64,000 nt of DNA, taken from Lacticaseibacillus paracasei subsp. paracasei. GTDB taxonomy: Bacteria > Bacillota > Bacilli > Lactobacillales > Lactobacillaceae. Below, one piece after another: positions 1 through 64,000 of this stretch. The stretch spans positions 1,860,001-1,924,000 of the forward strand of contig NZ_AP012541.1 of the NCBI RefSeq assembly GCF_000829035.1, in the 5' to 3' direction. The position numbers were made by a program, and so were the translations under genes. Every line of letters begins with the position of its first letter. Within the stretch, counting starts at the first letter, position 1. The notes beneath the pieces are model-generated. The model did not search any database and was not told where the DNA came from. It saw only the letters and a program-made list of their open reading frames with translations.

Positions 1-652
1 AGCCTTCTAAAATCTCACTAGGCATTCTAACTGGGCTTGCTGCATTAAGTGCCTTCAAATCTTTTATTTCTAACACTTTCGATCCAAAAAACAGGTTTAA
101 GCCAACATCAGATATATCTTTGCTATCATTCACTCTATAAGTCAACAAATAGAGTGCTTCTGGAACATCATCAGAAGAAGACTCTTGCCGAACCTCGTTT
201 AAAGCCTGCTCATCTTCCTCAGGCATATCAAGTATAGAAAGCTGTTCGGCCTCTTTTTTGTTTGTAAATAAGTCTTTAAAATCTTTATTGAATTCCATTC
301 CCCACTGAGATATTACATTTCTTTTTCCGTTTTCTTTTCCTCCTAAATAACCACCGTCAATAGTTCGCTGCGGTTTTTGAACAAGCCAAATATAATGACC
401 GCCTTCTCTTATTTTGAAGCAGACAAACTTCCACGATGAAGTTTGAAAAACTTTGGGGTCTACAGTATCATCACCATCAAATTGCCTTTTTATTTGGTCA
501 TCTATGTGGTTGGCTCGTGTCCATGAATATCCGGAGCTAACAATCATTTCACGCTTCTTTTCAAAACGCTCCTCCAAATAGTCCAAGTATCCTTGCCTCA
601 ATCCATCTACTAATTTCTGCGAAAAATCATCATTAAAAATATATGGTTCCAT
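1..652 (-). CDS. Unrecognised prophage protein, 3' end beyond window
   Basis: An open frame starts at ATG 652 and runs off the left edge without a stop, so only the first 217 codons are visible. It begins MEPYIFNDDFSQK. The middle is rich in aromatic residues and basic turns (SSWKFVCFKIREGGHYIWL, about residues 76-94), followed by a Gly/Lys-rich loop and an acidic stretch (EEDEQ). No signal peptide or membrane segment is visible. It lies downstream of the phage late activator, where lysogenic-conversion or late genes usually sit. Function is not assigned. A weak resemblance to the DUF5986/spr1630 toxin family came to mind but cannot be tested from sequence alone. Confidence 0.6.
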   Translation of the reverse strand, partial: MEPYIFNDDFSQKLVDGLRQGYLDYLEERFEKKREMIVSSGYSWTRANHIDDQIKRQFDGDDTVDPKVFQTSSWKFVCFKIREGGHYIWLVQKPQRTIDGGYLGGKENGKRNVISQWGMEFNKDFKDLFTNKKEAEQLSILDMPEEDEQALNEVRQESSSDDVPEALYLLTYRVNDSKDISDVGLNLFFGSKVLEIKDLKALNAASPVRMPSEILEG

Positions 653-1165
653 ATTCTCGCCAGCTTTCTATTTATTGTCTAATTATAGCACCTCTTTTCA
701 TTTTTTCGGCTATTTTCTTTTCTTATTTTTTTGATCCAAAAAAGCGAGCGGGCGGAGTTGCACCGTCCTGTTTCAGCATTGCTTAACCGGTATCAATGCC
801 TTCCCTCATCTGTTGCTCGCATAATGCGCACGGCTTCGATCGTTAACCGTACGGCTTCTGGCTGTTCACCCTTGTCAACCAGTGACCAACTTTGATTGGC
901 TGGCAGGACTTTCACCCGCTGTATCTTCCATCAGCCACGCTCGCTCTCCCCAGTGTCAGATGGGGTCATCGCAAGCTGTGTCCGGTCGCTAAACTGGACA
1001 ATGTGGCATGCGGGAATCGAACCCGCCTGACTATCACGGTCAGTCCTCATTGCCACGCCTTGCCACAGCTTTATCATCACCATGGCACGGAGGAAAAACG
1101 CGGTGTCTCAGGTTTCTCACCTTTGGCACAATACCATCATATGACGGAAAAACAGTTGAAAGGTC
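653..1165. other. Non-coding gap with a tRNA-like remnant
   Basis: This 513-bp gap lies between the late activator and the edge gene. The only clear structure is the tRNA-like piece at 1003-1066. A 40-codon minus-strand frame with a GTG start (about 785-907, beginning MKVLPANQSWSL and ending TDEGRH) has phage-like composition but only a weak ribosome site, so it is not called as a gene. Late-promoter or packaging-site functions would fit this position but nothing in the sequence proves them. Confidence 0.4.
1003..1066 (-). pseudogene. Truncated tRNA-like sequence
   Basis: The minus strand has a seven-pair acceptor helix (GTGGCAA with ATGCCAC, one mismatch), a perfect T arm with stem GCGGG/CCCGC and loop TTCGATT, and an anticodon-like arm CTGAC-CGTGATA-GTCAG. 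The piece is only 64 nt, has no variable loop, lacks U33 in the loop and shows no proper D arm. It therefore looks like a decayed or minimal phage tRNA rather than a working one. Confidence 0.45.
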
Positions 1166-1594
1166 TCACAAAGGTCTCATCTCGATTTCAACCAATGGAC
1201 AAATCTCAGCGAATGCGATTAGCGCTTCTCGTTTTGTTCGATAATACTGGGCTTTTGATAAAAACAGCTTGTCCATTATTTGCTGGTCACTATATCGTTT
1301 GGTTAAGTAAGAACTTGTTAGTATAAGCCGATGATTCGCTGAATCCAGAGATTCGATAGCACCTTCACAGCACGCTATATAGTACAGCTCGTCAGCGTGC
1401 GATATTACCTTGTCCTCGGCTTTGTTGCCATAGCTAGGTGACTTGGGCATGCCGTCCATCACGGGACTTCTGAGCGCTATTTTGGTGCGTTGAGCGATCC
1501 GCTTATGATGCCAGTAGTTCCCCAAGACCTCTTTGGCGTTTTCAATTGTTTTTTCATGATCAATTGGGCTAAAATATCTCGTTGCTCGCACCAC
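1166..1594 (-). CDS. ArpU-family late transcription regulator
   Basis: The protein of about 142 residues resembles the ArpU/RinA-type phage activators that turn on packaging and lysis genes at the end of the early operon. A C-terminal helix-turn-helix-like segment is visible (YSDQQIMDKLFLSKAQYYR), where the family places its sigma-like DNA-binding domain. The N-terminal half has the motif of an Asn- and Tyr-rich helical region (NAKEVLGNYWHHKRIA). AAGGAG lies 8 nt before the GTG at 1594. An in-frame GTG at 1603 is too close to that site. It is the last early gene, just before the non-coding gap, as expected for a late activator. Confidence 0.75.
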   Translation of the reverse strand: MVRATRYFSPIDHEKTIENAKEVLGNYWHHKRIAQRTKIALRSPVMDGMPKSPSYGNKAEDKVISHADELYYIACCEGAIESLDSANHRLILTSSYLTKRYSDQQIMDKLFLSKAQYYRTKREALIAFAEICPLVEIEMRPL

Positions 1595-1667
1595 TGCGTC
1601 CACTCCTTATGGTATAATTGAATTTGTAAAAATTTGGGGAAACGGCGTGCCGTAATGGTGCGCTTTT

Positions 1668-1895
1668 TTATTTGCTTTCATGAGACCGAATGAGCTCCCA
1701 CGGATCAATCCCAGCTCCATATGCGATTTTGTCCAAGGTGTTAAGTGAAACACTACCCTTCCCAGAGATTGCATATTCAAGCGTGTTAATGGGTATTCCG
1801 ATCTCTTTTGCATATTTGGCTTGTGTCATGTTCAGATCGTATATATTCTTCCTAAGGTTTTCGGCCAATGCTCGTTTACTGTCCAAATCATTCAT
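1668..1895 (-). CDS. Small XRE-family HTH regulator
   Basis: This 75-residue protein is almost entirely a Cro/CI-type helix-turn-helix: ALAENLRKNIYDLNMTQAKY leads into the recognition region IPINTLEYAISGKGSVSLNT. It has no extra domain, so it probably binds DNA as a small dimer. TAGGAGATG precedes the ATG at good spacing. It sits at the distal end of the early operon and may modulate late expression together with the ArpU-type protein. This role is inferred from position only. Confidence 0.75.
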   Translation of the reverse strand: MNDLDSKRALAENLRKNIYDLNMTQAKYAKEIGIPINTLEYAISGKGSVSLNTLDKIAYGAGIDPWELIRSHESK

Positions 1896-1898
1896 CTC

Positions 1899-1967
1899 CT
1901 ACTTAGTTTTCCAGTTAGCCCACATCCACATTGCAGCACCTGAGATTAGCAGCATGACGGCAATCAT
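1899..1967 (-). CDS. 22-residue membrane mini-protein
   Basis: A tiny frame encodes MIAVMLLISGAAMWMWANWK plus two more residues. Its ATG overlaps the TGA of the upstream gene as ATGA, and AGAGGT lies just upstream. Nearly the whole peptide is one hydrophobic helix ending in Trp and Lys, typical of small single-span membrane peptides. Coupled translation and position in a tightly packed operon argue that it is real. Function is unknown. Confidence 0.5.
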   Translation of the reverse strand: MIAVMLLISGAAMWMWANWKTK

Positions 1968-2146
1968 TGCTTTACCTCTACCTCATCGTCCTCTTCATCA
2001 TCTTCATAGTCAGCAATTGCTAGGGCACCATCGCTTTCTCCTTTAACGTAACTTAATTTAGCCTGTGGGTGCATTTTTAAAAATTGGTTTACTGTATTAA
2101 CGTCTGTAATAGAATGAAGCGTGAATACATCAATCTTTCTCGTCAT
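1964..2146 (-). CDS. Small acidic phage protein
   Basis: A 60-residue protein begins MTRKIDVFTLHSITDVNTVN and ends in a run of Asp and Glu (DYEDDEEDDEVEV). It overlaps the YopX-like gene upstream by 4 bp and the 22-residue frame downstream by ATGA, so translation is coupled. The acidic tail suggests a DNA mimic or protein-binding tail, but this is only inference. No family is recognised. Confidence 0.6.
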   Translation of the reverse strand: MTRKIDVFTLHSITDVNTVNQFLKMHPQAKLSYVKGESDGALAIADYEDDEEDDEVEVKQ

Positions 2147-2592
2147 TGTTTTCCCTCCAATAGCTCCGGATTCTCAAAAATGTTGCCAATGACCTCACAT
2201 GTTTCAACACCACTTTGAAAAATGGTTGCAAGTGCATTTGCATCATAATTCCATGCTGCCGGTATGCCTTCCAAATCAAACGCTGGGTAGTCTTCATCGC
2301 CAAACCATTTTACGGTTGCTACATATGATTCACCGTCTTCTCCTGTGACTTTCAGAATATCTGAATCGTAGATCTCTCGTCCGTTCTTGTCGTGTAAACC
2401 GGTGTACTCCATGAGTACAGCATCGTTTAGATCTGGTTTCTCGCCCATCAATACCTCTGAATCGTTTGAAAAATCTGGACCATCGCTGTAGATACTTACT
2501 AGTTCTCCATCGGGGCCAAACGCCAATTGGTCAACACCAAGCATTCTGTGTTTATCTTTATCCCATGCTCTGAACTTAATCTCTCGTTTCAT
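2143..2592 (-). CDS. YopX-family phage protein
   Basis: The start MKREIKFRAWDKDKHRMLG matches the opening of YopX-domain proteins, common early-operon proteins of phages and plasmids of Firmicutes with unknown biochemical role. The centre (YTGLHDKNGREIYDSDILKV) is the family's most conserved stretch, and the 149-residue length is typical. The start has GAGGCGGAGAA directly upstream. The same initiation sequence recurs before the next gene in the operon (2833), suggesting local duplication of the leader. Confidence 0.85.
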   Translation of the reverse strand: MKREIKFRAWDKDKHRMLGVDQLAFGPDGELVSIYSDGPDFSNDSEVLMGEKPDLNDAVLMEYTGLHDKNGREIYDSDILKVTGEDGESYVATVKWFGDEDYPAFDLEGIPAAWNYDANALATIFQSGVETCEVIGNIFENPELLEGKQ

Positions 2593-2602
2593 TTCTCCGC
2601 CT

Positions 2603-2833
2603 CTATTCTTTTAGTAACCACTTGACCAGCTTTTCACCTGACCAAAAAGCGAACCATACAACTGTCCCTGCGCCAATTACGAAGATAAAGGTAGTCAATG
2701 ATTTAACTATTCCAAGTTTGATAAAAGGCTTAACAACCCAATCCCAAAGGAAACTGGCAAATCCGTAAATGACGATTCCCGCCCATGACACTAAAAGAAC
2801 ATAGGCAATGCCGTGCTTGATCTTTTTCTTCAT
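2603..2833 (-). CDS. Small two-span phage membrane protein
   Basis: A 76-residue protein has a basic N-terminus (MKKKIKHG) and two hydrophobic segments at about residues 9-30 and 45-66, the second rich in Gly and Trp. It ends in a short Lys-rich tail. Topology predicts both ends in the cytoplasm. It overlaps the upstream gene by 4 bp and has GAGGCGGAGAA before its ATG. Small membrane proteins at this place in phage early operons are sometimes superinfection or exclusion factors. No family is recognised. Confidence 0.65.
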   Translation of the reverse strand: MKKKIKHGIAYVLLVSWAGIVIYGFASFLWDWVVKPFIKLGIVKSLTTFIFVIGAGTVVWFAFWSGEKLVKWLLKE

Positions 2834-3204
2834 TTCTCCGCCTCCAGTTTCACGATTTCGCCTGTTTCCTCAACGCGCCAGACACCTAGCAGCCATGCAT
2901 GGGCAAAAGTCTCAGAATGGTAGAATATCCAATCAGCTTTGTCATCATCGACTGCGTGAAAATCTGTGGCATCAATGATCGCTGATCTTAATGTTGATCC
3001 CTGTTTCTGACGTTCGATGTACTCTCCGATTTCCTTGGGGATCACCGGCAGATCATCTGGCAAGGCGGCGTCATATTCTGAAAGATAGTTTGGCTCATCG
3101 TCACAGTAGTATTGGCTTCCGGTTTCATTGGTGTATGCGTCATAAACCTCGGCGTAGCATTCTGCCAATTTCTCGAACACGTCCCGCTTCGTCTCATTGC
3201 TCAT
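2830..3204 (-). CDS. Unrecognised phage protein
   Basis: A soluble acidic protein of 124 residues begins MSNETKRDVFEKLAECYAEV. An upstream in-frame GTG at 3219 would add five residues, but GGTGAGG lies at proper distance from the ATG at 3204. It overlaps both neighbours by a few bases. Composition is rich in Asp, Glu, Tyr and Trp, with no membrane segment and no motif that suggests an activity. Confidence 0.65.
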   Translation of the reverse strand: MSNETKRDVFEKLAECYAEVYDAYTNETGSQYYCDDEPNYLSEYDAALPDDLPVIPKEIGEYIERQKQGSTLRSAIIDATDFHAVDDDKADWIFYHSETFAHAWLLGVWRVEETGEIVKLEAEK

Positions 3205-3388
3205 CGCGCGCCGCCTCACCTAAATATTCCATAACCTCGGCATGGTGATCGTGAAACCAGCCATAAACCACGTCAGATAGCTGATTGTCTCTTAGTAGGT
3301 CTTCGATGAAGTCTGTGTCGTCAAATACTAGCTCCACCAACTCGTCAAAATTGTCATCACATAGCTTGTCGAACTTTTCTTCACTCAT
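3194..3388 (-). CDS. Small acidic phage protein
   Basis: A 64-residue, strongly acidic protein (MSEEKFDKLCDDNFDELVEL...) probably forms a helical bundle. AGGAGAAAG precedes the ATG. It overlaps its upstream neighbour by 8 bp. The first residues MSEEK are shared with the 178-residue protein at 3719-4255, which hints at a copied initiation region. No function can be assigned. Confidence 0.6.
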   Translation of the reverse strand: MSEEKFDKLCDDNFDELVELVFDDTDFIEDLLRDNQLSDVVYGWFHDHHAEVMEYLGEAARDEQ

Positions 3389-3581
3389 CGTCTTTCTCCT
3401 TTTTGATCTTCACGAACCCCGCGGTTTTCAGAATTTGAACACGATCGGCGTCAGTGATTAAGGCAGGATCTCCATTAGTCATAGAGGCCGCCCAAAAGTC
3501 TGTGTTTAATTGCTTCTTGTATATCAGCTCAACCAGTTCAGGGTTTATCCAGCTACCGTCTTCAAGCTCAACGAATGCCAT
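3381..3581 (-). CDS. Small phage protein, unknown
   Basis: This 66-residue protein begins MAFVELEDGSWINPELVELI, has two short beta-like segments and ends in a charged tail (KIKKEKDDE). GGAGGTGAC lies upstream of the ATG at good spacing. It overlaps the genes on both sides, so it belongs to the same translationally coupled block. No known domain is recognised. Confidence 0.6.
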   Translation of the reverse strand: MAFVELEDGSWINPELVELIYKKQLNTDFWAASMTNGDPALITDADRVQILKTAGFVKIKKEKDDE

Positions 3582-3729
3582 CGTCAGTCACCTCCATAAT
3601 CGTCATTGCTGGTATCGTCCACCAATCGGGCTGGTCATACGCTGCGTCCATGAAGTTGTCGGCTTCATCATAGGTATTGAATGTCGCGATGACCTCGTGT
3701 GAAAACATATCTTGGCACTCATACCTCAT
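3568..3729 (-). CDS. 53-residue phage protein
   Basis: A short frame from ATG 3729 to TGA 3568 encodes MRYECQDMFSHEVIATFNTY followed by an acidic, Trp-rich part. It fills what would otherwise be a gap in an operon where every other gene overlaps its neighbour: it overlaps the gene before it by 11 bp and the one after by 14 bp. No family is recognised. The overlap pattern is the main support. Confidence 0.5.
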   Translation of the reverse strand: MRYECQDMFSHEVIATFNTYDEADNFMDAAYDQPDWWTIPAMTIMEVTDDGIR

Positions 3730-4255
3730 CGCCATCGTCAGTCACCTCTTCTTTCTCGCAGTCTTGCAAGCCAAATTTCTCAATATCATCATTAGTTAGT
3801 TCAATTCCATCTGGGTATCCACCAAATCCTTTGGATAATCCTTCTACAAATATGGTATCAAGTTTTCCATCAGGAGTTTTTAGATACCACTTATAATTTG
3901 CATGTGGCACCTTGACGTTGTATTTCTTCTCTTTTGCCATGGTGTAGCCGTTGACGTAAGCATTCATCAACAATTCCTCATCATCAGATTTGTTAGCAAT
4001 ATGGCAGGCTGGAATCTTATTGTCATGTGCATCTTTAACGATTTTTGCTTGTTCCTTGCTTAGCACTACCTTTTCAGGCTCCTCAATCAAAGTGACAACG
4101 TGGCCGCCATGCTCATCAGCCACTAGTTCAGCCTGCTCCTTGCTAGGCGTTGTAGGGCAATCTGATATGACTAATGCCCAGAAATCGTCTCGGCCTTCAA
4201 AGTCCCAGTATTTGCCTTCATCGTTCTTTACCACATACAGTTTTTCTTCGCTCAT
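3719..4255 (-). CDS. DUF1642-like phage protein
   Basis: The 178-residue protein resembles DUF1642 proteins, common in early operons of Lactobacillus and Lactococcus phages and of unknown function. The middle contains two similar segments, PTTPSKEQAELVADEHGGHV and EKVVLSKEQAKIVKDAHDNK, consistent with the family's 'EP..VVL.KEQA..V' signature and suggesting internal duplication. The C-terminus is highly acidic. It overlaps the next gene downstream and the one upstream by 4 bp. Confidence 0.65.
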   Translation of the reverse strand: MSEEKLYVVKNDEGKYWDFEGRDDFWALVISDCPTTPSKEQAELVADEHGGHVVTLIEEPEKVVLSKEQAKIVKDAHDNKIPACHIANKSDDEELLMNAYVNGYTMAKEKKYNVKVPHANYKWYLKTPDGKLDTIFVEGLSKGFGGYPDGIELTNDDIEKFGLQDCEKEEVTDDGDEV

Positions 4256-4437
4256 TTTTCGTCCTCTACTTTCTTGATAATCAGTGGTTCAGGAATATCA
4301 ACTTTAATGTCATCACCACGGGTGTTGCGCGCCTTTTTGTGCTTGGACATGTTCTCGTTAATCCAGCGGATACACTGAGATTGATACTTGGCTCGGTAAT
4401 ACTCGGTTCCTGTGTTTAAACCTGCTACTACGTACAT
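4252..4437 (-). CDS. Small phage protein, unknown
   Basis: A 61-residue basic protein begins MYVVAGLNTGTEYYRAKYQS. GGAGG precedes its ATG. The N-terminal half (about residues 10-35, with Cys and Trp) resembles a small protein-binding fold and the C-terminus ends in alternating charges. It overlaps the VRR-NUC gene by 10 bp, so it is translated from the same message. No family is recognised. Confidence 0.55.
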   Translation of the reverse strand: MYVVAGLNTGTEYYRAKYQSQCIRWINENMSKHKKARNTRGDDIKVDIPEPLIIKKVEDEK

Positions 4438-4754
4438 TTGTTAGCCTCCAATAGTTTCACAGCATCGTCTGCCGATCTGCATACGCCGTAAATTACTTTT
4501 GTTCCTGATATAGCGGCCGCAAAACGTTTTTGATCTTCACGAAGTCTTCCTTTTTCGTTTTTGCATTCAACCAGTACAGCACGTCCGTCCGCTTTTCTTA
4601 TCGCAGTAATATCAGGCCACCCAGGCGGTGGTCCTGCGTTAAAAATTCTTCCGTCCACAGTTCTTACAGTTCCCACGTTCGTTCTAGCAACAATGCAACC
4701 GTGTTCCGATAGTGCCAGCATGATTTCTGATTGAATGGCATGCTCTGATTTCAT
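4428..4754 (-). CDS. VRR-NUC domain nuclease
   Basis: The 108-residue protein is a stand-alone VRR-NUC nuclease of the PD-(D/E)XK superfamily, used in phage recombination or as a Holliday-junction type enzyme. The core runs GPPPGWPDITAIRKADGRAV then LVECKNEKGRL: Asp in GWPDI and Glu-x-Lys in VECKN are the expected metal-binding and catalytic residues. The ATG at 4754 has a perfect GGAGGATAT site. A longer frame upstream to 4829 would read through the iteron repeats and is rejected. It follows the primase and the candidate origin. Confidence 0.85.
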   Translation of the reverse strand: MKSEHAIQSEIMLALSEHGCIVARTNVGTVRTVDGRIFNAGPPPGWPDITAIRKADGRAVLVECKNEKGRLREDQKRFAAAISGTKVIYGVCRSADDAVKLLEANKCT

Positions 4755-4768
4755 ATATCCTCCATTGA

Positions 4769-5003
4769 GGGAGGATCTTAGGGAGGATGAATAATTGCCA
4801 CAATCCCTAATGCTACAAGGGTTAGGCACTATTTTTTGTGGTTAGGGAGGATAAATAGAAAAACAAAGTTTACACTATACTTTTTAATATTTATCTATAT
4901 ATACTTTTTAACTATTCATCCTCCCTAAGAAGAAAATATAGGCTGTAACCTACGGCACGTAGGCGTTTCGCAAAAAATTCATCCTCCCTGTCATCCTCCC
5001 TAA
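4769..5003. repeat. Iteron-like inverted array, candidate phage origin
   Basis: Six copies of a TTAGGGAGGATGAAT-like word lie here. Three are forward (core at 4769-4776, 4778-4793, 4842-4858) and three inverted (4912-4928, 4977-4989, 4991-5003). Between the two groups is about 50 bp of very AT-rich DNA (4859-4911). A hairpin CCTACG-GCA-CGTAGG sits at 4949-4963. Position directly after the primase-helicase gene, the inverted arrangement and the AT-rich centre fit a replication origin. The overlap of the copies with a Shine-Dalgarno-like core also allows a translational or transcriptional role. Confidence 0.6.
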
Positions 5004-7297
5004 TTGTTTAAAAAGTTAAGCCTCGGGTCAGATTTGATACGTATTCCAAGATAGAAGAAACTTCCTCGTTTATGCTTGTCGAACTTCTTTTGCATTTCTG
5101 CGCCGAACTTTTGTTTGCGCATCTTGTACTCACCTGATTTGTCGCACCAGTCAACATATGTTTGGTAAAGCTGACCAGCGGCGGCCTGATATCCGGGCCC
5201 TTTTTCACAACAATCATTGATAAACAGTTCAAGAACATCCATTTCTGTTCGATACTCATTGCTTGCATCTTTCACACTCTGCGGCGGCTCTAATCCTTCG
5301 CGCTGCCACTTGAGTGCTCCATCAACTGCCCAATTTAGAATCCCGATTGATTCACGTTCAAGCTTGTATGTCAGCCTTTTGTCTACCTGATCCACTGGCA
5401 CTTGATGAGTAAATGGAATCAGCATCAATCTCCGCCAGATACCATCATCCGTTCCTCGAATAATGGGCTTGTGGTTAGTTGACAGCCAAAGCTTGAATTC
5501 TGGTTTGAATTCGAACTCTGATCCGTATAAAAAACGTGCGGTAACAGATTCTCCTCCGGTTAGTTCTTTGATAAGTCCTTCATCTAGTCGGACGCCTTCA
5601 TTTGGTTCACTTGCAGATACCAGACGAGCTCCCTTTAGTCTTGCAATATCGCTGTTGGCACCCCCGCTAGACTGCTGAACCATAATTGACTTAGCCTGCA
5701 TCGTGCGTGAATAACTTCCAGCTATGTGCTTGAGAGTATCCATGAAAACAGATTTACCATTTCGCCCTGATCCGTAAAGGATAAACATGACCTGCTCTTC
5801 AACTGATCCTGTTAATGAGTACCCGACCGCTTTTTGAATATAGTCAATTAATTCGTTGTCTCCATTGAAAGTCTGATTCAAAAATGCTTGCCATTCAGGA
5901 CACTCAACAGTGTCTGAATATTCAACGTTTGATTTCTTCGAGAACATTTTCTTTATGTCATGCTCGTGAAGAGTTCCATCAGATAGATCAATATATCCGT
6001 TGTCAACATTCATTAAGGTCTGATCAGCATCAAATTCATCAGTTGTCACCGGTAGACGATGTTGAATCTCATCTTCAAGTGCTCTTTTAGCACGATTTCC
6101 ACGACTGGTTTTGCAAAACTTTGCCCATTCTTTCTCGGCTTTTTCCGGATCAACATCAGGAGGAGTTTTTGGCTTTTCCTTTTTCAAGTCAGCAACTACT
6201 TCGTCAATCATGGTTCGCAACAAGCCACGCTTATCAAGTTCCCAGAAGCTACCATTGTAGATATACCAAGCCTTATCGATATAGCTGTACCTCGCGACAT
6301 CACCATATCGATCAACAAACCTATCTGCATTGCCTGTGTCATCCCACGAACGAGGAGGAAACGCTTTTGGCTTACCAGTGTCAGTAATAAATCCAAGCTT
6401 ATATTTAGGCTTTTCATGTTTCGGCTGATAAGTATCACTCACATCATTAATGGCTCGGTTGAGTGTTGAAACGCCGTAGGTTGTTTTGCCGTGCTTCTCG
6501 TCCCACTTTGGTCTCATTAACGATGAATGGCGGAATATACTATCCATCCGGGTGAAATCTCTGCCTGTCCAAAATGCCAAGTCATTTGCGAATGCCAGAT
6601 CAGCCTCCGATTGAGATGGATATAATGGTTCCCAGCCTCCATTGAGCAGTTTCTTAATTCGATCACCACTTTTAGATCTCAGCATTTTAATGATAATCTC
6701 ATCTTCAGAAAGATTGTTAGGTACTAAATTGTACCTGCTGGGCAAATCGATGACGGTTTTTGGCTCCAAATACTTTGTATATATCCGCTTGAATTCCTCT
6801 TCTGCGGGAGAATTGATTGAATGAAACTTGCCAATTTCATCGCCAGTCATTGCAAAGAACCGCCCGCTTTGATACATCTCAACATTAGCTTTTCTTCGGC
6901 GTGTACCGGGTATTTCGCCTTTGACAATGATGTGAATACCAGTACCAGACATTGACCTTTCGGTATATGACTTGAAAGTATTCATGAACTCCCATGCGAC
7001 ATTGTCGTCGGTTTGTCCCTCTTCTAGTCTCTCCAAATCATCGCCAATATGATCAACGTCAATTCCTACATATCCGTTTGCAAAGAAAAATCCAAGTCCG
7101 TCAAGGTCATAAGCCTGCAATGCTGTGATTGCTTCTTCAAAAGTTACCCACTGTTTCGAGTCCGTTGAGCTTGTTTTTGTGCCAGTTAAGGCAGAATAAG
7201 GAATCTTAGTATATTTATTTTTTTCTGGTTGCCAGATTCGGTGAAAGCAGCCCCATTGTTTTAGGGACCGTAGTTCTGCTGGAATGTGTTCATACAT
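5000..7297 (-). CDS. P4-family phage primase-helicase
   Basis: The 765-residue protein combines an N-terminal PrimPol-type primase (residues about 1-180, catalytic Asp pair in GIDVDHIGD and His in GIHIIVKG), a D5_N-type linker, and a superfamily 3 helicase domain. Its Walker A is LYGSGRNGKSVF at about residue 510. The end holds a primase C-terminal winged helix. It makes primers and unwinds the phage origin. It is the largest gene of the replication block, follows the DUF669 gene after 11 bp, and its stop overlaps the last copy of the iteron array. Confidence 0.9.
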   Translation of the reverse strand: MYEHIPAELRSLKQWGCFHRIWQPEKNKYTKIPYSALTGTKTSSTDSKQWVTFEEAITALQAYDLDGLGFFFANGYVGIDVDHIGDDLERLEEGQTDDNVAWEFMNTFKSYTERSMSGTGIHIIVKGEIPGTRRRKANVEMYQSGRFFAMTGDEIGKFHSINSPAEEEFKRIYTKYLEPKTVIDLPSRYNLVPNNLSEDEIIIKMLRSKSGDRIKKLLNGGWEPLYPSQSEADLAFANDLAFWTGRDFTRMDSIFRHSSLMRPKWDEKHGKTTYGVSTLNRAINDVSDTYQPKHEKPKYKLGFITDTGKPKAFPPRSWDDTGNADRFVDRYGDVARYSYIDKAWYIYNGSFWELDKRGLLRTMIDEVVADLKKEKPKTPPDVDPEKAEKEWAKFCKTSRGNRAKRALEDEIQHRLPVTTDEFDADQTLMNVDNGYIDLSDGTLHEHDIKKMFSKKSNVEYSDTVECPEWQAFLNQTFNGDNELIDYIQKAVGYSLTGSVEEQVMFILYGSGRNGKSVFMDTLKHIAGSYSRTMQAKSIMVQQSSGGANSDIARLKGARLVSASEPNEGVRLDEGLIKELTGGESVTARFLYGSEFEFKPEFKLWLSTNHKPIIRGTDDGIWRRLMLIPFTHQVPVDQVDKRLTYKLERESIGILNWAVDGALKWQREGLEPPQSVKDASNEYRTEMDVLELFINDCCEKGPGYQAAAGQLYQTYVDWCDKSGEYKMRKQKFGAEMQKKFDKHKRGSFFYLGIRIKSDPRLNFLNN

Positions 7298-7308
7298 TCG
7301 TATTCCTC

Positions 7309-7827
7309 CTAGAATGGCAAGTTGGAATCGTCAACCGGTTCATGAGGCTGACCTGGTTGAGAATCATCCTTAAATTTGTGAGCAACTTGTGGATACTTGC
7401 TAGCATGAACGCTCCACGGGGCCACTGTGTTCCGATCACCATATTCAGGGTTTTTCTCAACTTTGACATAAACTCGTACAGGCTTGTGATAAATAGCCTT
7501 GCAGAAATCATCGATGCTATTTAACGGAGTGCCTTCAGGGATCTTTGTCGCTTCCAATACATACTGGAGACCGTCCATATCGTATTGGTTCGTAGCTTTG
7601 CGCTTCCAGTTATCGAAAAAGACAACTCGGTTATGGTACTTTCCATTCGTTTTTGGCTCTGCTGCATCAAGATCATTGCGAACCGTGAGACGTAGCTGTA
7701 GTGATTCTGATCCACCCTTAGTTGCAATTTCACCGGCTTGCGTAATGACCATTTCATATTCACCATCTGGAAGCGGTGAAAAATCGTTTTCCTGATTCTT
7801 GCTATAATCTGCGGTAATGAATGACAT
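7309..7827 (-). CDS. DUF669 protein, SSB-like tail
   Basis: The 172-residue protein matches the DUF669 family found in phage replication operons next to helicase and primase genes. The predicted fold is mostly beta, compatible with an OB-like single-strand binding protein. The last residues are VDDSNLPF, resembling the acidic DDxxPF tip of bacterial SSB that recruits partner proteins. It could therefore serve as the phage single-strand DNA binding protein. GGAGGAAACTA precedes its ATG. Confidence 0.8.
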   Translation of the reverse strand: MSFITADYSKNQENDFSPLPDGEYEMVITQAGEIATKGGSESLQLRLTVRNDLDAAEPKTNGKYHNRVVFFDNWKRKATNQYDMDGLQYVLEATKIPEGTPLNSIDDFCKAIYHKPVRVYVKVEKNPEYGDRNTVAPWSVHASKYPQVAHKFKDDSQPGQPHEPVDDSNLPF

Positions 7828-7828
7828 A

Positions 7829-8398
7829 TTAGTTTCCTCCTATAATTTGCTGATATTGTTTGATATACGGTTTCAAGTACTCGTCCTCTGCCGCTTTTCT
7901 TGCTTCAACCGCATCAGAAAGATGCTCAAAATATTTGTACAGAACACGTTTTCCACCTACGGTAAGCGTGGCACACCACTTTTTTTGCTTGTTATTCCAG
8001 CTGACCCCTTTTACACCCGAAGAACTATCAGAACGGATTGTTCGAGATGCTGTAAGTGCTAAGTTGACACCATCTTTAACAAAGTTTTGATAAAAATACC
8101 GTGCTAGCTTTTTCCCGTTCTCCCTGCTGTATTTTTGTAACATTGGTCTGTACTTTTTCCCGAGTGTTTTCCCTTGCTGGCGCCTGATATTTACTGATAA
8201 ACCAGCACTATCTAGCCCGGTAAAGTGACCCTGCCTGATCCACGAATACGGGATCTCATCCAGTACACCATCGTTATATTGGATTAACACGATCTGCCCT
8301 CTTTTGTTATCCCTTTTCCCGGTATCGCCAATTATTGTGAAATTATCGTAAACTTCTCCATCATGATTTTTTGCTCGATACGCTCCCGGCCTTTTCAT
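7829..8398 (-). CDS. AP2-domain DNA-binding protein
   Basis: The 189-residue protein has a C-terminal AP2 domain at about residues 125-180 (SSSGVKGVSWNNKQKKWCAT then FEHLSDAVEARKAAE), with the YxGVxW-type beta sheet and following helix. In phages such AP2 domains usually accompany an HNH homing endonuclease. Here the N-terminal half (residues 1-120) shows no HNH His-Asn-His pattern, so the protein may be a free-standing DNA binder or an inactivated homing enzyme. It sits between the helicase and DUF669 genes with no gap. Confidence 0.8.
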   Translation of the reverse strand: MKRPGAYRAKNHDGEVYDNFTIIGDTGKRDNKRGQIVLIQYNDGVLDEIPYSWIRQGHFTGLDSAGLSVNIRRQQGKTLGKKYRPMLQKYSRENGKKLARYFYQNFVKDGVNLALTASRTIRSDSSSGVKGVSWNNKQKKWCATLTVGGKRVLYKYFEHLSDAVEARKAAEDEYLKPYIKQYQQIIGGN

Positions 8399-9775
8399 TT
8401 ATGCTCGCTTCCTTTCCTTTAGCCATCCCCTAGCCACAATCTGGTGGTAAGCCCAACCAGGCTTATAGCCATGTGCTTTTGCAATTGCGTACATATCTTC
8501 AGGTGAATCGGCATCTTCGGCTTTCATTTGTCCATATTTTGTTTTTGAATAGTCCGCAACTATTTTGAATACTTTCTTGTCTACCTTTTTTAATTTGGCT
8601 GTAGGATCAACTTCAAGATCAGCACCGTCTGCTCGGAATGAATATCCGCAAAGTGGGCATTGCTTAACCTGTGCAGGAACGATTCCGAAACATTTTGGGC
8701 AGCTCTTGATCGCAGGTCCGTCTGATTTACCCCTGTGCTTTTCCTGCTTAGGTCGATCTTCAAGCGACCATTCACGGTCAGTATCAGGAAGACCAAAGCG
8801 ATAAACGTTCGCAACGTGATCAATAATGATTGCTCTTTTGTTCGGTCTATAGCGCATTCCTCGCATCGATTGCTGAATGTCAAGGACAAGAGAAGCGGTT
8901 GGCCTCAGCATGATGACAACGCCACATTCGGGAACATCAAACCCTTCTGAGATGAGATCGACGTTTGATATGATTCTAATTTTTCCATCTTTAAAGGCCG
9001 TCATTGCTTCATCACGATTCAAAGCAGGTGTTTTGCTATCAACATGAATGGCAGATATGCCGGCAGCATTGAACGTTGCTGCAACGCGCTTGCTTTCTTC
9101 GATACTGTGGGCATAGACAATAGCCTGGCGTCCATTGGCCAACTTCTGGTAGTGACTAACCACATCACCAAAAATCATCTTTGTATTGGCCTCATCAATT
9201 GACTTCGTGGAGTAATCACCAGTTGATGATTTCTTTAGCTTTTCAACGTCAATTAATGTTGGCGCGTAGTAGTCAAAAGGCGCTAAGTAGTGATGTTCAA
9301 TTAGCCATTTCACTGTTGGACCCTCAACCATGGTTTCATAAACATCCCCCAGTCCCTTTCCTGAAAGTCTCCAGGGGCTTGCTGAAAAACCTAAGCGTGG
9401 AATGTCTTTATAAAATTCATAAATTTTTAGGTAAGTCTTTGCCAAGCTGTGATGCGTTTCATCAGTGATGATTAGATTCGGTTTTGGCAATTTCCCTAAG
9501 CGTCTAGCAATTCTGCCAACAGTCATGATGGTGCATTTGCTCAAATCAACTCCGTTTGCAATAAAAGTCTTCGTGATTTGATCAATAAGTTCTTTTCTGT
9601 GAACGGTGAACATAACATGTCCGCCCTTCATGACTGCCAACCTAGCTATTTCAGCGATGATAACTGATTTACCAGATCCCGCTGGGCTGACTAGCAGTAC
9701 AGATTTGTGACCATCAGCCAGCTTTTCTCTTGCTTGATTAACTAGCTCCTTCTGGTAAGGATGAAGCTGAAACAT
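8399..9775 (-). CDS. Phage DEAD/DEAH-box helicase
   Basis: The 458-residue superfamily 2 helicase starts MFQLHPYQKEL. It has motif I SPAGSGKSV, motif II DETH (LIITDETHHSL), and the C-terminal RecA-like lobe with QQSMRGMRYRP as motif VI. Near residue 380 two Cys pairs (CPKC and CPLCG) form a likely zinc knuckle. It probably acts in recombination-dependent replication. The start at 9775 is chosen because GGAGGTGAC lies ahead of it. An upstream in-frame ATG at 9868 would overlap the neighbour too far. Confidence 0.88.
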   Translation of the reverse strand: MFQLHPYQKELVNQAREKLADGHKSVLLVSPAGSGKSVIIAEIARLAVMKGGHVMFTVHRKELIDQITKTFIANGVDLSKCTIMTVGRIARRLGKLPKPNLIITDETHHSLAKTYLKIYEFYKDIPRLGFSASPWRLSGKGLGDVYETMVEGPTVKWLIEHHYLAPFDYYAPTLIDVEKLKKSSTGDYSTKSIDEANTKMIFGDVVSHYQKLANGRQAIVYAHSIEESKRVAATFNAAGISAIHVDSKTPALNRDEAMTAFKDGKIRIISNVDLISEGFDVPECGVVIMLRPTASLVLDIQQSMRGMRYRPNKRAIIIDHVANVYRFGLPDTDREWSLEDRPKQEKHRGKSDGPAIKSCPKCFGIVPAQVKQCPLCGYSFRADGADLEVDPTAKLKKVDKKVFKIVADYSKTKYGQMKAEDADSPEDMYAIAKAHGYKPGWAYHQIVARGWLKERKRA

Positions 9776-10460
9776 CACTGTCACCTCCAAACTTAAAGAG
9801 GTCCTCAATGGCGCACGCAGTTCGATCATCCAAACGATTTTTTGCAAAGATTGCATCTGAACCTGCAAGGATAACTCCTCGGTGGCTTGTCTTTGTGCTG
9901 ATGACTACGCGTCCTACAACGTCTGTCAGGCCTAATAGCCCGTCACGCACGCTGTCACGAATTGCTGGCGCATACTGGCTGAACGATTGTCCAGTTTCGC
10001 TTGTAACATCTCGCGTGTTTTCCCAAGCGGTTACTAGCACGTTTACTGGTGCGTCCATGAAGATCATGGTCATGATACGAGCAAAGTAATTCGTCCATCG
10101 TGAGTAGTCCTGAAGCTCGTTGCCAATGCCGTTTTTACTGTGCCTGCCCATCTCGACAAACCAGTCTTTTTCGAACGCTGATACGTTGTCGATCACCAGA
10201 TTGTCATACCCAGAAACACGCTCAGCCAGATTTTTCAGAAATTCTTTCCATTCCTCGCTTGGCTTGCTTCGGTCAAATGGTTGCACATCAATGTTCGGTG
10301 CACCGGATAGCACTTTTGAACTGTCATCCAGATCTAGCACGAGGGTTTTGCCATTAAGATTGCGAATGGCTGACGTCTTGCCAACACCGGGCTTTCCATA
10401 AATCAAAACTCGCCAGTTCTTTGTTCGATCAATTGAAGATGCATGTTTAATTGGCTGCAT
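9738..10460 (-). CDS. Sak4-like phage ATPase
   Basis: The 240-residue protein is a RecA-fold phage nucleotide-binding protein (TIGR01618-like, often called Sak4), a recombinase-like ATPase that anneals single-stranded DNA. Walker A is YGKPGVGKTSAI at about residue 21 and Walker B is NLVIDNVSAF near residue 90. It lies between Gp157 and the helicase, the usual order in this phage type, and overlaps the helicase start by 38 bp. Confidence 0.85.
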   Translation of the reverse strand: MQPIKHASSIDRTKNWRVLIYGKPGVGKTSAIRNLNGKTLVLDLDDSSKVLSGAPNIDVQPFDRSKPSEEWKEFLKNLAERVSGYDNLVIDNVSAFEKDWFVEMGRHSKNGIGNELQDYSRWTNYFARIMTMIFMDAPVNVLVTAWENTRDVTSETGQSFSQYAPAIRDSVRDGLLGLTDVVGRVVISTKTSHRGVILAGSDAIFAKNRLDDRTACAIEDLFKFGGDSDVSASSLPEGAS

Positions 10461-10469
10461 GATTCCCTC

Positions 10470-10961
10470 CTACTTAATCAATAAATGTTCACCGCGTGGC
10501 TTAAGCTCAGCACCCAGCACTTTTTCTCCGGCTTCTAATCGTTCTCGAATCTTGTCTGTATCTGGTTCGCGTTTTACCTTGAATACATCAGCCTGCAAAT
10601 TGCCTTGATCGATGGAAATTGGCTGTTTTCCGCCATTTTTAGCAACACTGATCGTGAATAACTGTGTCTTAATTTTGCGTTGATTAGTTTCGTTCATTGC
10701 TTCGACCAACCGCTGTGAAATAGTAACGAGGTTAGATTGATAAGCTTTAATCCGTGCTTCGAAACGGTCACGTTCTTTTTTGTTAGCTTCAATATCGGCC
10801 TTGATTTGGCGAATAACCTGTGCATATCCTTCGGCTTTGTCATTGATTGCATCAACGATTGAATCCATGGTGTCGGCCAATACTTCGGGATCAGTTGTCC
10901 CGTCTTCAGCTAGTTCTAATAAACTCGCATATTTTCCTTGTAAGTCGTATAATGTTGACAT
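10470..10961 (-). CDS. Siphovirus Gp157-family protein
   Basis: The 163-residue protein matches the Gp157 family of Streptococcus and Lactobacillus siphoviruses (associated with phage resistance in Streptococcus thermophilus phage Sfi21). It is largely coiled coil at residues about 35-100 (KADIEANKKERDRFEARIKA), ending in a small beta domain. GAAAGGAAAC precedes the ATG. It opens the recombination block, with the Sak4-like gene 9 bp downstream. Confidence 0.88.
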   Translation of the reverse strand: MSTLYDLQGKYASLLELAEDGTTDPEVLADTMDSIVDAINDKAEGYAQVIRQIKADIEANKKERDRFEARIKAYQSNLVTISQRLVEAMNETNQRKIKTQLFTISVAKNGGKQPISIDQGNLQADVFKVKREPDTDKIRERLEAGEKVLGAELKPRGEHLLIK

Positions 10962-10978
10962 AATAAGTTTCCTTTCTA

Positions 10979-11182
10979 TCAGTCGTTGGCCTGCACGCCA
11001 ACGGCTTTTTTCATGGCTTGCTTGATAATAAATAGGATTGCGTGTGCGCCATCTTCCTGACCCATCGCATACGTTTGATGAGGGTCTGTATTACTTGGCC
11101 CATAGTCGGTAGCAACCTTGTGATATTTGGCGATCTGGCGGTTCGCTTCGGCTATAATTCGTTCGTATCCCTCATTGGTCAT
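10979..11182 (-). CDS. Small phage protein, unknown
   Basis: A 67-residue protein begins MTNEGYERIIAEANRQIAKY and is mostly helical. AAGGGG lies before the ATG at 11182. An in-frame GTG at 11185 would add one residue. It follows the 50-residue gene after 4 bp and precedes the Gp157 gene. It is common in form to small accessory proteins of lactobacillus phages but carries no known domain. Confidence 0.6.
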   Translation of the reverse strand: MTNEGYERIIAEANRQIAKYHKVATDYGPSNTDPHQTYAMGQEDGAHAILFIIKQAMKKAVGVQAND

Positions 11183-11186
11183 CACG

Positions 11187-11339
11187 TCATCCCCTTAGTT
11201 TCGCTAGTCGTGCACGTAGCTTCTCGTTCTCGGCAAGTAGCATCTTTGCAATTGGTGTGTGGTTGCCGCGAATAATGTCTAGCATCAATTTGTTGTATTC
11301 GTTCAGCAAATCACCAATGGTTCGTTCTGCTTCATTCAA
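11187..11339 (-). CDS. 50-residue helical phage protein, TTG start
   Basis: A frame from TTG 11339 to TGA 11187 encodes a helical, Leu-rich peptide (NEAERTIGDLLNEYNKLMLD ... LLAENEKLRARLAKLRG) that looks like a short coiled coil. GGAGG lies 7 nt before the TTG. It overlaps the preceding 30-residue gene by 8 bp, and the next start follows its stop by 4 bp, so it fits the packed operon. Confidence 0.5.
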   Translation of the reverse strand: MNEAERTIGDLLNEYNKLMLDIIRGNHTPIAKMLLAENEKLRARLAKLRG

Positions 11340-11424
11340 TCCACTGCCTCCAATTTCCGCTGTGGCCTAAGCAGTGACCAACAATCACGCCGAAGCCACC
11401 AGCAATTAGTAAATAACCAATCAT
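11332..11424 (-). CDS. 30-residue membrane mini-protein
   Basis: ATG 11424 overlaps the TGA of the DUF771-like gene as ATGA, and GGCGGAGAA precedes it. The product starts MIGYLLIAGGFGVIVGHCLG, one Gly-rich hydrophobic helix, then a short polar tail. Tight coupling at both ends supports a real gene. Function is unknown. Confidence 0.5.
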   Translation of the reverse strand: MIGYLLIAGGFGVIVGHCLGHSGNWRQWIE

Positions 11425-11744
11425 TTCTCCGCCCTCTTACTGATTTCTGGAAAGTGGCTCTGCACAAAATCGTCAAATGGAATTGGCTTGCATAAGTAGC
11501 TCGACTTTCCTCCATGTGGGTACATCACAATACGATCTCGAAGTTCGCGTTCATACGGAGCAAATACGTTCCGCTTAAACCATTCCTTGTCACGGTGATA
11601 CCGGTTTTTGAGGTCTGTAACATCCCACCAGCGACGATAATCAGCGTCTCGCTTCAATTGCTCGTATCCTGAACGGTCAACGATTGTCTTGTCTTCAGGT
11701 AGCGTGATAGTGATTTCGGGGTTAATCTTCAATGTTGTTTCCAT
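11421..11744 (-). CDS. DUF771-family phage protein
   Basis: The 107-residue protein resembles DUF771 proteins, which occur in lactic-acid-bacterial phages near the lysogeny region and probably contain an excisionase-like winged helix. The core is DRSGYEQLKRDADYRRWWDV then KEWFKRNVFAPYERE, with paired Trp residues. It could bind DNA or assist excision. The excisionase idea is inference. GGAGGAAATAC precedes the ATG. Confidence 0.7.
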   Translation of the reverse strand: METTLKINPEITITLPEDKTIVDRSGYEQLKRDADYRRWWDVTDLKNRYHRDKEWFKRNVFAPYERELRDRIVMYPHGGKSSYLCKPIPFDDFVQSHFPEISKRAEK

Positions 11745-11814
11745 GGTATTTCCTCCTTTCCTGTGGATATTTTTGGCGTTTGGGCTCCAATTTAGACAGC
11801 CTTCTTAGTCCGCT

Positions 11815-12342
11815 CTATAGGTTGTGTTCGTCCACAAATTTTTCGAAAAGCCCTTTTCCTGTTTTTTCACGGTTAATTTGTGACATGGTCATCATCATAT
11901 TGACCATGAAATCGGTGATGTCATCGTTCCAGTACTCCATCAAAAATTTGAAGGGTTCAGCAATTGGCTTATCAATTCCGTTAGCATTAATCGAATCCAA
12001 CATGGTACTGAAATAGTCTTTGCATCCGTACTTCTTGCCGTCATAAGTTTTCTCTATTGGGAAAATGCCCATGAACTCGCGTGGCGTTAATCCTCCAACA
12101 CTGGTTAGGACTTCCTCCATTTGTAAAAATCGGTCTTGCTGATCATCAAACTCAGCGGTGCGGTCATAAAATGCATAGGCTTTTATCCCGTAGTACACGA
12201 GCTTTGGAACTGACCATTGTGCTACCTGCATGCGGTGCAGTGGACTTGTGTTAGTTGAAAGCTCAATCATCACCATCGATGAAATTCGCTCATAAGCAGC
12301 AAGCCGAAGATCAAAAAGCTTAGCTTCAGGTGTTTTAATCAT
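11815..12342 (-). CDS. Unrecognised phage protein
   Basis: A 175-residue soluble, mainly helical protein begins MIKTPEAKLFDLRLAAYERI. It has a Met-rich segment (MVNMMMTMSQINREKTGKG) near the C-terminus. Its ATG overlaps the stop of the preceding gene by 4 bp. No domain is recognised. The length and location match uncharacterised early proteins of casei-group phages. Confidence 0.65.
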   Translation of the reverse strand: MIKTPEAKLFDLRLAAYERISSMVMIELSTNTSPLHRMQVAQWSVPKLVYYGIKAYAFYDRTAEFDDQQDRFLQMEEVLTSVGGLTPREFMGIFPIEKTYDGKKYGCKDYFSTMLDSINANGIDKPIAEPFKFLMEYWNDDITDFMVNMMMTMSQINREKTGKGLFEKFVDEHNL

Positions 12343-12611
12343 TTGTCTACCTCATCAATCGTTGCCAGACTGCTATCAACGTAATCTTGAATTGGTCTCA
12401 GGAGTGCCATCCATGTATAAAATGATCGATTAGCCTCATACGCGAGTCGCAAGGCCTCTGCTTGTGTATGATTTTTTCTATAGTAACAAACCAGTTCTTC
12501 AATACTATCTAACTGATCACGAAGGGCTTCTAGAAGTCCTTTTGCAGTGCTGAGGTTCAAAGACGCCATGCCTAAATCGGGCGCTTTGGTGCTATTTGAA
12601 ACATTTTTCAT
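12339..12611 (-). CDS. Small phage protein, unknown
   Basis: A 90-residue protein begins MKNVSNSTKAPDLGMASLNL and is helical from residue 18 on, with a Cys-Tyr-Tyr centre (EELVCYYRKNH). GGAGATG sits before the ATG at 12611. A longer frame to 12707 lies inside the antirepressor gene and lacks a ribosome site. It ends in ATGA overlap with the next gene. Confidence 0.6.
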   Translation of the reverse strand: MKNVSNSTKAPDLGMASLNLSTAKGLLEALRDQLDSIEELVCYYRKNHTQAEALRLAYEANRSFYTWMALLRPIQDYVDSSLATIDEVDK

Positions 12612-12624
12612 ACTGACATCTCCT

Positions 12625-13368
12625 TTAATACTCGTTGTCCCAGACGCGATACTTGATAGCGTGGTCCTTAACAACCGCCATGTAGATCTCAATGAGCCGC
12701 TTGTCATTGCCGATCACATCAACTTTGTTAGTCTTATTTCGCTTGGATAAAGATTGGCCTTCCCCAGCCATTCGGTTGCGTAGGTTGGTAAGCCGTGTAC
12801 TCAAGCTGTATCCGCCTCGTTGTTCGACATCTTTGTAGATATCTTTCCGTGTGGCTTGATAATCGTCTCCTCTCATATGTGCGATCTTAGTAATGATGTC
12901 CCGAGTTGCTCGGCGCCAGTCCATTGTGGAAATACTTACGATGTCACTGATGGCATTTACTTTTGCATCAACTCGATTCAAGCGTCGCTCTTGTGCGGCT
13001 AGCGCTTGCGTAGCTGCAACAGCTGCCCGTGTCGCTGGACTTAGACCGGTCATATCGTGATGTGCCTGCTTATCAATTTCGATAAAATATTGACGCGCTT
13101 GCTTGCCTCGATCGGTTCGCTGAATCATTGCAACTTCCTTGGCCATGTCAAGTGTCATGACGTGTTCAATCCGTGGACGACCACCAATAGGTTTTTCACT
13201 TTTTTGTGATAAACCTTTAAAGTCAGTGTTTTCCGTAAATCCATAGTCAATCATGCGGTCAAACCATTGCGTATACGGAGTATCTACTTCCAAGAAATCA
13301 TGTAGCTCGCGACCGCTCACGGCGATCGTGCCATCATCGCGGGTGATGGTCTTAATTAATTCGTTCAT
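12625..13368 (-). CDS. Phage antirepressor, AntA-type
   Basis: The 247-residue protein has an N-terminal AntA/AntB domain (VSGRELHDFLEVDTPYTQWF and the GFTENTDF segment). A C-terminal ORF6C-like region follows with a basic tail. Antirepressors bind and inactivate CI-type repressors or act as DNA-binding early regulators. AGGAGG precedes ATG 13368; the GTG just before it is too close. A CI-type operator sits 19-33 bp upstream, so the lysogeny repressor probably controls this gene directly. Confidence 0.85.
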   Translation of the reverse strand: MNELIKTITRDDGTIAVSGRELHDFLEVDTPYTQWFDRMIDYGFTENTDFKGLSQKSEKPIGGRPRIEHVMTLDMAKEVAMIQRTDRGKQARQYFIEIDKQAHHDMTGLSPATRAAVAATQALAAQERRLNRVDAKVNAISDIVSISTMDWRRATRDIITKIAHMRGDDYQATRKDIYKDVEQRGGYSLSTRLTNLRNRMAGEGQSLSKRNKTNKVDVIGNDKRLIEIYMAVVKDHAIKYRVWDNEY

Positions 13369-13386
13369 CACGATGCCTCCTTATAA

Positions 13387-13401
13387 ATCTCATAACGAGA
13401 T
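13387..13401. promoter_or_regulatory. Third CI-type operator, before antirepressor
   Basis: ATCTC-ATAAC-GAGAT is a perfect 5-bp inverted repeat with a 5-bp centre. It matches the two operators in the cI-cro gap. It lies just upstream of the antirepressor ribosome site and immediately after the cro gene. Confidence 0.65.
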
Positions 13402-13402
13402 A

Positions 13403-13642
13403 TTAGTCTTCAAAAAAAAGAGCTCCAACAGGAATTTCCATCGCTCTGGCAATGATTAACATTTCATAATCGTTAAATGGATACATTCCTTTTTCTTTTA
13501 GCTCATATTGCCTACGGCTAAGGCCAACCATTGCGCCAACATATGATGTTGTCCAACGGCGCCGATTGCGCTCTCCACGCAGTTTGTCTTTAGGTTTTAG
13601 AAATTCTACACGTAAGTCTTGTTTAGTTGCTCCAGCTAGCAT
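13403..13642 (-). CDS. Cro-like repressor
   Basis: The 79-residue protein carries one helix-turn-helix (TTSYVGAMVGLSRRQYELKE) after a basic N-terminal stretch, and is transcribed divergently from the CI repressor. Both position and size fit Cro, the early repressor that blocks cI transcription during lytic growth. AGGTGAC lies before the ATG. The recognition region is atypical (GLSRRQYE in place of the usual GIS..T), which lowers certainty about its binding mode. Confidence 0.75.
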   Translation of the reverse strand: MLAGATKQDLRVEFLKPKDKLRGERNRRRWTTSYVGAMVGLSRRQYELKEKGMYPFNDYEMLIIARAMEIPVGALFFED

Positions 13643-13670
13643 TTGATGTCACCTCGCTTTCAACATCATT

Positions 13671-13757
13671 AGTATCTCACGTTGAGATATAGATTGCAAC
13701 AGCAAATTTCTCATTGTGAGATATTTTTCTTGATTATGCCCACATATGTGATATTAT
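13671..13757. promoter_or_regulatory. Lysogeny switch: promoters and twin operators
   Basis: Two palindromes, ATCTC-ACGTT-GAGAT (13674-13688) and TTCTC-ATTGT-GAGAT (13708-13722), lie between the divergent genes. The leftward promoter reads TTGCAA (13694-13699), 17 bp, GATACT (13671-13676), with the first operator across its -10 and spacer. The rightward promoter reads TTGATT (13730-13735), 16 bp, TATTAT (13752-13757), with the second operator just before its -35. CI bound to both sites would shut the lytic promoter while sitting upstream of its own promoter. Confidence 0.75.
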
Positions 13758-13779
13758 TAACCCATAAGAGGTGGACAAA

Positions 13780-14613
13780 ATGCCAAACAAATCTGCAAAT
13801 ATTCTGGGACCTGTAATTAAGGAACTAAGGAAGCAAAAGAAAATGACTCAGGCTGACCTTAGCAGGATTACCGGCATTGCCCAGAACACTATTTCAAATC
13901 ATGAAAATCAGAATAGAGCACTCGATGAAAATTCCATCATTAAATACGCCAAAGCACTTGGGGTAACTCCGCAAGCACTGTACGATGCGGCTATTGTTAA
14001 GAAGTCAATTGACACTAAATCAATGGTGATTGATGTACGGCAAACCGCAATTGACGAAATTAATGATGTTGTTAAAGAACTAGTAACGCCTCGCGTGCAA
14101 AAAGTTGCTTCATATGCCGAAAAGCAGCTCAATGAACAGCAAAGTCCAGACAACGTTGTCAGCTTAGATGAAGCGCGTGTAGAACGTAATCTCGATGAAC
14201 CAGAGTTCAATGTTGAGGTTGATGGTATTGTGGCCGCTGGATATGGTGCCTTTAATGATGATCGTAATGAACCAATGGACACAGTTAAGATCCCGGATAG
14301 TGCCATTCCGTCTCACTACGATTACTGCTTTAAAGTTGTCGGCGACAGTATGCACCCTACCTATGATGATGGTGAGCTCGTCTTTGTTCAGAAAACACAA
14401 GATGTCACTAACGGCATGATCGCGGTAGTTGACATTGATGACATGACATTTATCAAGAAACTGATTTTTGAAGAGAACCGTCTCTGCCTTCGGTCATTGA
14501 ATGATGACGTAGATGAAGAAACTGGCGAACGTATCTACCCAGATTTCTACGCTGACGACACGGACAATATTGAAGTGATTGGTAAAGTTGTCGGGTCATA
14601 CGCATTTAAATAA
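13780..14613 (+). CDS. CI-type phage repressor (S24 peptidase)
   Basis: The 277-residue repressor has an N-terminal XRE helix-turn-helix (MTQADLSRITGIAQNTISNH) and a C-terminal LexA-like S24 domain. The cleavage site is Ala-Gly in VAAGYGAF near residue 150. The catalytic Ser is in GDSMHPT and the Lys in DMTFIKKL. It maintains lysogeny and is cut during the SOS response. AGAGGTGG precedes ATG 13780; the in-frame GTG at 13771 is part of that ribosome site. Cro lies divergently upstream. Confidence 0.9.
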   Translation: MPNKSANILGPVIKELRKQKKMTQADLSRITGIAQNTISNHENQNRALDENSIIKYAKALGVTPQALYDAAIVKKSIDTKSMVIDVRQTAIDEINDVVKELVTPRVQKVASYAEKQLNEQQSPDNVVSLDEARVERNLDEPEFNVEVDGIVAAGYGAFNDDRNEPMDTVKIPDSAIPSHYDYCFKVVGDSMHPTYDDGELVFVQKTQDVTNGMIAVVDIDDMTFIKKLIFEENRLCLRSLNDDVDEETGERIYPDFYADDTDNIEVIGKVVGSYAFK

Positions 14614-14678
14614 TCTTACGTCCAAACCCTGATCGACGTTAAAAGCTGGATTTTATTATATTAATTTGGAGGAAAAAC

Positions 14679-15269
14679 ATGAAGGAAAACAAATTGATTG
14701 TTCGCCGCTTGGTTGCTGGTGTTCTGCTGATTGTAACGGCATTATGGGCGTTCTATGATACAACCGTTTTTGGCAGGCTTTTAGCCTTTTATAGAGGCAC
14801 AAATATGGAGATGGTCGTTCAGTCTGAAGAAGGGCTGGTAATTATGTCCGGCATTTTAGGACTAATCGTTGGAATTGTTTATGTTTCAACTTCCAAACGC
14901 CGTCCCGTGAAGTGGCTTGAATATACAATTACTGGTGTTGCAATTGTATTCTTGCTTCTCTCGCAAACGGCAGTTGACTTGCTTACCGGTGGCATTGTTT
15001 CTGCTATTCGTTGGCTGGTATTTTTGTTTATTGTAGTGGGCCTGCCGCTCAAAAACGGATATAAGGATATGCCTTTTGCTTCAAAGAAAGCTTCATCCAT
15101 TACAGATGTGGTGTCCGATCATGGTCCGGCTGAAACCGGTTCTAATAAAAATGACAAAACGAACATGATTGATGATGCTGATCTTCGAAAACTGAAAAAG
15201 CTTTTAGATGATGGCATTATTAGTGAGCAAGAGTTCAATGCTAAAAAGAAGCAACTTCTGGGACTGTAG
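14679..15269 (+). CDS. SHOCT-domain membrane protein, lysogeny module
   Basis: The 196-residue protein has about four hydrophobic segments (residues about 10-27, 50-68, 80-100 and 105-125) and a cytoplasmic C-terminus. The tail DLRKLKKLLDDGIISEQEFN is a SHOCT motif, a short oligomerising helix. It lies between cI and integrase, where superinfection exclusion and other lysogenic genes are found. GGAGGAAAAAC precedes the ATG. An exclusion role is plausible but inferred from position. Confidence 0.7.
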   Translation: MKENKLIVRRLVAGVLLIVTALWAFYDTTVFGRLLAFYRGTNMEMVVQSEEGLVIMSGILGLIVGIVYVSTSKRRPVKWLEYTITGVAIVFLLLSQTAVDLLTGGIVSAIRWLVFLFIVVGLPLKNGYKDMPFASKKASSITDVVSDHGPAETGSNKNDKTNMIDDADLRKLKKLLDDGIISEQEFNAKKKQLLGL

Positions 15270-15439
15270 TCCCTTCCCCCACGCAAGCGGCGTCCCCGTG
15301 CAAGCCGGAGAGTGGGGCTGAATACAAAATAAAAAGCGCCTACCCCACCGACCAAAGTGAACGGGTAGACGCTAAACAATTACTCGGAGTCATAAGGCTC
15401 TTTGTATACTAAATTTTACCAGAAAAGGAGGAAGATTGC

Positions 15440-16609
15440 ATGGCAACATTTAGGAAACGCGGCAAATATTGGGAATACAGGGTTAAGTATACGGATTCCG
15501 CTGGTAAACAGCTGGTTGCTTCACACGGTGGGTATCGTCTCAAATCATCTGCGCAAGATGCTGCAGAAGCTGTAGAAGATGACCTCAAACGTGGCGGTGA
15601 TCCTTCCAAAGCTGGGACACTGTTTTTGGATTATTGGGATCAATGGATTGATGCTTATAAGTCAGGCGATAAGTCCCTCAATACTGAATATAGATACACG
15701 TTGCTAAGAAAACATTTGAAGTCACGTTTTGACGGCCGTGAGCTTGGCTCAATCCGTCCAATCGAATGGCAACGCTTCTTGAATGATTTTGCTGCCGGTA
15801 AGGACCGCAAGAAAGAGACCACACGCAAAGGCCCTCGCGAACGCTCAAAGGATATTGTCAGCAAGATGAATAGCTATGTCCGCTCAATGGTTAAGGCAGC
15901 CATCAATGATCGTCTGCTCTTTTCTGACTTCACTTTTGGTGCCAAGGTTGGTGGAATCCGTTCAGGAAGCAAAGTTAAAGTGCTTGATCAGGAAGACTTT
16001 TCACAGGTTAAGTCTCAGGCGGCCGAGAAGGCTTCATATCGAAGCATAGGGGCGCTAGCAGTGTATTTAGGGGCAATGACAGGCATGCGGGTTTCTGAGA
16101 CTCTAGCGCTCACGTGGGCTGATATAGATACTATTAACAATGTGATACATGTTACCCGTTCTTGGGATCATCAGTATGGGACTGGATTCAAGCCGACAAA
16201 AACCGAAGCGTCAATACGAGATATTGAAGTGTCACCAGCAGTTATTAAGCTACTCGAGCGCATTCATCAAGAGCAAATGGCAGCATACTTGCGAACTGGT
16301 TATAGAGATGCCGATCAAATGATCATGCGGAATCAATGGCACACGGTCATTACTGACACAGCCTGCAATAAGGCACTTGCGATTTTGCAAAGCGATGCAG
16401 GGATCCCAAAAGAAAAACAAATTACTTTCCACGGCCTACGTCACAGCCACGTTAGCTATCTAATTAGTCAAGGCATTGACATCTATTACATCTCAAAACG
16501 TCTTGGCCATTCAGACATCACAATCACCATGCGAGTATACGGTCATCTTTTGGACTCTCAGAAAAAGAAAGAAGCTTTGAAAGCCACGGCTGCCATGGAT
16601 CGGCTTTGA
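15440..16609 (+). CDS. int: Phage tyrosine integrase
   Basis: The 389-residue site-specific recombinase has an N-terminal arm-type domain (FRKRGKYWEYRVKYTDSAGK), a core-binding helical domain and a catalytic domain. The active site is Arg in GMRVSETLAL, His-x-x-Arg in HGLRHSHVS, His in LGHSDITIT and Tyr in RVYGHL. AAAGGAGGAAG precedes the ATG. It inserts and excises the prophage. The gene ends about 130 bp before tRNA-Thr, the likely attachment target. Confidence 0.93.
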   Translation: MATFRKRGKYWEYRVKYTDSAGKQLVASHGGYRLKSSAQDAAEAVEDDLKRGGDPSKAGTLFLDYWDQWIDAYKSGDKSLNTEYRYTLLRKHLKSRFDGRELGSIRPIEWQRFLNDFAAGKDRKKETTRKGPRERSKDIVSKMNSYVRSMVKAAINDRLLFSDFTFGAKVGGIRSGSKVKVLDQEDFSQVKSQAAEKASYRSIGALAVYLGAMTGMRVSETLALTWADIDTINNVIHVTRSWDHQYGTGFKPTKTEASIRDIEVSPAVIKLLERIHQEQMAAYLRTGYRDADQMIMRNQWHTVITDTACNKALAILQSDAGIPKEKQITFHGLRHSHVSYLISQGIDIYYISKRLGHSDITITMRVYGHLLDSQKKKEALKATAAMDRL

Positions 16610-16650
16610 ATATCTTTGTCCCCTTTTTGTCCCCCTCAATACAAAAACAA

Positions 16651-16678
16651 AGCCCTCCTAACAAAAGCTAGAAGGGCT
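16651..16678. terminator. Hairpin between int and tRNA-Thr
   Basis: AGCCCTCCT pairs with AGAAGGGCT around a 10-nt loop. On the minus strand it is followed by a T-rich run (TTTGTTTTTG), so it could end the tRNA transcript as well as integrase messages. Confidence 0.5.
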
Positions 16679-16736
16679 AAAACGTTGATTTAAAGGCATT
16701 CTATAAAGCTAAAAGAGGCTAAAGAACGCAAACGAA

Positions 16737-16809
16737 TGCCGGCTGCAGGAGTCGAACCTGTGACCCTCGGTTTACGATACCGATGCTCTACCAACTGAGC
16801 TAAGCCGGC
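16737..16809 (-). tRNA. tRNA-Thr (CGT)
   Basis: A full cloverleaf is visible: acceptor GCCGGCT/AGCCGGC, discriminator A, anticodon arm TCGGT-ATCGTAA-ACCGA with anticodon CGT, and T arm GGTTCGACTCC. CCA is not encoded. Its 3' end faces the integrase gene, which suggests that the phage integrated here and restored the tRNA end. Confidence 0.93.
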
Positions 16810-16813
16810 ATAC

Positions 16814-16885
16814 TGACCCGTACGGGATTTGAACCCATGTTACCGCCGTGAAAGGGCGGTGTCTTAACCACTTGACCAACGGGCC
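16814..16885 (-). tRNA. tRNA-Glu (TTC)
   Basis: Acceptor GGCCCGT/ACGGGTC, anticodon arm CCGCC-CTTTCAC-GGCGG with anticodon TTC, and a normal T arm give a complete 72-nt tRNA. It is 4 bp upstream of tRNA-Thr and cotranscribed with it. Confidence 0.95.
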
Positions 16886-17059
16886 ATTGCTGAACAACAA
16901 ATAAGATTATACAGGAGCACTATCGCACTGTAAAGCATTTTTTGATGGTAAATGAGATCATTGGCAGAATCATTTTCTAAGTTAAAATGATTGTCCATCT
17001 ACTTTTTGTAAGTGTATCATGAAAAAGAAACGAATCGTCATGAAAGGATGTTGTTTTAG

Positions 17060-17698
17060 ATGAAGATTGCGATTATTGGTGCCACAGGACATGCAGGTTC
17101 GGCTATTTTTAAGGAGGCCCTCAAACGAGGCCATGAAGTGACCGGTTATGTTCGCCATCCAGATAAAAGTGTTGGAATCTTGCCACCGGATGCAGATCTG
17201 ATTCAACAAGATGCGTTCACGTTGACGCGCGAGCAGTTGACGGGTTATGACGCTGTTATTGATGCTTTTGCGACAACTGTTGAGCAAGCTTATCTCCACA
17301 TTGATCTGGCCGACCACTTAATTCATGAGTTACGCAACACTGATAAGCCACGTGTGATTTTTATTCTCGGCGCAGGCAGTCTAAAGAATGGCGACCAGAC
17401 ATTGTATGATACACTAAAAAAAGATCCACACGCTGCTGCTTTTATTAATACACCATTGAATCAATTTCGGGAACTGCAGTTGTTACGGTGGACCGATAAT
17501 GTAAACTGGCTTGGTATTTCGCCAAGCGCTAACTTTCAGCCTGGACCAGCTACAGCCTACGTACGTGGTAAAGACGAGCTGTTGAAAGATGATAGCGGCA
17601 AATCTGTCTTAAATAGCGACACACTTGCCGTTGCCTTGCTAGATGAGCTCGAAAACCCGACCATCAAACAAGCACGCTTCACAGCTCGCAATGCTTAA
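17060..17698 (+). CDS. NAD(P)-binding oxidoreductase, SDR-like
   Basis: The 212-residue protein opens with a Rossmann nucleotide-binding motif (KIAIIGATGHAGSAIFKEAL) and belongs to the NmrA/YwnB-like atypical short-chain dehydrogenases. These are cytoplasmic NAD(P)H-dependent enzymes or redox sensors without the usual YxxxK active site, and none is seen here. The Asp and Thr pattern after the second beta strand (DAVIDAFATTVEQ) fits that group. AAAGGATG lies before the ATG. The next gene, a MucBP protein, follows after 38 bp. The substrate is unknown. Confidence 0.8.
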   Translation: MKIAIIGATGHAGSAIFKEALKRGHEVTGYVRHPDKSVGILPPDADLIQQDAFTLTREQLTGYDAVIDAFATTVEQAYLHIDLADHLIHELRNTDKPRVIFILGAGSLKNGDQTLYDTLKKDPHAAAFINTPLNQFRELQLLRWTDNVNWLGISPSANFQPGPATAYVRGKDELLKDDSGKSVLNSDTLAVALLDELENPTIKQARFTARNA

Positions 17699-17736
17699 CC
17701 GCAACATTTTCTGGACATCACAGAGGAAGGGACATT

Positions 17737-18249
17737 TTGGCACAAGTAAAATTAACCATTCATTATGTTGATGAGACCGGCAAGTCGCTTGGACCTGAGA
17801 ACCATTTAACGAACGCGGTGGGTCAGCGTTTTCGGCTAACGGCACCAACTCTGATTGGCTATAACTTTCAGAAGGCTGTTCTACCAGATGGCAGTGAGGT
17901 TGGCGATCCTACAGTGGTCGGAGTCATGACCAAAGATGAACAACAACTGATCTTTATTTACAGCGCAACAGCCTCTTTAACGTCACAGCCGACACCAGCA
18001 ACATTGGTGATTAAATATGTGGATGAACATCAACAAGACTTACGTGATGTGCAGGTCTTGCACACAAAGACAGGTCATCAGTTCGAACTAACGGCACCTT
18101 TTTTCCCTGGTTATCAGTACCACCATGCATTACTGCCAGGTGGCATGGTGATGTCAGACCAGACAGTATCGGGCCGATTGATTCGCGCACATAACGAACT
18201 CATTTTCTCGTATCGCGTTCACTCACAAAATCACCCCAACAAGATTTAA
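17737..18249 (+). CDS. MucBP-repeat protein without export signal
   Basis: The 170-residue product holds two MucBP-like repeats of about 70 residues, at about 1-70 and 85-155. Each starts with an IxYVDExG motif (LTIHYVDETGKSL; LVIKYVDEHQQDL) and continues with a GYxxxxAxLP strand. Such repeats occur in mucus-binding surface proteins of lactobacilli. Here there is no signal peptide, no LPXTG anchor and no membrane segment. It starts with TTG preceded by GAGGAAGG. It may be a cytoplasmic paralogue or a remnant of a larger adhesin. Confidence 0.75.
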   Translation: MAQVKLTIHYVDETGKSLGPENHLTNAVGQRFRLTAPTLIGYNFQKAVLPDGSEVGDPTVVGVMTKDEQQLIFIYSATASLTSQPTPATLVIKYVDEHQQDLRDVQVLHTKTGHQFELTAPFFPGYQYHHALLPGGMVMSDQTVSGRLIRAHNELIFSYRVHSQNHPNKI

Positions 18250-18253
18250 GATC

Positions 18254-18281
18254 AAAAGCCATTTCTTCGGGAGTGGCTTTT
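18254..18281 (+). terminator. Rho-independent terminator
   Basis: AAAAGCCA pairs with TGGCTTTT around a short loop, followed by TCTTTT. It ends the oxidoreductase-MucBP transcript. Confidence 0.75.
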
Positions 18282-18340
18282 CTTTTACATAAAAGCGCCT
18301 CTTACCTTTTCACACATTCGAGGCGCATTCTTATTAAAAA

Positions 18341-18386
18341 AACCTGCAACACAACATTCAGCTTTCGAATGATTGTGTTGCAGGTT
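18341..18386 (-). terminator. Strong hairpin terminator
   Basis: AACCTGCAACACAA pairs perfectly with TTGTGTTGCAGGTT, with an inner CATTC/GAATG extension. On the minus strand a T run follows. It ends the membrane-protein gene at 18402-18926. Confidence 0.85.
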
Positions 18387-18401
18387 AATCGATGCTCTGA
18401 G

Positions 18402-18926
18402 TCATTGTCCTGACAAGAAACTAGTTAAGGCACTTGTTCCACCCTGTTGTTGCAGCGTTTTAGCATCTTGATAAGCCTGATAGTAATCGCCTGATGCAAT
18501 CGCTTGGCGAATTGGCGTTACAGAACTCTCCTGAAAAAGCGCCGCAGCAGCCATTTCTGCTTGACTATGATTAACACCAGATGCCTTTTGTAAAAGTGAA
18601 GCAGCCTGATCTTGATCCTTAGCCGCAGCCATAATCGTACTCATTTTGGTTGCTTTCAACGTATCGGCAGCCCGTTGGATAGCTGCATCGGTTGTCGCAT
18701 CACCAGTCTTTTGAGCTGTAATGCCGGAAACGAGACGAGCTTTAACTGCAGAATCAACAGGCGTGTCATTACCCGTCACATTACGAACCGTGTTATTCAG
18801 TTGAGGGAAAAAGAAAACCCCTGCGATAATGAGCAAGATCAACACACCCATGATAATTGAAAAGATCTTAAGTCCACGATGGGCGTGCTTTTTATTTTGT
18901 TGGCGTAATTGTAATCGATTGTCCAT
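18402..18926 (-). CDS. Single-span membrane protein, unknown
   Basis: The 174-residue protein has a basic N-terminus (MDNRLQLRQQNKKHAHRGLK), one transmembrane helix at about residues 20-43 and an extracellular part of about 130 residues. That part is rich in Ala and Gln, with alternating small helices (AAAKDQDQAASLLQKASG). GAAGTGAC lies before ATG 18926; further in-frame ATGs up to 18962 lack a ribosome site. No family is recognised. It could be a signal-anchored surface protein or lysozyme-inhibitor-like protein. Confidence 0.7.
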   Translation of the reverse strand: MDNRLQLRQQNKKHAHRGLKIFSIIMGVLILLIIAGVFFFPQLNNTVRNVTGNDTPVDSAVKARLVSGITAQKTGDATTDAAIQRAADTLKATKMSTIMAAAKDQDQAASLLQKASGVNHSQAEMAAAALFQESSVTPIRQAIASGDYYQAYQDAKTLQQQGGTSALTSFLSGQ

Positions 18927-19094
18927 GTCTGTCACTTCTTTCATTTGTGATGGCTGGTACATATTATGAGAGTGATCGTACAGCGGGTCAAGTTAAACCA
19001 GTTATTCATGACTGGTCCAGCCTGTTCTTAATCCTTGTTTAAAGACCTGCAAATAATATTAAAAAAAGACACCCTTTGCAGGATGTCTCATGAG

Positions 19095-19167
19095 CTCCGG
19101 TTGTCAGGCTCGAACTGACGACAACCTGATTAACAGTCAGGTGCTCTACCAACTGAGCTAAACCGGA
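19095..19167 (-). tRNA. tRNA-Asn (GTT)
   Basis: Acceptor TCCGGTT/AACCGGA, anticodon arm CCTGA-CTGTTAA-TCAGG with anticodon GTT, and T arm CAGTTCGAGCCTG. It is the last gene of the rRNA operon, 9 bp after 5S rRNA. Confidence 0.96.
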
Positions 19168-19176
19168 ATAAAAAAA

Positions 19177-19294
19177 GCGTGGCAGCTTCCTACCCTCGCA
19201 GGCAGTTTCCCACCAACTACTCTCGGCGTGAAGAAGCTTAACTTCTGTGTTCGGCATGGGAACAGGTGTATCCTTCTTGCTATCGCCACCACAC
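19177..19294 (-). rRNA. rrf: 5S ribosomal RNA
   Basis: The minus strand carries the typical 5S sequence of about 117 nt, with CCATGCCGAACACAGAAGTT as the conserved middle. The ends are estimated to within a few bases from the pairing of the terminal helix. Confidence 0.95.
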
Positions 19295-19377
19295 TTATGA
19301 GAACTTTGCGCTCTCAAAACTGGCTATCATTGTTTAATTGCTGCCTTGAACCTAACGTACTTGTCATCGAAATGTGT

Positions 19378-19395
19378 TCGCAGTCGCAGAAACCT
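19378..19395. repeat. Short piece of the dispersed hairpin element
   Basis: TCGCAGTCGCAGAAACCT lies in the 23S-5S spacer. The same 18 bases occur in two units of the repeat array upstream of the amino acid permease (31442-31480 and 31692-31735). It may be a remnant of that element. Confidence 0.4.
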
Positions 19396-19417
19396 GCGCC
19401 TGCTTGCACGCTTACTT

Positions 19418-22333
<2,916 letters not shown>

Positions 22334-22493
22334 TGTACTGACTTGCGTCAGCGGTTATGCGATGCGAATTTCTTTTTCAGAAACTCATACAAATACGCTG
22401 TGTTCTCGGCAATTTAAAACAATTAATACAATGATATCCAGTTTTCAAAGAACAAAGTAGCCGACTTTCGTCGGTCATTGGCCTTTCGGCCAA

Positions 22494-22566
22494 TGGAGGA
22501 TAACGGGATCGAACCGATGACCTCCTGCTTGCAAAGCAGGCGCTCTCCCAGCTGAGCTAATCCCCC
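22494..22566 (-). tRNA. tRNA-Ala (TGC)
   Basis: Acceptor GGGGGAT/ATCCTCC, anticodon arm CCTGC-TTTGCAA-GCAGG with anticodon TGC. It sits in the 16S-23S spacer together with tRNA-Ile. Confidence 0.97.
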
Positions 22567-22600
22567 ATAAGGGTTGTTCAATTAACAAGCGTACGCTTGA

Positions 22601-22674
22601 TGGGCCTAGATGGACTTGAACCATCGACCTCACGCTTATCAAGCGTGCGCTCTAACCAACTGAGCTATAGGCCC
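22601..22674 (-). tRNA. tRNA-Ile (GAT)
   Basis: Acceptor GGGCCTA/TAGGCCC, anticodon arm ACGCT-TGATAAG-CGT type with anticodon GAT, 74 nt. It is the first tRNA in the 16S-23S spacer. Confidence 0.97.
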
Positions 22675-22753
22675 GATAGGCGTGAAGAGGTTATCCTCTC
22701 AAAACTAAACAAAGTTTCGTGTGTGCAGGTTTCCGTCAGACTTTCAGTCTGTT

Positions 22754-24328
<1,575 letters not shown>

Positions 24329-24488
24329 AAATATGAGCTGTTCGAATAGCTCGATTTGTTGTTCTAGCGAATTGACTTCGCAAATGTTACTTTTTGCCTC
24401 GGTACCGAAGTACCAAGGACCCTGCACATTTAAACGAAACTTTGTTCAGTTTTCAAAGGACGACCTTGTCAAAAGACAACTTTCATAT

Positions 24489-24613
24489 ATTATCACTAGC
24501 TGTTGAAATATGTCAACAACTTTTTGAATAAACATGCAACCGATATGAATTTCGGAATCGGTTATGAATTTGACAACGGAGAATATATTATCAACTTTAC
24601 GAACCCGCGTCAA
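24489..24613 (-). promoter_or_regulatory. Tandem rRNA operon promoters
   Basis: The upstream promoter reads TTGACG (24608-24613), 17 bp, TAATAT (24585-24590). The downstream one reads TTGACA (24511-24516), 16 bp, GATAAT (24489-24494), about 160 bp before mature 16S. Two strong near-consensus promoters are typical of rRNA operons. Confidence 0.75.
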
Positions 24614-24670
24614 CACTTTTTAAATGAGGTTTTGCTAAGAATTTAAAGTCCGAACGTTTGCATTAAAAAA

Positions 24671-24696
24671 GCAGTGAATCATTTGCGATTCACTGC
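24671..24696 (-). terminator. serS terminator
   Basis: GCAGTGAATC pairs with GATTCACTGC around GCAAAT and is followed by TTTTTT on the minus strand, 20 bp after the serS stop. Confidence 0.9.
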
Positions 24697-24715
24697 ATAA
24701 AGATGCATGAAACAA

Positions 24716-25999
24716 TTAATCTTCCTTGGTGATTGCGGTTTGTCCTTGCATGTATGGTACAATCACATCAGGAATTTTCACAGAACCATCAGCTTGCTGA
24801 TAATTTTCCAAAATAGAAGCTACTGTTCGCCCTACAGCAAGCCCTGAGCCATTGAGCGTGTGGACAAACTGCAATTTGCCATCGTCATCACGATAGCGAA
24901 TTTGTGCACGACGCGCTTGGAAATCAGTGCAATTGCTGCAGCTTGAGATCTCACGATAGCGATCTTGCGCTGGCATCCATACTTCCAGATCATTCGTCTT
25001 CGCACTGGTGAAGCTAGCGTCATTACTTGCCAGCGTGATGACATGATAAGGCAATCCGAGCTTTTGCAAAAGATCTTCGGCATCGTGAATCAAGTTTTGA
25101 AGTTGTTTCCAAGAGTCTTCAGGCTTGCAGAACTTGACCATTTCGACCTTATTAAATTGATGCATCCGGATCAAGCCGCGAGTATCGCGACCGGCACTGC
25201 CAGCTTCAGAACGAAAAGCCGGTGTAAGTGCGGTGAAATTAACTGGAAGTTTTTCAGCATCAATAATGTCATTCCGATAATAGTTGACCAAAGGCACTTC
25301 TGCTGTTGGAATCAGAGTCAGTGGTTCACCATCATTCGTGATCGTATAGGTCGCATCAGTGAACTTTGGAAATTGACCAGTACCGAACATAGAATCATTG
25401 TTAACGAGGTATGGGGGAATGATTTCTTCATACCCTTCTTTTTGGTGCTCATCCAAGAAGAAGTTATAGACGGCGCGTTCAAGACGTGCACCAGCACCCT
25501 TATAGTAAACAAATCTGCTACCGGCAACCTTCGCCGCGCGTTCAAAATCCAGAATGCCTAATTTTTCACCAATATCCCAGTGATGCTTTGGTTCAAAATC
25601 AAACGTTGGCATGTTTCCCCATTTGTATTCTTCACGGGAATCGTCTTCATTTAACGACATTGGCACGTCATCAGCCGGAAAGTTTGGCAATCGGACGAGA
25701 ATGTAGGTTACTTTTTCATTCAGCTGGGCGAGTTCTTTGTCTAAAGCCGCAATCTTTTGGCCTACTTCCCGCATGGCCTTGATTTGATCGTCAGCATTTT
25801 CCTTGTTACGTTTCATAACCGCAATTTGGCCTGAAACATCATTGCGCTTGGCTTTAAGCTCTTCAGTTTGAACGGTCACCTGACGCCGGCGCGTATCCAA
25901 AGCTAATAATTCATCAATCTCTTCACCTTTAATCGCACGTGCAGCTAACTTTTCCTTGGCCCATTCCGGTTTTTGCCGGATCAGTTTTAAATCTAACAT
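24716..25999 (-). CDS. serS: Seryl-tRNA synthetase
   Basis: The 427-residue class II synthetase charges tRNA-Ser in the cytoplasm. An N-terminal coiled-coil arm (about residues 30-100, rich in Glu and Lys) grips the long variable arm of tRNA-Ser. Motif 2 is [20 protein letters not shown] and motif 3 is [27 protein letters not shown] precedes the ATG. It has its own terminator, and a T-box leader adjusts expression to uncharged tRNA-Ser. Confidence 0.97.
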
Positions 26000-26049
26000 G
26001 GTTTGTCCTCCTCATATGGTCATGATGCGTCTGAAATCTCAGTGCACAC

Positions 26050-26262
26050 AAAAAGCCTTCCATCTCGTTGGGACGAAAGGCCATTCCGCGGTGCCACCCA
26101 AGTTTGACGCCTATGCGCCACCCTCAATAACTGATAACGGTCAGTGGCCGTGCAGTTCATCACTACCCACTAAGGCGCTGGAATATGGATGGCTGACAGC
26201 TTTCACCAACCGCTGTCTCTCTTGATCATCCAATAGACGCTTCAGACGTGTTTGCTATTCGT
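26050..26262 (-). promoter_or_regulatory. T-box leader of serS
   Basis: The minus strand contains the conserved T-box sequence GGGTGGCACCGCGGAATG (about 26082-26101), followed by a terminator hairpin made of GGCCTTTCGTCCC and its complement with a T run. A stem I region with AGAGAGACAGC lies upstream. Uncharged tRNA-Ser would bind and favour readthrough. The specifier codon was not identified with certainty. Confidence 0.88.
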
Positions 26263-26370
26263 TCTTAAAATTACCGCATTTAGCACTGATTAACAAGCGC
26301 CCATAGTGTTTTTATTCAAAAATAATGGGAGCCAGTCCTCTTGGCCCAAATGCAAGCAGCTATTTGTCTT

Positions 26371-27948
26371 TTAATAAATGAACCGGGCATCTTCTAAAAC
26401 CTTTTTATCCCAAAGTTCACGGAGTAAGGCATACAGTTGGCCGTAGTGGTCATTGCTAACATTGATATGCCATGGGAATATCTGTGCCTTGCCGGCTACT
26501 TTTTTGACTGGCGCAACCGAAGTCGTGATGACCAAATCGGCATCTTTCAGATTAGCATTGGGCGACGCTAATTCGACAAATGGGATAGCGTGCAAAAACG
26601 CTAGCAAGTCAATATAGCCGGTAATCGTTTGTTCAACAACTGGCGCAACCACAATTTTCTTTGGCGGCTGAAATTGGATGAGTAGTTGGTGCAAGTTGCG
26701 ATACAGCGCTTCGGCCAAAACATCAATGTACCCGTCAAACGATTCGAGATGTTCTTCATCCACTACTTTTTCAAGCGTGGCTTTGATCTGAGCATAGAAA
26801 GCCGGATCATCTTTGGTCTGCTGCATGTTGGAACTGAACTCAGCGAGTAAAGTTGTTGTGAAGTCTTTTTTGAACACCAGCACGCTGACGGTGACACTCA
26901 GCATATTGGCTAACAACAGATTATACGTCTCTTCTGGCAACTGCAGATGTAGCTTAAAGTTATATGGAAAACACGCAAAGAAGGCTTGAATCAACTGATA
27001 AATTTCGGGATTATAGCGGTTGTACCGTTCGATCACACGTCGCTCAAGCGGGCCATCACTGACAATATACAGCGGCGCAAAATTAAACAGAAAATAGAGC
27101 GCATCGCTTTCCCCTTGTTGCTGCTGCTCAGATAAGCCATCTAAAACTGGATGTCCGTCAGTCAGCGCTTCAGCAATTGGTGAAAACAGATTTGGCATTG
27201 GATACCGTAAAATCTGTGAATCCGGATCATGCGTCAACACCTGCCCTGTCAAAATGCGTTGATGTGCCACCGCAATGTAATAGAGCAACAATTCACGTGT
27301 AACGACATTCACATCGCCGCCTTTAAAGGCTTTAAGAACGGCATCAAGAATTTCGCTGGCACGCTCATGCGTCATATTTTCAAATGGCCAATCCGCCCCG
27401 TTCGTTGCTAACCAATATGTTAACCCCAAAAAAATTCGGATATTTAATTCTGACCCAATAAACGACAATGTCTCATATGAAAATTGAACCCCACTGGTTT
27501 TGGCGTAACCACGAATAGGTTTCAGATGTCGCAAAATGGTGGCTTTGGAACTATCGGACGCCATTAAAAAGTCATCAAAGTTTTGATAGCGCTTATATAA
27601 AACTGCGTCCAAAAAACGATATGGGTTCGACTTTTTCACCAGATCATAGCGAAATTCATCAATTGGAATGGCAAACAACATTTTAGTGGACGCATGCTTG
27701 CGACCCAGTATCTCCTCCAGAGAGTTAACCAACCCAGTGTAGGTATTATAGACACTCCCATAGTTACGATTAGTAATCGCCGCAATTTGTTTTAAATTCA
27801 CATCGCCGACAACCGAATAATGTGCGTGATCACCAGCCAACTGCGTTCTCACCGGCGTCTGCGCAATTCGTGCCGAGATAATGGCGTGAAACAAATTGAG
27901 CTTTTCAGCATCGGACATCGACAAAAAGATGTCGTGATTGGCTTCCAT
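26371..27948 (-). CDS. Mga-like transcription regulator
   Basis: The 525-residue protein is of the Mga family: an N-terminal helix-turn-helix region (DVNLKQIAAITNRNYGSVYN), a central PRD-like helical domain (about residues 180-380) and a C-terminal EIIB-like part (PPKKIVVAPVVEQTITGYID). Such regulators respond to sugar or growth state. It is divergent from a second member at 28209-29738, with which it shares patterns such as DWPFENM. A GGGGTGGGGAG stretch precedes the ATG. Targets are unknown. Confidence 0.8.
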   Translation of the reverse strand: MEANHDIFLSMSDAEKLNLFHAIISARIAQTPVRTQLAGDHAHYSVVGDVNLKQIAAITNRNYGSVYNTYTGLVNSLEEILGRKHASTKMLFAIPIDEFRYDLVKKSNPYRFLDAVLYKRYQNFDDFLMASDSSKATILRHLKPIRGYAKTSGVQFSYETLSFIGSELNIRIFLGLTYWLATNGADWPFENMTHERASEILDAVLKAFKGGDVNVVTRELLLYYIAVAHQRILTGQVLTHDPDSQILRYPMPNLFSPIAEALTDGHPVLDGLSEQQQQGESDALYFLFNFAPLYIVSDGPLERRVIERYNRYNPEIYQLIQAFFACFPYNFKLHLQLPEETYNLLLANMLSVTVSVLVFKKDFTTTLLAEFSSNMQQTKDDPAFYAQIKATLEKVVDEEHLESFDGYIDVLAEALYRNLHQLLIQFQPPKKIVVAPVVEQTITGYIDLLAFLHAIPFVELASPNANLKDADLVITTSVAPVKKVAGKAQIFPWHINVSNDHYGQLYALLRELWDKKVLEDARFIY

Positions 27949-28208
27949 GGACTCCCCACCCCTAAAATACGATTTTGTGTCTTTTATTATACGTCATACT
28001 TTGTCAAGACGCAGGCATTCACCCCTGTTACAAGTACAAGTCGGGTCTAAAAACTATACCAAATTGTTATTGTTCATTTACTCGGCTTTAGAAAATAGCG
28101 GGTTTCCCTAAAGTTCAATGTTTCACTAACAAACTGTCATCATTTTTACTTTTTTTGTTATAATTGACGTAGGTAGGGGTGAATTGCTTTTAGATAAGGG
28201 GGTGTACC

Positions 28209-29738
28209 ATGCTGTATGAACAAACTTTTTTAGATCGCGCTGATCTGCAGAAGTTCCAAATGTTCGCAGCGATCAAAGATACCAATGTGCAAACATACAC
28301 GATCAATACCCTCAGTCAGCACCTAGACCTTTCCTATCAGCAAGGGTATAACATCTTGCAGGAACTTTTCCGCGACTTGACAGTTTTAACAAAACATCCA
28401 GAAAAAATGAAACGGAAACAAATCAGTCTTCTGGTCGATATCGATATTACAGTGGACGATTATCATCTGTATTTGTTGCAGCACGCTATCGCCTTCCAAT
28501 TTGTCGATTACATTGTGCAAGCTAATCACCCGTCCACAGACAAGTTCTGTCGTGCCCATTATATCAGCCGTTCCACGTTGGTTCGCAAGACGTCTGCTCT
28601 CCGTAATCTTCTTAAACGGTATCAGCTTAAGTTGTCCTTTAGCGACTTAGGCTTTGCCGGTCAGGAAAGCCGCATCAGATTGTTCTTGTTCGCCTTCTAT
28701 TGGATTGGCTACCACGGCGTCGATTGGCCATTCAAAGTTTTAGATGAACAAAAAATTGTTCAGGAATACACCGCCTTACCCAGTGCCAAAAAGAATCCGG
28801 TCGATATTCTTGAAGAAGTATTGTTTTGGGCCATCAGCCGCGTGCGCATAAGTGGCAACCATTTCGTTGACGGCGCGGCGCCATTTGACAAAATTTTCGA
28901 TGAGTATTCACCTTTTCAATATCCGGTTTACACGAAAGAAATGTTTCCTGCTTACGACACACGGTTTATGAAAAGCGAAAACGACTTCTTCTACTTTCAG
29001 CAAAATCGCACCATTACATTTTTACCAACTGACGCCACGAGTGATGCTTTTATCCGCTACCTAAGTGACAAAAAAACCGTGACGACAGATTTCACTAAGC
29101 GACTCTTGGCTTTTTTGAATGCTCATGTTCGACCTGACAGTGATTTCGATGTTTATCACGAACACGAGCTAGTTCTGAATCTAGCTCGGATCGCGTTGAA
29201 CAATGAGTTTCTGGGCGGCGATTTCATGCACATCGTGGATTACTATCAACCTGAAGGGCTGCCATACACAGAGACTAAGCTGTACCATACCTTGCAAACG
29301 TTCATCGCTGGTTTGCCAGACACCCCTGCCTACCGTCGTTTTCTTGGTAAAAATGCAGGATTTTTGCGCATTATTCATTATCTTTTGGCTCCTTATTTGC
29401 GATACTTCTCAGAAACACCAGTTGTGCAAGTGAAGCTGGTTTACCTAGGACATGATCTCCTCAATCGCCGTTTGGTAAACTTTCTGGACGATCTTAGTGT
29501 CGTTGATTTGTTGCCAGATGATGCGCCTTGTCAGGAAGCTGACCTGGTGATTACCAGTGTCGACAATGAAGCCGCCATTAGAGCAGCAGCACCATCGGAT
29601 TTCAAAGGCGAGGTTGCCACTTGGATTATTGATGATGACGACAGTGCTATTTTCCAACTTTATATGTTGATTCGCCGCCTTTATCTCGGCAAAACAGCTT
29701 CAGCACGCTCATCAGAAACTGGTACTTTCAAGTGGTGA
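28209..29738 (+). CDS. Second Mga-like transcription regulator
   Basis: The 509-residue protein has the same plan as its divergent neighbour: helix-turn-helix at the N-terminus (YTINTLSQHLDLSYQQGYNI), a second helix-turn-helix (YISRSTLVRKTSALRNLLKR), central helical PRD-like domains with GVDWPFKV, and a C-terminal part with an EIIB-like fold. An extended -10 promoter TGTTATAAT (28156-28164) lies 45 bp upstream, and GGGGGTG precedes the ATG. The two could regulate each other. A shared origin by duplication is inferred. Confidence 0.8.
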   Translation: MLYEQTFLDRADLQKFQMFAAIKDTNVQTYTINTLSQHLDLSYQQGYNILQELFRDLTVLTKHPEKMKRKQISLLVDIDITVDDYHLYLLQHAIAFQFVDYIVQANHPSTDKFCRAHYISRSTLVRKTSALRNLLKRYQLKLSFSDLGFAGQESRIRLFLFAFYWIGYHGVDWPFKVLDEQKIVQEYTALPSAKKNPVDILEEVLFWAISRVRISGNHFVDGAAPFDKIFDEYSPFQYPVYTKEMFPAYDTRFMKSENDFFYFQQNRTITFLPTDATSDAFIRYLSDKKTVTTDFTKRLLAFLNAHVRPDSDFDVYHEHELVLNLARIALNNEFLGGDFMHIVDYYQPEGLPYTETKLYHTLQTFIAGLPDTPAYRRFLGKNAGFLRIIHYLLAPYLRYFSETPVVQVKLVYLGHDLLNRRLVNFLDDLSVVDLLPDDAPCQEADLVITSVDNEAAIRAAAPSDFKGEVATWIIDDDDSAIFQLYMLIRRLYLGKTASARSSETGTFKW

Positions 29739-29749
29739 TAGCATCACCT

Positions 29750-29795
29750 AAAAAGGCAGTTCCCACTCAGTTCAATGTGTGGAAACTGCCTTTTT
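29750..29795. terminator. Bidirectional terminator
   Basis: AAAAAGGCAGTT pairs with AACTGCCTTTTT. T runs on both strands allow it to end both the Mga-like gene and the convergent permease gene. Confidence 0.88.
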
Positions 29796-29801
29796 GCATC
29801 G

Positions 29802-31256
29802 TTAATTTCGGTGATCTCGGTGAGCGGACAGATCAACTTGGTCTAACGGAATCATTTTTGTCCGATGCTTCACTTTGTACCAGACGAATAAGACAATAAA
29901 AAGCGGGATTGACATGTAGGAAACCAGTAATCGACCCCAGGCAAAATTTTGAACTGCCTGCAAATCCTGACCAACGATGACAATGAGACTCATAATAATC
30001 GCCAGAATTGGGCCAACCGGAAACCATTTTGCATGATACTTGAGTTCACTCAGATCGTGTCCTTGCTTCACGAAAGCGCGCCGAAAGCGAAAATGTGAGA
30101 CAGCAATGCCTAACCATGCAAGAAATCCAGTCAAACCAGAAGCTGCAACCAGTAGTTGATAGACATGCGGTCCCATAATGCTGGTTAAAAAGGTGAAAGC
30201 ACCAACCAAGGTTGTTAACAGCAGTGCCGCAACTGGAATCCCCCGGTTATTCGTTTTCTGGAAAACGCGCGGCGCAAAACCGGAACCACCCATTGCCCAC
30301 AACATGCGGGTCGAGGCATACATCCCTGAGTTAGCCGAGGACAAAACCGATGTCAAGATGACCGCGTTCATGACACTGGCCGCTCCTGCTAACCCAATGC
30401 GATCAAATACCAAAGTGAATGGCGAAATCGCAACTTGATCGACACTCGCACCTAATAAATTCGGGCTGGTATAGGGAATGATGGCAGCAATGATCGCAAT
30501 AGATAAAATATAAAAGAGCAAAATTCGCCAAAACACCTGTTTAATCGCTTTAGGAATACTCGTTTCCGGCGTGGCACTTTCTCCCGCGGTAATGCCAATC
30601 AGTTCAGTCCCTTGAAAAGAAAAACCAGCAACGACGAAAACGGCTAGGGTAGCTGGCAACCCACCAACAAATGGCGCCGCTCCGGTTGTGTAATTTTTCA
30701 AACCAATCGGGCCATTGCCGCCCATGATCCCAACGATGGTCAATAGACCAACAACGAGAAAGACCAGCACTGTGACAATTTTGACTAATGAAAGCCAATA
30801 CTCAGTTTCACCAAAGGACTTAACAGAAATAATGTTGATGACAAAAATCAACGCTAAGAACCCCATTGAAATCAGCCATCCAGGCACATCTGGCAGCCAA
30901 AAATGCATCACGATTGCGGTGGTGGACACATCAACGGCCACCGTGATTGCCCAATTAAACCAATAATTCCAACCAAGTGCGAACCCAAATGCCGGATCAA
31001 CAAATCGGCTAGCATACTCGGAGAACGACCCCGAAACGGGAACATAGGTAGCCATTTCACCAAGACTGGTCATTAGGAAAAAGACCATCAACCCGATGCC
31101 GACATACGCAGCAATGGCCCCGCCTGGTCCAGCGGTGGCAATCGCACTCCCACTGGCAACAAAGAGACCAGTGCCAATGCTGCCGCCTAAGGCAATCATG
31201 GAGAGATGGCGAGTTTTGAGTTCACGTTTGACTTGATTTGATTCTGACTGTGCCAA
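29802..31256 (-). CDS. Basic amino acid permease, LysP-like
   Basis: The 484-residue protein of the amino acid-polyamine-organocation family has 12 predicted membrane helices. The first helix carries the family substrate motif ALGGSIGTGLFVASGSAIA, and helices 3 and 8 hold the conserved Gly and Glu patterns (FQGTELIGITAGES). It imports amino acids by proton symport and most resembles the lysine/arginine type (LysP, GabP group). The start is TTG with AAAGGAGC upstream. The repeat array lies in its 5' leader region, so its message may carry these structured units. Confidence 0.8.
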   Translation of the reverse strand: MAQSESNQVKRELKTRHLSMIALGGSIGTGLFVASGSAIATAGPGGAIAAYVGIGLMVFFLMTSLGEMATYVPVSGSFSEYASRFVDPAFGFALGWNYWFNWAITVAVDVSTTAIVMHFWLPDVPGWLISMGFLALIFVINIISVKSFGETEYWLSLVKIVTVLVFLVVGLLTIVGIMGGNGPIGLKNYTTGAAPFVGGLPATLAVFVVAGFSFQGTELIGITAGESATPETSIPKAIKQVFWRILLFYILSIAIIAAIIPYTSPNLLGASVDQVAISPFTLVFDRIGLAGAASVMNAVILTSVLSSANSGMYASTRMLWAMGGSGFAPRVFQKTNNRGIPVAALLLTTLVGAFTFLTSIMGPHVYQLLVAASGLTGFLAWLGIAVSHFRFRRAFVKQGHDLSELKYHAKWFPVGPILAIIMSLIVIVGQDLQAVQNFAWGRLLVSYMSIPLFIVLFVWYKVKHRTKMIPLDQVDLSAHRDHRN

Positions 31257-31314
31257 TAGTTTGCTCCTTTGAAGTTTTTGATAGGTTGAGAATGCGAGGC
31301 CCGGGGAGTGAGGT

Positions 31315-31703
31315 TAGCTTTCTATAACGCACGAACCAGCCCAGAAACCTGCGCATAAGGACCTTGGACGCAATGGTCAAAACCCGGCCGCCCGTTTAGA
31401 TTTAAGGCATCTTTCGACTGGCGGCCGTAACTGATACTGTGCTAGCTTTCTATAACGCGCTCGCAGTCGCAGAAACCTACACATAAGGACGTCGGCCCTA
31501 ACGGCTGGCCCGTTTAGATTCTCACAGCATTTTTCGACTGAGTGGCTCATAATCGGCTCTTGGGTAGCTTTCTATAACGCGCGAACCAGCCCAGAAACCT
31601 ACACATAAGGACCTTGGACGCAATGGTCAAAACCCGGCCGCCCGTTTAGATTTAAGGCATCTTTCGACTGGCGGCCGTAACTGATACTGTGCTAGCTTTC
31701 TAT
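31315..31703 (-). repeat. Tandem partial copies of the hairpin element
   Basis: Units begin at 31315, 31443, 31565 and 31693 with TAGCTTTCTATAACGC and continue with CAGAAACCT-CATAAGGAC, the conserved 3' half of the dispersed element. Units 1 and 3 are almost identical over about 128 bp and contain a second hairpin CGGCCGCC/GGCGGCCG. The pattern 1-2-1-2 has a 250-bp super-period, so it grew by a duplication. In the permease sense the array is read as leader RNA. Confidence 0.75.
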
Positions 31704-31822
31704 AACGCGCTCGCAGTCGCAGAAACCTACACATAAGGACCTTGAGCCTAAATGGCCAAAGCCCGGCCATTTGGGTTCAAGGCCACTTATGTTCCGGTTT
31801 CTAAGCGCTCCTGCTCGCGCTC
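31704..31822 (-). repeat. Hairpin element copy C
   Basis: A full copy, in the minus sense, starts GAGCGCGAGCAGG, then CTTAGAAACCGGAACATAAG. The inner stem CCTTGA..CCC(A/T)AATGGCC pairs with GGCCATTTAGGCTCAAGG. It ends with CCTTATGTGTAGGTTTCTG. It lies at the upstream end of the tandem array. Confidence 0.75.
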
Positions 31823-32127
31823 ACAAAAAAAGCCAACGGGCGAGAATCAACCCATCAGCTTATCATTTTTCTTGCAATGACTAAACGTGATCCGATTCAT
31901 TAGCGCCCCGCGATGTTCGCGACAGTCCAGCGGATGTTGTCCAACTGGCCCAATGTCGGATTTCTGAACAAATCCGGCATTTCGGCATCCACCCCTTTTG
32001 CAACCGCGCATCTGGCGTTCAGGCCATTGCGGTTAGGATTCATGACAGATGCAACCTCTAATCGTTATTGGTTTACACGTTAACATGTTCGGCCTTCAAC
32101 AGCAACTGCCTCTCACAAGGCTTTAAC
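31823..32127. other. Gap without genes
   Basis: No reading frame with a ribosome site is seen. A short inverted repeat around GCCGGATTTGTTCAG / AAATCCGAC (about 31953-31983) could fold. The stretch looks like degraded sequence beyond the alsD 3' end. Confidence 0.5.
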
Positions 32128-32838
32128 TCAATTCTCAGCCTTGCGAATATCGGCTACCAGTGTTGCCGTGTCAAATTTTTGCTTTAAAAAAGCATCGTTG
32201 GTTGTCGGCAGATGTAGCTGGAAGTCACTAAACTTTTGCAGAAACAATTCGCCACTGTCGAGTTCGAAGCCAAGAATATGGCCACCCATGTGATGATCAG
32301 CGTCAAGAAAATGCAAGTGGAACCCCGGTGACACCGCACCCGCATAGAGATCAGGCGAATAATACCCAATCAATGTACCCTTGATATTCTCAGCGTTGAA
32401 TTCTTTTTGACCTGAAGCTGTTTCAGTAAGCGTTGGATACGGTGGCTGTTGTGGCAACACCGCGCGTGTATGCATCTGCGTAAACCGCCCCTCAACGCGT
32501 ACTGCAGCAAAAAGATTGGCCGTTTGAAGGCGTTCCAAAACCGTTTTTTGAAAGCCTGACAAATCAAGTCCTTGTAGTTTGCCTACAGATTTATCAGCTT
32601 GATAATGCACGTTTGCAAACGGTACTTCTTCTTCTGACCCGACTTCGCGAACAGCGCCTTGTGCATTGACTTGATAAACTTTGCTATCAATGATCACAAG
32701 TTCGCCATCTAGCCCCGTCAAAGTGCCAATACCAGTATTGCCATGCTGCAGCAGTTCTTCAATCTTTTGCGTACCAGCAAACAATCCGGGTACAAGCATT
32801 GCCAATGTGCCATGTTGATATAACCGATCAGTATTCAC
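32128..32838 (-). CDS. alsD: Alpha-acetolactate decarboxylase
   Basis: The 236-residue enzyme converts acetolactate to acetoin in the cytoplasm. The start is GTG 32838, after GGAGG, giving MNTDRLYQHGTLAMLVPGLF; a longer frame to 32967 overlaps alsS and is rejected. The zinc-binding histidines lie in FHLHFLDADHHMGGH. It follows alsS after 58 bp, an alsSD operon that removes excess pyruvate and limits acidification. Confidence 0.92.
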   Translation of the reverse strand: MNTDRLYQHGTLAMLVPGLFAGTQKIEELLQHGNTGIGTLTGLDGELVIIDSKVYQVNAQGAVREVGSEEEVPFANVHYQADKSVGKLQGLDLSGFQKTVLERLQTANLFAAVRVEGRFTQMHTRAVLPQQPPYPTLTETASGQKEFNAENIKGTLIGYYSPDLYAGAVSPGFHLHFLDADHHMGGHILGFELDSGELFLQKFSDFQLHLPTTNDAFLKQKFDTATLVADIRKAEN

Positions 32839-32896
32839 AGATGGTCTCCTCCTATTACGCGATCGCCAAGCGCAATGCTGACGAATGAACAAAAGC

Positions 32897-34573
32897 TTAG
32901 TAAATTTGGTCAGGAAGCATCGCCGCGCCAAGCTCCGCATTATCAGAATAATCAACTGGAATATCAACTAAAACTGGGCCTGGTGTAGCAAACGCCTCAT
33001 CCAAAACCTGCCCTAATTCACTTGGTTTATTGACCCGCAGTCCCTTTGCTCCAAATGCTTCTGCATACTTCACAAAGTCAACCGGACCAAAGTCAACGCC
33101 AGCTGCACGACCGTACTTCATTTCCTCTTGAAATTTTACCATATCATAATGGCCATCATTCCAAATAATATGCACTAAGTCTGCATGCAAGCGCACTGCT
33201 GTTTCTAATTCCTGTCCGGAAAAGAGAAAGCCGCCATCACCAGAAACTGAGACCGCCTTTTTTCCTGGGCGAACCAACGTTGCAGCAATCGCCCATGGTA
33301 AGGCGACACCGAGCGTTTGCATCCCATTGGAAAACAGCAAATGCCGCGGTTCATAACTTCTGAAGTGCCGAGCCATCCATATATAATGACTCCCAACGTC
33401 AACAGCAACGGTCATTTCATCCGTGACCCGCTCCTGTAAGGCGGCAACAATGCTGAGCGGATGAAGCACTTTTTGATCAGCAATTGCCGGTGGTACATCG
33501 CTATCCTGCAGTTTTGCCTGAAGGTCTTCTAAATAGCGCTTGCTGCCAGGTGCAACTTGATAGCCACGTAACAATGGCACCAAAATATCTAACGTTTGCG
33601 AAATATCACCAATGAGTTCAGTTTCCGGCTGGAAGTTATGATCAATCTCAGCTGGAACATCATCAATAACAATGATGCGCGCCTTGCCATCCGCATTCCA
33701 GTTACGTGGTTCATATTCAACGGGATCGTACCCAATAGCAATGACCAAATCACTATGTTGTAACAACATGTCACCTGGTTGATTGCGGAACAGGCCAACC
33801 CGGCCGAAGAAGTTGTCAATCTGACGGTGAGAAATGATGCCAGCACCTTGGAAAGTTTCCACAACAGGTAGTTCCGTTACTGAAAGTAATTCGCGAATCT
33901 CTGCTGTTACATCACTTGACGATGCCCGCATTCCTAACAACAACACTGGCAATGACGCTTCCTTGATGGCGTGCGCCAGATACGTCATATCACTGGGACT
34001 AGCCGGTCCAAGTTTTGGTGCGACCAGTGGTTTTATCGGTTCCGAGTTGACTGGCGAATCTGTGACATCTTGCGGAATAGAAACAAAACTTGCGCCTTGC
34101 TTGCCAGATTCAGCCGCTTGATACGCGTTCGCAATTATTTCACTCACGTTATCGGGGTCCTGAACTTCAGCCGCATATTTGGTGATCGGGGCAAAAAGAT
34201 CGGCGTTACGCATGCTTTGATGAGAACTTCGCAGCAAATCAGCGCGTTTGACCTGACCGGATAAAGCCAAAACCGGATCACCTTCAGCCGTTGCGGTTAC
34301 CAAGCCGGTTGCCAAGTTTGATGCTCCCGGTCCTGAAGTTGTCAGAACAACCCCTGGTTTGCCGGTCAAACGACCGATGCCAGCGGCCATAAACGCCGCA
34401 TTTTGTTCATGTCGCGCAACGATTAGCTGCGGACTCTTTTCTGATTTAGGATGCTCCAGACTTTCAAAAACCCGATCAATTTTGGCTCCAGGAATCCCAA
34501 AAACATAGTCAATGCCGTGATTCGTTAAACTTTCGACGATCAAATCCGCACCATAGCGCTTCTCTTCTGCCAT
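32897..34573 (-). CDS. alsS: Catabolic acetolactate synthase
   Basis: The 558-residue thiamine diphosphate enzyme condenses two pyruvates to acetolactate. It shows the TPP-binding Glu in [11 protein letters not shown], three domains of the family, and the [16 protein letters not shown] motif that binds the cofactor magnesium. There is no regulatory subunit gene beside it, so this is the FAD-independent catabolic form. CAGGAGGAAG precedes the ATG. It feeds acetolactate to AlsD downstream and connects with citrate breakdown in the same window. Confidence 0.93.
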
Positions 34574-34883
34574 TTTGCCACTTCCTCCTGATTGATGTGT
34601 TTCATATTACGCTTATTGTGTTTCGATTCAACCCTATTTTTATTGAAAAACAGCAATTAAACAGCAAATTGCTGTTACATTATTTCCATAAATCTGTTTC
34701 ATTCCATTGACAATGCGGCGTACTTTTCTTACGAATGGTTTGCTAACGCCATCATGCCACAAAAGTTGATCACGACCCAATAGTTTGCCTAGTCTTCGCT
34801 GAGCCGCAACACATTAGTTAAAAAAAACACCGCCTCTAAAAGACGATGTTCATTAAATACACTGCATAAGCTGGATAAACAGA
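34574..34883 (-). promoter_or_regulatory. alsS leader with palindrome AACAGCAA-A-TTGCTGTT
   Basis: A 17-bp inverted repeat AACAGCAAATTGCTGTT lies at 34660-34676, with an extra half site AACAGCAATT at 34649-34658. A possible promoter in the minus sense is TTGCTG, 17 bp, AATAAA, with its -35 inside the palindrome. A repressor or activator such as AlsR-type or another regulator could bind here. The rest of the gap up to 34883 holds no gene. Confidence 0.5.
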
Positions 34884-35435
34884 TCATTGCATCTTACGAC
34901 TGATTTTGCCAATACCAGTCTGCGGATCAGTCAGTTTAATTGTAAAACCAAATTTAGTGAAAATATGCCGCAGCTTTGTCAAATTAACCTTGTCAAACGA
35001 ACTAATCGTACCGTCGACTTGGGCAATGTCAGCTTTCGTTGCCAAATTAATGAAAGCTTTCAAAGCAAGCTGGGCCAAGCCCATATTTTCAAAATCGTAG
35101 AAAGCGAGCCGGCTCTCCGACCCAAGGGTCTCCAAGACAGTGATGTGCATGCCGTTATCCCAACGATTGGTTTCAAACAAAAGTTGTGACTGATAATCCG
35201 CTTTGGAATGGCCATATTTATCAACATTTTCAAAAGGCGTATAAACGTAAATTGAATTTGTTTTTTGCTTTTGCTCATCGAATTTAAAATCAGTAAACAC
35301 AATATATTGGCTTACCTTTTTTTGGGCTGCGTCCTGCGGTTGATTCATGCTAGACAGCACGGTTAGCCGTGGATCTGCCTCGATCGCTGCAAGCCGCTTG
35401 TTATACGCTTGCTGATACTCTGTTTGCACAGTCAT
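34884..35435 (-). CDS. Unknown cytoplasmic protein
   Basis: The 183-residue protein begins MTVQTEYQQAYNKRLAAIEA. A beta-rich middle (SIYVYTPFENVDKYG) and a mixed C-terminus with KLTDPQTGIGKIS are visible. No membrane segment, signal or known catalytic motif is seen. GGAGGTTTCAAG precedes the ATG. It stands alone, transcribed away from its neighbour by its own promoter. Function is unknown. Confidence 0.7.
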   Translation of the reverse strand: MTVQTEYQQAYNKRLAAIEADPRLTVLSSMNQPQDAAQKKVSQYIVFTDFKFDEQKQKTNSIYVYTPFENVDKYGHSKADYQSQLLFETNRWDNGMHITVLETLGSESRLAFYDFENMGLAQLALKAFINLATKADIAQVDGTISSFDKVNLTKLRHIFTKFGFTIKLTDPQTGIGKISRKMQ

Positions 35436-35508
35436 CTTGAAACCTCCAGACTATTACTCGTTTTCATTATAACATTTTTCAAACCGATGCCTATCTAAAA
35501 GAGAAAAA

Positions 35509-35527
35509 CCGGGATGAATTCACCCGG
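35509..35527 (-). terminator. Terminator of the acetyltransferase gene
   Basis: CCGGGTGAATTCATCCCGG folds as a hairpin and is followed by TTTTTCTCTTTT on the minus strand, 28 bp after the stop. Confidence 0.75.
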
Positions 35528-35554
35528 CTTTCATAAAATAGCTATAGTAATTTC

Positions 35555-36079
35555 TCATTTTTCAAACTGATTGGGGAGTAATCGGTAGTATCGCTCATTG
35601 CGCGGTTGATCAGGTGTCAACCCACGAGGGAGCGGCACTTCGAACTGAAAATCAAAGCCGAGACGCTGTAACAAGTTGATAGAAGCGATATTTTCTGGAA
35701 AGACACCTGCCCAGACGGCTTGAATGCCGTTATGAAATTGATCATCGATCACCAGTCGCAAGCCTTCGGTCATGAAACCACGATGCCAAAAATGGGGATG
35801 CAGGATATAGCCGATTTCCCGCGTCATATCATCCCCGGTCAAAGGCGATAAATCACGCGGATAGACGCCGATGTTGCCGACAACATGCTGCCGATACACC
35901 AATGCCAAATCCTGCTTTTCACGGGCAAATCGTCGAATGTGTTCTAAGGCGGCTGCTTGTGACTTTAAGGGGGTCATGCCAGCTGGTAATGTGGCTTGTT
36001 TTAAATGTGCATAGGCGAAATAATCCTCAACGTCAGTCAATTCAAATGGCCGGACAGCGACTCGCGATCCTTTCAGCAT
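35555..36079 (-). CDS. GNAT acetyltransferase, RimJ-like
   Basis: The 174-residue protein is a GNAT of the RimJ/RimL type. The N-terminal strand is SRVAVRPFELTDVEDYF and the acetyl-CoA loop lies near REIGYILHPHFWHRGFMTEG. The end has the typical NIASINLLQRLGFDF helix-strand. It would acetylate a protein N-terminus or a small amine. The substrate is unknown. AAAGGAGCTGCTG precedes the ATG. Confidence 0.85.
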   Translation of the reverse strand: MLKGSRVAVRPFELTDVEDYFAYAHLKQATLPAGMTPLKSQAAALEHIRRFAREKQDLALVYRQHVVGNIGVYPRDLSPLTGDDMTREIGYILHPHFWHRGFMTEGLRLVIDDQFHNGIQAVWAGVFPENIASINLLQRLGFDFQFEVPLPRGLTPDQPRNERYYRLLPNQFEK

Positions 36080-36580
36080 CAGCAGCTCCTTTCAGACTAA
36101 CGGTCTCATGAATTGGAAAGATTTTTCTACTTTGTGAGATCGTCGCAGCTTTTTTTTGGTTTCTTCGCCATATTTTAAAGTGACGAAACTATTTTTCTTT
36201 TCATATTATCGAGTATTCGCAACCAGATAACAAGCCCTAGCTCCTTTCATGATGCGTCCATCACAAGCTTCCAACGCTTTGTTTATTGAAATAATCGGTA
36301 AAATAAAGTTGTTATCTTGTGACTGTCCGTTATCGCCGACTATATTGAATGCAGTTTAAGCTAGTGACCAACACTTGGACTGGGATTTTTTATAAGAAAG
36401 GAGGACGCACCGACCAGAAATGAAACGCACATATGTCAAGTTGATGAAACGACTTAAAACAATCGAATCCGAAAACTAGCGACCTTATTCATGCTTATAT
36501 TTTCGCCAGATGTGGTGATCTTCATTAAAATGGCTGCACTGGTGTGTCGGTTCATCACCATCAACCTGCAGATAGTCACT
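36080..36580. other. Gap before IS30 copy 1
   Basis: No convincing gene is seen. A possible promoter (TTGTGA, 18 bp, TATATT near 36315-36345) and an AAAGGAGG box at 36397-36404 precede an ATG at 36420 with a 19-codon basic frame (MKRTYVKLMKRLKTIES). The box lies too far from that ATG. The stretch may be the 5' remnant of a gene lost by rearrangement. Confidence 0.35.
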
Positions 36581-37631
36581 CCTAGATTGCAATAATAAAG
36601 TTACCACCTAGAAAGAGGCTTGCTCACTGCTTGAACTGGGGTTTGCCAACGGAGACATTTTCTAGGTTTGTTATTGATAAGCGCTGTGGCTTGTTGAATA
36701 TCGGTCTCTGAAACCTGATCAAACTGTGTTCCCTTCGGGAAATAGTAGCGAAGTTCTCGATTGAACCGTTCATTTGTGCCCCGTTCATTCGGGTGATAGG
36801 CGTGGCAAAAGTAAACCGGTATCCGATAGCGCTTTGTAAGCGCCTGATCGCAGGAAAACTCTTTACCGTGATCAACCGTCACTGATCGAACCGGACCCGG
36901 AAAGTCCACCATCAGTCTTGCAAATCCCTTGAGAACAGCATTTTGTGATAAGTTTTCAAGCTTAGTTGTCGCCATTAAACGTGTCACCCGATCGACAATG
37001 GTCAAAACAGCAGCCTTTGACCCGCGACCACCGCGAACTGTATCCATCTCTAAATGTCCTTTTTCGGTTCGCCGATTAGCTGACTCACTGCGAATCTCAA
37101 TTGAGGTGCCTACTGCTTGGTTATAGCGCGACCGAAGGTCTTGTCTTCTTTTATGACGTTTACCGTGATCAAAGAGTTGGCTTGGCTGAAAATCGACTTG
37201 TCTTTGATAAATCCAGTGGTAAATCGTGTGTGGCGCACAGTGAACGGCATAACCGACCATTTCAGGGGACCAACCTAGGTTTAGCTTCTCAGTTACCATC
37301 CGCTTCAACTTAGGCGTTAAAATCGAGTGCCGACCACAACGATGCCGACAAGTATCGGCATGATCCTGAGCTATAATGGCGCAGTAATCACCTTCAGGGC
37401 AACGGTGAAGCTCATGCCTAATAGAAATACGAGAGCGGCCTAAGGTCGCGGCGATGTATTGAATCGTGTGGTGTTGCATCAGTTCTATCTGAGATCGTTC
37501 AATTAAGGTTATAATGGCCATGGGACCTGTCCTTCTCTCTAGATGGTATGTTATGCAAACACCATTTTAGCAAGAACGGACAGGTCTTTTTTCACATTTT
37601 CTGGGTGGTAACTTTAATTATGCAATCTAGG
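36581..37631 (-). mobile_element. IS30-family element, copy 1
   Basis: The 1051-bp element is bounded by inverted repeats starting CCTAGATTGCA, with the arms continuing AGTTACCACC. The sequence CACT flanks it on both sides, a possible target duplication. It carries one transposase gene and matches the copy at 57468-58518 at every position checked. Confidence 0.93.
36601..37521 (-). CDS. IS30-family transposase
   Basis: The 306-residue transposase has an N-terminal helix-turn-helix (MQHHTIQYIAATLGRSRISI) that recognises the ends. A DDE integrase core follows, with Asp in HLEMDTVRGG, Asp in SVTVDHGKE and Glu in NERGTNERFNRE. AGAAGGACAGG precedes the ATG. No frameshift is visible, so it should be active. 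It is identical at the protein level to the second copy. Confidence 0.95.
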   Translation of the reverse strand: MAIITLIERSQIELMQHHTIQYIAATLGRSRISIRHELHRCPEGDYCAIIAQDHADTCRHRCGRHSILTPKLKRMVTEKLNLGWSPEMVGYAVHCAPHTIYHWIYQRQVDFQPSQLFDHGKRHKRRQDLRSRYNQAVGTSIEIRSESANRRTEKGHLEMDTVRGGRGSKAAVLTIVDRVTRLMATTKLENLSQNAVLKGFARLMVDFPGPVRSVTVDHGKEFSCDQALTKRYRIPVYFCHAYHPNERGTNERFNRELRYYFPKGTQFDQVSETDIQQATALINNKPRKCLRWQTPVQAVSKPLSRW

Positions 37632-37721
37632 CACTGACAACTATCTGCTACATAAAGTTGGATAAAAACATCCACCGATACCGCTTCGACGACGGTATTA
37701 GCGGTCTGTGGAGGGTTTGTC

Positions 37722-38756
37722 ATGAAAAGAATCGCTTTGTTTGCACTAATGGTGCTAGTCATCAGTCCATTTCTCATTGCAGCAGGGCAAAAGACTACCG
37801 CAACAACACCAGAGTTTGCTGTTACGCCTGTGCTGCCAAGTAATCAAAAACAGGCAGACGCAGGCTATTTTGACTTGCAGGTCGATCCTGGCCAACAAGA
37901 AAATTTGCAACTTCGCATCAGCAACCTATCTGATCAGGTGCAAACTTATACAATTGCCGTGAACCCTGCTTATACCACCGATAGCGGTGCCATCGCCTTT
38001 GATCGCGCTATGCCGCCTTTGAACCAAGATGCACGCCGTTTGAATACGCTCATTAGCGGGCCGGAAAAAGTCAGTGTACCAGCCAAAACAGAAAAATTGG
38101 TCACTTATATATTAAAAGCACCGAGCCAGCATTTTATTGGCGTTATTTCTGGCGGTTTCTATGTGTCTCCTGAAAATGACTCCAGCACCAACAAGTCGGT
38201 AAGCGGCGTTCGCTTCACAAATCGTTTTGCTATCGGGATCACCACTATTTTGCGCCAAGATTTCAAGACGCCTAATCCGCCACTACTGGCAATGACAAAA
38301 GCAGGCATTGGTACGATTAACCACTATGCCGCCGTCCAAGCAACCATCAGCAATCCTTCTGGCAATCAGTTCGGTGACATCACGAGTGACTATGCCTTAA
38401 GCAAAACAGGAACAAAAAAGGCCTTGATAACCGGTCATTTTGTGGGGCAAGCCGTCGCTCCGCACTCATTTTTCACCCAAAGCATCCTGCTCAATGACCG
38501 CAAACTCATGGCTGGTGACTATTCCCTCAAATGGACAGCTAAATCAGGCGACTTTTCTTGGACAAAAACACTTGCCTTTCACTATAGCGGTCATTTACCA
38601 AAAAACACCCTACAACCTGTTGTCAACAAACCAAAGACAAAAGCACCTGACAATCCACAACTGCCTTGGATCATTACTGGTATCGCCATTGCGCTTCTCC
38701 TCATCTTGACCGGTACATGGGGCTGGAGCACTTGGCATCGGCGGCATAACCAGTAG
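37722..38756 (+). CDS. WxL-associated DUF916/DUF3324 protein
   Basis: The 344-residue protein has a signal peptide (MKRIALFALMVLVISPFLIA), an N-terminal DUF916 beta domain, a DUF3324-like second domain and one C-terminal membrane helix (about residues 315-337) followed by a basic tail. Such proteins sit in WxL operons on the surface of Gram-positive bacteria and help hold WxL proteins. No WxL gene is beside it. The IS30 copy ends 90 bp upstream, so the cluster was probably cut, and the IS may supply the promoter. TGGAGGG precedes the ATG. Confidence 0.88.
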   Translation: MKRIALFALMVLVISPFLIAAGQKTTATTPEFAVTPVLPSNQKQADAGYFDLQVDPGQQENLQLRISNLSDQVQTYTIAVNPAYTTDSGAIAFDRAMPPLNQDARRLNTLISGPEKVSVPAKTEKLVTYILKAPSQHFIGVISGGFYVSPENDSSTNKSVSGVRFTNRFAIGITTILRQDFKTPNPPLLAMTKAGIGTINHYAAVQATISNPSGNQFGDITSDYALSKTGTKKALITGHFVGQAVAPHSFFTQSILLNDRKLMAGDYSLKWTAKSGDFSWTKTLAFHYSGHLPKNTLQPVVNKPKTKAPDNPQLPWIITGIAIALLLILTGTWGWSTWHRRHNQ

Positions 38757-38798
38757 AAAAACGTGCTGCCTGCTCACGATTGGCTTATGATAAAGGGA

Positions 38799-38916
38799 GA
38801 GCGTGAACTGATGCGGTTAGAAACCGGAACATAAGTGGGCTGGGACGCGATGACTGCACTTTGGTCATTGTGGCCAAGGTCCTTATGAGGAGGTTCCTGC
38901 GCCAGTGATCGCGTTT
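38799..38916 (+). repeat. Hairpin element copy D
   Basis: In the plus sense the copy reads GAGCGTGAACTG, GGTTAGAAACCGGAACATAA, a variable inner part with GATGAC/GTCAT pairing, and GGTCCTTATGAGGAGGTTCC. It begins 43 bp after the DUF916 stop and is followed after 5 bp by copy E. Confidence 0.7.
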
Positions 38917-38921
38917 AAAAA

Positions 38922-39041
38922 GAGCGTGAATTGGCGCGGTTAGAAACCGGCATATAAGTGGCCTCAAATGCAATGATGCGCCGCCATGGTCATTGTGCTC
39001 GAGGTCCTTGTGAGACGGTTTAGGCGTCAGTGAGCACGTTT
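38922..39041 (+). repeat. Hairpin element copy E
   Basis: The copy starts GAGCGTGAATTGG, then GGTTAGAAACCGGCATATAA. The inner stem is CCTC with GAGG and CAATGA with TCATTG. It ends GTCAGTGAGCACGTTT, directly joined to the AAAGGAGG ribosome site of the gene at 39057. Confidence 0.7.
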
Positions 39042-39056
39042 AAAGGAGGACTTCCC

Positions 39057-39632
39057 ATGTCAAACAATCGCATGCTCGGAAATGAGTTTCAAACAGCATA
39101 TGAAAGTGCTGGCGGAACGGATATTTTAAAATTTTTAGCGAATGTCAAGCAGGCATTCCAGTGCATTACGGATTTAACTGCACGAATCACTGGTATGCCC
39201 GATTCGGTTAAAAGTGAGTCTGTCTCTCAGTTATTAGTTCAACAATTGGATCAGACAACCTTCGCCGAAAGTGCCGTGCGTCAATGGGAAGACGATTTGC
39301 ATCGCTTTGCTGCTTATCTCACACCACTAGAACCACCTATCGCAATTCTTGATAGTTGGGATACATTAAATGACTTTTTGGAAGCGAATCAAGCATTGTT
39401 GAGTTCATTGCAAAATGTGCCTCTATTGACCCAAGAAACTCAAGAAGTCAAAACAACATCGCAGTTGTTCGTCTATCCAGCAGAACCCCTATTCCAAGTC
39501 GTTCAGGCCGACACTGGCGAAAGCGACTCAATTGATTTGGCCGGTTTGGCAGATGCTGATCCTGAAGGTGTCGCTGAAATTGCGCAGAATCACGGTGTTA
39601 CACCTTTTGCAGCGTTTAATGCCCAGCCTTGA
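39057..39632 (+). CDS. Unknown cytoplasmic protein
   Basis: The 191-residue protein begins MSNNRMLGNEFQTAYESAGG. It is helical with acidic patches and ends in a segment rich in Asp, Ala and Gly (DLAGLADADPEGVAEIAQNH). AAAGGAGG lies before ATG 39057; an earlier in-frame ATG at 39030 falls inside the hairpin element. There is no signal peptide or membrane segment. It may be cotranscribed with the DUF916 gene through the two repeat elements. Function is unknown. Confidence 0.7.
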   Translation: MSNNRMLGNEFQTAYESAGGTDILKFLANVKQAFQCITDLTARITGMPDSVKSESVSQLLVQQLDQTTFAESAVRQWEDDLHRFAAYLTPLEPPIAILDSWDTLNDFLEANQALLSSLQNVPLLTQETQEVKTTSQLFVYPAEPLFQVVQADTGESDSIDLAGLADADPEGVAEIAQNHGVTPFAAFNAQP

Positions 39633-39694
39633 TTTTAGGCTGTCAATCCTGTATGCTTGACAGGTTAAATTATGAAAAAGTGAGGTGCTAAAAC

Positions 39695-39844
39695 ATGCGG
39701 AATAACATCATCTTAGGCAACAATGAAACCGGCGAACGGATCTATTTGACTTCCAAGAACAAGCGGAATACACCTGATCGTTTGCAACTCAAGAAGTATT
39801 CACCGAAGCTGCACAAGCGCGTGGTTTTCACCGAAGTTAAGTAA
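39695..39844 (+). CDS. rpmG: Ribosomal protein L33, cysteine-free form
   Basis: The 49-residue product starts [20 protein letters not shown] and ends KRVVFTEVK, the bL33 pattern. The four zinc-binding Cys residues of the classic form are missing, so this is the C-minus paralogue that replaces the zinc form when zinc is scarce. AGTGAGGTG precedes the ATG. It stands between an unknown gene and sodA. Confidence 0.93.
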
Positions 39845-40060
39845 TTATTCAATGACTTCATCAGTCTATATCGCCTCCTATCAGTGTTTATCATTGGTGG
39901 GACGCGATATTTTTTGTCTTTTTATGACTGCTGATGAGCCACCACTGGCACAACATTATTATTAACATGAGCAAGTTATTAGGCTGGCCATTCTTCAACA
40001 TGCTAAAGTTACTTATAGTAAGTGTGTGACGCTGTCCTCAAACAAGAAAGGTTGATTCCT

Positions 40061-40678
40061 ATGACATTTGTTTTGCCAGATTTACCTTTTGACTACGCAG
40101 CTCTTGAACCTTACATTGACGCAACAACGATGCACCTTCACCATGACAAGCATCATCAGACATACATTGATAAACTTAATGCCAGTTTAGATGGTGTCCC
40201 TCAGGCGGCCGGCAAATCCATTGAGCAACTATTGACAGGGCTTGATGCGCTGCCAGAAAGCGTGCGCGTTTCCGTCCGGAACAATGGCGGCGGACACTAT
40301 AATCACTCATTGTTTTGGACGATGCTGAGTCCTGAAAGCACCATCAAACCGGACGGCCAATTATTAGCAGATCTTGAAAGTACCTTCGATTCATTTGACA
40401 AGTTCAAAGCCGAATTCAGTCAAGCAGCTTTATCTGTTTTTGGATCAGGTTGGGCCTGGCTTGTCAAAGACAACGCGACCTTAAAAATTGTGACGACAGC
40501 AAATCAAGATTCACCAATCACGTATCATCAGTACCCGCTGCTAGGCTTGGATGTCTGGGAGCACGCGTATTACTTGCATTATCAAAATCGCCGACCAGAA
40601 TATGTGGACGCCTTCTTCAAGGTCATCAACTGGCAGACGGTTGAAAATCGCCTGATGCATCCCGATACAAACGCCTGA
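40061..40678 (+). CDS. sodA: Superoxide dismutase, Mn-type
   Basis: The 205-residue cytoplasmic enzyme dismutates superoxide. Metal ligands are His in HHDKHHQTYIDKL, His in GGGHYNHSLFW, and Asp plus His in LGLDVWEHAYYL; this last signature is typical of Mn/Fe enzymes. The start is ATG 40061 with AGAAAGG upstream. Sequence features such as GGGHYNHS and the Q-rich second half favour manganese, but iron use cannot be excluded. It is the terminal gene before a strong terminator. Confidence 0.92.
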   Translation: MTFVLPDLPFDYAALEPYIDATTMHLHHDKHHQTYIDKLNASLDGVPQAAGKSIEQLLTGLDALPESVRVSVRNNGGGHYNHSLFWTMLSPESTIKPDGQLLADLESTFDSFDKFKAEFSQAALSVFGSGWAWLVKDNATLKIVTTANQDSPITYHQYPLLGLDVWEHAYYLHYQNRRPEYVDAFFKVINWQTVENRLMHPDTNA

Positions 40679-40702
40679 CGATGTTTGGTCACTAACTTTA
40701 CT

Positions 40703-40740
40703 AAAAGCCGAAGTGCAAACACATTTTGCACTTCGGCTTT
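40703..40740 (+). terminator. sodA terminator
   Basis: AAAGCCGAAGTGCAAA pairs with TTTGCACTTCGGCTTT, followed by TTTT. It ends sodA and may stop the converging pseudouridine synthase message. Confidence 0.88.
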
Positions 40741-40781
40741 TTTTCATGTCTTCGTCTGAATCTACTGCACGTCATACTAGG

Positions 40782-41663
40782 TCAGATTGTTGGCTCAATT
40801 TGGGGTGCTTCTGTCAGCAGTTGGTTAAACAAAGCCGGCACCGGCAATTCAGCCGTAATCCGCTTTTCCGAAAAAGGATCCGTAAATTTCAACCGCGTCG
40901 CCTGCAAGGCTTGATACGGTATTCGCGCATCTGGCTGACCATAAAGGTGATCGCCAATTAATGGATGACCTAAACTTGCAAAATGAACGCGAATTTGATG
41001 TGTCCGACCGGTCAGCAACTGGACATCAACCAAAGTATTGGTTTTTTCTTTTAAAACCCGGTATTTTGTCAGCGCCGTCTGGCCATCAGCTGCCACAATT
41101 CGGTGAATGCCATCCGCCGCTAATTTCAGAGGTGCATCAATTTCACCTTTTGGGGATGGCAATTTACCGCTGACAACCGCCAAGTAATGCTTCGTCAGTG
41201 TGCGTTGATGTGCTTGATCAAACCGGCCTTGTGCGTATGGATGTTTTGCAGCCAGCACCAGTCCGACAGTATCGCGATCAAGTCGAGTCATGATGGCTGG
41301 TTGTGGTGCGTCAATTTTTTGCTCAACCAAATAGCCCGCAATACGATTCAATAAACTCGAATTCGGTGTGTGGGGTCCGGGAACGCTTGTCAATCCAGCT
41401 GGTTTTGAGACAATTAGCCAATTAGCATCTTCATAAATGACTTCTAAAGGCGCAAACTCTGGCGTCAGCGTTTTGCTAGTCGGAATTTCAAAGCGGATAA
41501 TCTGGCCAGCTTCAACCGGACCATTGCCAGATGCTTGCCCATCAACCCAGATCAAATGATCTGCCAGCATTTTTTTGAACAAGCGATGACTGACACCTTG
41601 CTCTGCTAGCCAACGTTTGACCGTTGTCGACCGTGTCACCTTTGACGTAAATGAATATCGCAT
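40782..41663 (-). CDS. RluA-family pseudouridine synthase
   Basis: The 293-residue enzyme converts uridine to pseudouridine in ribosomal or transfer RNA. The catalytic Asp is in TRLDRDTVGLVL and the RTHQIRVH motif follows at about residue 230. The N-terminal S4-like part (SHRLFKKMLADHLIWVDGQ) helps RNA binding. The start is ATG 41663 with AAAGGAAATAGG; an upstream ATG at 41729 lacks a ribosome site. It is most similar to RluD-type enzymes; the exact target is unknown. Confidence 0.88.
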   Translation of the reverse strand: MRYSFTSKVTRSTTVKRWLAEQGVSHRLFKKMLADHLIWVDGQASGNGPVEAGQIIRFEIPTSKTLTPEFAPLEVIYEDANWLIVSKPAGLTSVPGPHTPNSSLLNRIAGYLVEQKIDAPQPAIMTRLDRDTVGLVLAAKHPYAQGRFDQAHQRTLTKHYLAVVSGKLPSPKGEIDAPLKLAADGIHRIVAADGQTALTKYRVLKEKTNTLVDVQLLTGRTHQIRVHFASLGHPLIGDHLYGQPDARIPYQALQATRLKFTDPFSEKRITAELPVPALFNQLLTEAPQIEPTI

Positions 41664-41796
41664 ACCTATTTCCTTTCGCCATCCCTCTTCCGCACTTAAA
41701 ACCGAACGAATCGGAATCCAGATTTGCATTTAAACGGGTTTTGGGACTATGGTTAGACTATGGTTAATGTACAAGAATAAGGAGGAACAGGCAAAT

Positions 41797-42606
41797 ATGC
41801 AAGTGGAAAAAGACGTGATCTACGATAGCGCCTATAATTTAGCCGCCGATCTCTATGTACCTGACGAAGCCAATGGCGGTGCCATCGTGTATGCACACGG
41901 CGGTGGCTGGTTTCGCGGCGATAAGGAAAATGAAAGCGATTTAGGTAAATATTTTGCCGATGCCGGCTATCTATTTGCGATTCCGAACTTTCGCTTAGCC
42001 CCTAAATATTTATATCCAACAGCACAAAACGATTTCGATCATTTCATTAATTGGTTACTTGCTTCCCCTTACGATTTTGATCGTGAGCGTTTGGGACTTT
42101 TGGGGGCAAGTTCAGGCGGCACCATGGTTCTGCAAAACAGTTTAGCTTCCGGCTATCCGCTCGTTGCATGGTCCCCTGTTGTTGATTTTGCCAACTGGGT
42201 TCAAAAAAATCAAATGGTAAAGGCTTCTGTGGATGGGAAAAAAGAACTTGGTCTTACCGAGATCCACGAAATTCATGATTCATTTTACAAGTATTTCGTG
42301 CAGACTTACCTTGGCGGCTTAGACCCGCGTTTGTTGACCGCGGTCAATCCCACCAACCATTTAACCGATCAATTAGGTCCGGCATTGTTGTTCAATTCAG
42401 CTGATGAATTGATGCCACTGCCAAGTGCCTTGCACTTTTTACAACAAGCTGCCATGTTTGGTCGCGATATCGGACTGCATGTTGTACCCGGAACCGGTCA
42501 TGCCCGCGACTACACAAGTTTTGCCTTGCCAGAAACCAAGCGCTTTTTTGATCATCACTTGTTTACGACGGTTGAAGACAAAACGTTGAACAAAGCGACA
42601 GACTGA
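41797..42606 (+). CDS. Alpha/beta hydrolase, carboxylesterase type
   Basis: The 269-residue esterase has the oxyanion motif YAHGGGWFRGD and the nucleophile elbow GASSGG. A later Asp (NSADELMPL) and the final His (GTGHARDY) complete the triad. It belongs to the hormone-sensitive lipase-like/BD-FAE group. The start is ATG 41797 behind AAGGAGG. The substrate is unknown, probably a short-chain ester. It is a single-gene transcript ending in a strong hairpin. Confidence 0.85.
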   Translation: MQVEKDVIYDSAYNLAADLYVPDEANGGAIVYAHGGGWFRGDKENESDLGKYFADAGYLFAIPNFRLAPKYLYPTAQNDFDHFINWLLASPYDFDRERLGLLGASSGGTMVLQNSLASGYPLVAWSPVVDFANWVQKNQMVKASVDGKKELGLTEIHEIHDSFYKYFVQTYLGGLDPRLLTAVNPTNHLTDQLGPALLFNSADELMPLPSALHFLQQAAMFGRDIGLHVVPGTGHARDYTSFALPETKRFFDHHLFTTVEDKTLNKATD

Positions 42607-42630
42607 GCTTAACAACAAATTCGGTCAGTA

Positions 42631-42683
42631 AAATAGCGTTGCGATCAACCTTCATTCCGAATGGTGATCGCAACGCTATTTTT
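42631..42683 (+). terminator. Hydrolase gene terminator
   Basis: AAATAGCGTTGCGATCA pairs with TGATCGCAACGCTATTT and is followed by TTTT. It can also stop the gene on the minus strand. Confidence 0.88.
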
Positions 42684-42757
42684 ATGCGTCAATTTTAACA
42701 AACATCAACCGTCACCGGCTGCAAAGGTCGGTTCACGGTTATCTTAAGTAAAGAACT

Positions 42758-43339
42758 TCATGCGTGATGCAGAATCAATGGCGATGCGACACCGGGCGCG
42801 ACCCATTCAAGGCCGCCACTAACTGGCACCAAATAAATGGCATCAGCGCCGACATCTGTCGGGATCAAGACAAAACCATTGCCTTCTGGCGTTACCTTAT
42901 AGCCGGTTTTTGTTGTTACGCCAGCCTGAACAACGGTCAGCTGGTCTGCCGTAATTGTCAGCGTCACGTGCTCATTCTGCCATGTGCCGAGATAAACCGG
43001 TGCAGTGTTGCTGACATCCTCAGCACTGACCGAAGGCGTTGCTTGAGTCGTACTTGCTGTCGAAGCTGTCTCGGTATGCACAGTCGCAACCGTGCTCGAA
43101 CTGCTGATCTCTTCAGAAGGTTGTGTTGTTGCCGCTGAGGAATTTGTTACAGCGACTGTCGAAGAGGCGGTCGCATTCTCTTTTTTAGGTTTTACTGTTG
43201 CAGCTGGTTGCTTTTTAGGCGTTGTGACAGTGACTGTTTTTGTATCAGTCCCGGCATTTGCCTGATGCTGATAAAGTGCAGCACCGGAAACCCCACTGAA
43301 GGTCAAAATCGCTGTTGCCAACAAAAACCACTTTTTCAT
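42758..43339 (-). CDS. Secreted Ser/Thr-rich protein
   Basis: The 193-residue protein has a signal peptide (MKKWFLLATAILTFSGVSGA, cleavage near GAAL). A low-complexity Thr/Ser/Val-rich stalk spans about residues 35-110 (TVTVTTPKKQPAATVKPKK), and a C-terminal domain of about 75 residues follows (YLGTWQNEHVTLTITADQL, resembling a small lipocalin-like fold). GGGAGTG precedes ATG 43339. It is probably released or wall-associated. No anchoring motif is seen. Confidence 0.78.
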   Translation of the reverse strand: MKKWFLLATAILTFSGVSGAALYQHQANAGTDTKTVTVTTPKKQPAATVKPKKENATASSTVAVTNSSAATTQPSEEISSSSTVATVHTETASTASTTQATPSVSAEDVSNTAPVYLGTWQNEHVTLTITADQLTVVQAGVTTKTGYKVTPEGNGFVLIPTDVGADAIYLVPVSGGLEWVAPGVASPLILHHA

Positions 43340-43562
43340 GTCATTCACTCCCAACTAGACATACTGTCGTCGACAGGTCCGTTTTTCTTATTATCTCTAG
43401 CCTATCATGCTGCCTAATAAAATGTTACAAAACGATGTCAACGCAAGCAAATCTTAATAATTGCGGCATTCTCACTGTCATCTTTTTGTAACATTTAAAA
43501 AGCGGTGGTTCCCTCTTGCCGAAGCAAACGTATGTTCGTATAATCGATTTGAGGTGATCATC

Positions 43563-43988
43563 ATGACTTATGAAGAAAAAATCGGCACCGAAAGATTCGA
43601 TGCCATGGTGGCGGATTTTTTCGCAAATCGTTACTTTGATCGCGGCATGCGTAAATGGCAAGGCTACTATCTTTCTGATCATACAGCCGCTTTAAAGAAG
43701 CAATCTAAAAGCGAAGCGCTGGTTTATCCCCCGCTGCCCCTTCAGGATCAAGCGGTCATTCGCGCAATCTTGCTACAAGCCTATGCAGAAGGCCAAACAG
43801 TAACAGCCCAGCTTAACCTGCAAACACCTAGTGGTCAGATGCTGCCACCGATTCGCGGCAAGGTTGGCGGTTTAACTGACAGTGACGTGGTTAATATTGC
43901 GGATCAAAATATGGCAATCGGATCAATTCGGCACATCGAACTCATCCCGTTTGCTGCATCAACGCATCAAAAAAATACGCCAGACTAA
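43563..43988 (+). CDS. YolD-like protein, tentative
   Basis: The 141-residue protein carries DRGMRKWQGYYLSDH, resembling the DRGMxKW core of YolD-like proteins that often accompany UmuC-type polymerases. No polymerase gene is near. GAGGTGATC precedes ATG 43563. Its last 47 bp overlap the end of citG on the other strand. The family call is inferred from one motif. Confidence 0.6.
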   Translation: MTYEEKIGTERFDAMVADFFANRYFDRGMRKWQGYYLSDHTAALKKQSKSEALVYPPLPLQDQAVIRAILLQAYAEGQTVTAQLNLQTPSGQMLPPIRGKVGGLTDSDVVNIADQNMAIGSIRHIELIPFAASTHQKNTPD

Positions 43989-44784
43989 GGTAGTCGGCCG
44001 TGCCGCCGGGGCTCAAATTTCGTGCAATCATTTCGGCGTTTAAAGCGCGCAACCCATTAGGTAGCCGGGACGCCGGGACATGTAACAACGCTTTGGCCGC
44101 ATCCTGAACAAACCGTAACCCAGCTGGCCCCCCACGGTGCAACACATTAGCATCTTCAACTTGTGCCATCAGATGAACCATCAGCTGTAGATAGCGCAGA
44201 TCGCCGCGTGTCGTGGTTTGCCGTAAGTAAGGCAGGATCACCGTCCGGATCGTCGGGTAGCCGGCTAACGCCTCACCACGCACGCCAGTCACACCATGCT
44301 TCATATACAACGCCTCGCCATGACTCAACTGTTTTTTTTCACTGAGATCGCGAAAATCGCCGCTCACGCCTTGCGCAATTTGCGCCACTGCCGGAAAAAG
44401 CGGGGCAAAATCATGCATGACTAACTGCTTAAGACTTTGCTTTTGCAACAACCATCCCAAAGCACCCAGTAAAAACCCAAAAGAAAAATTAGCCCCGCGA
44501 TGCGTATTCACACCTACTGTAGCTGTCATCATCGCTTTTTCAGCCTTTACCCCGATCGTCCGCAATTGCTGGTACAACTGTGGTACCGTTGCCGCCGTTA
44601 ATCCAGCATGCAGATACTGACCAAAATAAGGGGCCAGCGCATGAATGCTGGCCTCAAAGGTGGTGACGTTCATATCGCGATGAGCTCCATTGGACTCCGG
44701 ATCAACTAAGCCCGGCTTCGGCGCAAGCAAAACCTCTGCCCGCAGACTCGTGACCGCTGCTTGGGCGATTGTTTGTTCATTCAA
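43942..44784 (-). CDS. citG: Triphosphoribosyl-dephospho-CoA synthase
   Basis: The 280-residue enzyme makes the precursor of the citrate lyase prosthetic group from ATP and dephospho-CoA. The motif LAPKPGLVDPESNGAHRDM near residue 20 is typical of CitG, and the GVNTHRGANFSFGFLLG segment follows. The gene overlaps the regulator gene by 8 bp, so it is coupled to it. Together with CitX it activates the acyl carrier protein CitD. Confidence 0.93.
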   Translation of the reverse strand: MNEQTIAQAAVTSLRAEVLLAPKPGLVDPESNGAHRDMNVTTFEASIHALAPYFGQYLHAGLTAATVPQLYQQLRTIGVKAEKAMMTATVGVNTHRGANFSFGFLLGALGWLLQKQSLKQLVMHDFAPLFPAVAQIAQGVSGDFRDLSEKKQLSHGEALYMKHGVTGVRGEALAGYPTIRTVILPYLRQTTTRGDLRYLQLMVHLMAQVEDANVLHRGGPAGLRFVQDAAKALLHVPASRLPNGLRALNAEMIARNLSPGGTADYLSLAYFFDALMQQTG

Positions 44785-45472
44785 TGTTCTTTGCCTTCAT
44801 AACTTTCAGAATATATTGCAATGAGTGGCCCAAATGTTCACGCGTGATCAGTTTGATTTGATCATCATCGCGGTTTAACATCCCCCGATAAATCAGCCAA
44901 TGTTCCTGAATCGCAAGATTACGCCGATCATCCCCGTTAATACTGATGTCACGAAAATAGATCAAGTAATTTTGTAATTGGTTGACAATCATTTTCAGGC
45001 GCAACATATGGCTGGCATCGTAAATAAAGTTATTAAACTCGGTAAATTTGGCCATGACTTCAGGCACCCGGCCAGCATCATTCAACCGATCCGTTTCTTC
45101 CAGAAGCGCACGCATCTGTTTAAATTGAGCCGGCGTCATTAGCCGCATTGCCTTACGCGTTGCTAAAACATCTAATTCCTTGCGAATATCAAAAATCTCG
45201 TAGGCATCGTTGATCGAAATGCCCTTCACAATGACACCGATACCGGTTTTACGTTCGACCAGATCTTCTTCATCTAATCGTTCAAGCGCATACCGAATCG
45301 GTGTCCGACTGATATTGAGATTTTCGGACAAATTCTTTTCGTTAATACGCTCGCCGCTGGGTATTTCCCCTAACAAAATCGTCTTGCGAAGCGCTTCGTA
45401 CACCGCCTCTTTAATCGGCCGATTCTCCGAAAGATCCAGATTCCTTTTGACTGCTGGCACCACTTGATTCAT
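44777..45472 (-). CDS. citO: GntR/FadR-type citrate regulator
   Basis: The 231-residue protein has an N-terminal winged helix (ENLNISRTPIRYALERLDEE) and a C-terminal FCD ligand domain with a metal-coordinating His/Asp/Glu pattern. It corresponds to the citrate-binding activator CitO of Enterococcus. The gene lies beyond the operon terminator and has its own -10 TATAAT (45500-45505). Symbol by analogy. Confidence 0.85.
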   Translation of the reverse strand: MNQVVPAVKRNLDLSENRPIKEAVYEALRKTILLGEIPSGERINEKNLSENLNISRTPIRYALERLDEEDLVERKTGIGVIVKGISINDAYEIFDIRKELDVLATRKAMRLMTPAQFKQMRALLEETDRLNDAGRVPEVMAKFTEFNNFIYDASHMLRLKMIVNQLQNYLIYFRDISINGDDRRNLAIQEHWLIYRGMLNRDDDQIKLITREHLGHSLQYILKVMKAKNIE

Positions 45473-45513
45473 CGGTCGTTCCCCCTCGCTTCGTGGCCTA
45501 TTATAGCAAAAAA

Positions 45514-45537
45514 GCCGTTAACGGGGGTGTTAACGGC
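45514..45537 (-). terminator. Terminator of the citrate operon
   Basis: GCCGTTAAC pairs with GTTAACGGC and is followed by TTTTTT on the minus strand, 72 bp after oadA. The regulator promoter starts right behind it. Confidence 0.9.
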
Positions 45538-45608
45538 TTAAGGGAAATGAAGCTAGGAACAACTGGCAACTAGTGTAGCAGGCTCACGCAACGACGGTCA
45601 ACATCAGA

Positions 45609-47012
45609 TCAATCATGCGTCGGCTCAAAACTTAGCGACACCTTCTGCTCCGGCACATCATAAAACGGATCTTCGCGCCGGCCAAGAAAATCTTTAGCTT
45701 GATCTGGGAACAAAGCATAGCTTAAGACATCCTCTTCGTCGTGCGCATATTGTGCAATCGCTTGACGGAAATCAGGCATTTGCGGCTTGATTAAATCCGC
45801 GGGACGTTGTGTGACAACCGGTGCATCACCAATGATCTTTTTCACCATTTCGGGTGCAATTGCCACTGGCGGCCGACCATAAAGGCCGCGCACGTAATCC
45901 TTAATTTCATTTGGAATCAACTTATAACGCTCACCGCTCATGACATTCATCAAACTTTGTGTGCCCACCATCTGCGACAGCGGTGTAACCAACGGCGGAT
46001 AGCCTAAGTCAGCTCGGACACGCGGCACTTCCTTCAAAACATCGCCATAAAGTGCTTCTTGTCCTTGATCTTTTAGTTGCGCCAACAGGTTAGACAACAT
46101 CCCGCCTGGCACCTGATAGATCAAGGATTTAGGTTCAACATCTTTCACGCGCGGATTCAGTTGACCGGACTCGCGGAATCGATCGCGAATCGGCGCAAAG
46201 TAAGTGGCGATGTCACTGACCGTGCTTAAATCAACATCAGTCGGATAGCCAAGATCTTGCAACGCAACCAGCATGGATTCTGTTGCTGGCTGACTGGTGC
46301 CGCCAGCAAATGGCGAAACCGCGGTATCAATGATATCAGCACCGGCGCGAACTGCTTCCAGATACGTCATCTCAGCCATACCAGCGGTGGCGTGCGTATG
46401 CACTTCCAGTGGCACGCTGATTTCCTGCTTAATACCGGTAACCAGATCAAACGCCTTCTGTGGGGTTAAAATGCCTGCCATGTCTTTGATTGCAATTGAA
46501 TCCGCATCCATGTCAGCCATGTCTTTGGCTAACTTGATGAAGTAGTCGATCGTATGGAAATCACTGGTTGTGTAACAAATAGCAAGTTGAGCATGCCCGC
46601 CTGCTTGCTTCGTCGCTTCAAGCGCCGTTCGCAAGTTGCGTGTATCATTCAACGCATCGAAAATACGAATGATATCAATCCCGTTTTCAACTGACTTTGT
46701 GACAAAGTCAGTGACCACATCGTCGGCATAGTTCTTGTAACCTAGCAAGTTTTGCCCGCGCAAGAGCATTTGCAATTTGGTGTGCTTGACCGTCTTACGA
46801 ATCTTGCGCAACCGTTCCCACGGATCTTCATTCAGATAACGGAGACAGGCATCAAAAGTTGCCCCGCCCCACATTTCCAAAGATGCATAGCCGGCGGCAT
46901 CCATTTTATCGAGAATCGGCAAAATATCACTGAGCGGCATCCGCGTGGCAATCAGGCTTTGTTGCCCGTCACGCAAAACGGTTTCCATGAATTGGACTTT
47001 CTGTTTAGGCAT
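45609..47012 (-). CDS. oadA: Oxaloacetate decarboxylase alpha subunit
   Basis: The 467-residue carboxyltransferase moves CO2 from oxaloacetate to the biotin of OadD and leaves pyruvate. N-terminal ETVLRDGQQSLIATRMPLSD and the metal-binding HTH (PLEVHTHATAGMAEM) mark the HMGL/PYC-type barrel. A C-terminal conserved carboxylase domain follows. The biotin domain is absent and encoded by oadD. The start is ATG 47012 with AAAAGGAGG, which directly follows hairpin element B. An upstream frame to 47234 is rejected. Confidence 0.93.
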   Translation of the reverse strand: MPKQKVQFMETVLRDGQQSLIATRMPLSDILPILDKMDAAGYASLEMWGGATFDACLRYLNEDPWERLRKIRKTVKHTKLQMLLRGQNLLGYKNYADDVVTDFVTKSVENGIDIIRIFDALNDTRNLRTALEATKQAGGHAQLAICYTTSDFHTIDYFIKLAKDMADMDADSIAIKDMAGILTPQKAFDLVTGIKQEISVPLEVHTHATAGMAEMTYLEAVRAGADIIDTAVSPFAGGTSQPATESMLVALQDLGYPTDVDLSTVSDIATYFAPIRDRFRESGQLNPRVKDVEPKSLIYQVPGGMLSNLLAQLKDQGQEALYGDVLKEVPRVRADLGYPPLVTPLSQMVGTQSLMNVMSGERYKLIPNEIKDYVRGLYGRPPVAIAPEMVKKIIGDAPVVTQRPADLIKPQMPDFRQAIAQYAHDEEDVLSYALFPDQAKDFLGRREDPFYDVPEQKVSLSFEPTHD

Positions 47013-47029
47013 GGGGTGTCCTCCTTTTA

Positions 47030-47147
47030 AAACGCATTCACTGACCCAGAAACCTGCACATAAGGACCACAAGTGCAATGGGCAAAGCCCGGCCATCACA
47101 CTTGTGCCCACATATGCTCCGGTTTCTAAGCGGTCTGGCTCGCGCTC
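47030..47147 (-). repeat. Hairpin element copy B
   Basis: In the minus sense it reads GAGCGCGAGCCAG, CTTAGAAACCGGAGCATATG, an inner stem CACAAGTG/CACTTGTG, and CCTTATGTGCAGGTTTCTG. It starts inside the last codons of citX and ends before the ribosome site of oadA. Confidence 0.75.
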
Positions 47148-47674
47148 TCTTTTACGATTGTTTCCACCACTTGTTGTACCTCTGGCAAACCGTGCCGCCG
47201 TGATCGCGCACAGGCCTTGGCGTCGCCGCCGCAAACCAGACAGGCACGTGGTGGCAAGGCAAGGTCCGTGCGAGAAACTTGATACAGTTCCGCATCGCGT
47301 AACGTGACAACATCAAGATCCAGCAGGTCACAGAACCGTTGCTGATTTTCAAACGCGACCATGAGCCGCTTGAGTGACAAAGGTGACAGCGTGGTCAAAA
47401 AATAAGCTTCCGGTCCAGTTGGCAATAAGTCAATGTCCGAAGATCGAACGGCCTCGCCAAGTTGCTGTGCCAAGGTCTGCATGACCGCCGAAAAAACGAC
47501 TTCAATTCGAGTACCGGTTTTAACCGGTCCAGGAATGCGCAAAGTCACGTGCAAGAGCGTATTGGTTGGGGCAGCCACCAACAACGCTCGCTCTTTAACC
47601 ACGCGAGCATCTTTGGCGGCCAGCATTTGACCAAGATCAACTTGCGGACCATTTAAAATGGTTAATTTAAACAT
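47126..47674 (-). CDS. citX: Apo-citrate lyase transferase CitX
   Basis: The 182-residue enzyme attaches the phosphoribosyl-dephospho-CoA group to Ser of CitD. The typical end LPPRACLVCGGDAKACARSR is present. ATG 47674 overlaps citF by 8 bp; an extra upstream ATG at 47686 lacks support. The last seven residues (ESASQTA) and the stop codon come from hairpin element B, so the natural C-terminus was altered by the insertion. Confidence 0.9.
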   Translation of the reverse strand: MFKLTILNGPQVDLGQMLAAKDARVVKERALLVAAPTNTLLHVTLRIPGPVKTGTRIEVVFSAVMQTLAQQLGEAVRSSDIDLLPTGPEAYFLTTLSPLSLKRLMVAFENQQRFCDLLDLDVVTLRDAELYQVSRTDLALPPRACLVCGGDAKACARSRRHGLPEVQQVVETIVKESASQTA

Positions 47675-49199
47675 TGTGAACCACATCGATCAAGGTGCCA
47701 TCGCGATATTCGATCAAAGCGACCACTTTATCGCCATATTCGATGGCTTCCGGTGTACCAGTAATTTGATAGGCCATCTTTTTCAGATCTTCAATTGAAA
47801 ACAGCGGCACTTTCAGATTTTTAAACATTTCAATCAAATCAGTCCGTGCGGGATTAATAGCGACGCCGACTTCGGTCACGACAACGTCAACACTGGCACC
47901 CGGTGTCACAACAGTATTGACATTTTCAACAATCGTTGGGATTCGACCGCGAACCAGTGGCGCAATCACCATGCTCATTTTGCAGGCAGCACTTGTGTCA
48001 CTATGGCCACCGGAAGCGCCACGGATAATGCCGTCAGAACCCGTGATCACGTTAACGTTAAAGTTAGTATCAATTTCCAGTGCCGATAAAATCGCAATAT
48101 CTAACTGATTGATAACTGCACCTTTGCTTAACGGTGACGCGTACATATTAGCATCAATCTCGTAATGATCTGCGTTCTCGCCTAATGAAACCGCAGAGGG
48201 ATGGTCAAAGTCCTGCACATCGATAATCTTTTCGACAAGGCCTTCCTTCAACAATTCAACCATTGAATTGGTAATGCCACCCAAAGCAAAACTAGCTTTG
48301 ATGTCTTGATCCAACATCGCTTGCCGCAGAAAACGCGCAACAGCCAGCGAAGAGCCGCCAGTACCGGTCTGGAATGAGAACCCATTTTTGAAGTAGGCCG
48401 ATTTGGTAATGACCTCTGCCGCATACTCCGCAATTTTTAATTCCTTCGGGTTCTTCGTAAAACGGGTCGCACCTTTGGCGATCCCAGTTGGATCGCCAAT
48501 CGCATCAACTTGCACGACATAGTCAACGTCGGTTTGCGGAATGCTGATTGGCGTATTCGGATATGGCATTAAACTGTCAGTAATGGCAACAACTTGATCC
48601 GCATATTTCGCGTCAATCATGGCATAACCTAACGAGCCACAGGTCGCTTTACCTTTTGTGCCGTTAATATTGCCGTACTCATCACTGCTAGGGGCACCAA
48701 GAAAGGCAACATCAATATGAATATCGCCACGAGCAATGGCTCGGGCTCGGCCGCCATGTGAGCGAATCACAACTGGATTCTTCATGATGCCGCTTGAAAT
48801 TGCTGCCCCCACTTTGTCGCGCAAGCCGGAACTGGTGATGTTGGTCACCACACCGTTTTTGATGTGCTCAATCAATGGCTCATGTACATTGGCAATCGAA
48901 CTTGGCGCAATTGACAGGTTCTTGATCCCCATTTTGGCAATCTCAGCTAGGACCATGTTCATCACATAGTCCCCTTCACGAAAATGATGGTGAAAAGAAA
49001 TGGTCATGCCGTCCTTCAGTCCAGTTGCCACAATGGCATCGTGAATTGACGCCACGAGTTTGCTGTGATCCGGCTTAACCGGGTTGATGTGGCGGGCATG
49101 TTCATCATAAGGCTTAATGTTGGCAAACTCGCCGCCATAAACACCGTATTGATCCGCATATGGTTCTGGGATCTCACGGTTGAGTGTATTCTTGACCAT
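47667..49199 (-). CDS. citF: Citrate lyase alpha subunit
   Basis: The 510-residue subunit is the acetyl-ACP:citrate transferase of citrate lyase. It forms citryl-ACP from citrate. Conserved features are SFHHHFREGDYVMN and the glycine-rich GTGGSSLAVARFLR and VITGSDGIIRGASGGHSDT stretches. ATG overlaps the citE stop as TGATG, so translation is coupled. It works with CitE and CitD in the cytoplasm. Confidence 0.95.
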   Translation of the reverse strand: MVKNTLNREIPEPYADQYGVYGGEFANIKPYDEHARHINPVKPDHSKLVASIHDAIVATGLKDGMTISFHHHFREGDYVMNMVLAEIAKMGIKNLSIAPSSIANVHEPLIEHIKNGVVTNITSSGLRDKVGAAISSGIMKNPVVIRSHGGRARAIARGDIHIDVAFLGAPSSDEYGNINGTKGKATCGSLGYAMIDAKYADQVVAITDSLMPYPNTPISIPQTDVDYVVQVDAIGDPTGIAKGATRFTKNPKELKIAEYAAEVITKSAYFKNGFSFQTGTGGSSLAVARFLRQAMLDQDIKASFALGGITNSMVELLKEGLVEKIIDVQDFDHPSAVSLGENADHYEIDANMYASPLSKGAVINQLDIAILSALEIDTNFNVNVITGSDGIIRGASGGHSDTSAACKMSMVIAPLVRGRIPTIVENVNTVVTPGASVDVVVTEVGVAINPARTDLIEMFKNLKVPLFSIEDLKKMAYQITGTPEAIEYGDKVVALIEYRDGTLIDVVHNV

Positions 49200-50077
49200 C
49201 AGTCTACCTCCATTCCTGATGCCTTTGCGAGCGCGATGGTATACTGTGCCCGTTCGACAACTGGCTTATCAACCATCTGCCCGTTCACAGAAACAACCCC
49301 CGCGCCCTTAGCTTCGGCTTCTTTCAAGCCAGCAACAATCTCACGTGCTTTTTGAACTTCCGCCAAAGCAGGGGTAAAAACCCCATTAATGACTGGAATT
49401 TGCCGTGGATTGATGACGGACTTGCCATCAAAGCCAAGCTGTTTGATTAAGGCGGTTTCGTGGCGCAAACCTTCTTCGTTGTCCACTTGTGTATAGACCG
49501 TATCAATCGCCGCGATGCCAGCTTCTCGCGCAGCATGCAGGATATAGTTACGGGCAAAAGACAATTCAGCGCCATCCGTCGAGCGGTGGGTATGTTGACT
49601 CGTCAGATAATCTTCTGCACCCAACGCAATCCCAATCATACGTGATGAAGCTTGTGCGATTTCGCGAGCATTCAAAACCCCTTCAGCCGACTCAATTGCA
49701 GCCATCATGTGCGTGGTGCCATTTTGAATGCCGTACTTCTCTTCAACTGCTGTGATGACAGCATCAACATCAATAATGTCTTGAGCAGTTTCGGTCTTTG
49801 GCAGGCGCACCACATTAATGCCGCCAAGAACCATCGCTTCAATGTCTTGATCCCCGCCTGCATCTAACGCATTCACCCGCACAACTGTTTCCACGCTACT
49901 GTAATCAAAGGTCTTCAGGGCTGAATAAACCAGCATTCGCGCCGTGTCTTTTTCCTTCAAAGAAACAGCATCTTCAAGGTCAAACATGATCGCATCAGCA
50001 CCATAAATCGGAGCATCACGTAACATGCCCGGATTGGCACCAGGCACAAACATCATGGTTCTTCTTAATTTATCCAT
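49199..50077 (-). CDS. citE: Citrate lyase beta subunit
   Basis: The 292-residue citryl-ACP lyase cleaves citryl-ACP to oxaloacetate and acetyl-ACP. The HpcH/HpaI barrel is visible, with the metal-binding FDLEDAVSLKEKD and Arg in VVRVNALDAGG. GAGGAGATCAACG lies before the ATG, inside the end of citD. It overlaps citD by 13 bp and citF by one base. Confidence 0.96.
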   Translation of the reverse strand: MDKLRRTMMFVPGANPGMLRDAPIYGADAIMFDLEDAVSLKEKDTARMLVYSALKTFDYSSVETVVRVNALDAGGDQDIEAMVLGGINVVRLPKTETAQDIIDVDAVITAVEEKYGIQNGTTHMMAAIESAEGVLNAREIAQASSRMIGIALGAEDYLTSQHTHRSTDGAELSFARNYILHAAREAGIAAIDTVYTQVDNEEGLRHETALIKQLGFDGKSVINPRQIPVINGVFTPALAEVQKAREIVAGLKEAEAKGAGVVSVNGQMVDKPVVERAQYTIALAKASGMEVD

Positions 50078-50370
50078 GCGTTGATCTCCTCCCAGTCAAA
50101 CGTCTTATTGTCAGACGCACGATAAACAGCGGCGATCGTCCGCGCCTTGATGGTACAATCCAAGGCGCCTTTGTCATTCGCGTCAACGGCAACATTTTCG
50201 ATTCCTAACTTGGCCAAGGTGGCCTCAATGACTGATCGAATTTGATGACCAAACTGTTTTTCTACACTGCTTTGCAGTTGAATGGCGACCCCACTGGTAG
50301 CCGGTGACAAGGTGATTTGAATATCACTTGATTCCAGCGTACCAGCAGTCGCAGGATGCTTAATTTCCAT
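50065..50370 (-). CDS. citD: Citrate lyase acyl carrier protein
   Basis: The 101-residue acyl carrier has the attachment Ser at position 14 in AGTLESSDIQITLSP, which receives the 2'-(5''-phosphoribosyl)-3'-dephospho-CoA arm. The length is typical for CitD. It overlaps citC by 11 bp and citE by 13 bp. Confidence 0.95.
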   Translation of the reverse strand: MEIKHPATAGTLESSDIQITLSPATSGVAIQLQSSVEKQFGHQIRSVIEATLAKLGIENVAVDANDKGALDCTIKARTIAAVYRASDNKTFDWEEINAWIN

Positions 50371-51364
50371 GTGTCGATCGCTCCTTTATTTCTTGATAAA
50401 CTTCTGGATAAACTAATTGCTGCACGGTTTTCCAATCTTGTTGTGCCATTGCCGCGCGAACACGGGTAGCACTAACAACATCGCCGTCAATCATGAGCCG
50501 CGGCACGACGATCAGTTCAATCTCCGAACCAAATGTTGCCGCTAGTTCCCGATTGTAAATGGCCGTTACCGGCGACAGCGGTTCCTCGCCGACATAGCGA
50601 CGAGTAATCCCCAATACGGGTGCAAGTGCTTGTTTAAAAAGCGCAGCATCCAGCCGAGCTTGGACAGCAGCCACATCGGCATCTGCCCGTTCTTTGAGAA
50701 AATAACTCGGAAAAGTAGTATTTGAGACCATATAGTCATTGGTTGGCAACACCACGACGTTTGGCCAGCGAGCGGCAACTTTTCTAACTAGCGTCAACCG
50801 CTCATCAGCTGCGAACAAAGACCGTTCCGCTGACAGGACGAAAACATAAACAACTGGGTTGGCTTTGGCCGCCGTCTCAATCAGATAGGCATGGCCACGC
50901 GTGATCGGATTGGCATTCATGACAATCGCTGCCGCTGGTTTTTCTGGCCGCCGCTGCTTTTCTAACGAAGAAACATAATCGGTCAAGTTGGGATAACCGC
51001 GTTCAAGTAACACAACAGCATCGGTTGCTGCCAGTTGCTTGAAGCCCAATGACAGGAAAAATTTAACGGTGGTCGGTTTGGTATAGACAAAGCTGTGGGT
51101 CACACCATCATCGTCAAGCCGATCCAGTAATGCCTGAATTACCTGTGCCAACAAGTTTTCATGCTGGGTTGCCGGTGTAACTGCCACTTCCTTGATGATG
51201 TTACCGGAAAGCGAACCAGTTGCCAGTAACGTTTCTCCTTCAAAAATACCAACTGTATAGTCAACCTGACGATCCGCAGCTAACCCGGCAGTCGTCAGCA
51301 AGGCTTGCCATGCTGCTGCTTCTTGCGGATTCAATGCCAGCCAGATTCGTTTTAAAGTTGCCAT
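50360..51364 (-). CDS. citC: [Citrate (pro-3S)-lyase] ligase
   Basis: The 334-residue enzyme acetylates the citrate lyase prosthetic group with ATP and acetate to activate it. A GNAT-like N-terminal part (about residues 1-130) precedes a nucleotidyltransferase part with NANPITRGHAYLIE (HxGH-type motif). ATG 51364 follows the stop of the small subunit gene by one base; an upstream frame to 51394 is rejected. Confidence 0.94.
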   Translation of the reverse strand: MATLKRIWLALNPQEAAAWQALLTTAGLAADRQVDYTVGIFEGETLLATGSLSGNIIKEVAVTPATQHENLLAQVIQALLDRLDDDGVTHSFVYTKPTTVKFFLSLGFKQLAATDAVVLLERGYPNLTDYVSSLEKQRRPEKPAAAIVMNANPITRGHAYLIETAAKANPVVYVFVLSAERSLFAADERLTLVRKVAARWPNVVVLPTNDYMVSNTTFPSYFLKERADADVAAVQARLDAALFKQALAPVLGITRRYVGEEPLSPVTAIYNRELAATFGSEIELIVVPRLMIDGDVVSATRVRAAMAQQDWKTVQQLVYPEVYQEIKERSTHGN

Positions 51365-51365
51365 G

Positions 51366-51509
51366 TTACTTCGCCGCTTTTTTAGCTGGGGCAAATTTCA
51401 GTAATAACTTCGCCACGATATAAATAATGAATAAAACGATGAAGACGCCGCCCATACCGATCAGCATCAATTCACCCGCTTGTTCAACGGCAACTGGGTC
51501 AATTTTCAT
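51366..51509 (-). CDS. Small membrane subunit of oxaloacetate decarboxylase
   Basis: The 47-residue product begins MKIDPVAVEQAGELMLIGMG, has one transmembrane helix (about residues 15-36) and a basic C-terminus (FAPAKKAAK). In citrate clusters a gamma-like small membrane protein of this form holds the decarboxylase complex to the membrane. AGGGAGG precedes the ATG. It lies between hairpin element A and citC. The assignment to OadG is by position and topology, as sequence is too short for certainty. Confidence 0.65.
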   Translation of the reverse strand: MKIDPVAVEQAGELMLIGMGGVFIVLFIIYIVAKLLLKFAPAKKAAK

Positions 51510-51527
51510 GGAAGTACCTCCCTTTTT

Positions 51528-51682
51528 AACGTGCTCACCAGCGCAGTAACCTGCGTGGGTCTAAACGCGATCTCCAGCCCAGAAACCTGCACATAAGGAC
51601 CTCAAGCCAAACTGGCCAAGACCCAGCCAGTTTGGCTTGAGGCCACTTATGCTCCGGTTTCTAACCGGGCTGGCTCACGCTC
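51528..51682 (-). repeat. Hairpin element copy A with extra 3' end
   Basis: The full copy spans 51563-51682 in the minus sense. The inner stem CCTCAAGCCAAACTGGC pairs perfectly with GCCAGTTTGGCTTGAGG; outer arms are AGAAACC/GGTTTCT and CATAAG/CTTATG. A further part (51528-51557) repeats the element's 3' end. The element begins right after the oadB stop and its extra end abuts the AAAAAGGGAGG of the small subunit gene. Confidence 0.8.
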
Positions 51683-52807
51683 TTATGCGCCAAAGAATGA
51701 TAGTAACAGTCCGCCGGCAATGACGGAGCCGATTTGACCGGAAACATTAGCGCCAACGGCATACATCAAAACAAAGTTCTGTGGATCTTCATCGGTTGCC
51801 ATTTTTTGAATCACTCGGCTCGACATTGGGAAAGCGGAAATGCCGGCCGCCCCGATCATTGGGTTAATCTTATCTTTACGGAAAAGATTCAATAATTTGG
51901 CGAACAATACACCCCCGACAGAGTCCATGATGAAGGCGAATAATCCAAAAGCAATGATCATCAATGTTTGAATGTTCAAGAATTGATCAGCTTGTAATTT
52001 AACGGAAATCGTTAGCCCAAGCAGAATCGACACAATATTGACCAATTCGTTTTGCGCGGTGTTAGACAGCCGATCGAGCACCCCACATTCTCGCAGCAGG
52101 TTGCCAAACATCAGGAACCCAACTAACGGTAAGGAAATTGGGGCAATAAACCCGGCAATGATGGTGATAATGATTGGAAACAGAATTTTTGTCGTCTTTG
52201 AAACGCCTTCTGCCTTATAAGTCATCCGAATCCGGCGTTCATGTTTTGTGGTCACTGCCTTGATGGCCATTGGTTGGATGATTGGCACCAATGCCATATA
52301 CGAATACGCAGCGACTGTGATGGCCCCTAACAGATTTGGCGCAAGTTGGTTCGAAACGAAAATCGAAGTCGGGCCGTCTGCGGCACCGATGATGCCAATT
52401 GAAGCCGCTTCTTTGATATTGAAACCGAAGAAGACAGCAACAAAAACGGTGGCAAAGATCCCGAACTGTGCTGCTGCACCGAACAGTAGCATGAATGGGT
52501 TTTGTAATAACGGTCCAAAGTCGATCATGGCGCCGATCCCGATGAAAATTAGCAGTGGGAACAGTTCCGTATTGATACCGGCTTTGAATAAAACATCAAG
52601 CACCCCTTCTGCTTTGGTGCCGCCAACAACTTGGGTCAAGACGCCTGTTCCTGGAAAGTTGACCAGAATGGCGCCCAAGCCCATGGGAACTAAAAGGGTT
52701 GGTTCATATTCTTTTTTGATTCCCAGATACATCAGGAGCGCGCCGATCAGCATCATGGCGATTTGACCTAATGTGATCGTGGTGATTCCGTGAATGAGCG
52801 CTTCCAT
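51683..52807 (-). CDS. oadB: Oxaloacetate decarboxylase beta subunit
   Basis: The 374-residue integral membrane protein decarboxylates carboxybiotin and drives sodium export. It has about ten hydrophobic segments. The conserved GAADGPTSIFVSNQLAP loop, with its Asp, is the sodium path signature, and SVGGVLFAKLLNLF is in the C-terminal half. The length is typical. GGAGGGATGG lies before the ATG, 14 bp after oadD. Confidence 0.94.
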   Translation of the reverse strand: MEALIHGITTITLGQIAMMLIGALLMYLGIKKEYEPTLLVPMGLGAILVNFPGTGVLTQVVGGTKAEGVLDVLFKAGINTELFPLLIFIGIGAMIDFGPLLQNPFMLLFGAAAQFGIFATVFVAVFFGFNIKEAASIGIIGAADGPTSIFVSNQLAPNLLGAITVAAYSYMALVPIIQPMAIKAVTTKHERRIRMTYKAEGVSKTTKILFPIIITIIAGFIAPISLPLVGFLMFGNLLRECGVLDRLSNTAQNELVNIVSILLGLTISVKLQADQFLNIQTLMIIAFGLFAFIMDSVGGVLFAKLLNLFRKDKINPMIGAAGISAFPMSSRVIQKMATDEDPQNFVLMYAVGANVSGQIGSVIAGGLLLSFFGA

Positions 52808-52821
52808 GCCATCCCTCCTCC

Positions 52822-53223
52822 TTAAATAATGCTGATGAGATTGTCGCCGGAATTGACATTCTGGTTAAGTGTTGCAAACACCTGGCCGATGGTACCTGCC
52901 TTAGGAGCCACAATTTCGTTTTCCATCTTCATGGCTTCCAGAATCATCAGCGGCTGATTTTCCGTGACTGTATCACCGTCTTTAACCAAAATTTTGGTGA
53001 CCGTGCCTGGCATCGGTGCAGTGACAACTTCACCTTCCCCAGTCGGCGCAACCGGAGCTGCAGGTGCTGGCGCAGCTGGTGTGGCCGGTGTCGGCGTTGC
53101 CGCTGGCGTAGCTGGTGCGGCCGGCGCAGGCTGGGCGGCTGGCGCACCGCCAATTTCTTCCATTTCGACCAAATAGGTTTTCCCATCAATCGTGATCTTG
53201 AATTTCCTCAACATCTTCTTCAT
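52822..53223 (-). CDS. oadD: Biotin carboxyl carrier of oxaloacetate decarboxylase
   Basis: The 133-residue protein has an N-terminal beta strand, a Pro/Ala hinge (about residues 28-62) and a biotinyl domain with the biotin Lys in LEAMKMENEIV. It shuttles CO2 from OadA to OadB. The ATG at 53223 overlaps oadH as ATGA, and a second ATG three codons on is also possible. The alternating APATPAA linker is low-complexity. Confidence 0.92.
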   Translation of the reverse strand: MKKMLRKFKITIDGKTYLVEMEEIGGAPAAQPAPAAPATPAATPTPATPAAPAPAAPVAPTGEGEVVTAPMPGTVTKILVKDGDTVTENQPLMILEAMKMENEIVAPKAGTIGQVFATLNQNVNSGDNLISII

Positions 53224-53546
53224 TCCACCTTTTTCTTGATTGACTTGACCACATAATTGGCATGGCCATCACCAGCCGCAATGGCGCTGGCGATCAAGCC
53301 GACGCGTTTTGCTTCAGGATTTTCGACATACAGATGCTTCAGCACTAACTGCGCATCAGGAGCTGTATCGGCTGTGACTGCTGCGGCAATCAGACTGACG
53401 GTCAGTTCTGATGCCGGATCAACAGCTAAATAGTTTGGGACATCAATCCAATCATCATCAACCGGCGCGGCCGGTGCTGACATTTGGGGTGGCACTTGTT
53501 CTTTTGTAGACGGTGTTTGCTTTCGTCGCCGCAGCCAATTAAACAT
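53220..53546 (-). CDS. oadH: OadH-like accessory protein
   Basis: The 108-residue protein begins MFNWLRRRKQTPSTKEQVPP. It has a conserved C-terminal domain (ELTVSLIAAAVTADTAPDAQ) and ends in a Lys-rich tail. In Enterococcus clusters an oadH gene lies before oadD and oadB, the order seen here, and its role in assembly is unclear. GGAGGTGTCCAG precedes ATG 53546. Name by synteny. Confidence 0.75.
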   Translation of the reverse strand: MFNWLRRRKQTPSTKEQVPPQMSAPAAPVDDDWIDVPNYLAVDPASELTVSLIAAAVTADTAPDAQLVLKHLYVENPEAKRVGLIASAIAAGDGHANYVVKSIKKKVE

Positions 53547-53644
53547 CTGGACACCTCCTCGCAATATTTTCTTGTTGATAAGTTATATAGTACGGGGAAA
53601 AGCCAATCATGATTGGCTTTTCGGTGTATTTTTCAGTTAGGACG

Positions 53645-54994
53645 TTATTTTTGCGGCAGGTAGAATGGCACGTGACCGAATAACATCACCGTGACAACGA
53701 AGATAGCGAACACACCTAACGCATATTTACCAGCTTCGCGCTGCCATTTACCCATGTCCAAGCCGGTCAACCGGAGTAACAGATAGATGAAGGCAACTAA
53801 TGGTGACAGTAAGTGGAACGCCTGACCCATCAAGGAAGCCAGCGCCATCTGCATGTTGGTGAACCCATATGCTCGACCAGCTGTAGCCAGAACCGGCATC
53901 ACTCCGAAGTAGAAGCCGTCGTTACTCAGGAAGAAGGTCCCTGGTGCAGAGATCAAGGCAATGACAAGGCCCCAGAAGCCAGCCAATGAATCAGGAATAA
54001 TGGAAGTGAAACTCTTGGCCAGCGCTTCTGCCATCCCAGTACCTTGGAACAGACCCATGAAGACACCAGCAGCAAAAACAAGAATAACAACTTGGACAGC
54101 ATCGCCACCGTTAGCACCGATCCGCTTGCTTTGGTCGCCCAGTTTCGGATAGTTGACCATTAAAGCGATACAGGTTCCAACTAAGAACAACAACAATGGT
54201 GGCATTGCAATGGCTTTAATGAAGGAACTTGCAACCAACCAAGCAATCAAGACGATTGTCAAAATACCATTGAAAAGGAATAAGTTCGGGCGCCGAATTT
54301 CAGAAACTTCTGGGTCGACAACGGAAGTCATTTCATCGATTTCAGCATCCGTTAACTCTCGGACACCCAACCGTTTCCGTTCTGCTCGGCCCATGCGCGG
54401 TGCAACGTAGAAAACAACATACGCTAAGGCAAGAATCATACCTGGCAACAGATAGGTCAGAATATCAGCGTCAACTTTCAACACGGCCATTGCTCGGGCA
54501 GTTGGGCCGCCCCAAGGCAGTAAGTTCATGATGGTGTTCTGCAAAATAATCAAAACACCTAAGTTCATCATGTTCATGTTGAGCTTTTTATAGATTGGAA
54601 TAAATGCGGAACAGCAGATCAAAGTTGTCGTCGTACCGTCCCCGTTTAGTGACACGGCCATCGCAACAATCGCGGTTGCCATCAAGACTTTCATCGGATC
54701 GCCCTTCGCGATTTTGATCATCCGGGCAGTGATTGGATCAAACAAACCAGCGTCTAACATAATTGAGAAGTACAGAATTGCGAATAAGAGCATGATCCCC
54801 GTGTTGGCAGTTGTTGTGAGTCCCTTCAACACGAAATCGCCGATCGTACCTTTATTAGCCACCCCGGCCACCATCGCAATAATCGCAAACAGCAGGGGGA
54901 TCATAACCAAGGAAGTAAATGGTGAAAGTTTCTTAGTCATGATGACATACATAAAGACCACGATCATGGCGTAAGCAATGACGGTGAGTAACAT
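53645..54994 (-). CDS. citM: CitMHS-family citrate transporter
   Basis: The 449-residue protein has about 12 membrane segments of the citrate-Me2+:H+ symporter family. Conserved motifs are SLNGDGTTTTLICCSAF and NLLPWGGPTARAMAV, the substrate and ion loops. It imports citrate bound to a divalent metal and is the first gene of the operon that continues to oadA. AGAGGTTGGG precedes the ATG. The enterococcal homologue is called CitH. Confidence 0.88.
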   Translation of the reverse strand: MLLTVIAYAMIVVFMYVIMTKKLSPFTSLVMIPLLFAIIAMVAGVANKGTIGDFVLKGLTTTANTGIMLLFAILYFSIMLDAGLFDPITARMIKIAKGDPMKVLMATAIVAMAVSLNGDGTTTTLICCSAFIPIYKKLNMNMMNLGVLIILQNTIMNLLPWGGPTARAMAVLKVDADILTYLLPGMILALAYVVFYVAPRMGRAERKRLGVRELTDAEIDEMTSVVDPEVSEIRRPNLFLFNGILTIVLIAWLVASSFIKAIAMPPLLLFLVGTCIALMVNYPKLGDQSKRIGANGGDAVQVVILVFAAGVFMGLFQGTGMAEALAKSFTSIIPDSLAGFWGLVIALISAPGTFFLSNDGFYFGVMPVLATAGRAYGFTNMQMALASLMGQAFHLLSPLVAFIYLLLRLTGLDMGKWQREAGKYALGVFAIFVVTVMLFGHVPFYLPQK

Positions 54995-55137
54995 AGTCCC
55001 AACCTCTTTTCATAAGTTTTTGTCTCTACCGTCATAGTACGTGATTATCGTCACGAAATCGCCTCTTTAGCCCGTTTAGAACACTAAAAGAACAATCACT
55101 GATCTTTCGATAAGAAAAATGTCAGGGAAAAACGAAA
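54995..55137 (-). promoter_or_regulatory. Citrate operon leader with palindrome
   Basis: CGTGATTATCGTCACG at 55040-55055 is an inverted repeat with 5-bp arms, about 45-60 bp before citM. It could be a regulator site, for example CitO. No confident -35/-10 pair is identified. A TACTAT -10-like word lies just downstream of the palindrome. Confidence 0.45.
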
Positions 55138-55183
55138 ACGCCTCCATTGGCTTAAAATTAGCTTTTTAAGCCAATGGAGGCGT
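55138..55183 (-). terminator. Hairpin terminator
   Basis: ACGCCTCCATTGGCTTAAAA pairs with TTTTAAGCCAATGGAGGCGT, followed by TTTTCGTTTTT on the minus strand. It terminates the small gene at 55279-55536 and insulates the citrate operon. Confidence 0.85.
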
Positions 55184-55278
55184 CCATCAGTTATGAATCA
55201 TCTTTGGAAAAAGATAACGCTGGCGTAATGTTCATATATTCACATGCTACTAATACAGGTGCTTAATTCTGTATCAGT

Positions 55279-55536
55279 CTACCAGTCTTGGAAACGTTCT
55301 TCTTCGAGCTTTTTTAACAACTCTTGGTAATTTTTCCGCGATGGTGCATGGCTCAAGGTCGTCTGTTGCAGCTCATTAAATCGCTCTGCTAAGTAATATG
55401 CAGTCAGATAGAGCGTCAGTTTTCGCTTGACGATCGTCTCTGGATCTTTGTCGTCAGGCACTTGGTGCGATTCAACAACAAGGTTCGCGAACTGTTTCGG
55501 ATTTAACCGTAAGTCATCGGGTTCATCGGCTTTCAT
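55279..55536 (-). CDS. Small helical protein, unknown
   Basis: The 85-residue protein begins MKADEPDDLRLNPKQFANLV. It is charged and mainly helical (YYLAERFNELQQTTLSH) and ends ERFQDW. AAGGAGGTATCACG precedes the ATG. No signal or membrane segment is seen. No family is recognised. Confidence 0.7.
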   Translation of the reverse strand: MKADEPDDLRLNPKQFANLVVESHQVPDDKDPETIVKRKLTLYLTAYYLAERFNELQQTTLSHAPSRKNYQELLKKLEEERFQDW

Positions 55537-55609
55537 CGTGATACCTCCTTTTTAAGTATGCCTAATACTAACATAAAAAAACGACCGTAATCTGTCATTG
55601 AAAAACATT

Positions 55610-56176
55610 TTACGGTCTTCGAAAGTATGAAGTTAGATGATGTAAAAAACTTGCTGGCAGCTCAGAAACAAGCCACACACGACTGCTCGTGGGATAAAAG
55701 AGGATCCCGTTTTTGGCTGCATCACGGGCGGCAATGCGATAAATAACTGGATGAGTGTCATGACGGGCACCGACTTGCTGAGCAGTGGCGACATCTTCAG
55801 ACAGATGCACAAAATCCCGATTCATCGGCAGTAAGCCTTCCTTAGCAATCACAGTGGCCGCCTGATGTGAGGTGCCATGATACAGCCACTGCGGTGGTTC
55901 AGTTGCTGGTGTGAGCGGCATGACTGGCACACTATGACCGTAAACCGCCCGAATCGTTGTTCCTTCCAATGCAAATCGCTTTTTAGTGCTTTGTGCCATA
56001 ATAGCTTGTAAGACTTGGCGATCAAGATGCATTTGATAATGCGCATTGAAGCGTCGCACCAATGTTTTCCAATCTGTCCGACCATACTGATCTAACACCA
56101 AGCCCAACTTTTCTGGATGGTGGCGCAAGAGCATGCTTAACGTCTTGCTAATCTTGACTAATCGCTTATCCATCAT
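55610..56176 (-). CDS. kptA: RNA 2'-phosphotransferase (KptA/Tpt1)
   Basis: The 188-residue enzyme transfers an RNA 2'-phosphate to NAD. The N-terminal winged helix contains LSMLLRHHPEKLGLVLD and the catalytic part has LYHGTSHQAA and FVHLSEDVATAQQVG. Arg, His and Arg of the family active site are kept. A longer frame to 56344 has no ribosome site. In bacteria without tRNA-splicing 2'-phosphates its natural substrate is not known. It is divergent from the acetyltransferase gene. Confidence 0.88.
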   Translation of the reverse strand: MMDKRLVKISKTLSMLLRHHPEKLGLVLDQYGRTDWKTLVRRFNAHYQMHLDRQVLQAIMAQSTKKRFALEGTTIRAVYGHSVPVMPLTPATEPPQWLYHGTSHQAATVIAKEGLLPMNRDFVHLSEDVATAQQVGARHDTHPVIYRIAARDAAKNGILFYPTSSRVWLVSELPASFLHHLTSYFRRP

Positions 56177-56222
56177 TGTCCGTTCCCTTTTACACCCTTT
56201 AACCTTAATAGGAGAGAAAACG

Positions 56223-56717
56223 ATGAAACTGCATTTTTCAAAAGCACAATTGAACGACCTTGATACGATCATGACTATCGAAACAGCAGGATTTACGCCA
56301 CAAGAGGCCGCCACTAGAACCAGCATGGCATCACGCATTACCAACTATCCGGACACCTTCATTGTTGCCCGCGCTGGTGGCACGATTGTTGGTTACGTAG
56401 TCGGGCCAGCAACTGATCAACCAACGATTACAGATGATCTTTTCAGTACTAGTCAGCCCAATCGGCCCGATGATCCGTACATCGCTGTCTTAAGCCTCGC
56501 TGTATCCCCGCGCCATCGTCATCAAAATGTCGGCTCTCAATTACTTGAGCAACTAACCCAGGTCGCACGTACACAAAACCGCCAAGCGATCACCTTAACC
56601 TGTCTACAACGGTTGATCCCTTTTTACGAACATCAAGGCTTTCAAAATGAAGGTCGTGCTGCCTCTACTCATGCTGGCGAAGTCTGGTACAACATGGTTA
56701 AAAAGATGCTCTACTGA
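56223..56717 (+). CDS. GNAT acetyltransferase
   Basis: The 164-residue protein has the GNAT fold: beta strand start MKLHFSKAQLNDLDTIMTIE, acetyl-CoA binding VSPRHRHQNVGSQLLEQL (Q/RxxGxG/A type) and final PFYEHQGFQNEGRA. It resembles AANAT-like N-acetyltransferases acting on amines. AGGAGAGAA precedes ATG 56223. The substrate is unknown. It shares a short divergent promoter region with kptA. Confidence 0.83.
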   Translation: MKLHFSKAQLNDLDTIMTIETAGFTPQEAATRTSMASRITNYPDTFIVARAGGTIVGYVVGPATDQPTITDDLFSTSQPNRPDDPYIAVLSLAVSPRHRHQNVGSQLLEQLTQVARTQNRQAITLTCLQRLIPFYEHQGFQNEGRAASTHAGEVWYNMVKKMLY

Positions 56718-56731
56718 CAGCCTTCATCAGC

Positions 56732-57349
56732 TTATTCGGGATTCAGATGTTGGCGCAACACTGGGGCGGTTTCGTTGACCAGAAAAAGCGGGCCATCTGC
56801 CTGCGCCGGAAAACTTGTTGCCAAACCGCCTAGATCAAACGGTTCAAAACCAATCGTCCAGATTAACGACGCCACCACTTTTTTTGCCTGTTCATCGTCA
56901 CCGGCGTACGGTACCGCAATCCGATCAACTGGTTGTTCAGGTTGTGCCAGCCTAGCGAGAACGGTCATCCCAATCGTATTAAACGCTTTGACCACTTTAC
57001 TTGATTGAAAATGCTCGGCGACGACCTGAGACGTCGTTTTTTTATGACGTTCAATCTCAGCAATCCACGCATCGCGATCAGGAAAATAATTGGTGGCATC
57101 AATGATGATCGGATCTTGAGCCAATGGTGCCGGTAAAGCCTTAATCGCCAAAAAAGGCACTGCCAAGACGACAATTTCTTGTGCTTCGGCTTGTTCAACT
57201 GTGCCAGCTTCTGCTCCTAGAACGCGCGCTAAATCCTCTAGCGCATCGACTGAACCCCGATGTGCGATGACAACTTCATTGCCTGCTTGCACGAAAAGTT
57301 GCGTCAGAACCTGTCCGACATTGCCTGATCCGATCATACCAATTTTCAT
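56732..57349 (-). CDS. NAD(P)-binding F420-reductase-like protein
   Basis: The 205-residue protein opens with the dinucleotide motif KIGMIGSGNVGQVLTQLFVQ. It fits the NADPH-dependent F420 reductase-like family, which in bacteria without F420 acts on other redox partners. Residues DATNYFPDRD and KAFNTIGM follow the family pattern. It is 14 bp from the converging acetyltransferase gene. Lactobacilli are not known to make F420. Confidence 0.8.
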   Translation of the reverse strand: MKIGMIGSGNVGQVLTQLFVQAGNEVVIAHRGSVDALEDLARVLGAEAGTVEQAEAQEIVVLAVPFLAIKALPAPLAQDPIIIDATNYFPDRDAWIAEIERHKKTTSQVVAEHFQSSKVVKAFNTIGMTVLARLAQPEQPVDRIAVPYAGDDEQAKKVVASLIWTIGFEPFDLGGLATSFPAQADGPLFLVNETAPVLRQHLNPE

Positions 57350-57467
57350 CCGATATCACTCCACCCTGTTATTATTTTCATTATATCGCGACACCTCTTT
57401 TCAGGGCAAATAAGCCTTGTTTTTTTATGTATCGGCTTTTCCGGTTTGGCTTTGACTGGATGTCAAA

Positions 57468-58518
57468 CCTAGATTGCAATAATAAAGTTACCACCTAGAA
57501 AGAGGCTTGCTCACTGCTTGAACTGGGGTTTGCCAACGGAGACATTTTCTAGGTTTGTTATTGATAAGCGCTGTGGCTTGTTGAATATCGGTCTCTGAAA
57601 CCTGATCAAACTGTGTTCCCTTCGGGAAATAGTAGCGAAGTTCTCGATTGAACCGTTCATTTGTGCCCCGTTCATTCGGGTGATAGGCGTGGCAAAAGTA
57701 AACCGGTATCCGATAGCGCTTTGTAAGCGCCTGATCGCAGGAAAACTCTTTACCGTGATCAACCGTCACTGATCGAACCGGACCCGGAAAGTCCACCATC
57801 AGTCTTGCAAATCCCTTGAGAACAGCATTTTGTGATAAGTTTTCAAGCTTAGTTGTCGCCATTAAACGTGTCACCCGATCGACAATGGTCAAAACAGCAG
57901 CCTTTGACCCGCGACCACCGCGAACTGTATCCATCTCTAAATGTCCTTTTTCGGTTCGCCGATTAGCTGACTCACTGCGAATCTCAATTGAGGTGCCTAC
58001 TGCTTGGTTATAGCGCGACCGAAGGTCTTGTCTTCTTTTATGACGTTTACCGTGATCAAAGAGTTGGCTTGGCTGAAAATCGACTTGTCTTTGATAAATC
58101 CAGTGGTAAATCGTGTGTGGCGCACAGTGAACGGCATAACCGACCATTTCAGGGGACCAACCTAGGTTTAGCTTCTCAGTTACCATCCGCTTCAACTTAG
58201 GCGTTAAAATCGAGTGCCGACCACAACGATGCCGACAAGTATCGGCATGATCCTGAGCTATAATGGCGCAGTAATCACCTTCAGGGCAACGGTGAAGCTC
58301 ATGCCTAATAGAAATACGAGAGCGGCCTAAGGTCGCGGCGATGTATTGAATCGTGTGGTGTTGCATCAGTTCTATCTGAGATCGTTCAATTAAGGTTATA
58401 ATGGCCATGGGACCTGTCCTTCTCTCTAGATGGTATGTTATGCAAACACCATTTTAGCAAGAACGGACAGGTCTTTTTTCACATTTTCTGGGTGGTAACT
58501 TTAATTATGCAATCTAGG
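57468..58518 (-). mobile_element. IS30-family element, copy 2
   Basis: This 1051-bp element matches copy 1 (36581-37631) in length, ends and gene. The flanks show a short AAA on both sides. It lies in the same orientation as copy 1, at a constant offset of 20887 bp, so the two form long direct repeats around the citrate region. Confidence 0.93.
57488..58408 (-). CDS. IS30-family transposase
   Basis: The 306-residue product is the same as that of copy 1, with intact helix-turn-helix and DDE residues. The gene has no frameshift. Identity of the copies suggests recent transposition or gene conversion. Confidence 0.95.
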   Translation of the reverse strand: MAIITLIERSQIELMQHHTIQYIAATLGRSRISIRHELHRCPEGDYCAIIAQDHADTCRHRCGRHSILTPKLKRMVTEKLNLGWSPEMVGYAVHCAPHTIYHWIYQRQVDFQPSQLFDHGKRHKRRQDLRSRYNQAVGTSIEIRSESANRRTEKGHLEMDTVRGGRGSKAAVLTIVDRVTRLMATTKLENLSQNAVLKGFARLMVDFPGPVRSVTVDHGKEFSCDQALTKRYRIPVYFCHAYHPNERGTNERFNRELRYYFPKGTQFDQVSETDIQQATALINNKPRKCLRWQTPVQAVSKPLSRW

Positions 58519-58600
58519 AAACAATGCTCATGCTGGTGACGCTGAGCCAATCACTTAAGATCAGTTAACAAATAGTTTTCAGGCTTCAACTATTTTGCTT

Positions 58601-58637
58601 TACATACTAGTCAACGCTCTTTATACTACTAGTAGGC
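58601..58637 (+). promoter_or_regulatory. PadR operon promoter with twin operator words
   Basis: TTTACA (58601-58606), 17 bp and TATACT (58624-58629) form a promoter. ACTAGT occurs in the spacer (58608-58613) and inside CTACTAGTAG (58628-58637) over the start site. These are candidate sites for the PadR protein encoded behind it. Confidence 0.6.
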
Positions 58638-58665
58638 AATGCATATTAGTTGGGAGGTACATGTG

Positions 58666-59004
58666 ATGGCAACAGATACCAATAGCCAAATGCTCAAGGG
58701 GATTCTTCAAGGCTGCCTGTTAATTCTGCTTTCCCGAGAAGAGCTTTACGGCTATGCCATCAGTGAGGCGCTTAACGATTTTGGCTTTGTTGATATTCCC
58801 AAAGGCACGATTTACCCACTCCTGATGACAATGGAGAGAAAAGGGTTGTTAATCAGTCATCTGCGTCCCTCACCTGACGGCCCCAGCCGCAAGTACTACG
58901 CCGTCACAGCAGAGGGTATGGCTGCGCGTCAAACTTTTCAACAGCAGTGGTCACAACTGAAAGACCATGTCGATCAGCTCATCAACGAGGAGGACAAGCC
59001 ATGA
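58666..59004 (+). CDS. PadR-family regulator
   Basis: The 112-residue repressor has a winged helix: GYAISEALNDFGFVDIPKGT and LLMTMERKGLLISHL with the wing PSRKYYAVTAEG. PadR proteins respond to phenolics or membrane stress and usually repress their own operon. The ATG at 58666 has GGGAGGT ahead. It overlaps the next gene as ATGA, so both are coupled. Confidence 0.88.
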   Translation: MATDTNSQMLKGILQGCLLILLSREELYGYAISEALNDFGFVDIPKGTIYPLLMTMERKGLLISHLRPSPDGPSRKYYAVTAEGMAARQTFQQQWSQLKDHVDQLINEEDKP

Positions 59005-59858
59005 AACAACGGAAACAGGAAACACAGCGATTAATTGATGAAAATGACCAATTGCGAAAACAGCTTAATGTGGAAAGTCGCCATTATTATGAAGACTTAA
59101 TCGTCTATATGCGCGCTCATACGCTGTTTCGCGATGACCATATTGTTGAAGAAAACTTAATGGCCATTCTTCAAGACTTGATTGATGCACAACAGAATGG
59201 AATGGATGCTGAAACGTACTTTGGGAAAGATCCCGCGAAAACGGGGGCCGAAATGCTGAAAGTAATTCCGAGAAATATTGTTGACTTTGCATGGTTTAAT
59301 TTGAAGTTAATGATGATGTTAGTCCTTCTCACGCTGCTGCCAAACCTGACAACTCCCGAGGTAAAGCTTGATAGTGGTAATCTTCTACTTGTGAACATCA
59401 CCATTCTGATAGCGACATGGAGCATTCTCTGGATAGTTGGTAGTAACGCATTTGGCACACCATCGCGGGCTCAAAAAGTAGGCTTTTTCATTGGTGGCGG
59501 TGCCATTTTTGCTGGCACAGTGGGATTGCTTTTCTTTTTTAAAACAAGTTGGCAACTCACAATTTCACCGCAAATTTAGTTCATTCTAATTGTCAGTGGC
59601 TTGATTGTTGGTGCGTTGCTACCGTTCTTCTCTCGCCCCACTGGAATCAAGTTGTTCCTTTACTTTTATTCGATGGGTTATTTACTACTTGGTCTGCTCG
59701 TCCATTTACCATTCACCCGCAAAATTATGACGGCAAAAATTCATTTAGGGGCTTACCAGTGGTTACTCTGGGTTGGTCTGGCAATTTTTGCAATTTTGAT
59801 AGGACTAGTTTCTTGGTGGTTCATTCGCCGAGAGCGTAGGCATGATCCAAATAGATAA
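59001..59858 (+). pseudogene. DUF1129-type membrane protein, amber-interrupted
   Basis: A frame from ATG 59001 encodes 192 residues with an N-terminal charged helix and three membrane segments, then meets TAG at 59577. The same frame continues without other stops to TAA 59858 with FILIVSGLIVGALLPFFSRP and two further hydrophobic segments. A full-length protein would have 285 residues and about five or six membrane spans, like DUF1129 proteins paired with PadR. A nonsense change at one codon is the simplest reading. Readthrough or two separate products are alternatives. Confidence 0.7.
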
Positions 59859-59879
59859 GATGCCGTGATTAATTTCGTG

Positions 59880-59898
59880 ACGAGGCAAGTTGCCTCGT
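59880..59898 (+). terminator. PadR operon terminator
   Basis: ACGAGGCAA pairs with TTGCCTCGT and TTTTT follows. Confidence 0.85.
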
Positions 59899-59951
59899 TT
59901 TTTAATGTAAAATAGCCTTAATCCCAATCAACCCAAAGGAGTGACCCCCAC

Positions 59952-60707
59952 TTGGATCTCAATGACACCCTTCGTCACCAACTGCACCATCGTTCCATCC
60001 GCCAGTTCAAGCCGCAGCATTTAAGCAGCGCCACTATTCGAACATTGCTGGATGTGGCGCAACATACAGCGACCTCAATGTACTTGCAGTTGTTTTCGGT
60101 TATTCACATTATCAATCCTGAAATTCGTGCACAAATTGCTAAAATCAGCACGCAGACCTATTTGAACGGCAATGGTGAGCTGTTCATTTTCATAGCAGAC
60201 CTCAATCGCGTTGCGAAACTGACAGCAGCTGCTGGTCAATCACTGGATCGTCTTGGCCGAATGGATAAGTTTCTGCAGGCGAGTGCCGATGCTACACTTG
60301 CCTTACAAAATATGGTTGTCGCTTCCGAGAGTCTTGGCCTCGGAACGGTAACCCTTGGCAGTATTCAAAATGATGCGCAGGCCATGATTGAGCTTTTGCA
60401 TCTACCTAAGTACACCTTTCCACTACTTGGTCTGGCGATTGGTTTTCCCGACGATGATCCAGACGAAAAGCCACGGATGCCACAGCAATTGGTTGCTTTC
60501 ACCGACCACTATGATGAACCTGTCCCTTCACCAACAGCCATGACTGACTTTGACCGCACTGTTAGCCACTACTACGCCACTCGCCGCGGCGATCCGCGCG
60601 AAGAAAGCTATACCGATCTTGCGATTGGCGCTGCCAGCACCACGCCGGCAAAACGCGGCGATCTCTTCAAAGTCTTAAAACACCAAGGCTTTTTCCCGGA
60701 AAGCTGA
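59952..60707 (+). CDS. Flavin nitroreductase, NfsA-like
   Basis: The 251-residue FMN oxidoreductase resembles the NfsA/Frp branch of nitroreductases. The start HHRSIRQFKPQHLSSATIRT is the FMN-phosphate loop. ENxx type residues and GLGTVTLGSIQNDAQ in the middle form the other part of the flavin site. TTG start with AAGGAGTG. It reduces quinones or nitro compounds with NADPH. Confidence 0.85.
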   Translation: MDLNDTLRHQLHHRSIRQFKPQHLSSATIRTLLDVAQHTATSMYLQLFSVIHIINPEIRAQIAKISTQTYLNGNGELFIFIADLNRVAKLTAAAGQSLDRLGRMDKFLQASADATLALQNMVVASESLGLGTVTLGSIQNDAQAMIELLHLPKYTFPLLGLAIGFPDDDPDEKPRMPQQLVAFTDHYDEPVPSPTAMTDFDRTVSHYYATRRGDPREESYTDLAIGAASTTPAKRGDLFKVLKHQGFFPES

Positions 60708-60744
60708 GGTTAGTCTCACCCCCAACCTATAAAAACATGCCGCA

Positions 60745-60776
60745 CCGAGTTCTGTTTAACGTCAAACAGGGTTCGG
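60745..60776 (+). terminator. Nitroreductase gene terminator
   Basis: CCGAGTTCTGTTT pairs with AAACAGGGTTCGG and TTTTTT follows. Confidence 0.85.
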
Positions 60777-60853
60777 TTTTTTGCTGTCAACAAACGTTAA
60801 GCTTGGGCCATATCTCAAGTCGTCTCCTCTTCTCAATCATCGTATAAGAATTA

Positions 60854-60905
60854 TTGACTGACGAGTCAACGATTCGTTGACTAGCCAGTCAATCGCGACT
60901 ATACT
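60854..60905 (+). promoter_or_regulatory. Promoter with twin TetR-type operators
   Basis: TTGACT-GACG-AGTCAA (60854-60869) and TTGACT-AGCC-AGTCAA (60877-60892) are perfect 6-bp inverted repeats, 23 bp apart. The second provides the -35 TTGACT (60877-60882), with 17 bp to TATACT (60900-60905). The TetR protein at the operon end probably binds here. Confidence 0.85.
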
Positions 60906-60979
60906 GCAGGCGAAAAGGTTGATCAGACATCGACATATTAAAACGTGTTTCAAGTTTGACCTTAAGGAGGACGACAAAA

Positions 60980-61897
60980 ATGACAACAGCTATTATCGAA
61001 CTTGACCATCTTCAAAAAAACTTTGGCAAGTTTGCCGCATTAAAAGATGTCAGTTTCACGTTGGCACCCGGTCAGGTTCTGGGTTTTCTAGGACCTAATG
61101 GGGCCGGCAAATCCACAACCATTCGAGTTATTTTAGGCTTATTAAAAAAGAGTGGCGGCTCAGTGACCATCTTCGGCAAAGATGCCTGGCGGGATGATGC
61201 GGCGATTCATCCACGCATCGCCTATATTCCTGGGGACGTTTATTTATGGCCAAATCTTTCTGGCGGCGAAATTATCGACCTATTGCTACGTTTAAATGGC
61301 CGCCAGCATAATCAAAAGACCGATGAACTAATCAAGGCCTTTGAATTTGATCCGAAGAAAAAAGCTCGTACCTATTCAAAAGGCAATCGTCAAAAAGTAG
61401 CGTTAATTGCTGCGTTGTCGCAAGATGCCGATCTGTATATTTTTGATGAACCCACTTCTGGGCTTGATCCATTGAATGAGCAGACTTTCCAGCAAGAAGT
61501 TTTAAAACTGAAAAAAGCCGGTAAAAGTGTGCTGCTATCAAGCCACATTTTGTCCGAAGTCGAGCGAATGTGTGATTCAATTGTTATCATCCGTGATGGT
61601 AGTGTGATTGAGAGCGGCAATCTTGATCAATTGCGGCATCTATCGCGGATTAAAATTGAAGTCAGCACCGCTACCCGAATGACTGATTTGGCAAAGCAAG
61701 CAGGCGTTCACGACCTCACTTATCGCGATTCCGAGCACACCAAGGCGGTTTTCACCGCTGATCGAGACGCGCTTGGCACCATCATGACCACACTGGCCGC
61801 CAACACCGTGGTCGACATGCAATCAACGCCACCTACGCTTGAAGATTTATTCCTGCGTTATTATGGAAAGCAAGGTGAGACTCATGCGGCACAGTAA
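60980..61897 (+). CDS. ABC exporter ATP-binding protein
   Basis: The 305-residue ATPase has Walker A GPNGAGKSTT, a degenerate signature YSKGNRQKVALIA, Walker B LYIFDEPTSGLD and switch His in LSSHIL. The C-terminal 80 residues are a regulatory domain. It powers the permease encoded next. AAGGAGGACG precedes ATG 60980. This type (DrrA-like) exports drugs or lipophilic compounds. Confidence 0.92.
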   Translation: MTTAIIELDHLQKNFGKFAALKDVSFTLAPGQVLGFLGPNGAGKSTTIRVILGLLKKSGGSVTIFGKDAWRDDAAIHPRIAYIPGDVYLWPNLSGGEIIDLLLRLNGRQHNQKTDELIKAFEFDPKKKARTYSKGNRQKVALIAALSQDADLYIFDEPTSGLDPLNEQTFQQEVLKLKKAGKSVLLSSHILSEVERMCDSIVIIRDGSVIESGNLDQLRHLSRIKIEVSTATRMTDLAKQAGVHDLTYRDSEHTKAVFTADRDALGTIMTTLAANTVVDMQSTPPTLEDLFLRYYGKQGETHAAQ

Positions 61898-63500
61898 TCG
61901 GAACGCAGGTTATCTGCTTCGGGCAAACCTCAAACAAAATCTAAAATTTTCACTCATCTGGCTTGTCATTTTGATCATGATGATTGCCAGTGGTGCTGGC
62001 AAATTGGAAGCAGCCTTTGCAGGCGGGGCCTCGGGCTCTAAAGAGATTGTCAAAATGCTGCGAGCGCCGGGCATGGCGGCAATGTTTGGTGCGATGCCAA
62101 AGGTGGACACGTATAACACAGCGATTGTGTTTGCTGGTGTGATGGTCGTCTTCATGATTATTTTGCAGGCCTTATGGGTTATGCCGCTGATGATTCGCAA
62201 CACCCGCGGTCAAGAAGAAAGTGGCTTGCTCGAAATGGTTCGCGCTCGCAATGTTGGGCGAACGGCTGCCATCACCGCCGCTTCGCTTGAGCTTCTCATC
62301 GACAGTGCCATAATGGGTATCCTCTATTTTGTCTCGTTGGCCGCTGTCAACATGGGTGGTACTGACTTGTACGGTGACTTCCTGTTTTCACTGGGGATGG
62401 TGATCGCCAACTTGCTATTTGGAACCATTGCGTTGCTATTCGCGCAACTAACCAATAACACACGTACAGCCAATATGTTGAGCTACTTGGTGCTGACTGC
62501 CGCTTATTTGGTTCGGCTGGTCACCGATATCCAGCATCAAAACCTGACGTGGTTATCACCAATTGGTTGGTTCGAAAAAGCAAACTTCTATACTGATAAC
62601 AACGTCTGGGCCTTAGGTTTGGCCTTACTGGTCAGCATTCTGCTTGCGGCCAGCGCCACCATGATTGCCCGCAACCGCGATCTGGGCGCCGGGATTATTG
62701 CTGAACGCACCGGCCGAGCCAAAGCTGCCGGCTGGCTTCGCTCGATCCCTGCCTTACTGTGGCGAACAGAGCGCGGATTATTTGCTGGGTGGTTAATCGG
62801 CGCCGTGGTGTTTGGCGGCGTCATGGGTAGTGTGCTCGGCGGCGTTGGCGACATTCTTAAAACGAATCCGCTTTATCGTAAAATACTAGATGTTGGCCAA
62901 ATCAACGCTGCCAATCAGACCATGGTCCTGTCATTCTTAGGCATGTATCTCGGCATTTTCGTCGCATTAGCCGTGACTGCTGGCGTCCAAGTGGCATTCC
63001 GACTCAAACGCGATGACAACCTTGGTTACTTGAGCGTCATTCATGCCGAAAAGCCAACGCGAACCACGATCAGTGTCAGCTACTATTGCTTTGGTCTGCT
63101 GGCAGGCGTGTTCGTCCTTTCTGCCGGGCTGCTGGCCTTGTTCTTCACTGGGAACACTGTTCTCAGTCACCCGTTGCCGCTCAAGTACCTCGGTCGCCTA
63201 TTTGCGGCTAGCGTTCCGGCTGTGATATCGTTTATCGCCCTTGGCATCGCACTAGTCGGTCTGTGGCCACGCTTAAGCAGTCTATTCTGGCTGTATATGG
63301 GAGCCGGTCTGATCGTTCAAATTTTCCGGGGATTGTTTGATTTGCCAAAACACGCAGGCAACTTCACACCTTTTGGCTGGATTGCCAATGTACCGGTTGA
63401 AAACGTTGATCAAACATGGCTAATCGTGATGATTGTTAGCGCTATAGTATTATTTGTTCTTGGTATTGCCGGTTATCGTCGTCAGGATTTGAGCCTATGA
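61884..63500 (+). CDS. ABC exporter permease
   Basis: The 538-residue permease has about 12 membrane helices in two halves, as in the polyketide-antibiotic-type exporters of Firmicutes. ATG 61884 has AAGGTGAG before it; an upstream frame to 61839 lies in the ATPase gene. It overlaps the ATPase gene by 14 bp. Substrate unknown. Confidence 0.87.
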   Translation: MRHSNRNAGYLLRANLKQNLKFSLIWLVILIMMIASGAGKLEAAFAGGASGSKEIVKMLRAPGMAAMFGAMPKVDTYNTAIVFAGVMVVFMIILQALWVMPLMIRNTRGQEESGLLEMVRARNVGRTAAITAASLELLIDSAIMGILYFVSLAAVNMGGTDLYGDFLFSLGMVIANLLFGTIALLFAQLTNNTRTANMLSYLVLTAAYLVRLVTDIQHQNLTWLSPIGWFEKANFYTDNNVWALGLALLVSILLAASATMIARNRDLGAGIIAERTGRAKAAGWLRSIPALLWRTERGLFAGWLIGAVVFGGVMGSVLGGVGDILKTNPLYRKILDVGQINAANQTMVLSFLGMYLGIFVALAVTAGVQVAFRLKRDDNLGYLSVIHAEKPTRTTISVSYYCFGLLAGVFVLSAGLLALFFTGNTVLSHPLPLKYLGRLFAASVPAVISFIALGIALVGLWPRLSSLFWLYMGAGLIVQIFRGLFDLPKHAGNFTPFGWIANVPVENVDQTWLIVMIVSAIVLFVLGIAGYRRQDLSL

Positions 63501-64000
63501 AAAATGTTGTGACAGATCCCGAAAAAGTCACCCGTATACTCAAAACAGCGACGGAAATTTTCGGCCAGCAAGGCTTCATCAAGAGCAAAACCGATCAGAT
63601 TGCCAACCAAGCACAAGTATCTAAGGGCTTGCTCTTCCATTATTTTGGCAATAAACAAGCGCTGTATCTTGACGCTTTCAAATATGCCTATCATCGGATT
63701 TATGATCACATGGACCCCAAAAAGTGGCAGAATGCCCCTGGCTTGGCTGCCATGATGACCACTGCAGTTAAGTATGAGTTGAAACTGCAATTCAAATTCC
63801 CGGCTGAATACCGCTTGATGATGCAAGCCTATGCTGATTTACCGCATTTCCCAAAACCGTTGCAACAACAAGTGCAGCAAGAAACAACTGCCATTTCTGC
63901 CGAAGCCGATCGCATTTTCCGCGAGAAAATTGAACAGTTGCCTCGTCGTGAAGGCCTGTCAGTCGATGACGTTTTCGGTGTCGTTTCTGCCTTAATTGCG
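63497..64000 (+). CDS. TetR-family regulator, partial at window end
   Basis: ATG 63497 overlaps the permease stop as ATGA. The visible 168 residues begin MKNVVTDPEKVTRILKTATE. The helix-turn-helix is KTDQIANQAQVSKGLLFHYF, followed by the ligand domain. It is the third gene of the exporter operon and likely its repressor, acting on the twin operators at 60854-60892. The end is outside the window. Confidence 0.9.
   Translation, partial: MKNVVTDPEKVTRILKTATEIFGQQGFIKSKTDQIANQAQVSKGLLFHYFGNKQALYLDAFKYAYHRIYDHMDPKKWQNAPGLAAMMTTAVKYELKLQFKFPAEYRLMMQAYADLPHFPKPLQQQVQQETTAISAEADRIFREKIEQLPRREGLSVDDVFGVVSALIA

Follow-up and report, generated by a model that had tools for sequence, protein, structure and literature searches.

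A probable order-wide family of structured, MITE-like elements at gene junctions in the Lactobacillales

A near-complete palindrome of 121 bases lies between two genes in the genome of Lacticaseibacillus paracasei subsp. paracasei, and we ask here what kind of element it is. The window, by which we mean the whole 64,000-nucleotide stretch analyzed (NZ_AP012541.1, 1,860,001-1,924,000), holds further copies, and an initial annotation had proposed, to account for them, either selection on RNA or DNA structure or a mobile palindrome with diverse cores. Strong covariation and mobility are both seen, and the reading we favor, with a probability of about 0.7, is a new family, spread across the order Lactobacillales, of short, structured, non-autonomous MITE-like mobile elements.

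Copies, architecture and distribution

A profile search of the window returns five full and three partial copies, as against none in 20 dinucleotide shuffles. The five full copies are those already placed by the initial annotation, with the correction that the copies at 38799 and 38922 run opposite to the other three, and the partial ones are additional. The profile does not reach the decayed third of an older copy, located past the headline copy and ahead of the next gene's ribosome-binding site.

51562..51682, minus strand: the headline copy, a full element reading GAGCGTGA ... ATCGCGTTTA on that strand
47030..47148, minus strand: full element between citX and an oxaloacetate decarboxylase alpha-type gene (profile search)
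31704..31822, minus strand: full element (profile search)
38799..38916, plus strand: full element, first member of a tandem pair (profile search)
38922..39041, plus strand: full element, second member of the tandem pair, with a lower score (profile search)
31326..31413, minus strand: partial copy, model positions 34-116 (profile search)
31454..31508 (end at 31505 in the profile search), minus strand: partial copy, 3' end only (profile search)
31576..31663, minus strand: partial copy, model positions 34-116 (profile search)
51524..51559, minus strand: decayed 3' third of another, older copy (direct sequence reading)

The three partial copies and one full copy in 31326-31822 adjoin a lysine riboswitch (31893-32068, minus strand); two of these partials share a 5' half, and the inner arm mismatches the 3' half, as if copies had recombined. 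A fixed-gap pattern of AGAAACC and GGTTTCT with 20-50 bases between them gave no matches because the true gap is longer. A terminator or promoter at the headline copy was considered and rejected, since none was found, and 51350-51850, the region around this one copy, contains no rho-independent terminator.

On the minus strand the headline copy reaches a folding energy of -80.8 kcal/mol (shuffles average -41.5 with a standard deviation of 3.5, z -11.1), as against -66.3 kcal/mol on the plus strand, and the fold is one long hairpin on one defined strand. The canonical order is GAGCGTGA, a 7-bp stem, a one-sided bulge (mostly of four bases, GNTT), a second 7-bp stem (AGAAACC/GGTTTCT in most copies of this genome), a small internal loop, CATAAG/CTTATG, a hypervariable stem and ACGCGTTT.

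A covariance model built from 55 copies finds at least 150 copies genome-wide of this non-coding element of about 119-121 bp. Profile searching of 91 stretches (605,156 bases) locates 195 distinct places, 168 of them full-length, and as these stretches were picked around copies the 195 places provide no density estimate. The best 150 copies form the alignment (A2) from which the counts of context, flank matches, copy pairs, placement, stop codons and, for this genome, G-U pairs are taken.

Searching the genus, as the initial annotation had advised, yields matches in 24 of 30 genomes at E 0.001, and with stricter filters than in the genus search 51 of 201 genomes of the family match at 1e-6 and nine of 198 genomes of the order at 1e-5, three of them outside the family; the named and other genome collections may overlap. 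Named matches include those in Lacticaseibacillus zeae, L. chiayiensis, Lentilactobacillus kisonensis, L. dabitei and L. fungorum. Thirteen records of Lactobacillaceae plasmids also carry the element, with hosts including Lactiplantibacillus plantarum, Lacticaseibacillus paracasei and L. rhamnosus, and the phages searched gave no match. A 21-base word in Erysipelotrichaceae (L082) is taken as a chance match because the model does not find the element there.

Three copies, identical to each other and in their flanks, sit in 23S-5S rRNA spacers and are sense to the operon (L140:2527-2642, L141:2468-2583 and L142:2466-2581; genome positions 261826, 822167 and 2608765). About 1.9 kb from the first of these is a match to a different RNA, Lacto-3 (Rfam Ref68, L140:4525-4630). 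The window has one rRNA operon (16S, 23S and 5S) together with five tRNA genes at 16737-24330 on the minus strand, and there is no profile match in its 23S-5S spacer. In a genome from another family of the order (G318, L208), a copy directly follows the apparent 3' end of a tRNA gene.

Mobility and placement at gene junctions

Comparison of occupied and empty sites indicates that the element is mobile. All four related species lack the full element at three compared loci, namely 47031, 51563 and genome position 2700103. At the first of these the two flanks adjoin each other in the relatives, with 1-4 bases between them, and the 47030 copy is flanked by 6-bp direct repeats, CTTTTA, at 47024-47029 and 47149-47154. 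At 2700103 the flanks overlap by exactly six bases in all four relatives, which represents a single copy of the target; this reads TCCTTT, that is, AAAGGA before the start of the next gene. The 51563 site spans 54-57 bases in relatives as against 165-173 in the window, and one of the relatives, G019, has there what looks like a decayed remnant of opposite orientation. A target duplication cannot be read at this site, and 6-bp duplications are readable at two of the three loci.

Other sites are occupied in some of the genomes compared. In the L109 stretch, one site holds copies of opposite orientation in two genomes (one copy in G028, three in G019) and is without them in G005 and G006; at another, G005 and G028 carry copies, and G006 retains a remnant with an internal deletion. 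A remnant on G006 C10, upstream of 53190 (L213), keeps both ends with the hairpin deleted. This remnant suggests that internal loss of the palindrome can occur.

Flank matches of 6 bp are found in seven of 119 clusters of copies, compared with 0.5 from shuffled flanks, and three of the seven are beside another copy-like end; 83 of the 119 clusters have no flank match of at least 3 bp (93 expected from shuffles). The linkers that join tandem copies are often similar to the outer flanks, and of the four arrays with three copies, two have an identical pair of linkers and two a differing pair. Tandem neighbors at 93% or above may have arisen by local duplication instead of insertion. Among the best 150 copies, setting aside the three identical ones in rRNA operons, the closest non-adjacent pair is 94% identical, and with no very recent dispersed pair the activity in this genome looks old.

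The window's cluster of citrate lyase and oxaloacetate decarboxylase genes (45609-52807) carries two elements at gene junctions, with the following genes beside them.

51683..52807, minus strand: oxaloacetate decarboxylase beta subunit gene, before the headline element (PF03977, E 2.3e-157)
51366..51509, minus strand: 47-codon open reading frame after the headline element, probably a small membrane subunit as judged from its translation
47126..47686, minus strand: citX open reading frame (PF03802)
45609..47012, minus strand: oxaloacetate decarboxylase alpha-type gene, after the 47030 copy (PF02436, PF00682)

The stop codon of the beta subunit gene touches the headline element, and citX now ends at a TAG in the bulge of the 47030 copy, at 47126. 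In all four relatives with the empty site the citX frame continues beyond the ribosome-binding site and terminates within the start of the gene that follows; the two genes overlap there and are apart in this genome. Placement of the element thus remodels operon junctions, of which citX at 47030 is an example.

Neighboring genes were assigned genome-wide by a codon-score gene caller with the inside of each copy masked; seven of the 119 clusters, without a neighbor on one side, were left out, and one more was dropped for the sliding test, giving 112 and 111 respectively. The element is in the sense orientation relative to both neighbors in 56 clusters and antisense to both in 29; a further 24 clusters separate divergent genes and three separate convergent ones. 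Convergent gaps are underused (3/112, as against 46 of 468 adjacent gene pairs in the same stretches, p 0.013), and between co-directional genes the sense orientation is favored (56 versus 29, p 0.0045). In 20 of 80 cases a downstream start codon follows the 3' edge at a distance of 16-21 bases, and in 10 of 53 the start of an antisense gene is 15-24 bases away from the 5' edge. When each of the 111 clusters is slid within its own gap (2000 simulations), in a 12-25 base window 22 3' edges are observed near a downstream start where 11.4 are expected (reached in 0/2000) and 10 5' edges near an antisense gene's start where 3.5 are expected (2/2000); proximity to an upstream stop codon is a weaker signal, with 26 observed and 19.8 expected (31/2000). 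Masking affects these counts in two places, in that upstream-gene ends at -12 and -20 (4/59) come from open reading frames that extend into the mask, which is also the cause of a wrong assignment for the 47031 copy. Copies are enriched at stop-codon/Shine-Dalgarno junctions in both orientations, with the upstream-stop part being weak.

Stop codons are also a property of the element itself. In the sense frames of the 150 copies, TGA is at position 6 in 94, TAG at position 20 in 126 and TAA at position 34 in 127, and all three frames are stopped within the first 40 bases in 83, compared with 3.8% of mononucleotide shuffles and five of 150 on the reverse strand. Among 44 copies from other genomes, TGA is present in 16 and the second and third stops in 29 each, and of 32 diverse copies taken with six bases of flank, 14 stop all frames, as against 18% in shuffles. 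Eight genes lying upstream of a copy terminate at its TGA. Overall stop content shows no excess in sense copies relative to the others (p 0.38, 0.80 and 0.20). TGA is commoner where the 5' edge is at the end of the upstream gene (29/35, versus 63/107 elsewhere, p 0.014), which is a hint of local selection.

These observations bear on the main rival explanation, in which the element acts in cis in the mRNA, in processing, stability or the coupling of operon genes, and is kept by selection, with mobility accounting for its spread only. The preference for the sense orientation, the tight placement between stop codon and Shine-Dalgarno sequence, the higher frequency of TGA where it is usable as a stop codon, and the sense orientation of all three identical spacer copies are what this explanation would lead one to expect, and the TGA excess moves us to set it slightly higher, and the mobile-family reading slightly lower. 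However, it accommodates poorly the 29 of 112 clusters antisense to both neighbors and the 24 between divergent genes, as well as the turnover and the sites that are empty in relatives. We consider such a cis-acting role possible but unlikely, and the pairing data described below speak to it from both sides.

Covariation and strand polarity

Within the 55 copies from this genome, 95.5% of cells are paired compared with 86.6% in shuffles, and two-sided changes occur in 24 of 48 pairs, with 271 doubly changed cells versus 88.7 in shuffles, a number reached by none of 500 shuffles. The pairs with double changes comprise none of six in the outermost helix, six of seven in the second, one of seven in AGAAACC/GGTTTCT and 17 of 28 in the inner stem. 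The initial annotation's description of conserved outer words enclosing an inner stem that varies and still pairs therefore holds in this genome, and the genome-wide covariation that it called for is strong.

The 44 copies from other genomes represent 31 other loci in 30 genomes or plasmids and four families of the order; their alignment (A4) was cut at E 3e-12 and keeps one strand per copy, and an alignment with both strands of some copies (A3) was excluded from the counts. Two-sided changes are found here in 44 of 46 pairs, involving all five helices, 94.3% of cells pair versus 62.7% in shuffles, with a covariation score of 0.857 versus 0.227. Fitting this alignment to the model biases these figures toward the structure. 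The AGAAACC helix covaries in other genera at seven of seven pairs and the CATAAG helix at six of seven. Because a mobile element can give rise to very strong covariation, covariation alone does not signify a riboswitch.

A switch had been proposed more specifically, with a local GGTT-AGA-AACC stem and the distant pairing of AGAAACC with GGTTTCT as mutually exclusive folds. The local stem is complete in only 66 of the 142 copies (out of 150) that have letters in all of its columns, and G, T or C can stand at its second position with AACC mostly staying the same, and we reject a bistable RNA switch.

The structure has a strand polarity. At pairs with a Watson-Crick majority, G-U exceeds A-C by 185 to 105 in this genome and by 126 to 22 at the same class of pair in the 44 copies from other genomes, the latter count leaning to G-U since the strand in A4 was set by a model that scores G-U as a pair. 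The excess is present in copies sense to their neighbors (84 to 56) and in antisense copies (42 to 23), and mean pairing is alike in the two. Orientation has no link to the direction of replication (80 minus and 70 plus, near-equal in both halves), taking the contig start as the origin and the terminus as near 1.5 Mb. The preference for G-U over A-C on one strand counts in favor of a cis-acting mRNA element, but since pairing and G-U bias do not differ with the orientation of the neighboring genes, they speak against a cis-acting mRNA switch. This independence of gene context suggests that both belong to the propagating lineage and not to selection at each site, and the fold is probably kept up while the element propagates.

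Comparisons of closely related copies, whose counts are mutually non-independent, show how the pairing changes. In the 36 closest dispersed pairs (90-97% identical), 47 base pairs are changed on both sides compared with 6.4 under independence, and block exchange between copies could be the source of part of these. One-sided changes keep pairing in 14 of 27 cases in the 10 least diverged tandem pairs and in 43 of 111 in the 36 close dispersed pairs, above the Watson-Crick expectation of 28%, which again fits a cis-acting mRNA element kept by selection.

A second explanation is that the palindrome is neutral, with its arms kept alike by template-switch (quasi-palindrome) correction and no selection on structure. 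A few copies (e.g. in L035, L023 and L037) are without the conserved mismatches and are perfect there, as such correction would produce. Against it, the one-sided bulge is present in 26 of 32 diverse copies folded singly and without the model, and correction predicts equal frequencies of G-U and A-C, which are observed to be unequal. The 10 least diverged tandem pairs add little, as their zero doubly changed pairs in 453 cells compare with only 0.4 expected without correction. We regard correction of this kind as very improbable.

Proposed mechanism and relation to known systems

For a family of mobile MITE-like elements, the following scheme would account for these features. A transposition machine acting in trans would recognize three features of the folded strand, namely its ends, bulge and internal loop, and would need the distal stem only as a stem, such that the distal stem could drift freely and yet stay paired. 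Upon insertion, the stops in the first 36 bases would supply the upstream gene with a stop codon, and the target duplication could repeat the ribosome-binding site so that the downstream gene keeps one; together these would make insertion at a junction tolerable. Copies would then decay. Searches of enzyme families and neighbor proteins found no mobilizing enzyme, and among the proteins beside copies no family recurs beyond pairs; the whole element is itself palindromic. Single changes that keep pairing and the TGA excess leave room for selection in place. In a stronger version the element would be an order-wide parasite that is copied, by machinery belonging to none of the known IS families, from its own folded strand of RNA or single-stranded DNA, and that is aimed at stop-codon/Shine-Dalgarno junctions, where the three-frame stop and the duplicated ribosome-binding site would spare both operon genes; in this full form we consider it doubtful.

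The initial annotation had also pointed to Rfam, and no family in Rfam 15 reaches its gathering score at the element, the best sub-threshold match being to a miRNA model (36.6 bits versus a gathering score of 100). No title or abstract among the open-access literature matches listed describes it. MITE-like structured repeats are nonetheless an already known kind. The element is short and non-coding with many dispersed copies (168 full-length, about 120 bp), is highly base-paired, and has a 6-bp target duplication at 2700103 and 47030, most other copies showing none. MITEs are characterized as AT-rich (PMC3049150), whereas the copies have a median G+C of 0.56 compared with 0.47 for the sampled genome, and because they are richer in G+C than the genome we term them MITE-like and do not file them as MITEs.

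The attC sites of integrons are folded single strands with a one-sided bulge and a variable terminal stem. A hairpin substrate of a site-specific recombinase of this type would match the architecture and the one-strand polarity, but it is hardly credible given that the integron integrase (TIGR02249) is above cut-off in none of 30 genus genomes (sub-threshold matches occur in 14 of 14 control genomes too) and that the insertions are dispersed, with a 6-bp duplication, and form no cassette arrays.

The mobile-family reading can be compared with several groups of dispersed repeats. The REP or GTAG elements associated with RAYT proteins are likewise dispersed palindromes with many copies, and are described as 20-40 bp long with a GTAG end (PMC3733652). 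The element differs in having a 6-bp target duplication and in the lack of a Y1 transposase in its genome, where PF01797 (Y1, IS200/IS605-like transposase) has no matches, as against matches in five of 14 control genomes, and a REP/RAYT assignment was rejected. The EFAR elements of enterococci, which by description are comparable in belonging to a related group, are counted among bacterial MITEs (PMC3733652). The bcr1-bcr3 repeats of the Bacillus cereus group, also set beside the element by description only, share its intergenic location and high copy number, and are described as resembling MITEs in structure and function and as often lying in UTRs or operon gaps (PMC3446304).

The BOX elements of Streptococcus pneumoniae have a modular boxA-boxB-boxC organization and, by description, are similar in being interspersed repeats that supply stop codons to genes. 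A BOX-encoded stop codon ends 36 annotated genes, and the excerpted description of BOX does not include a three-frame stop array or a Shine-Dalgarno target (PMC3049150). What is new here is the architecture conserved across the order, the placement at gene junctions and the stops in three frames, and its copies amount to a large natural collection of insertions from food-related bacteria.
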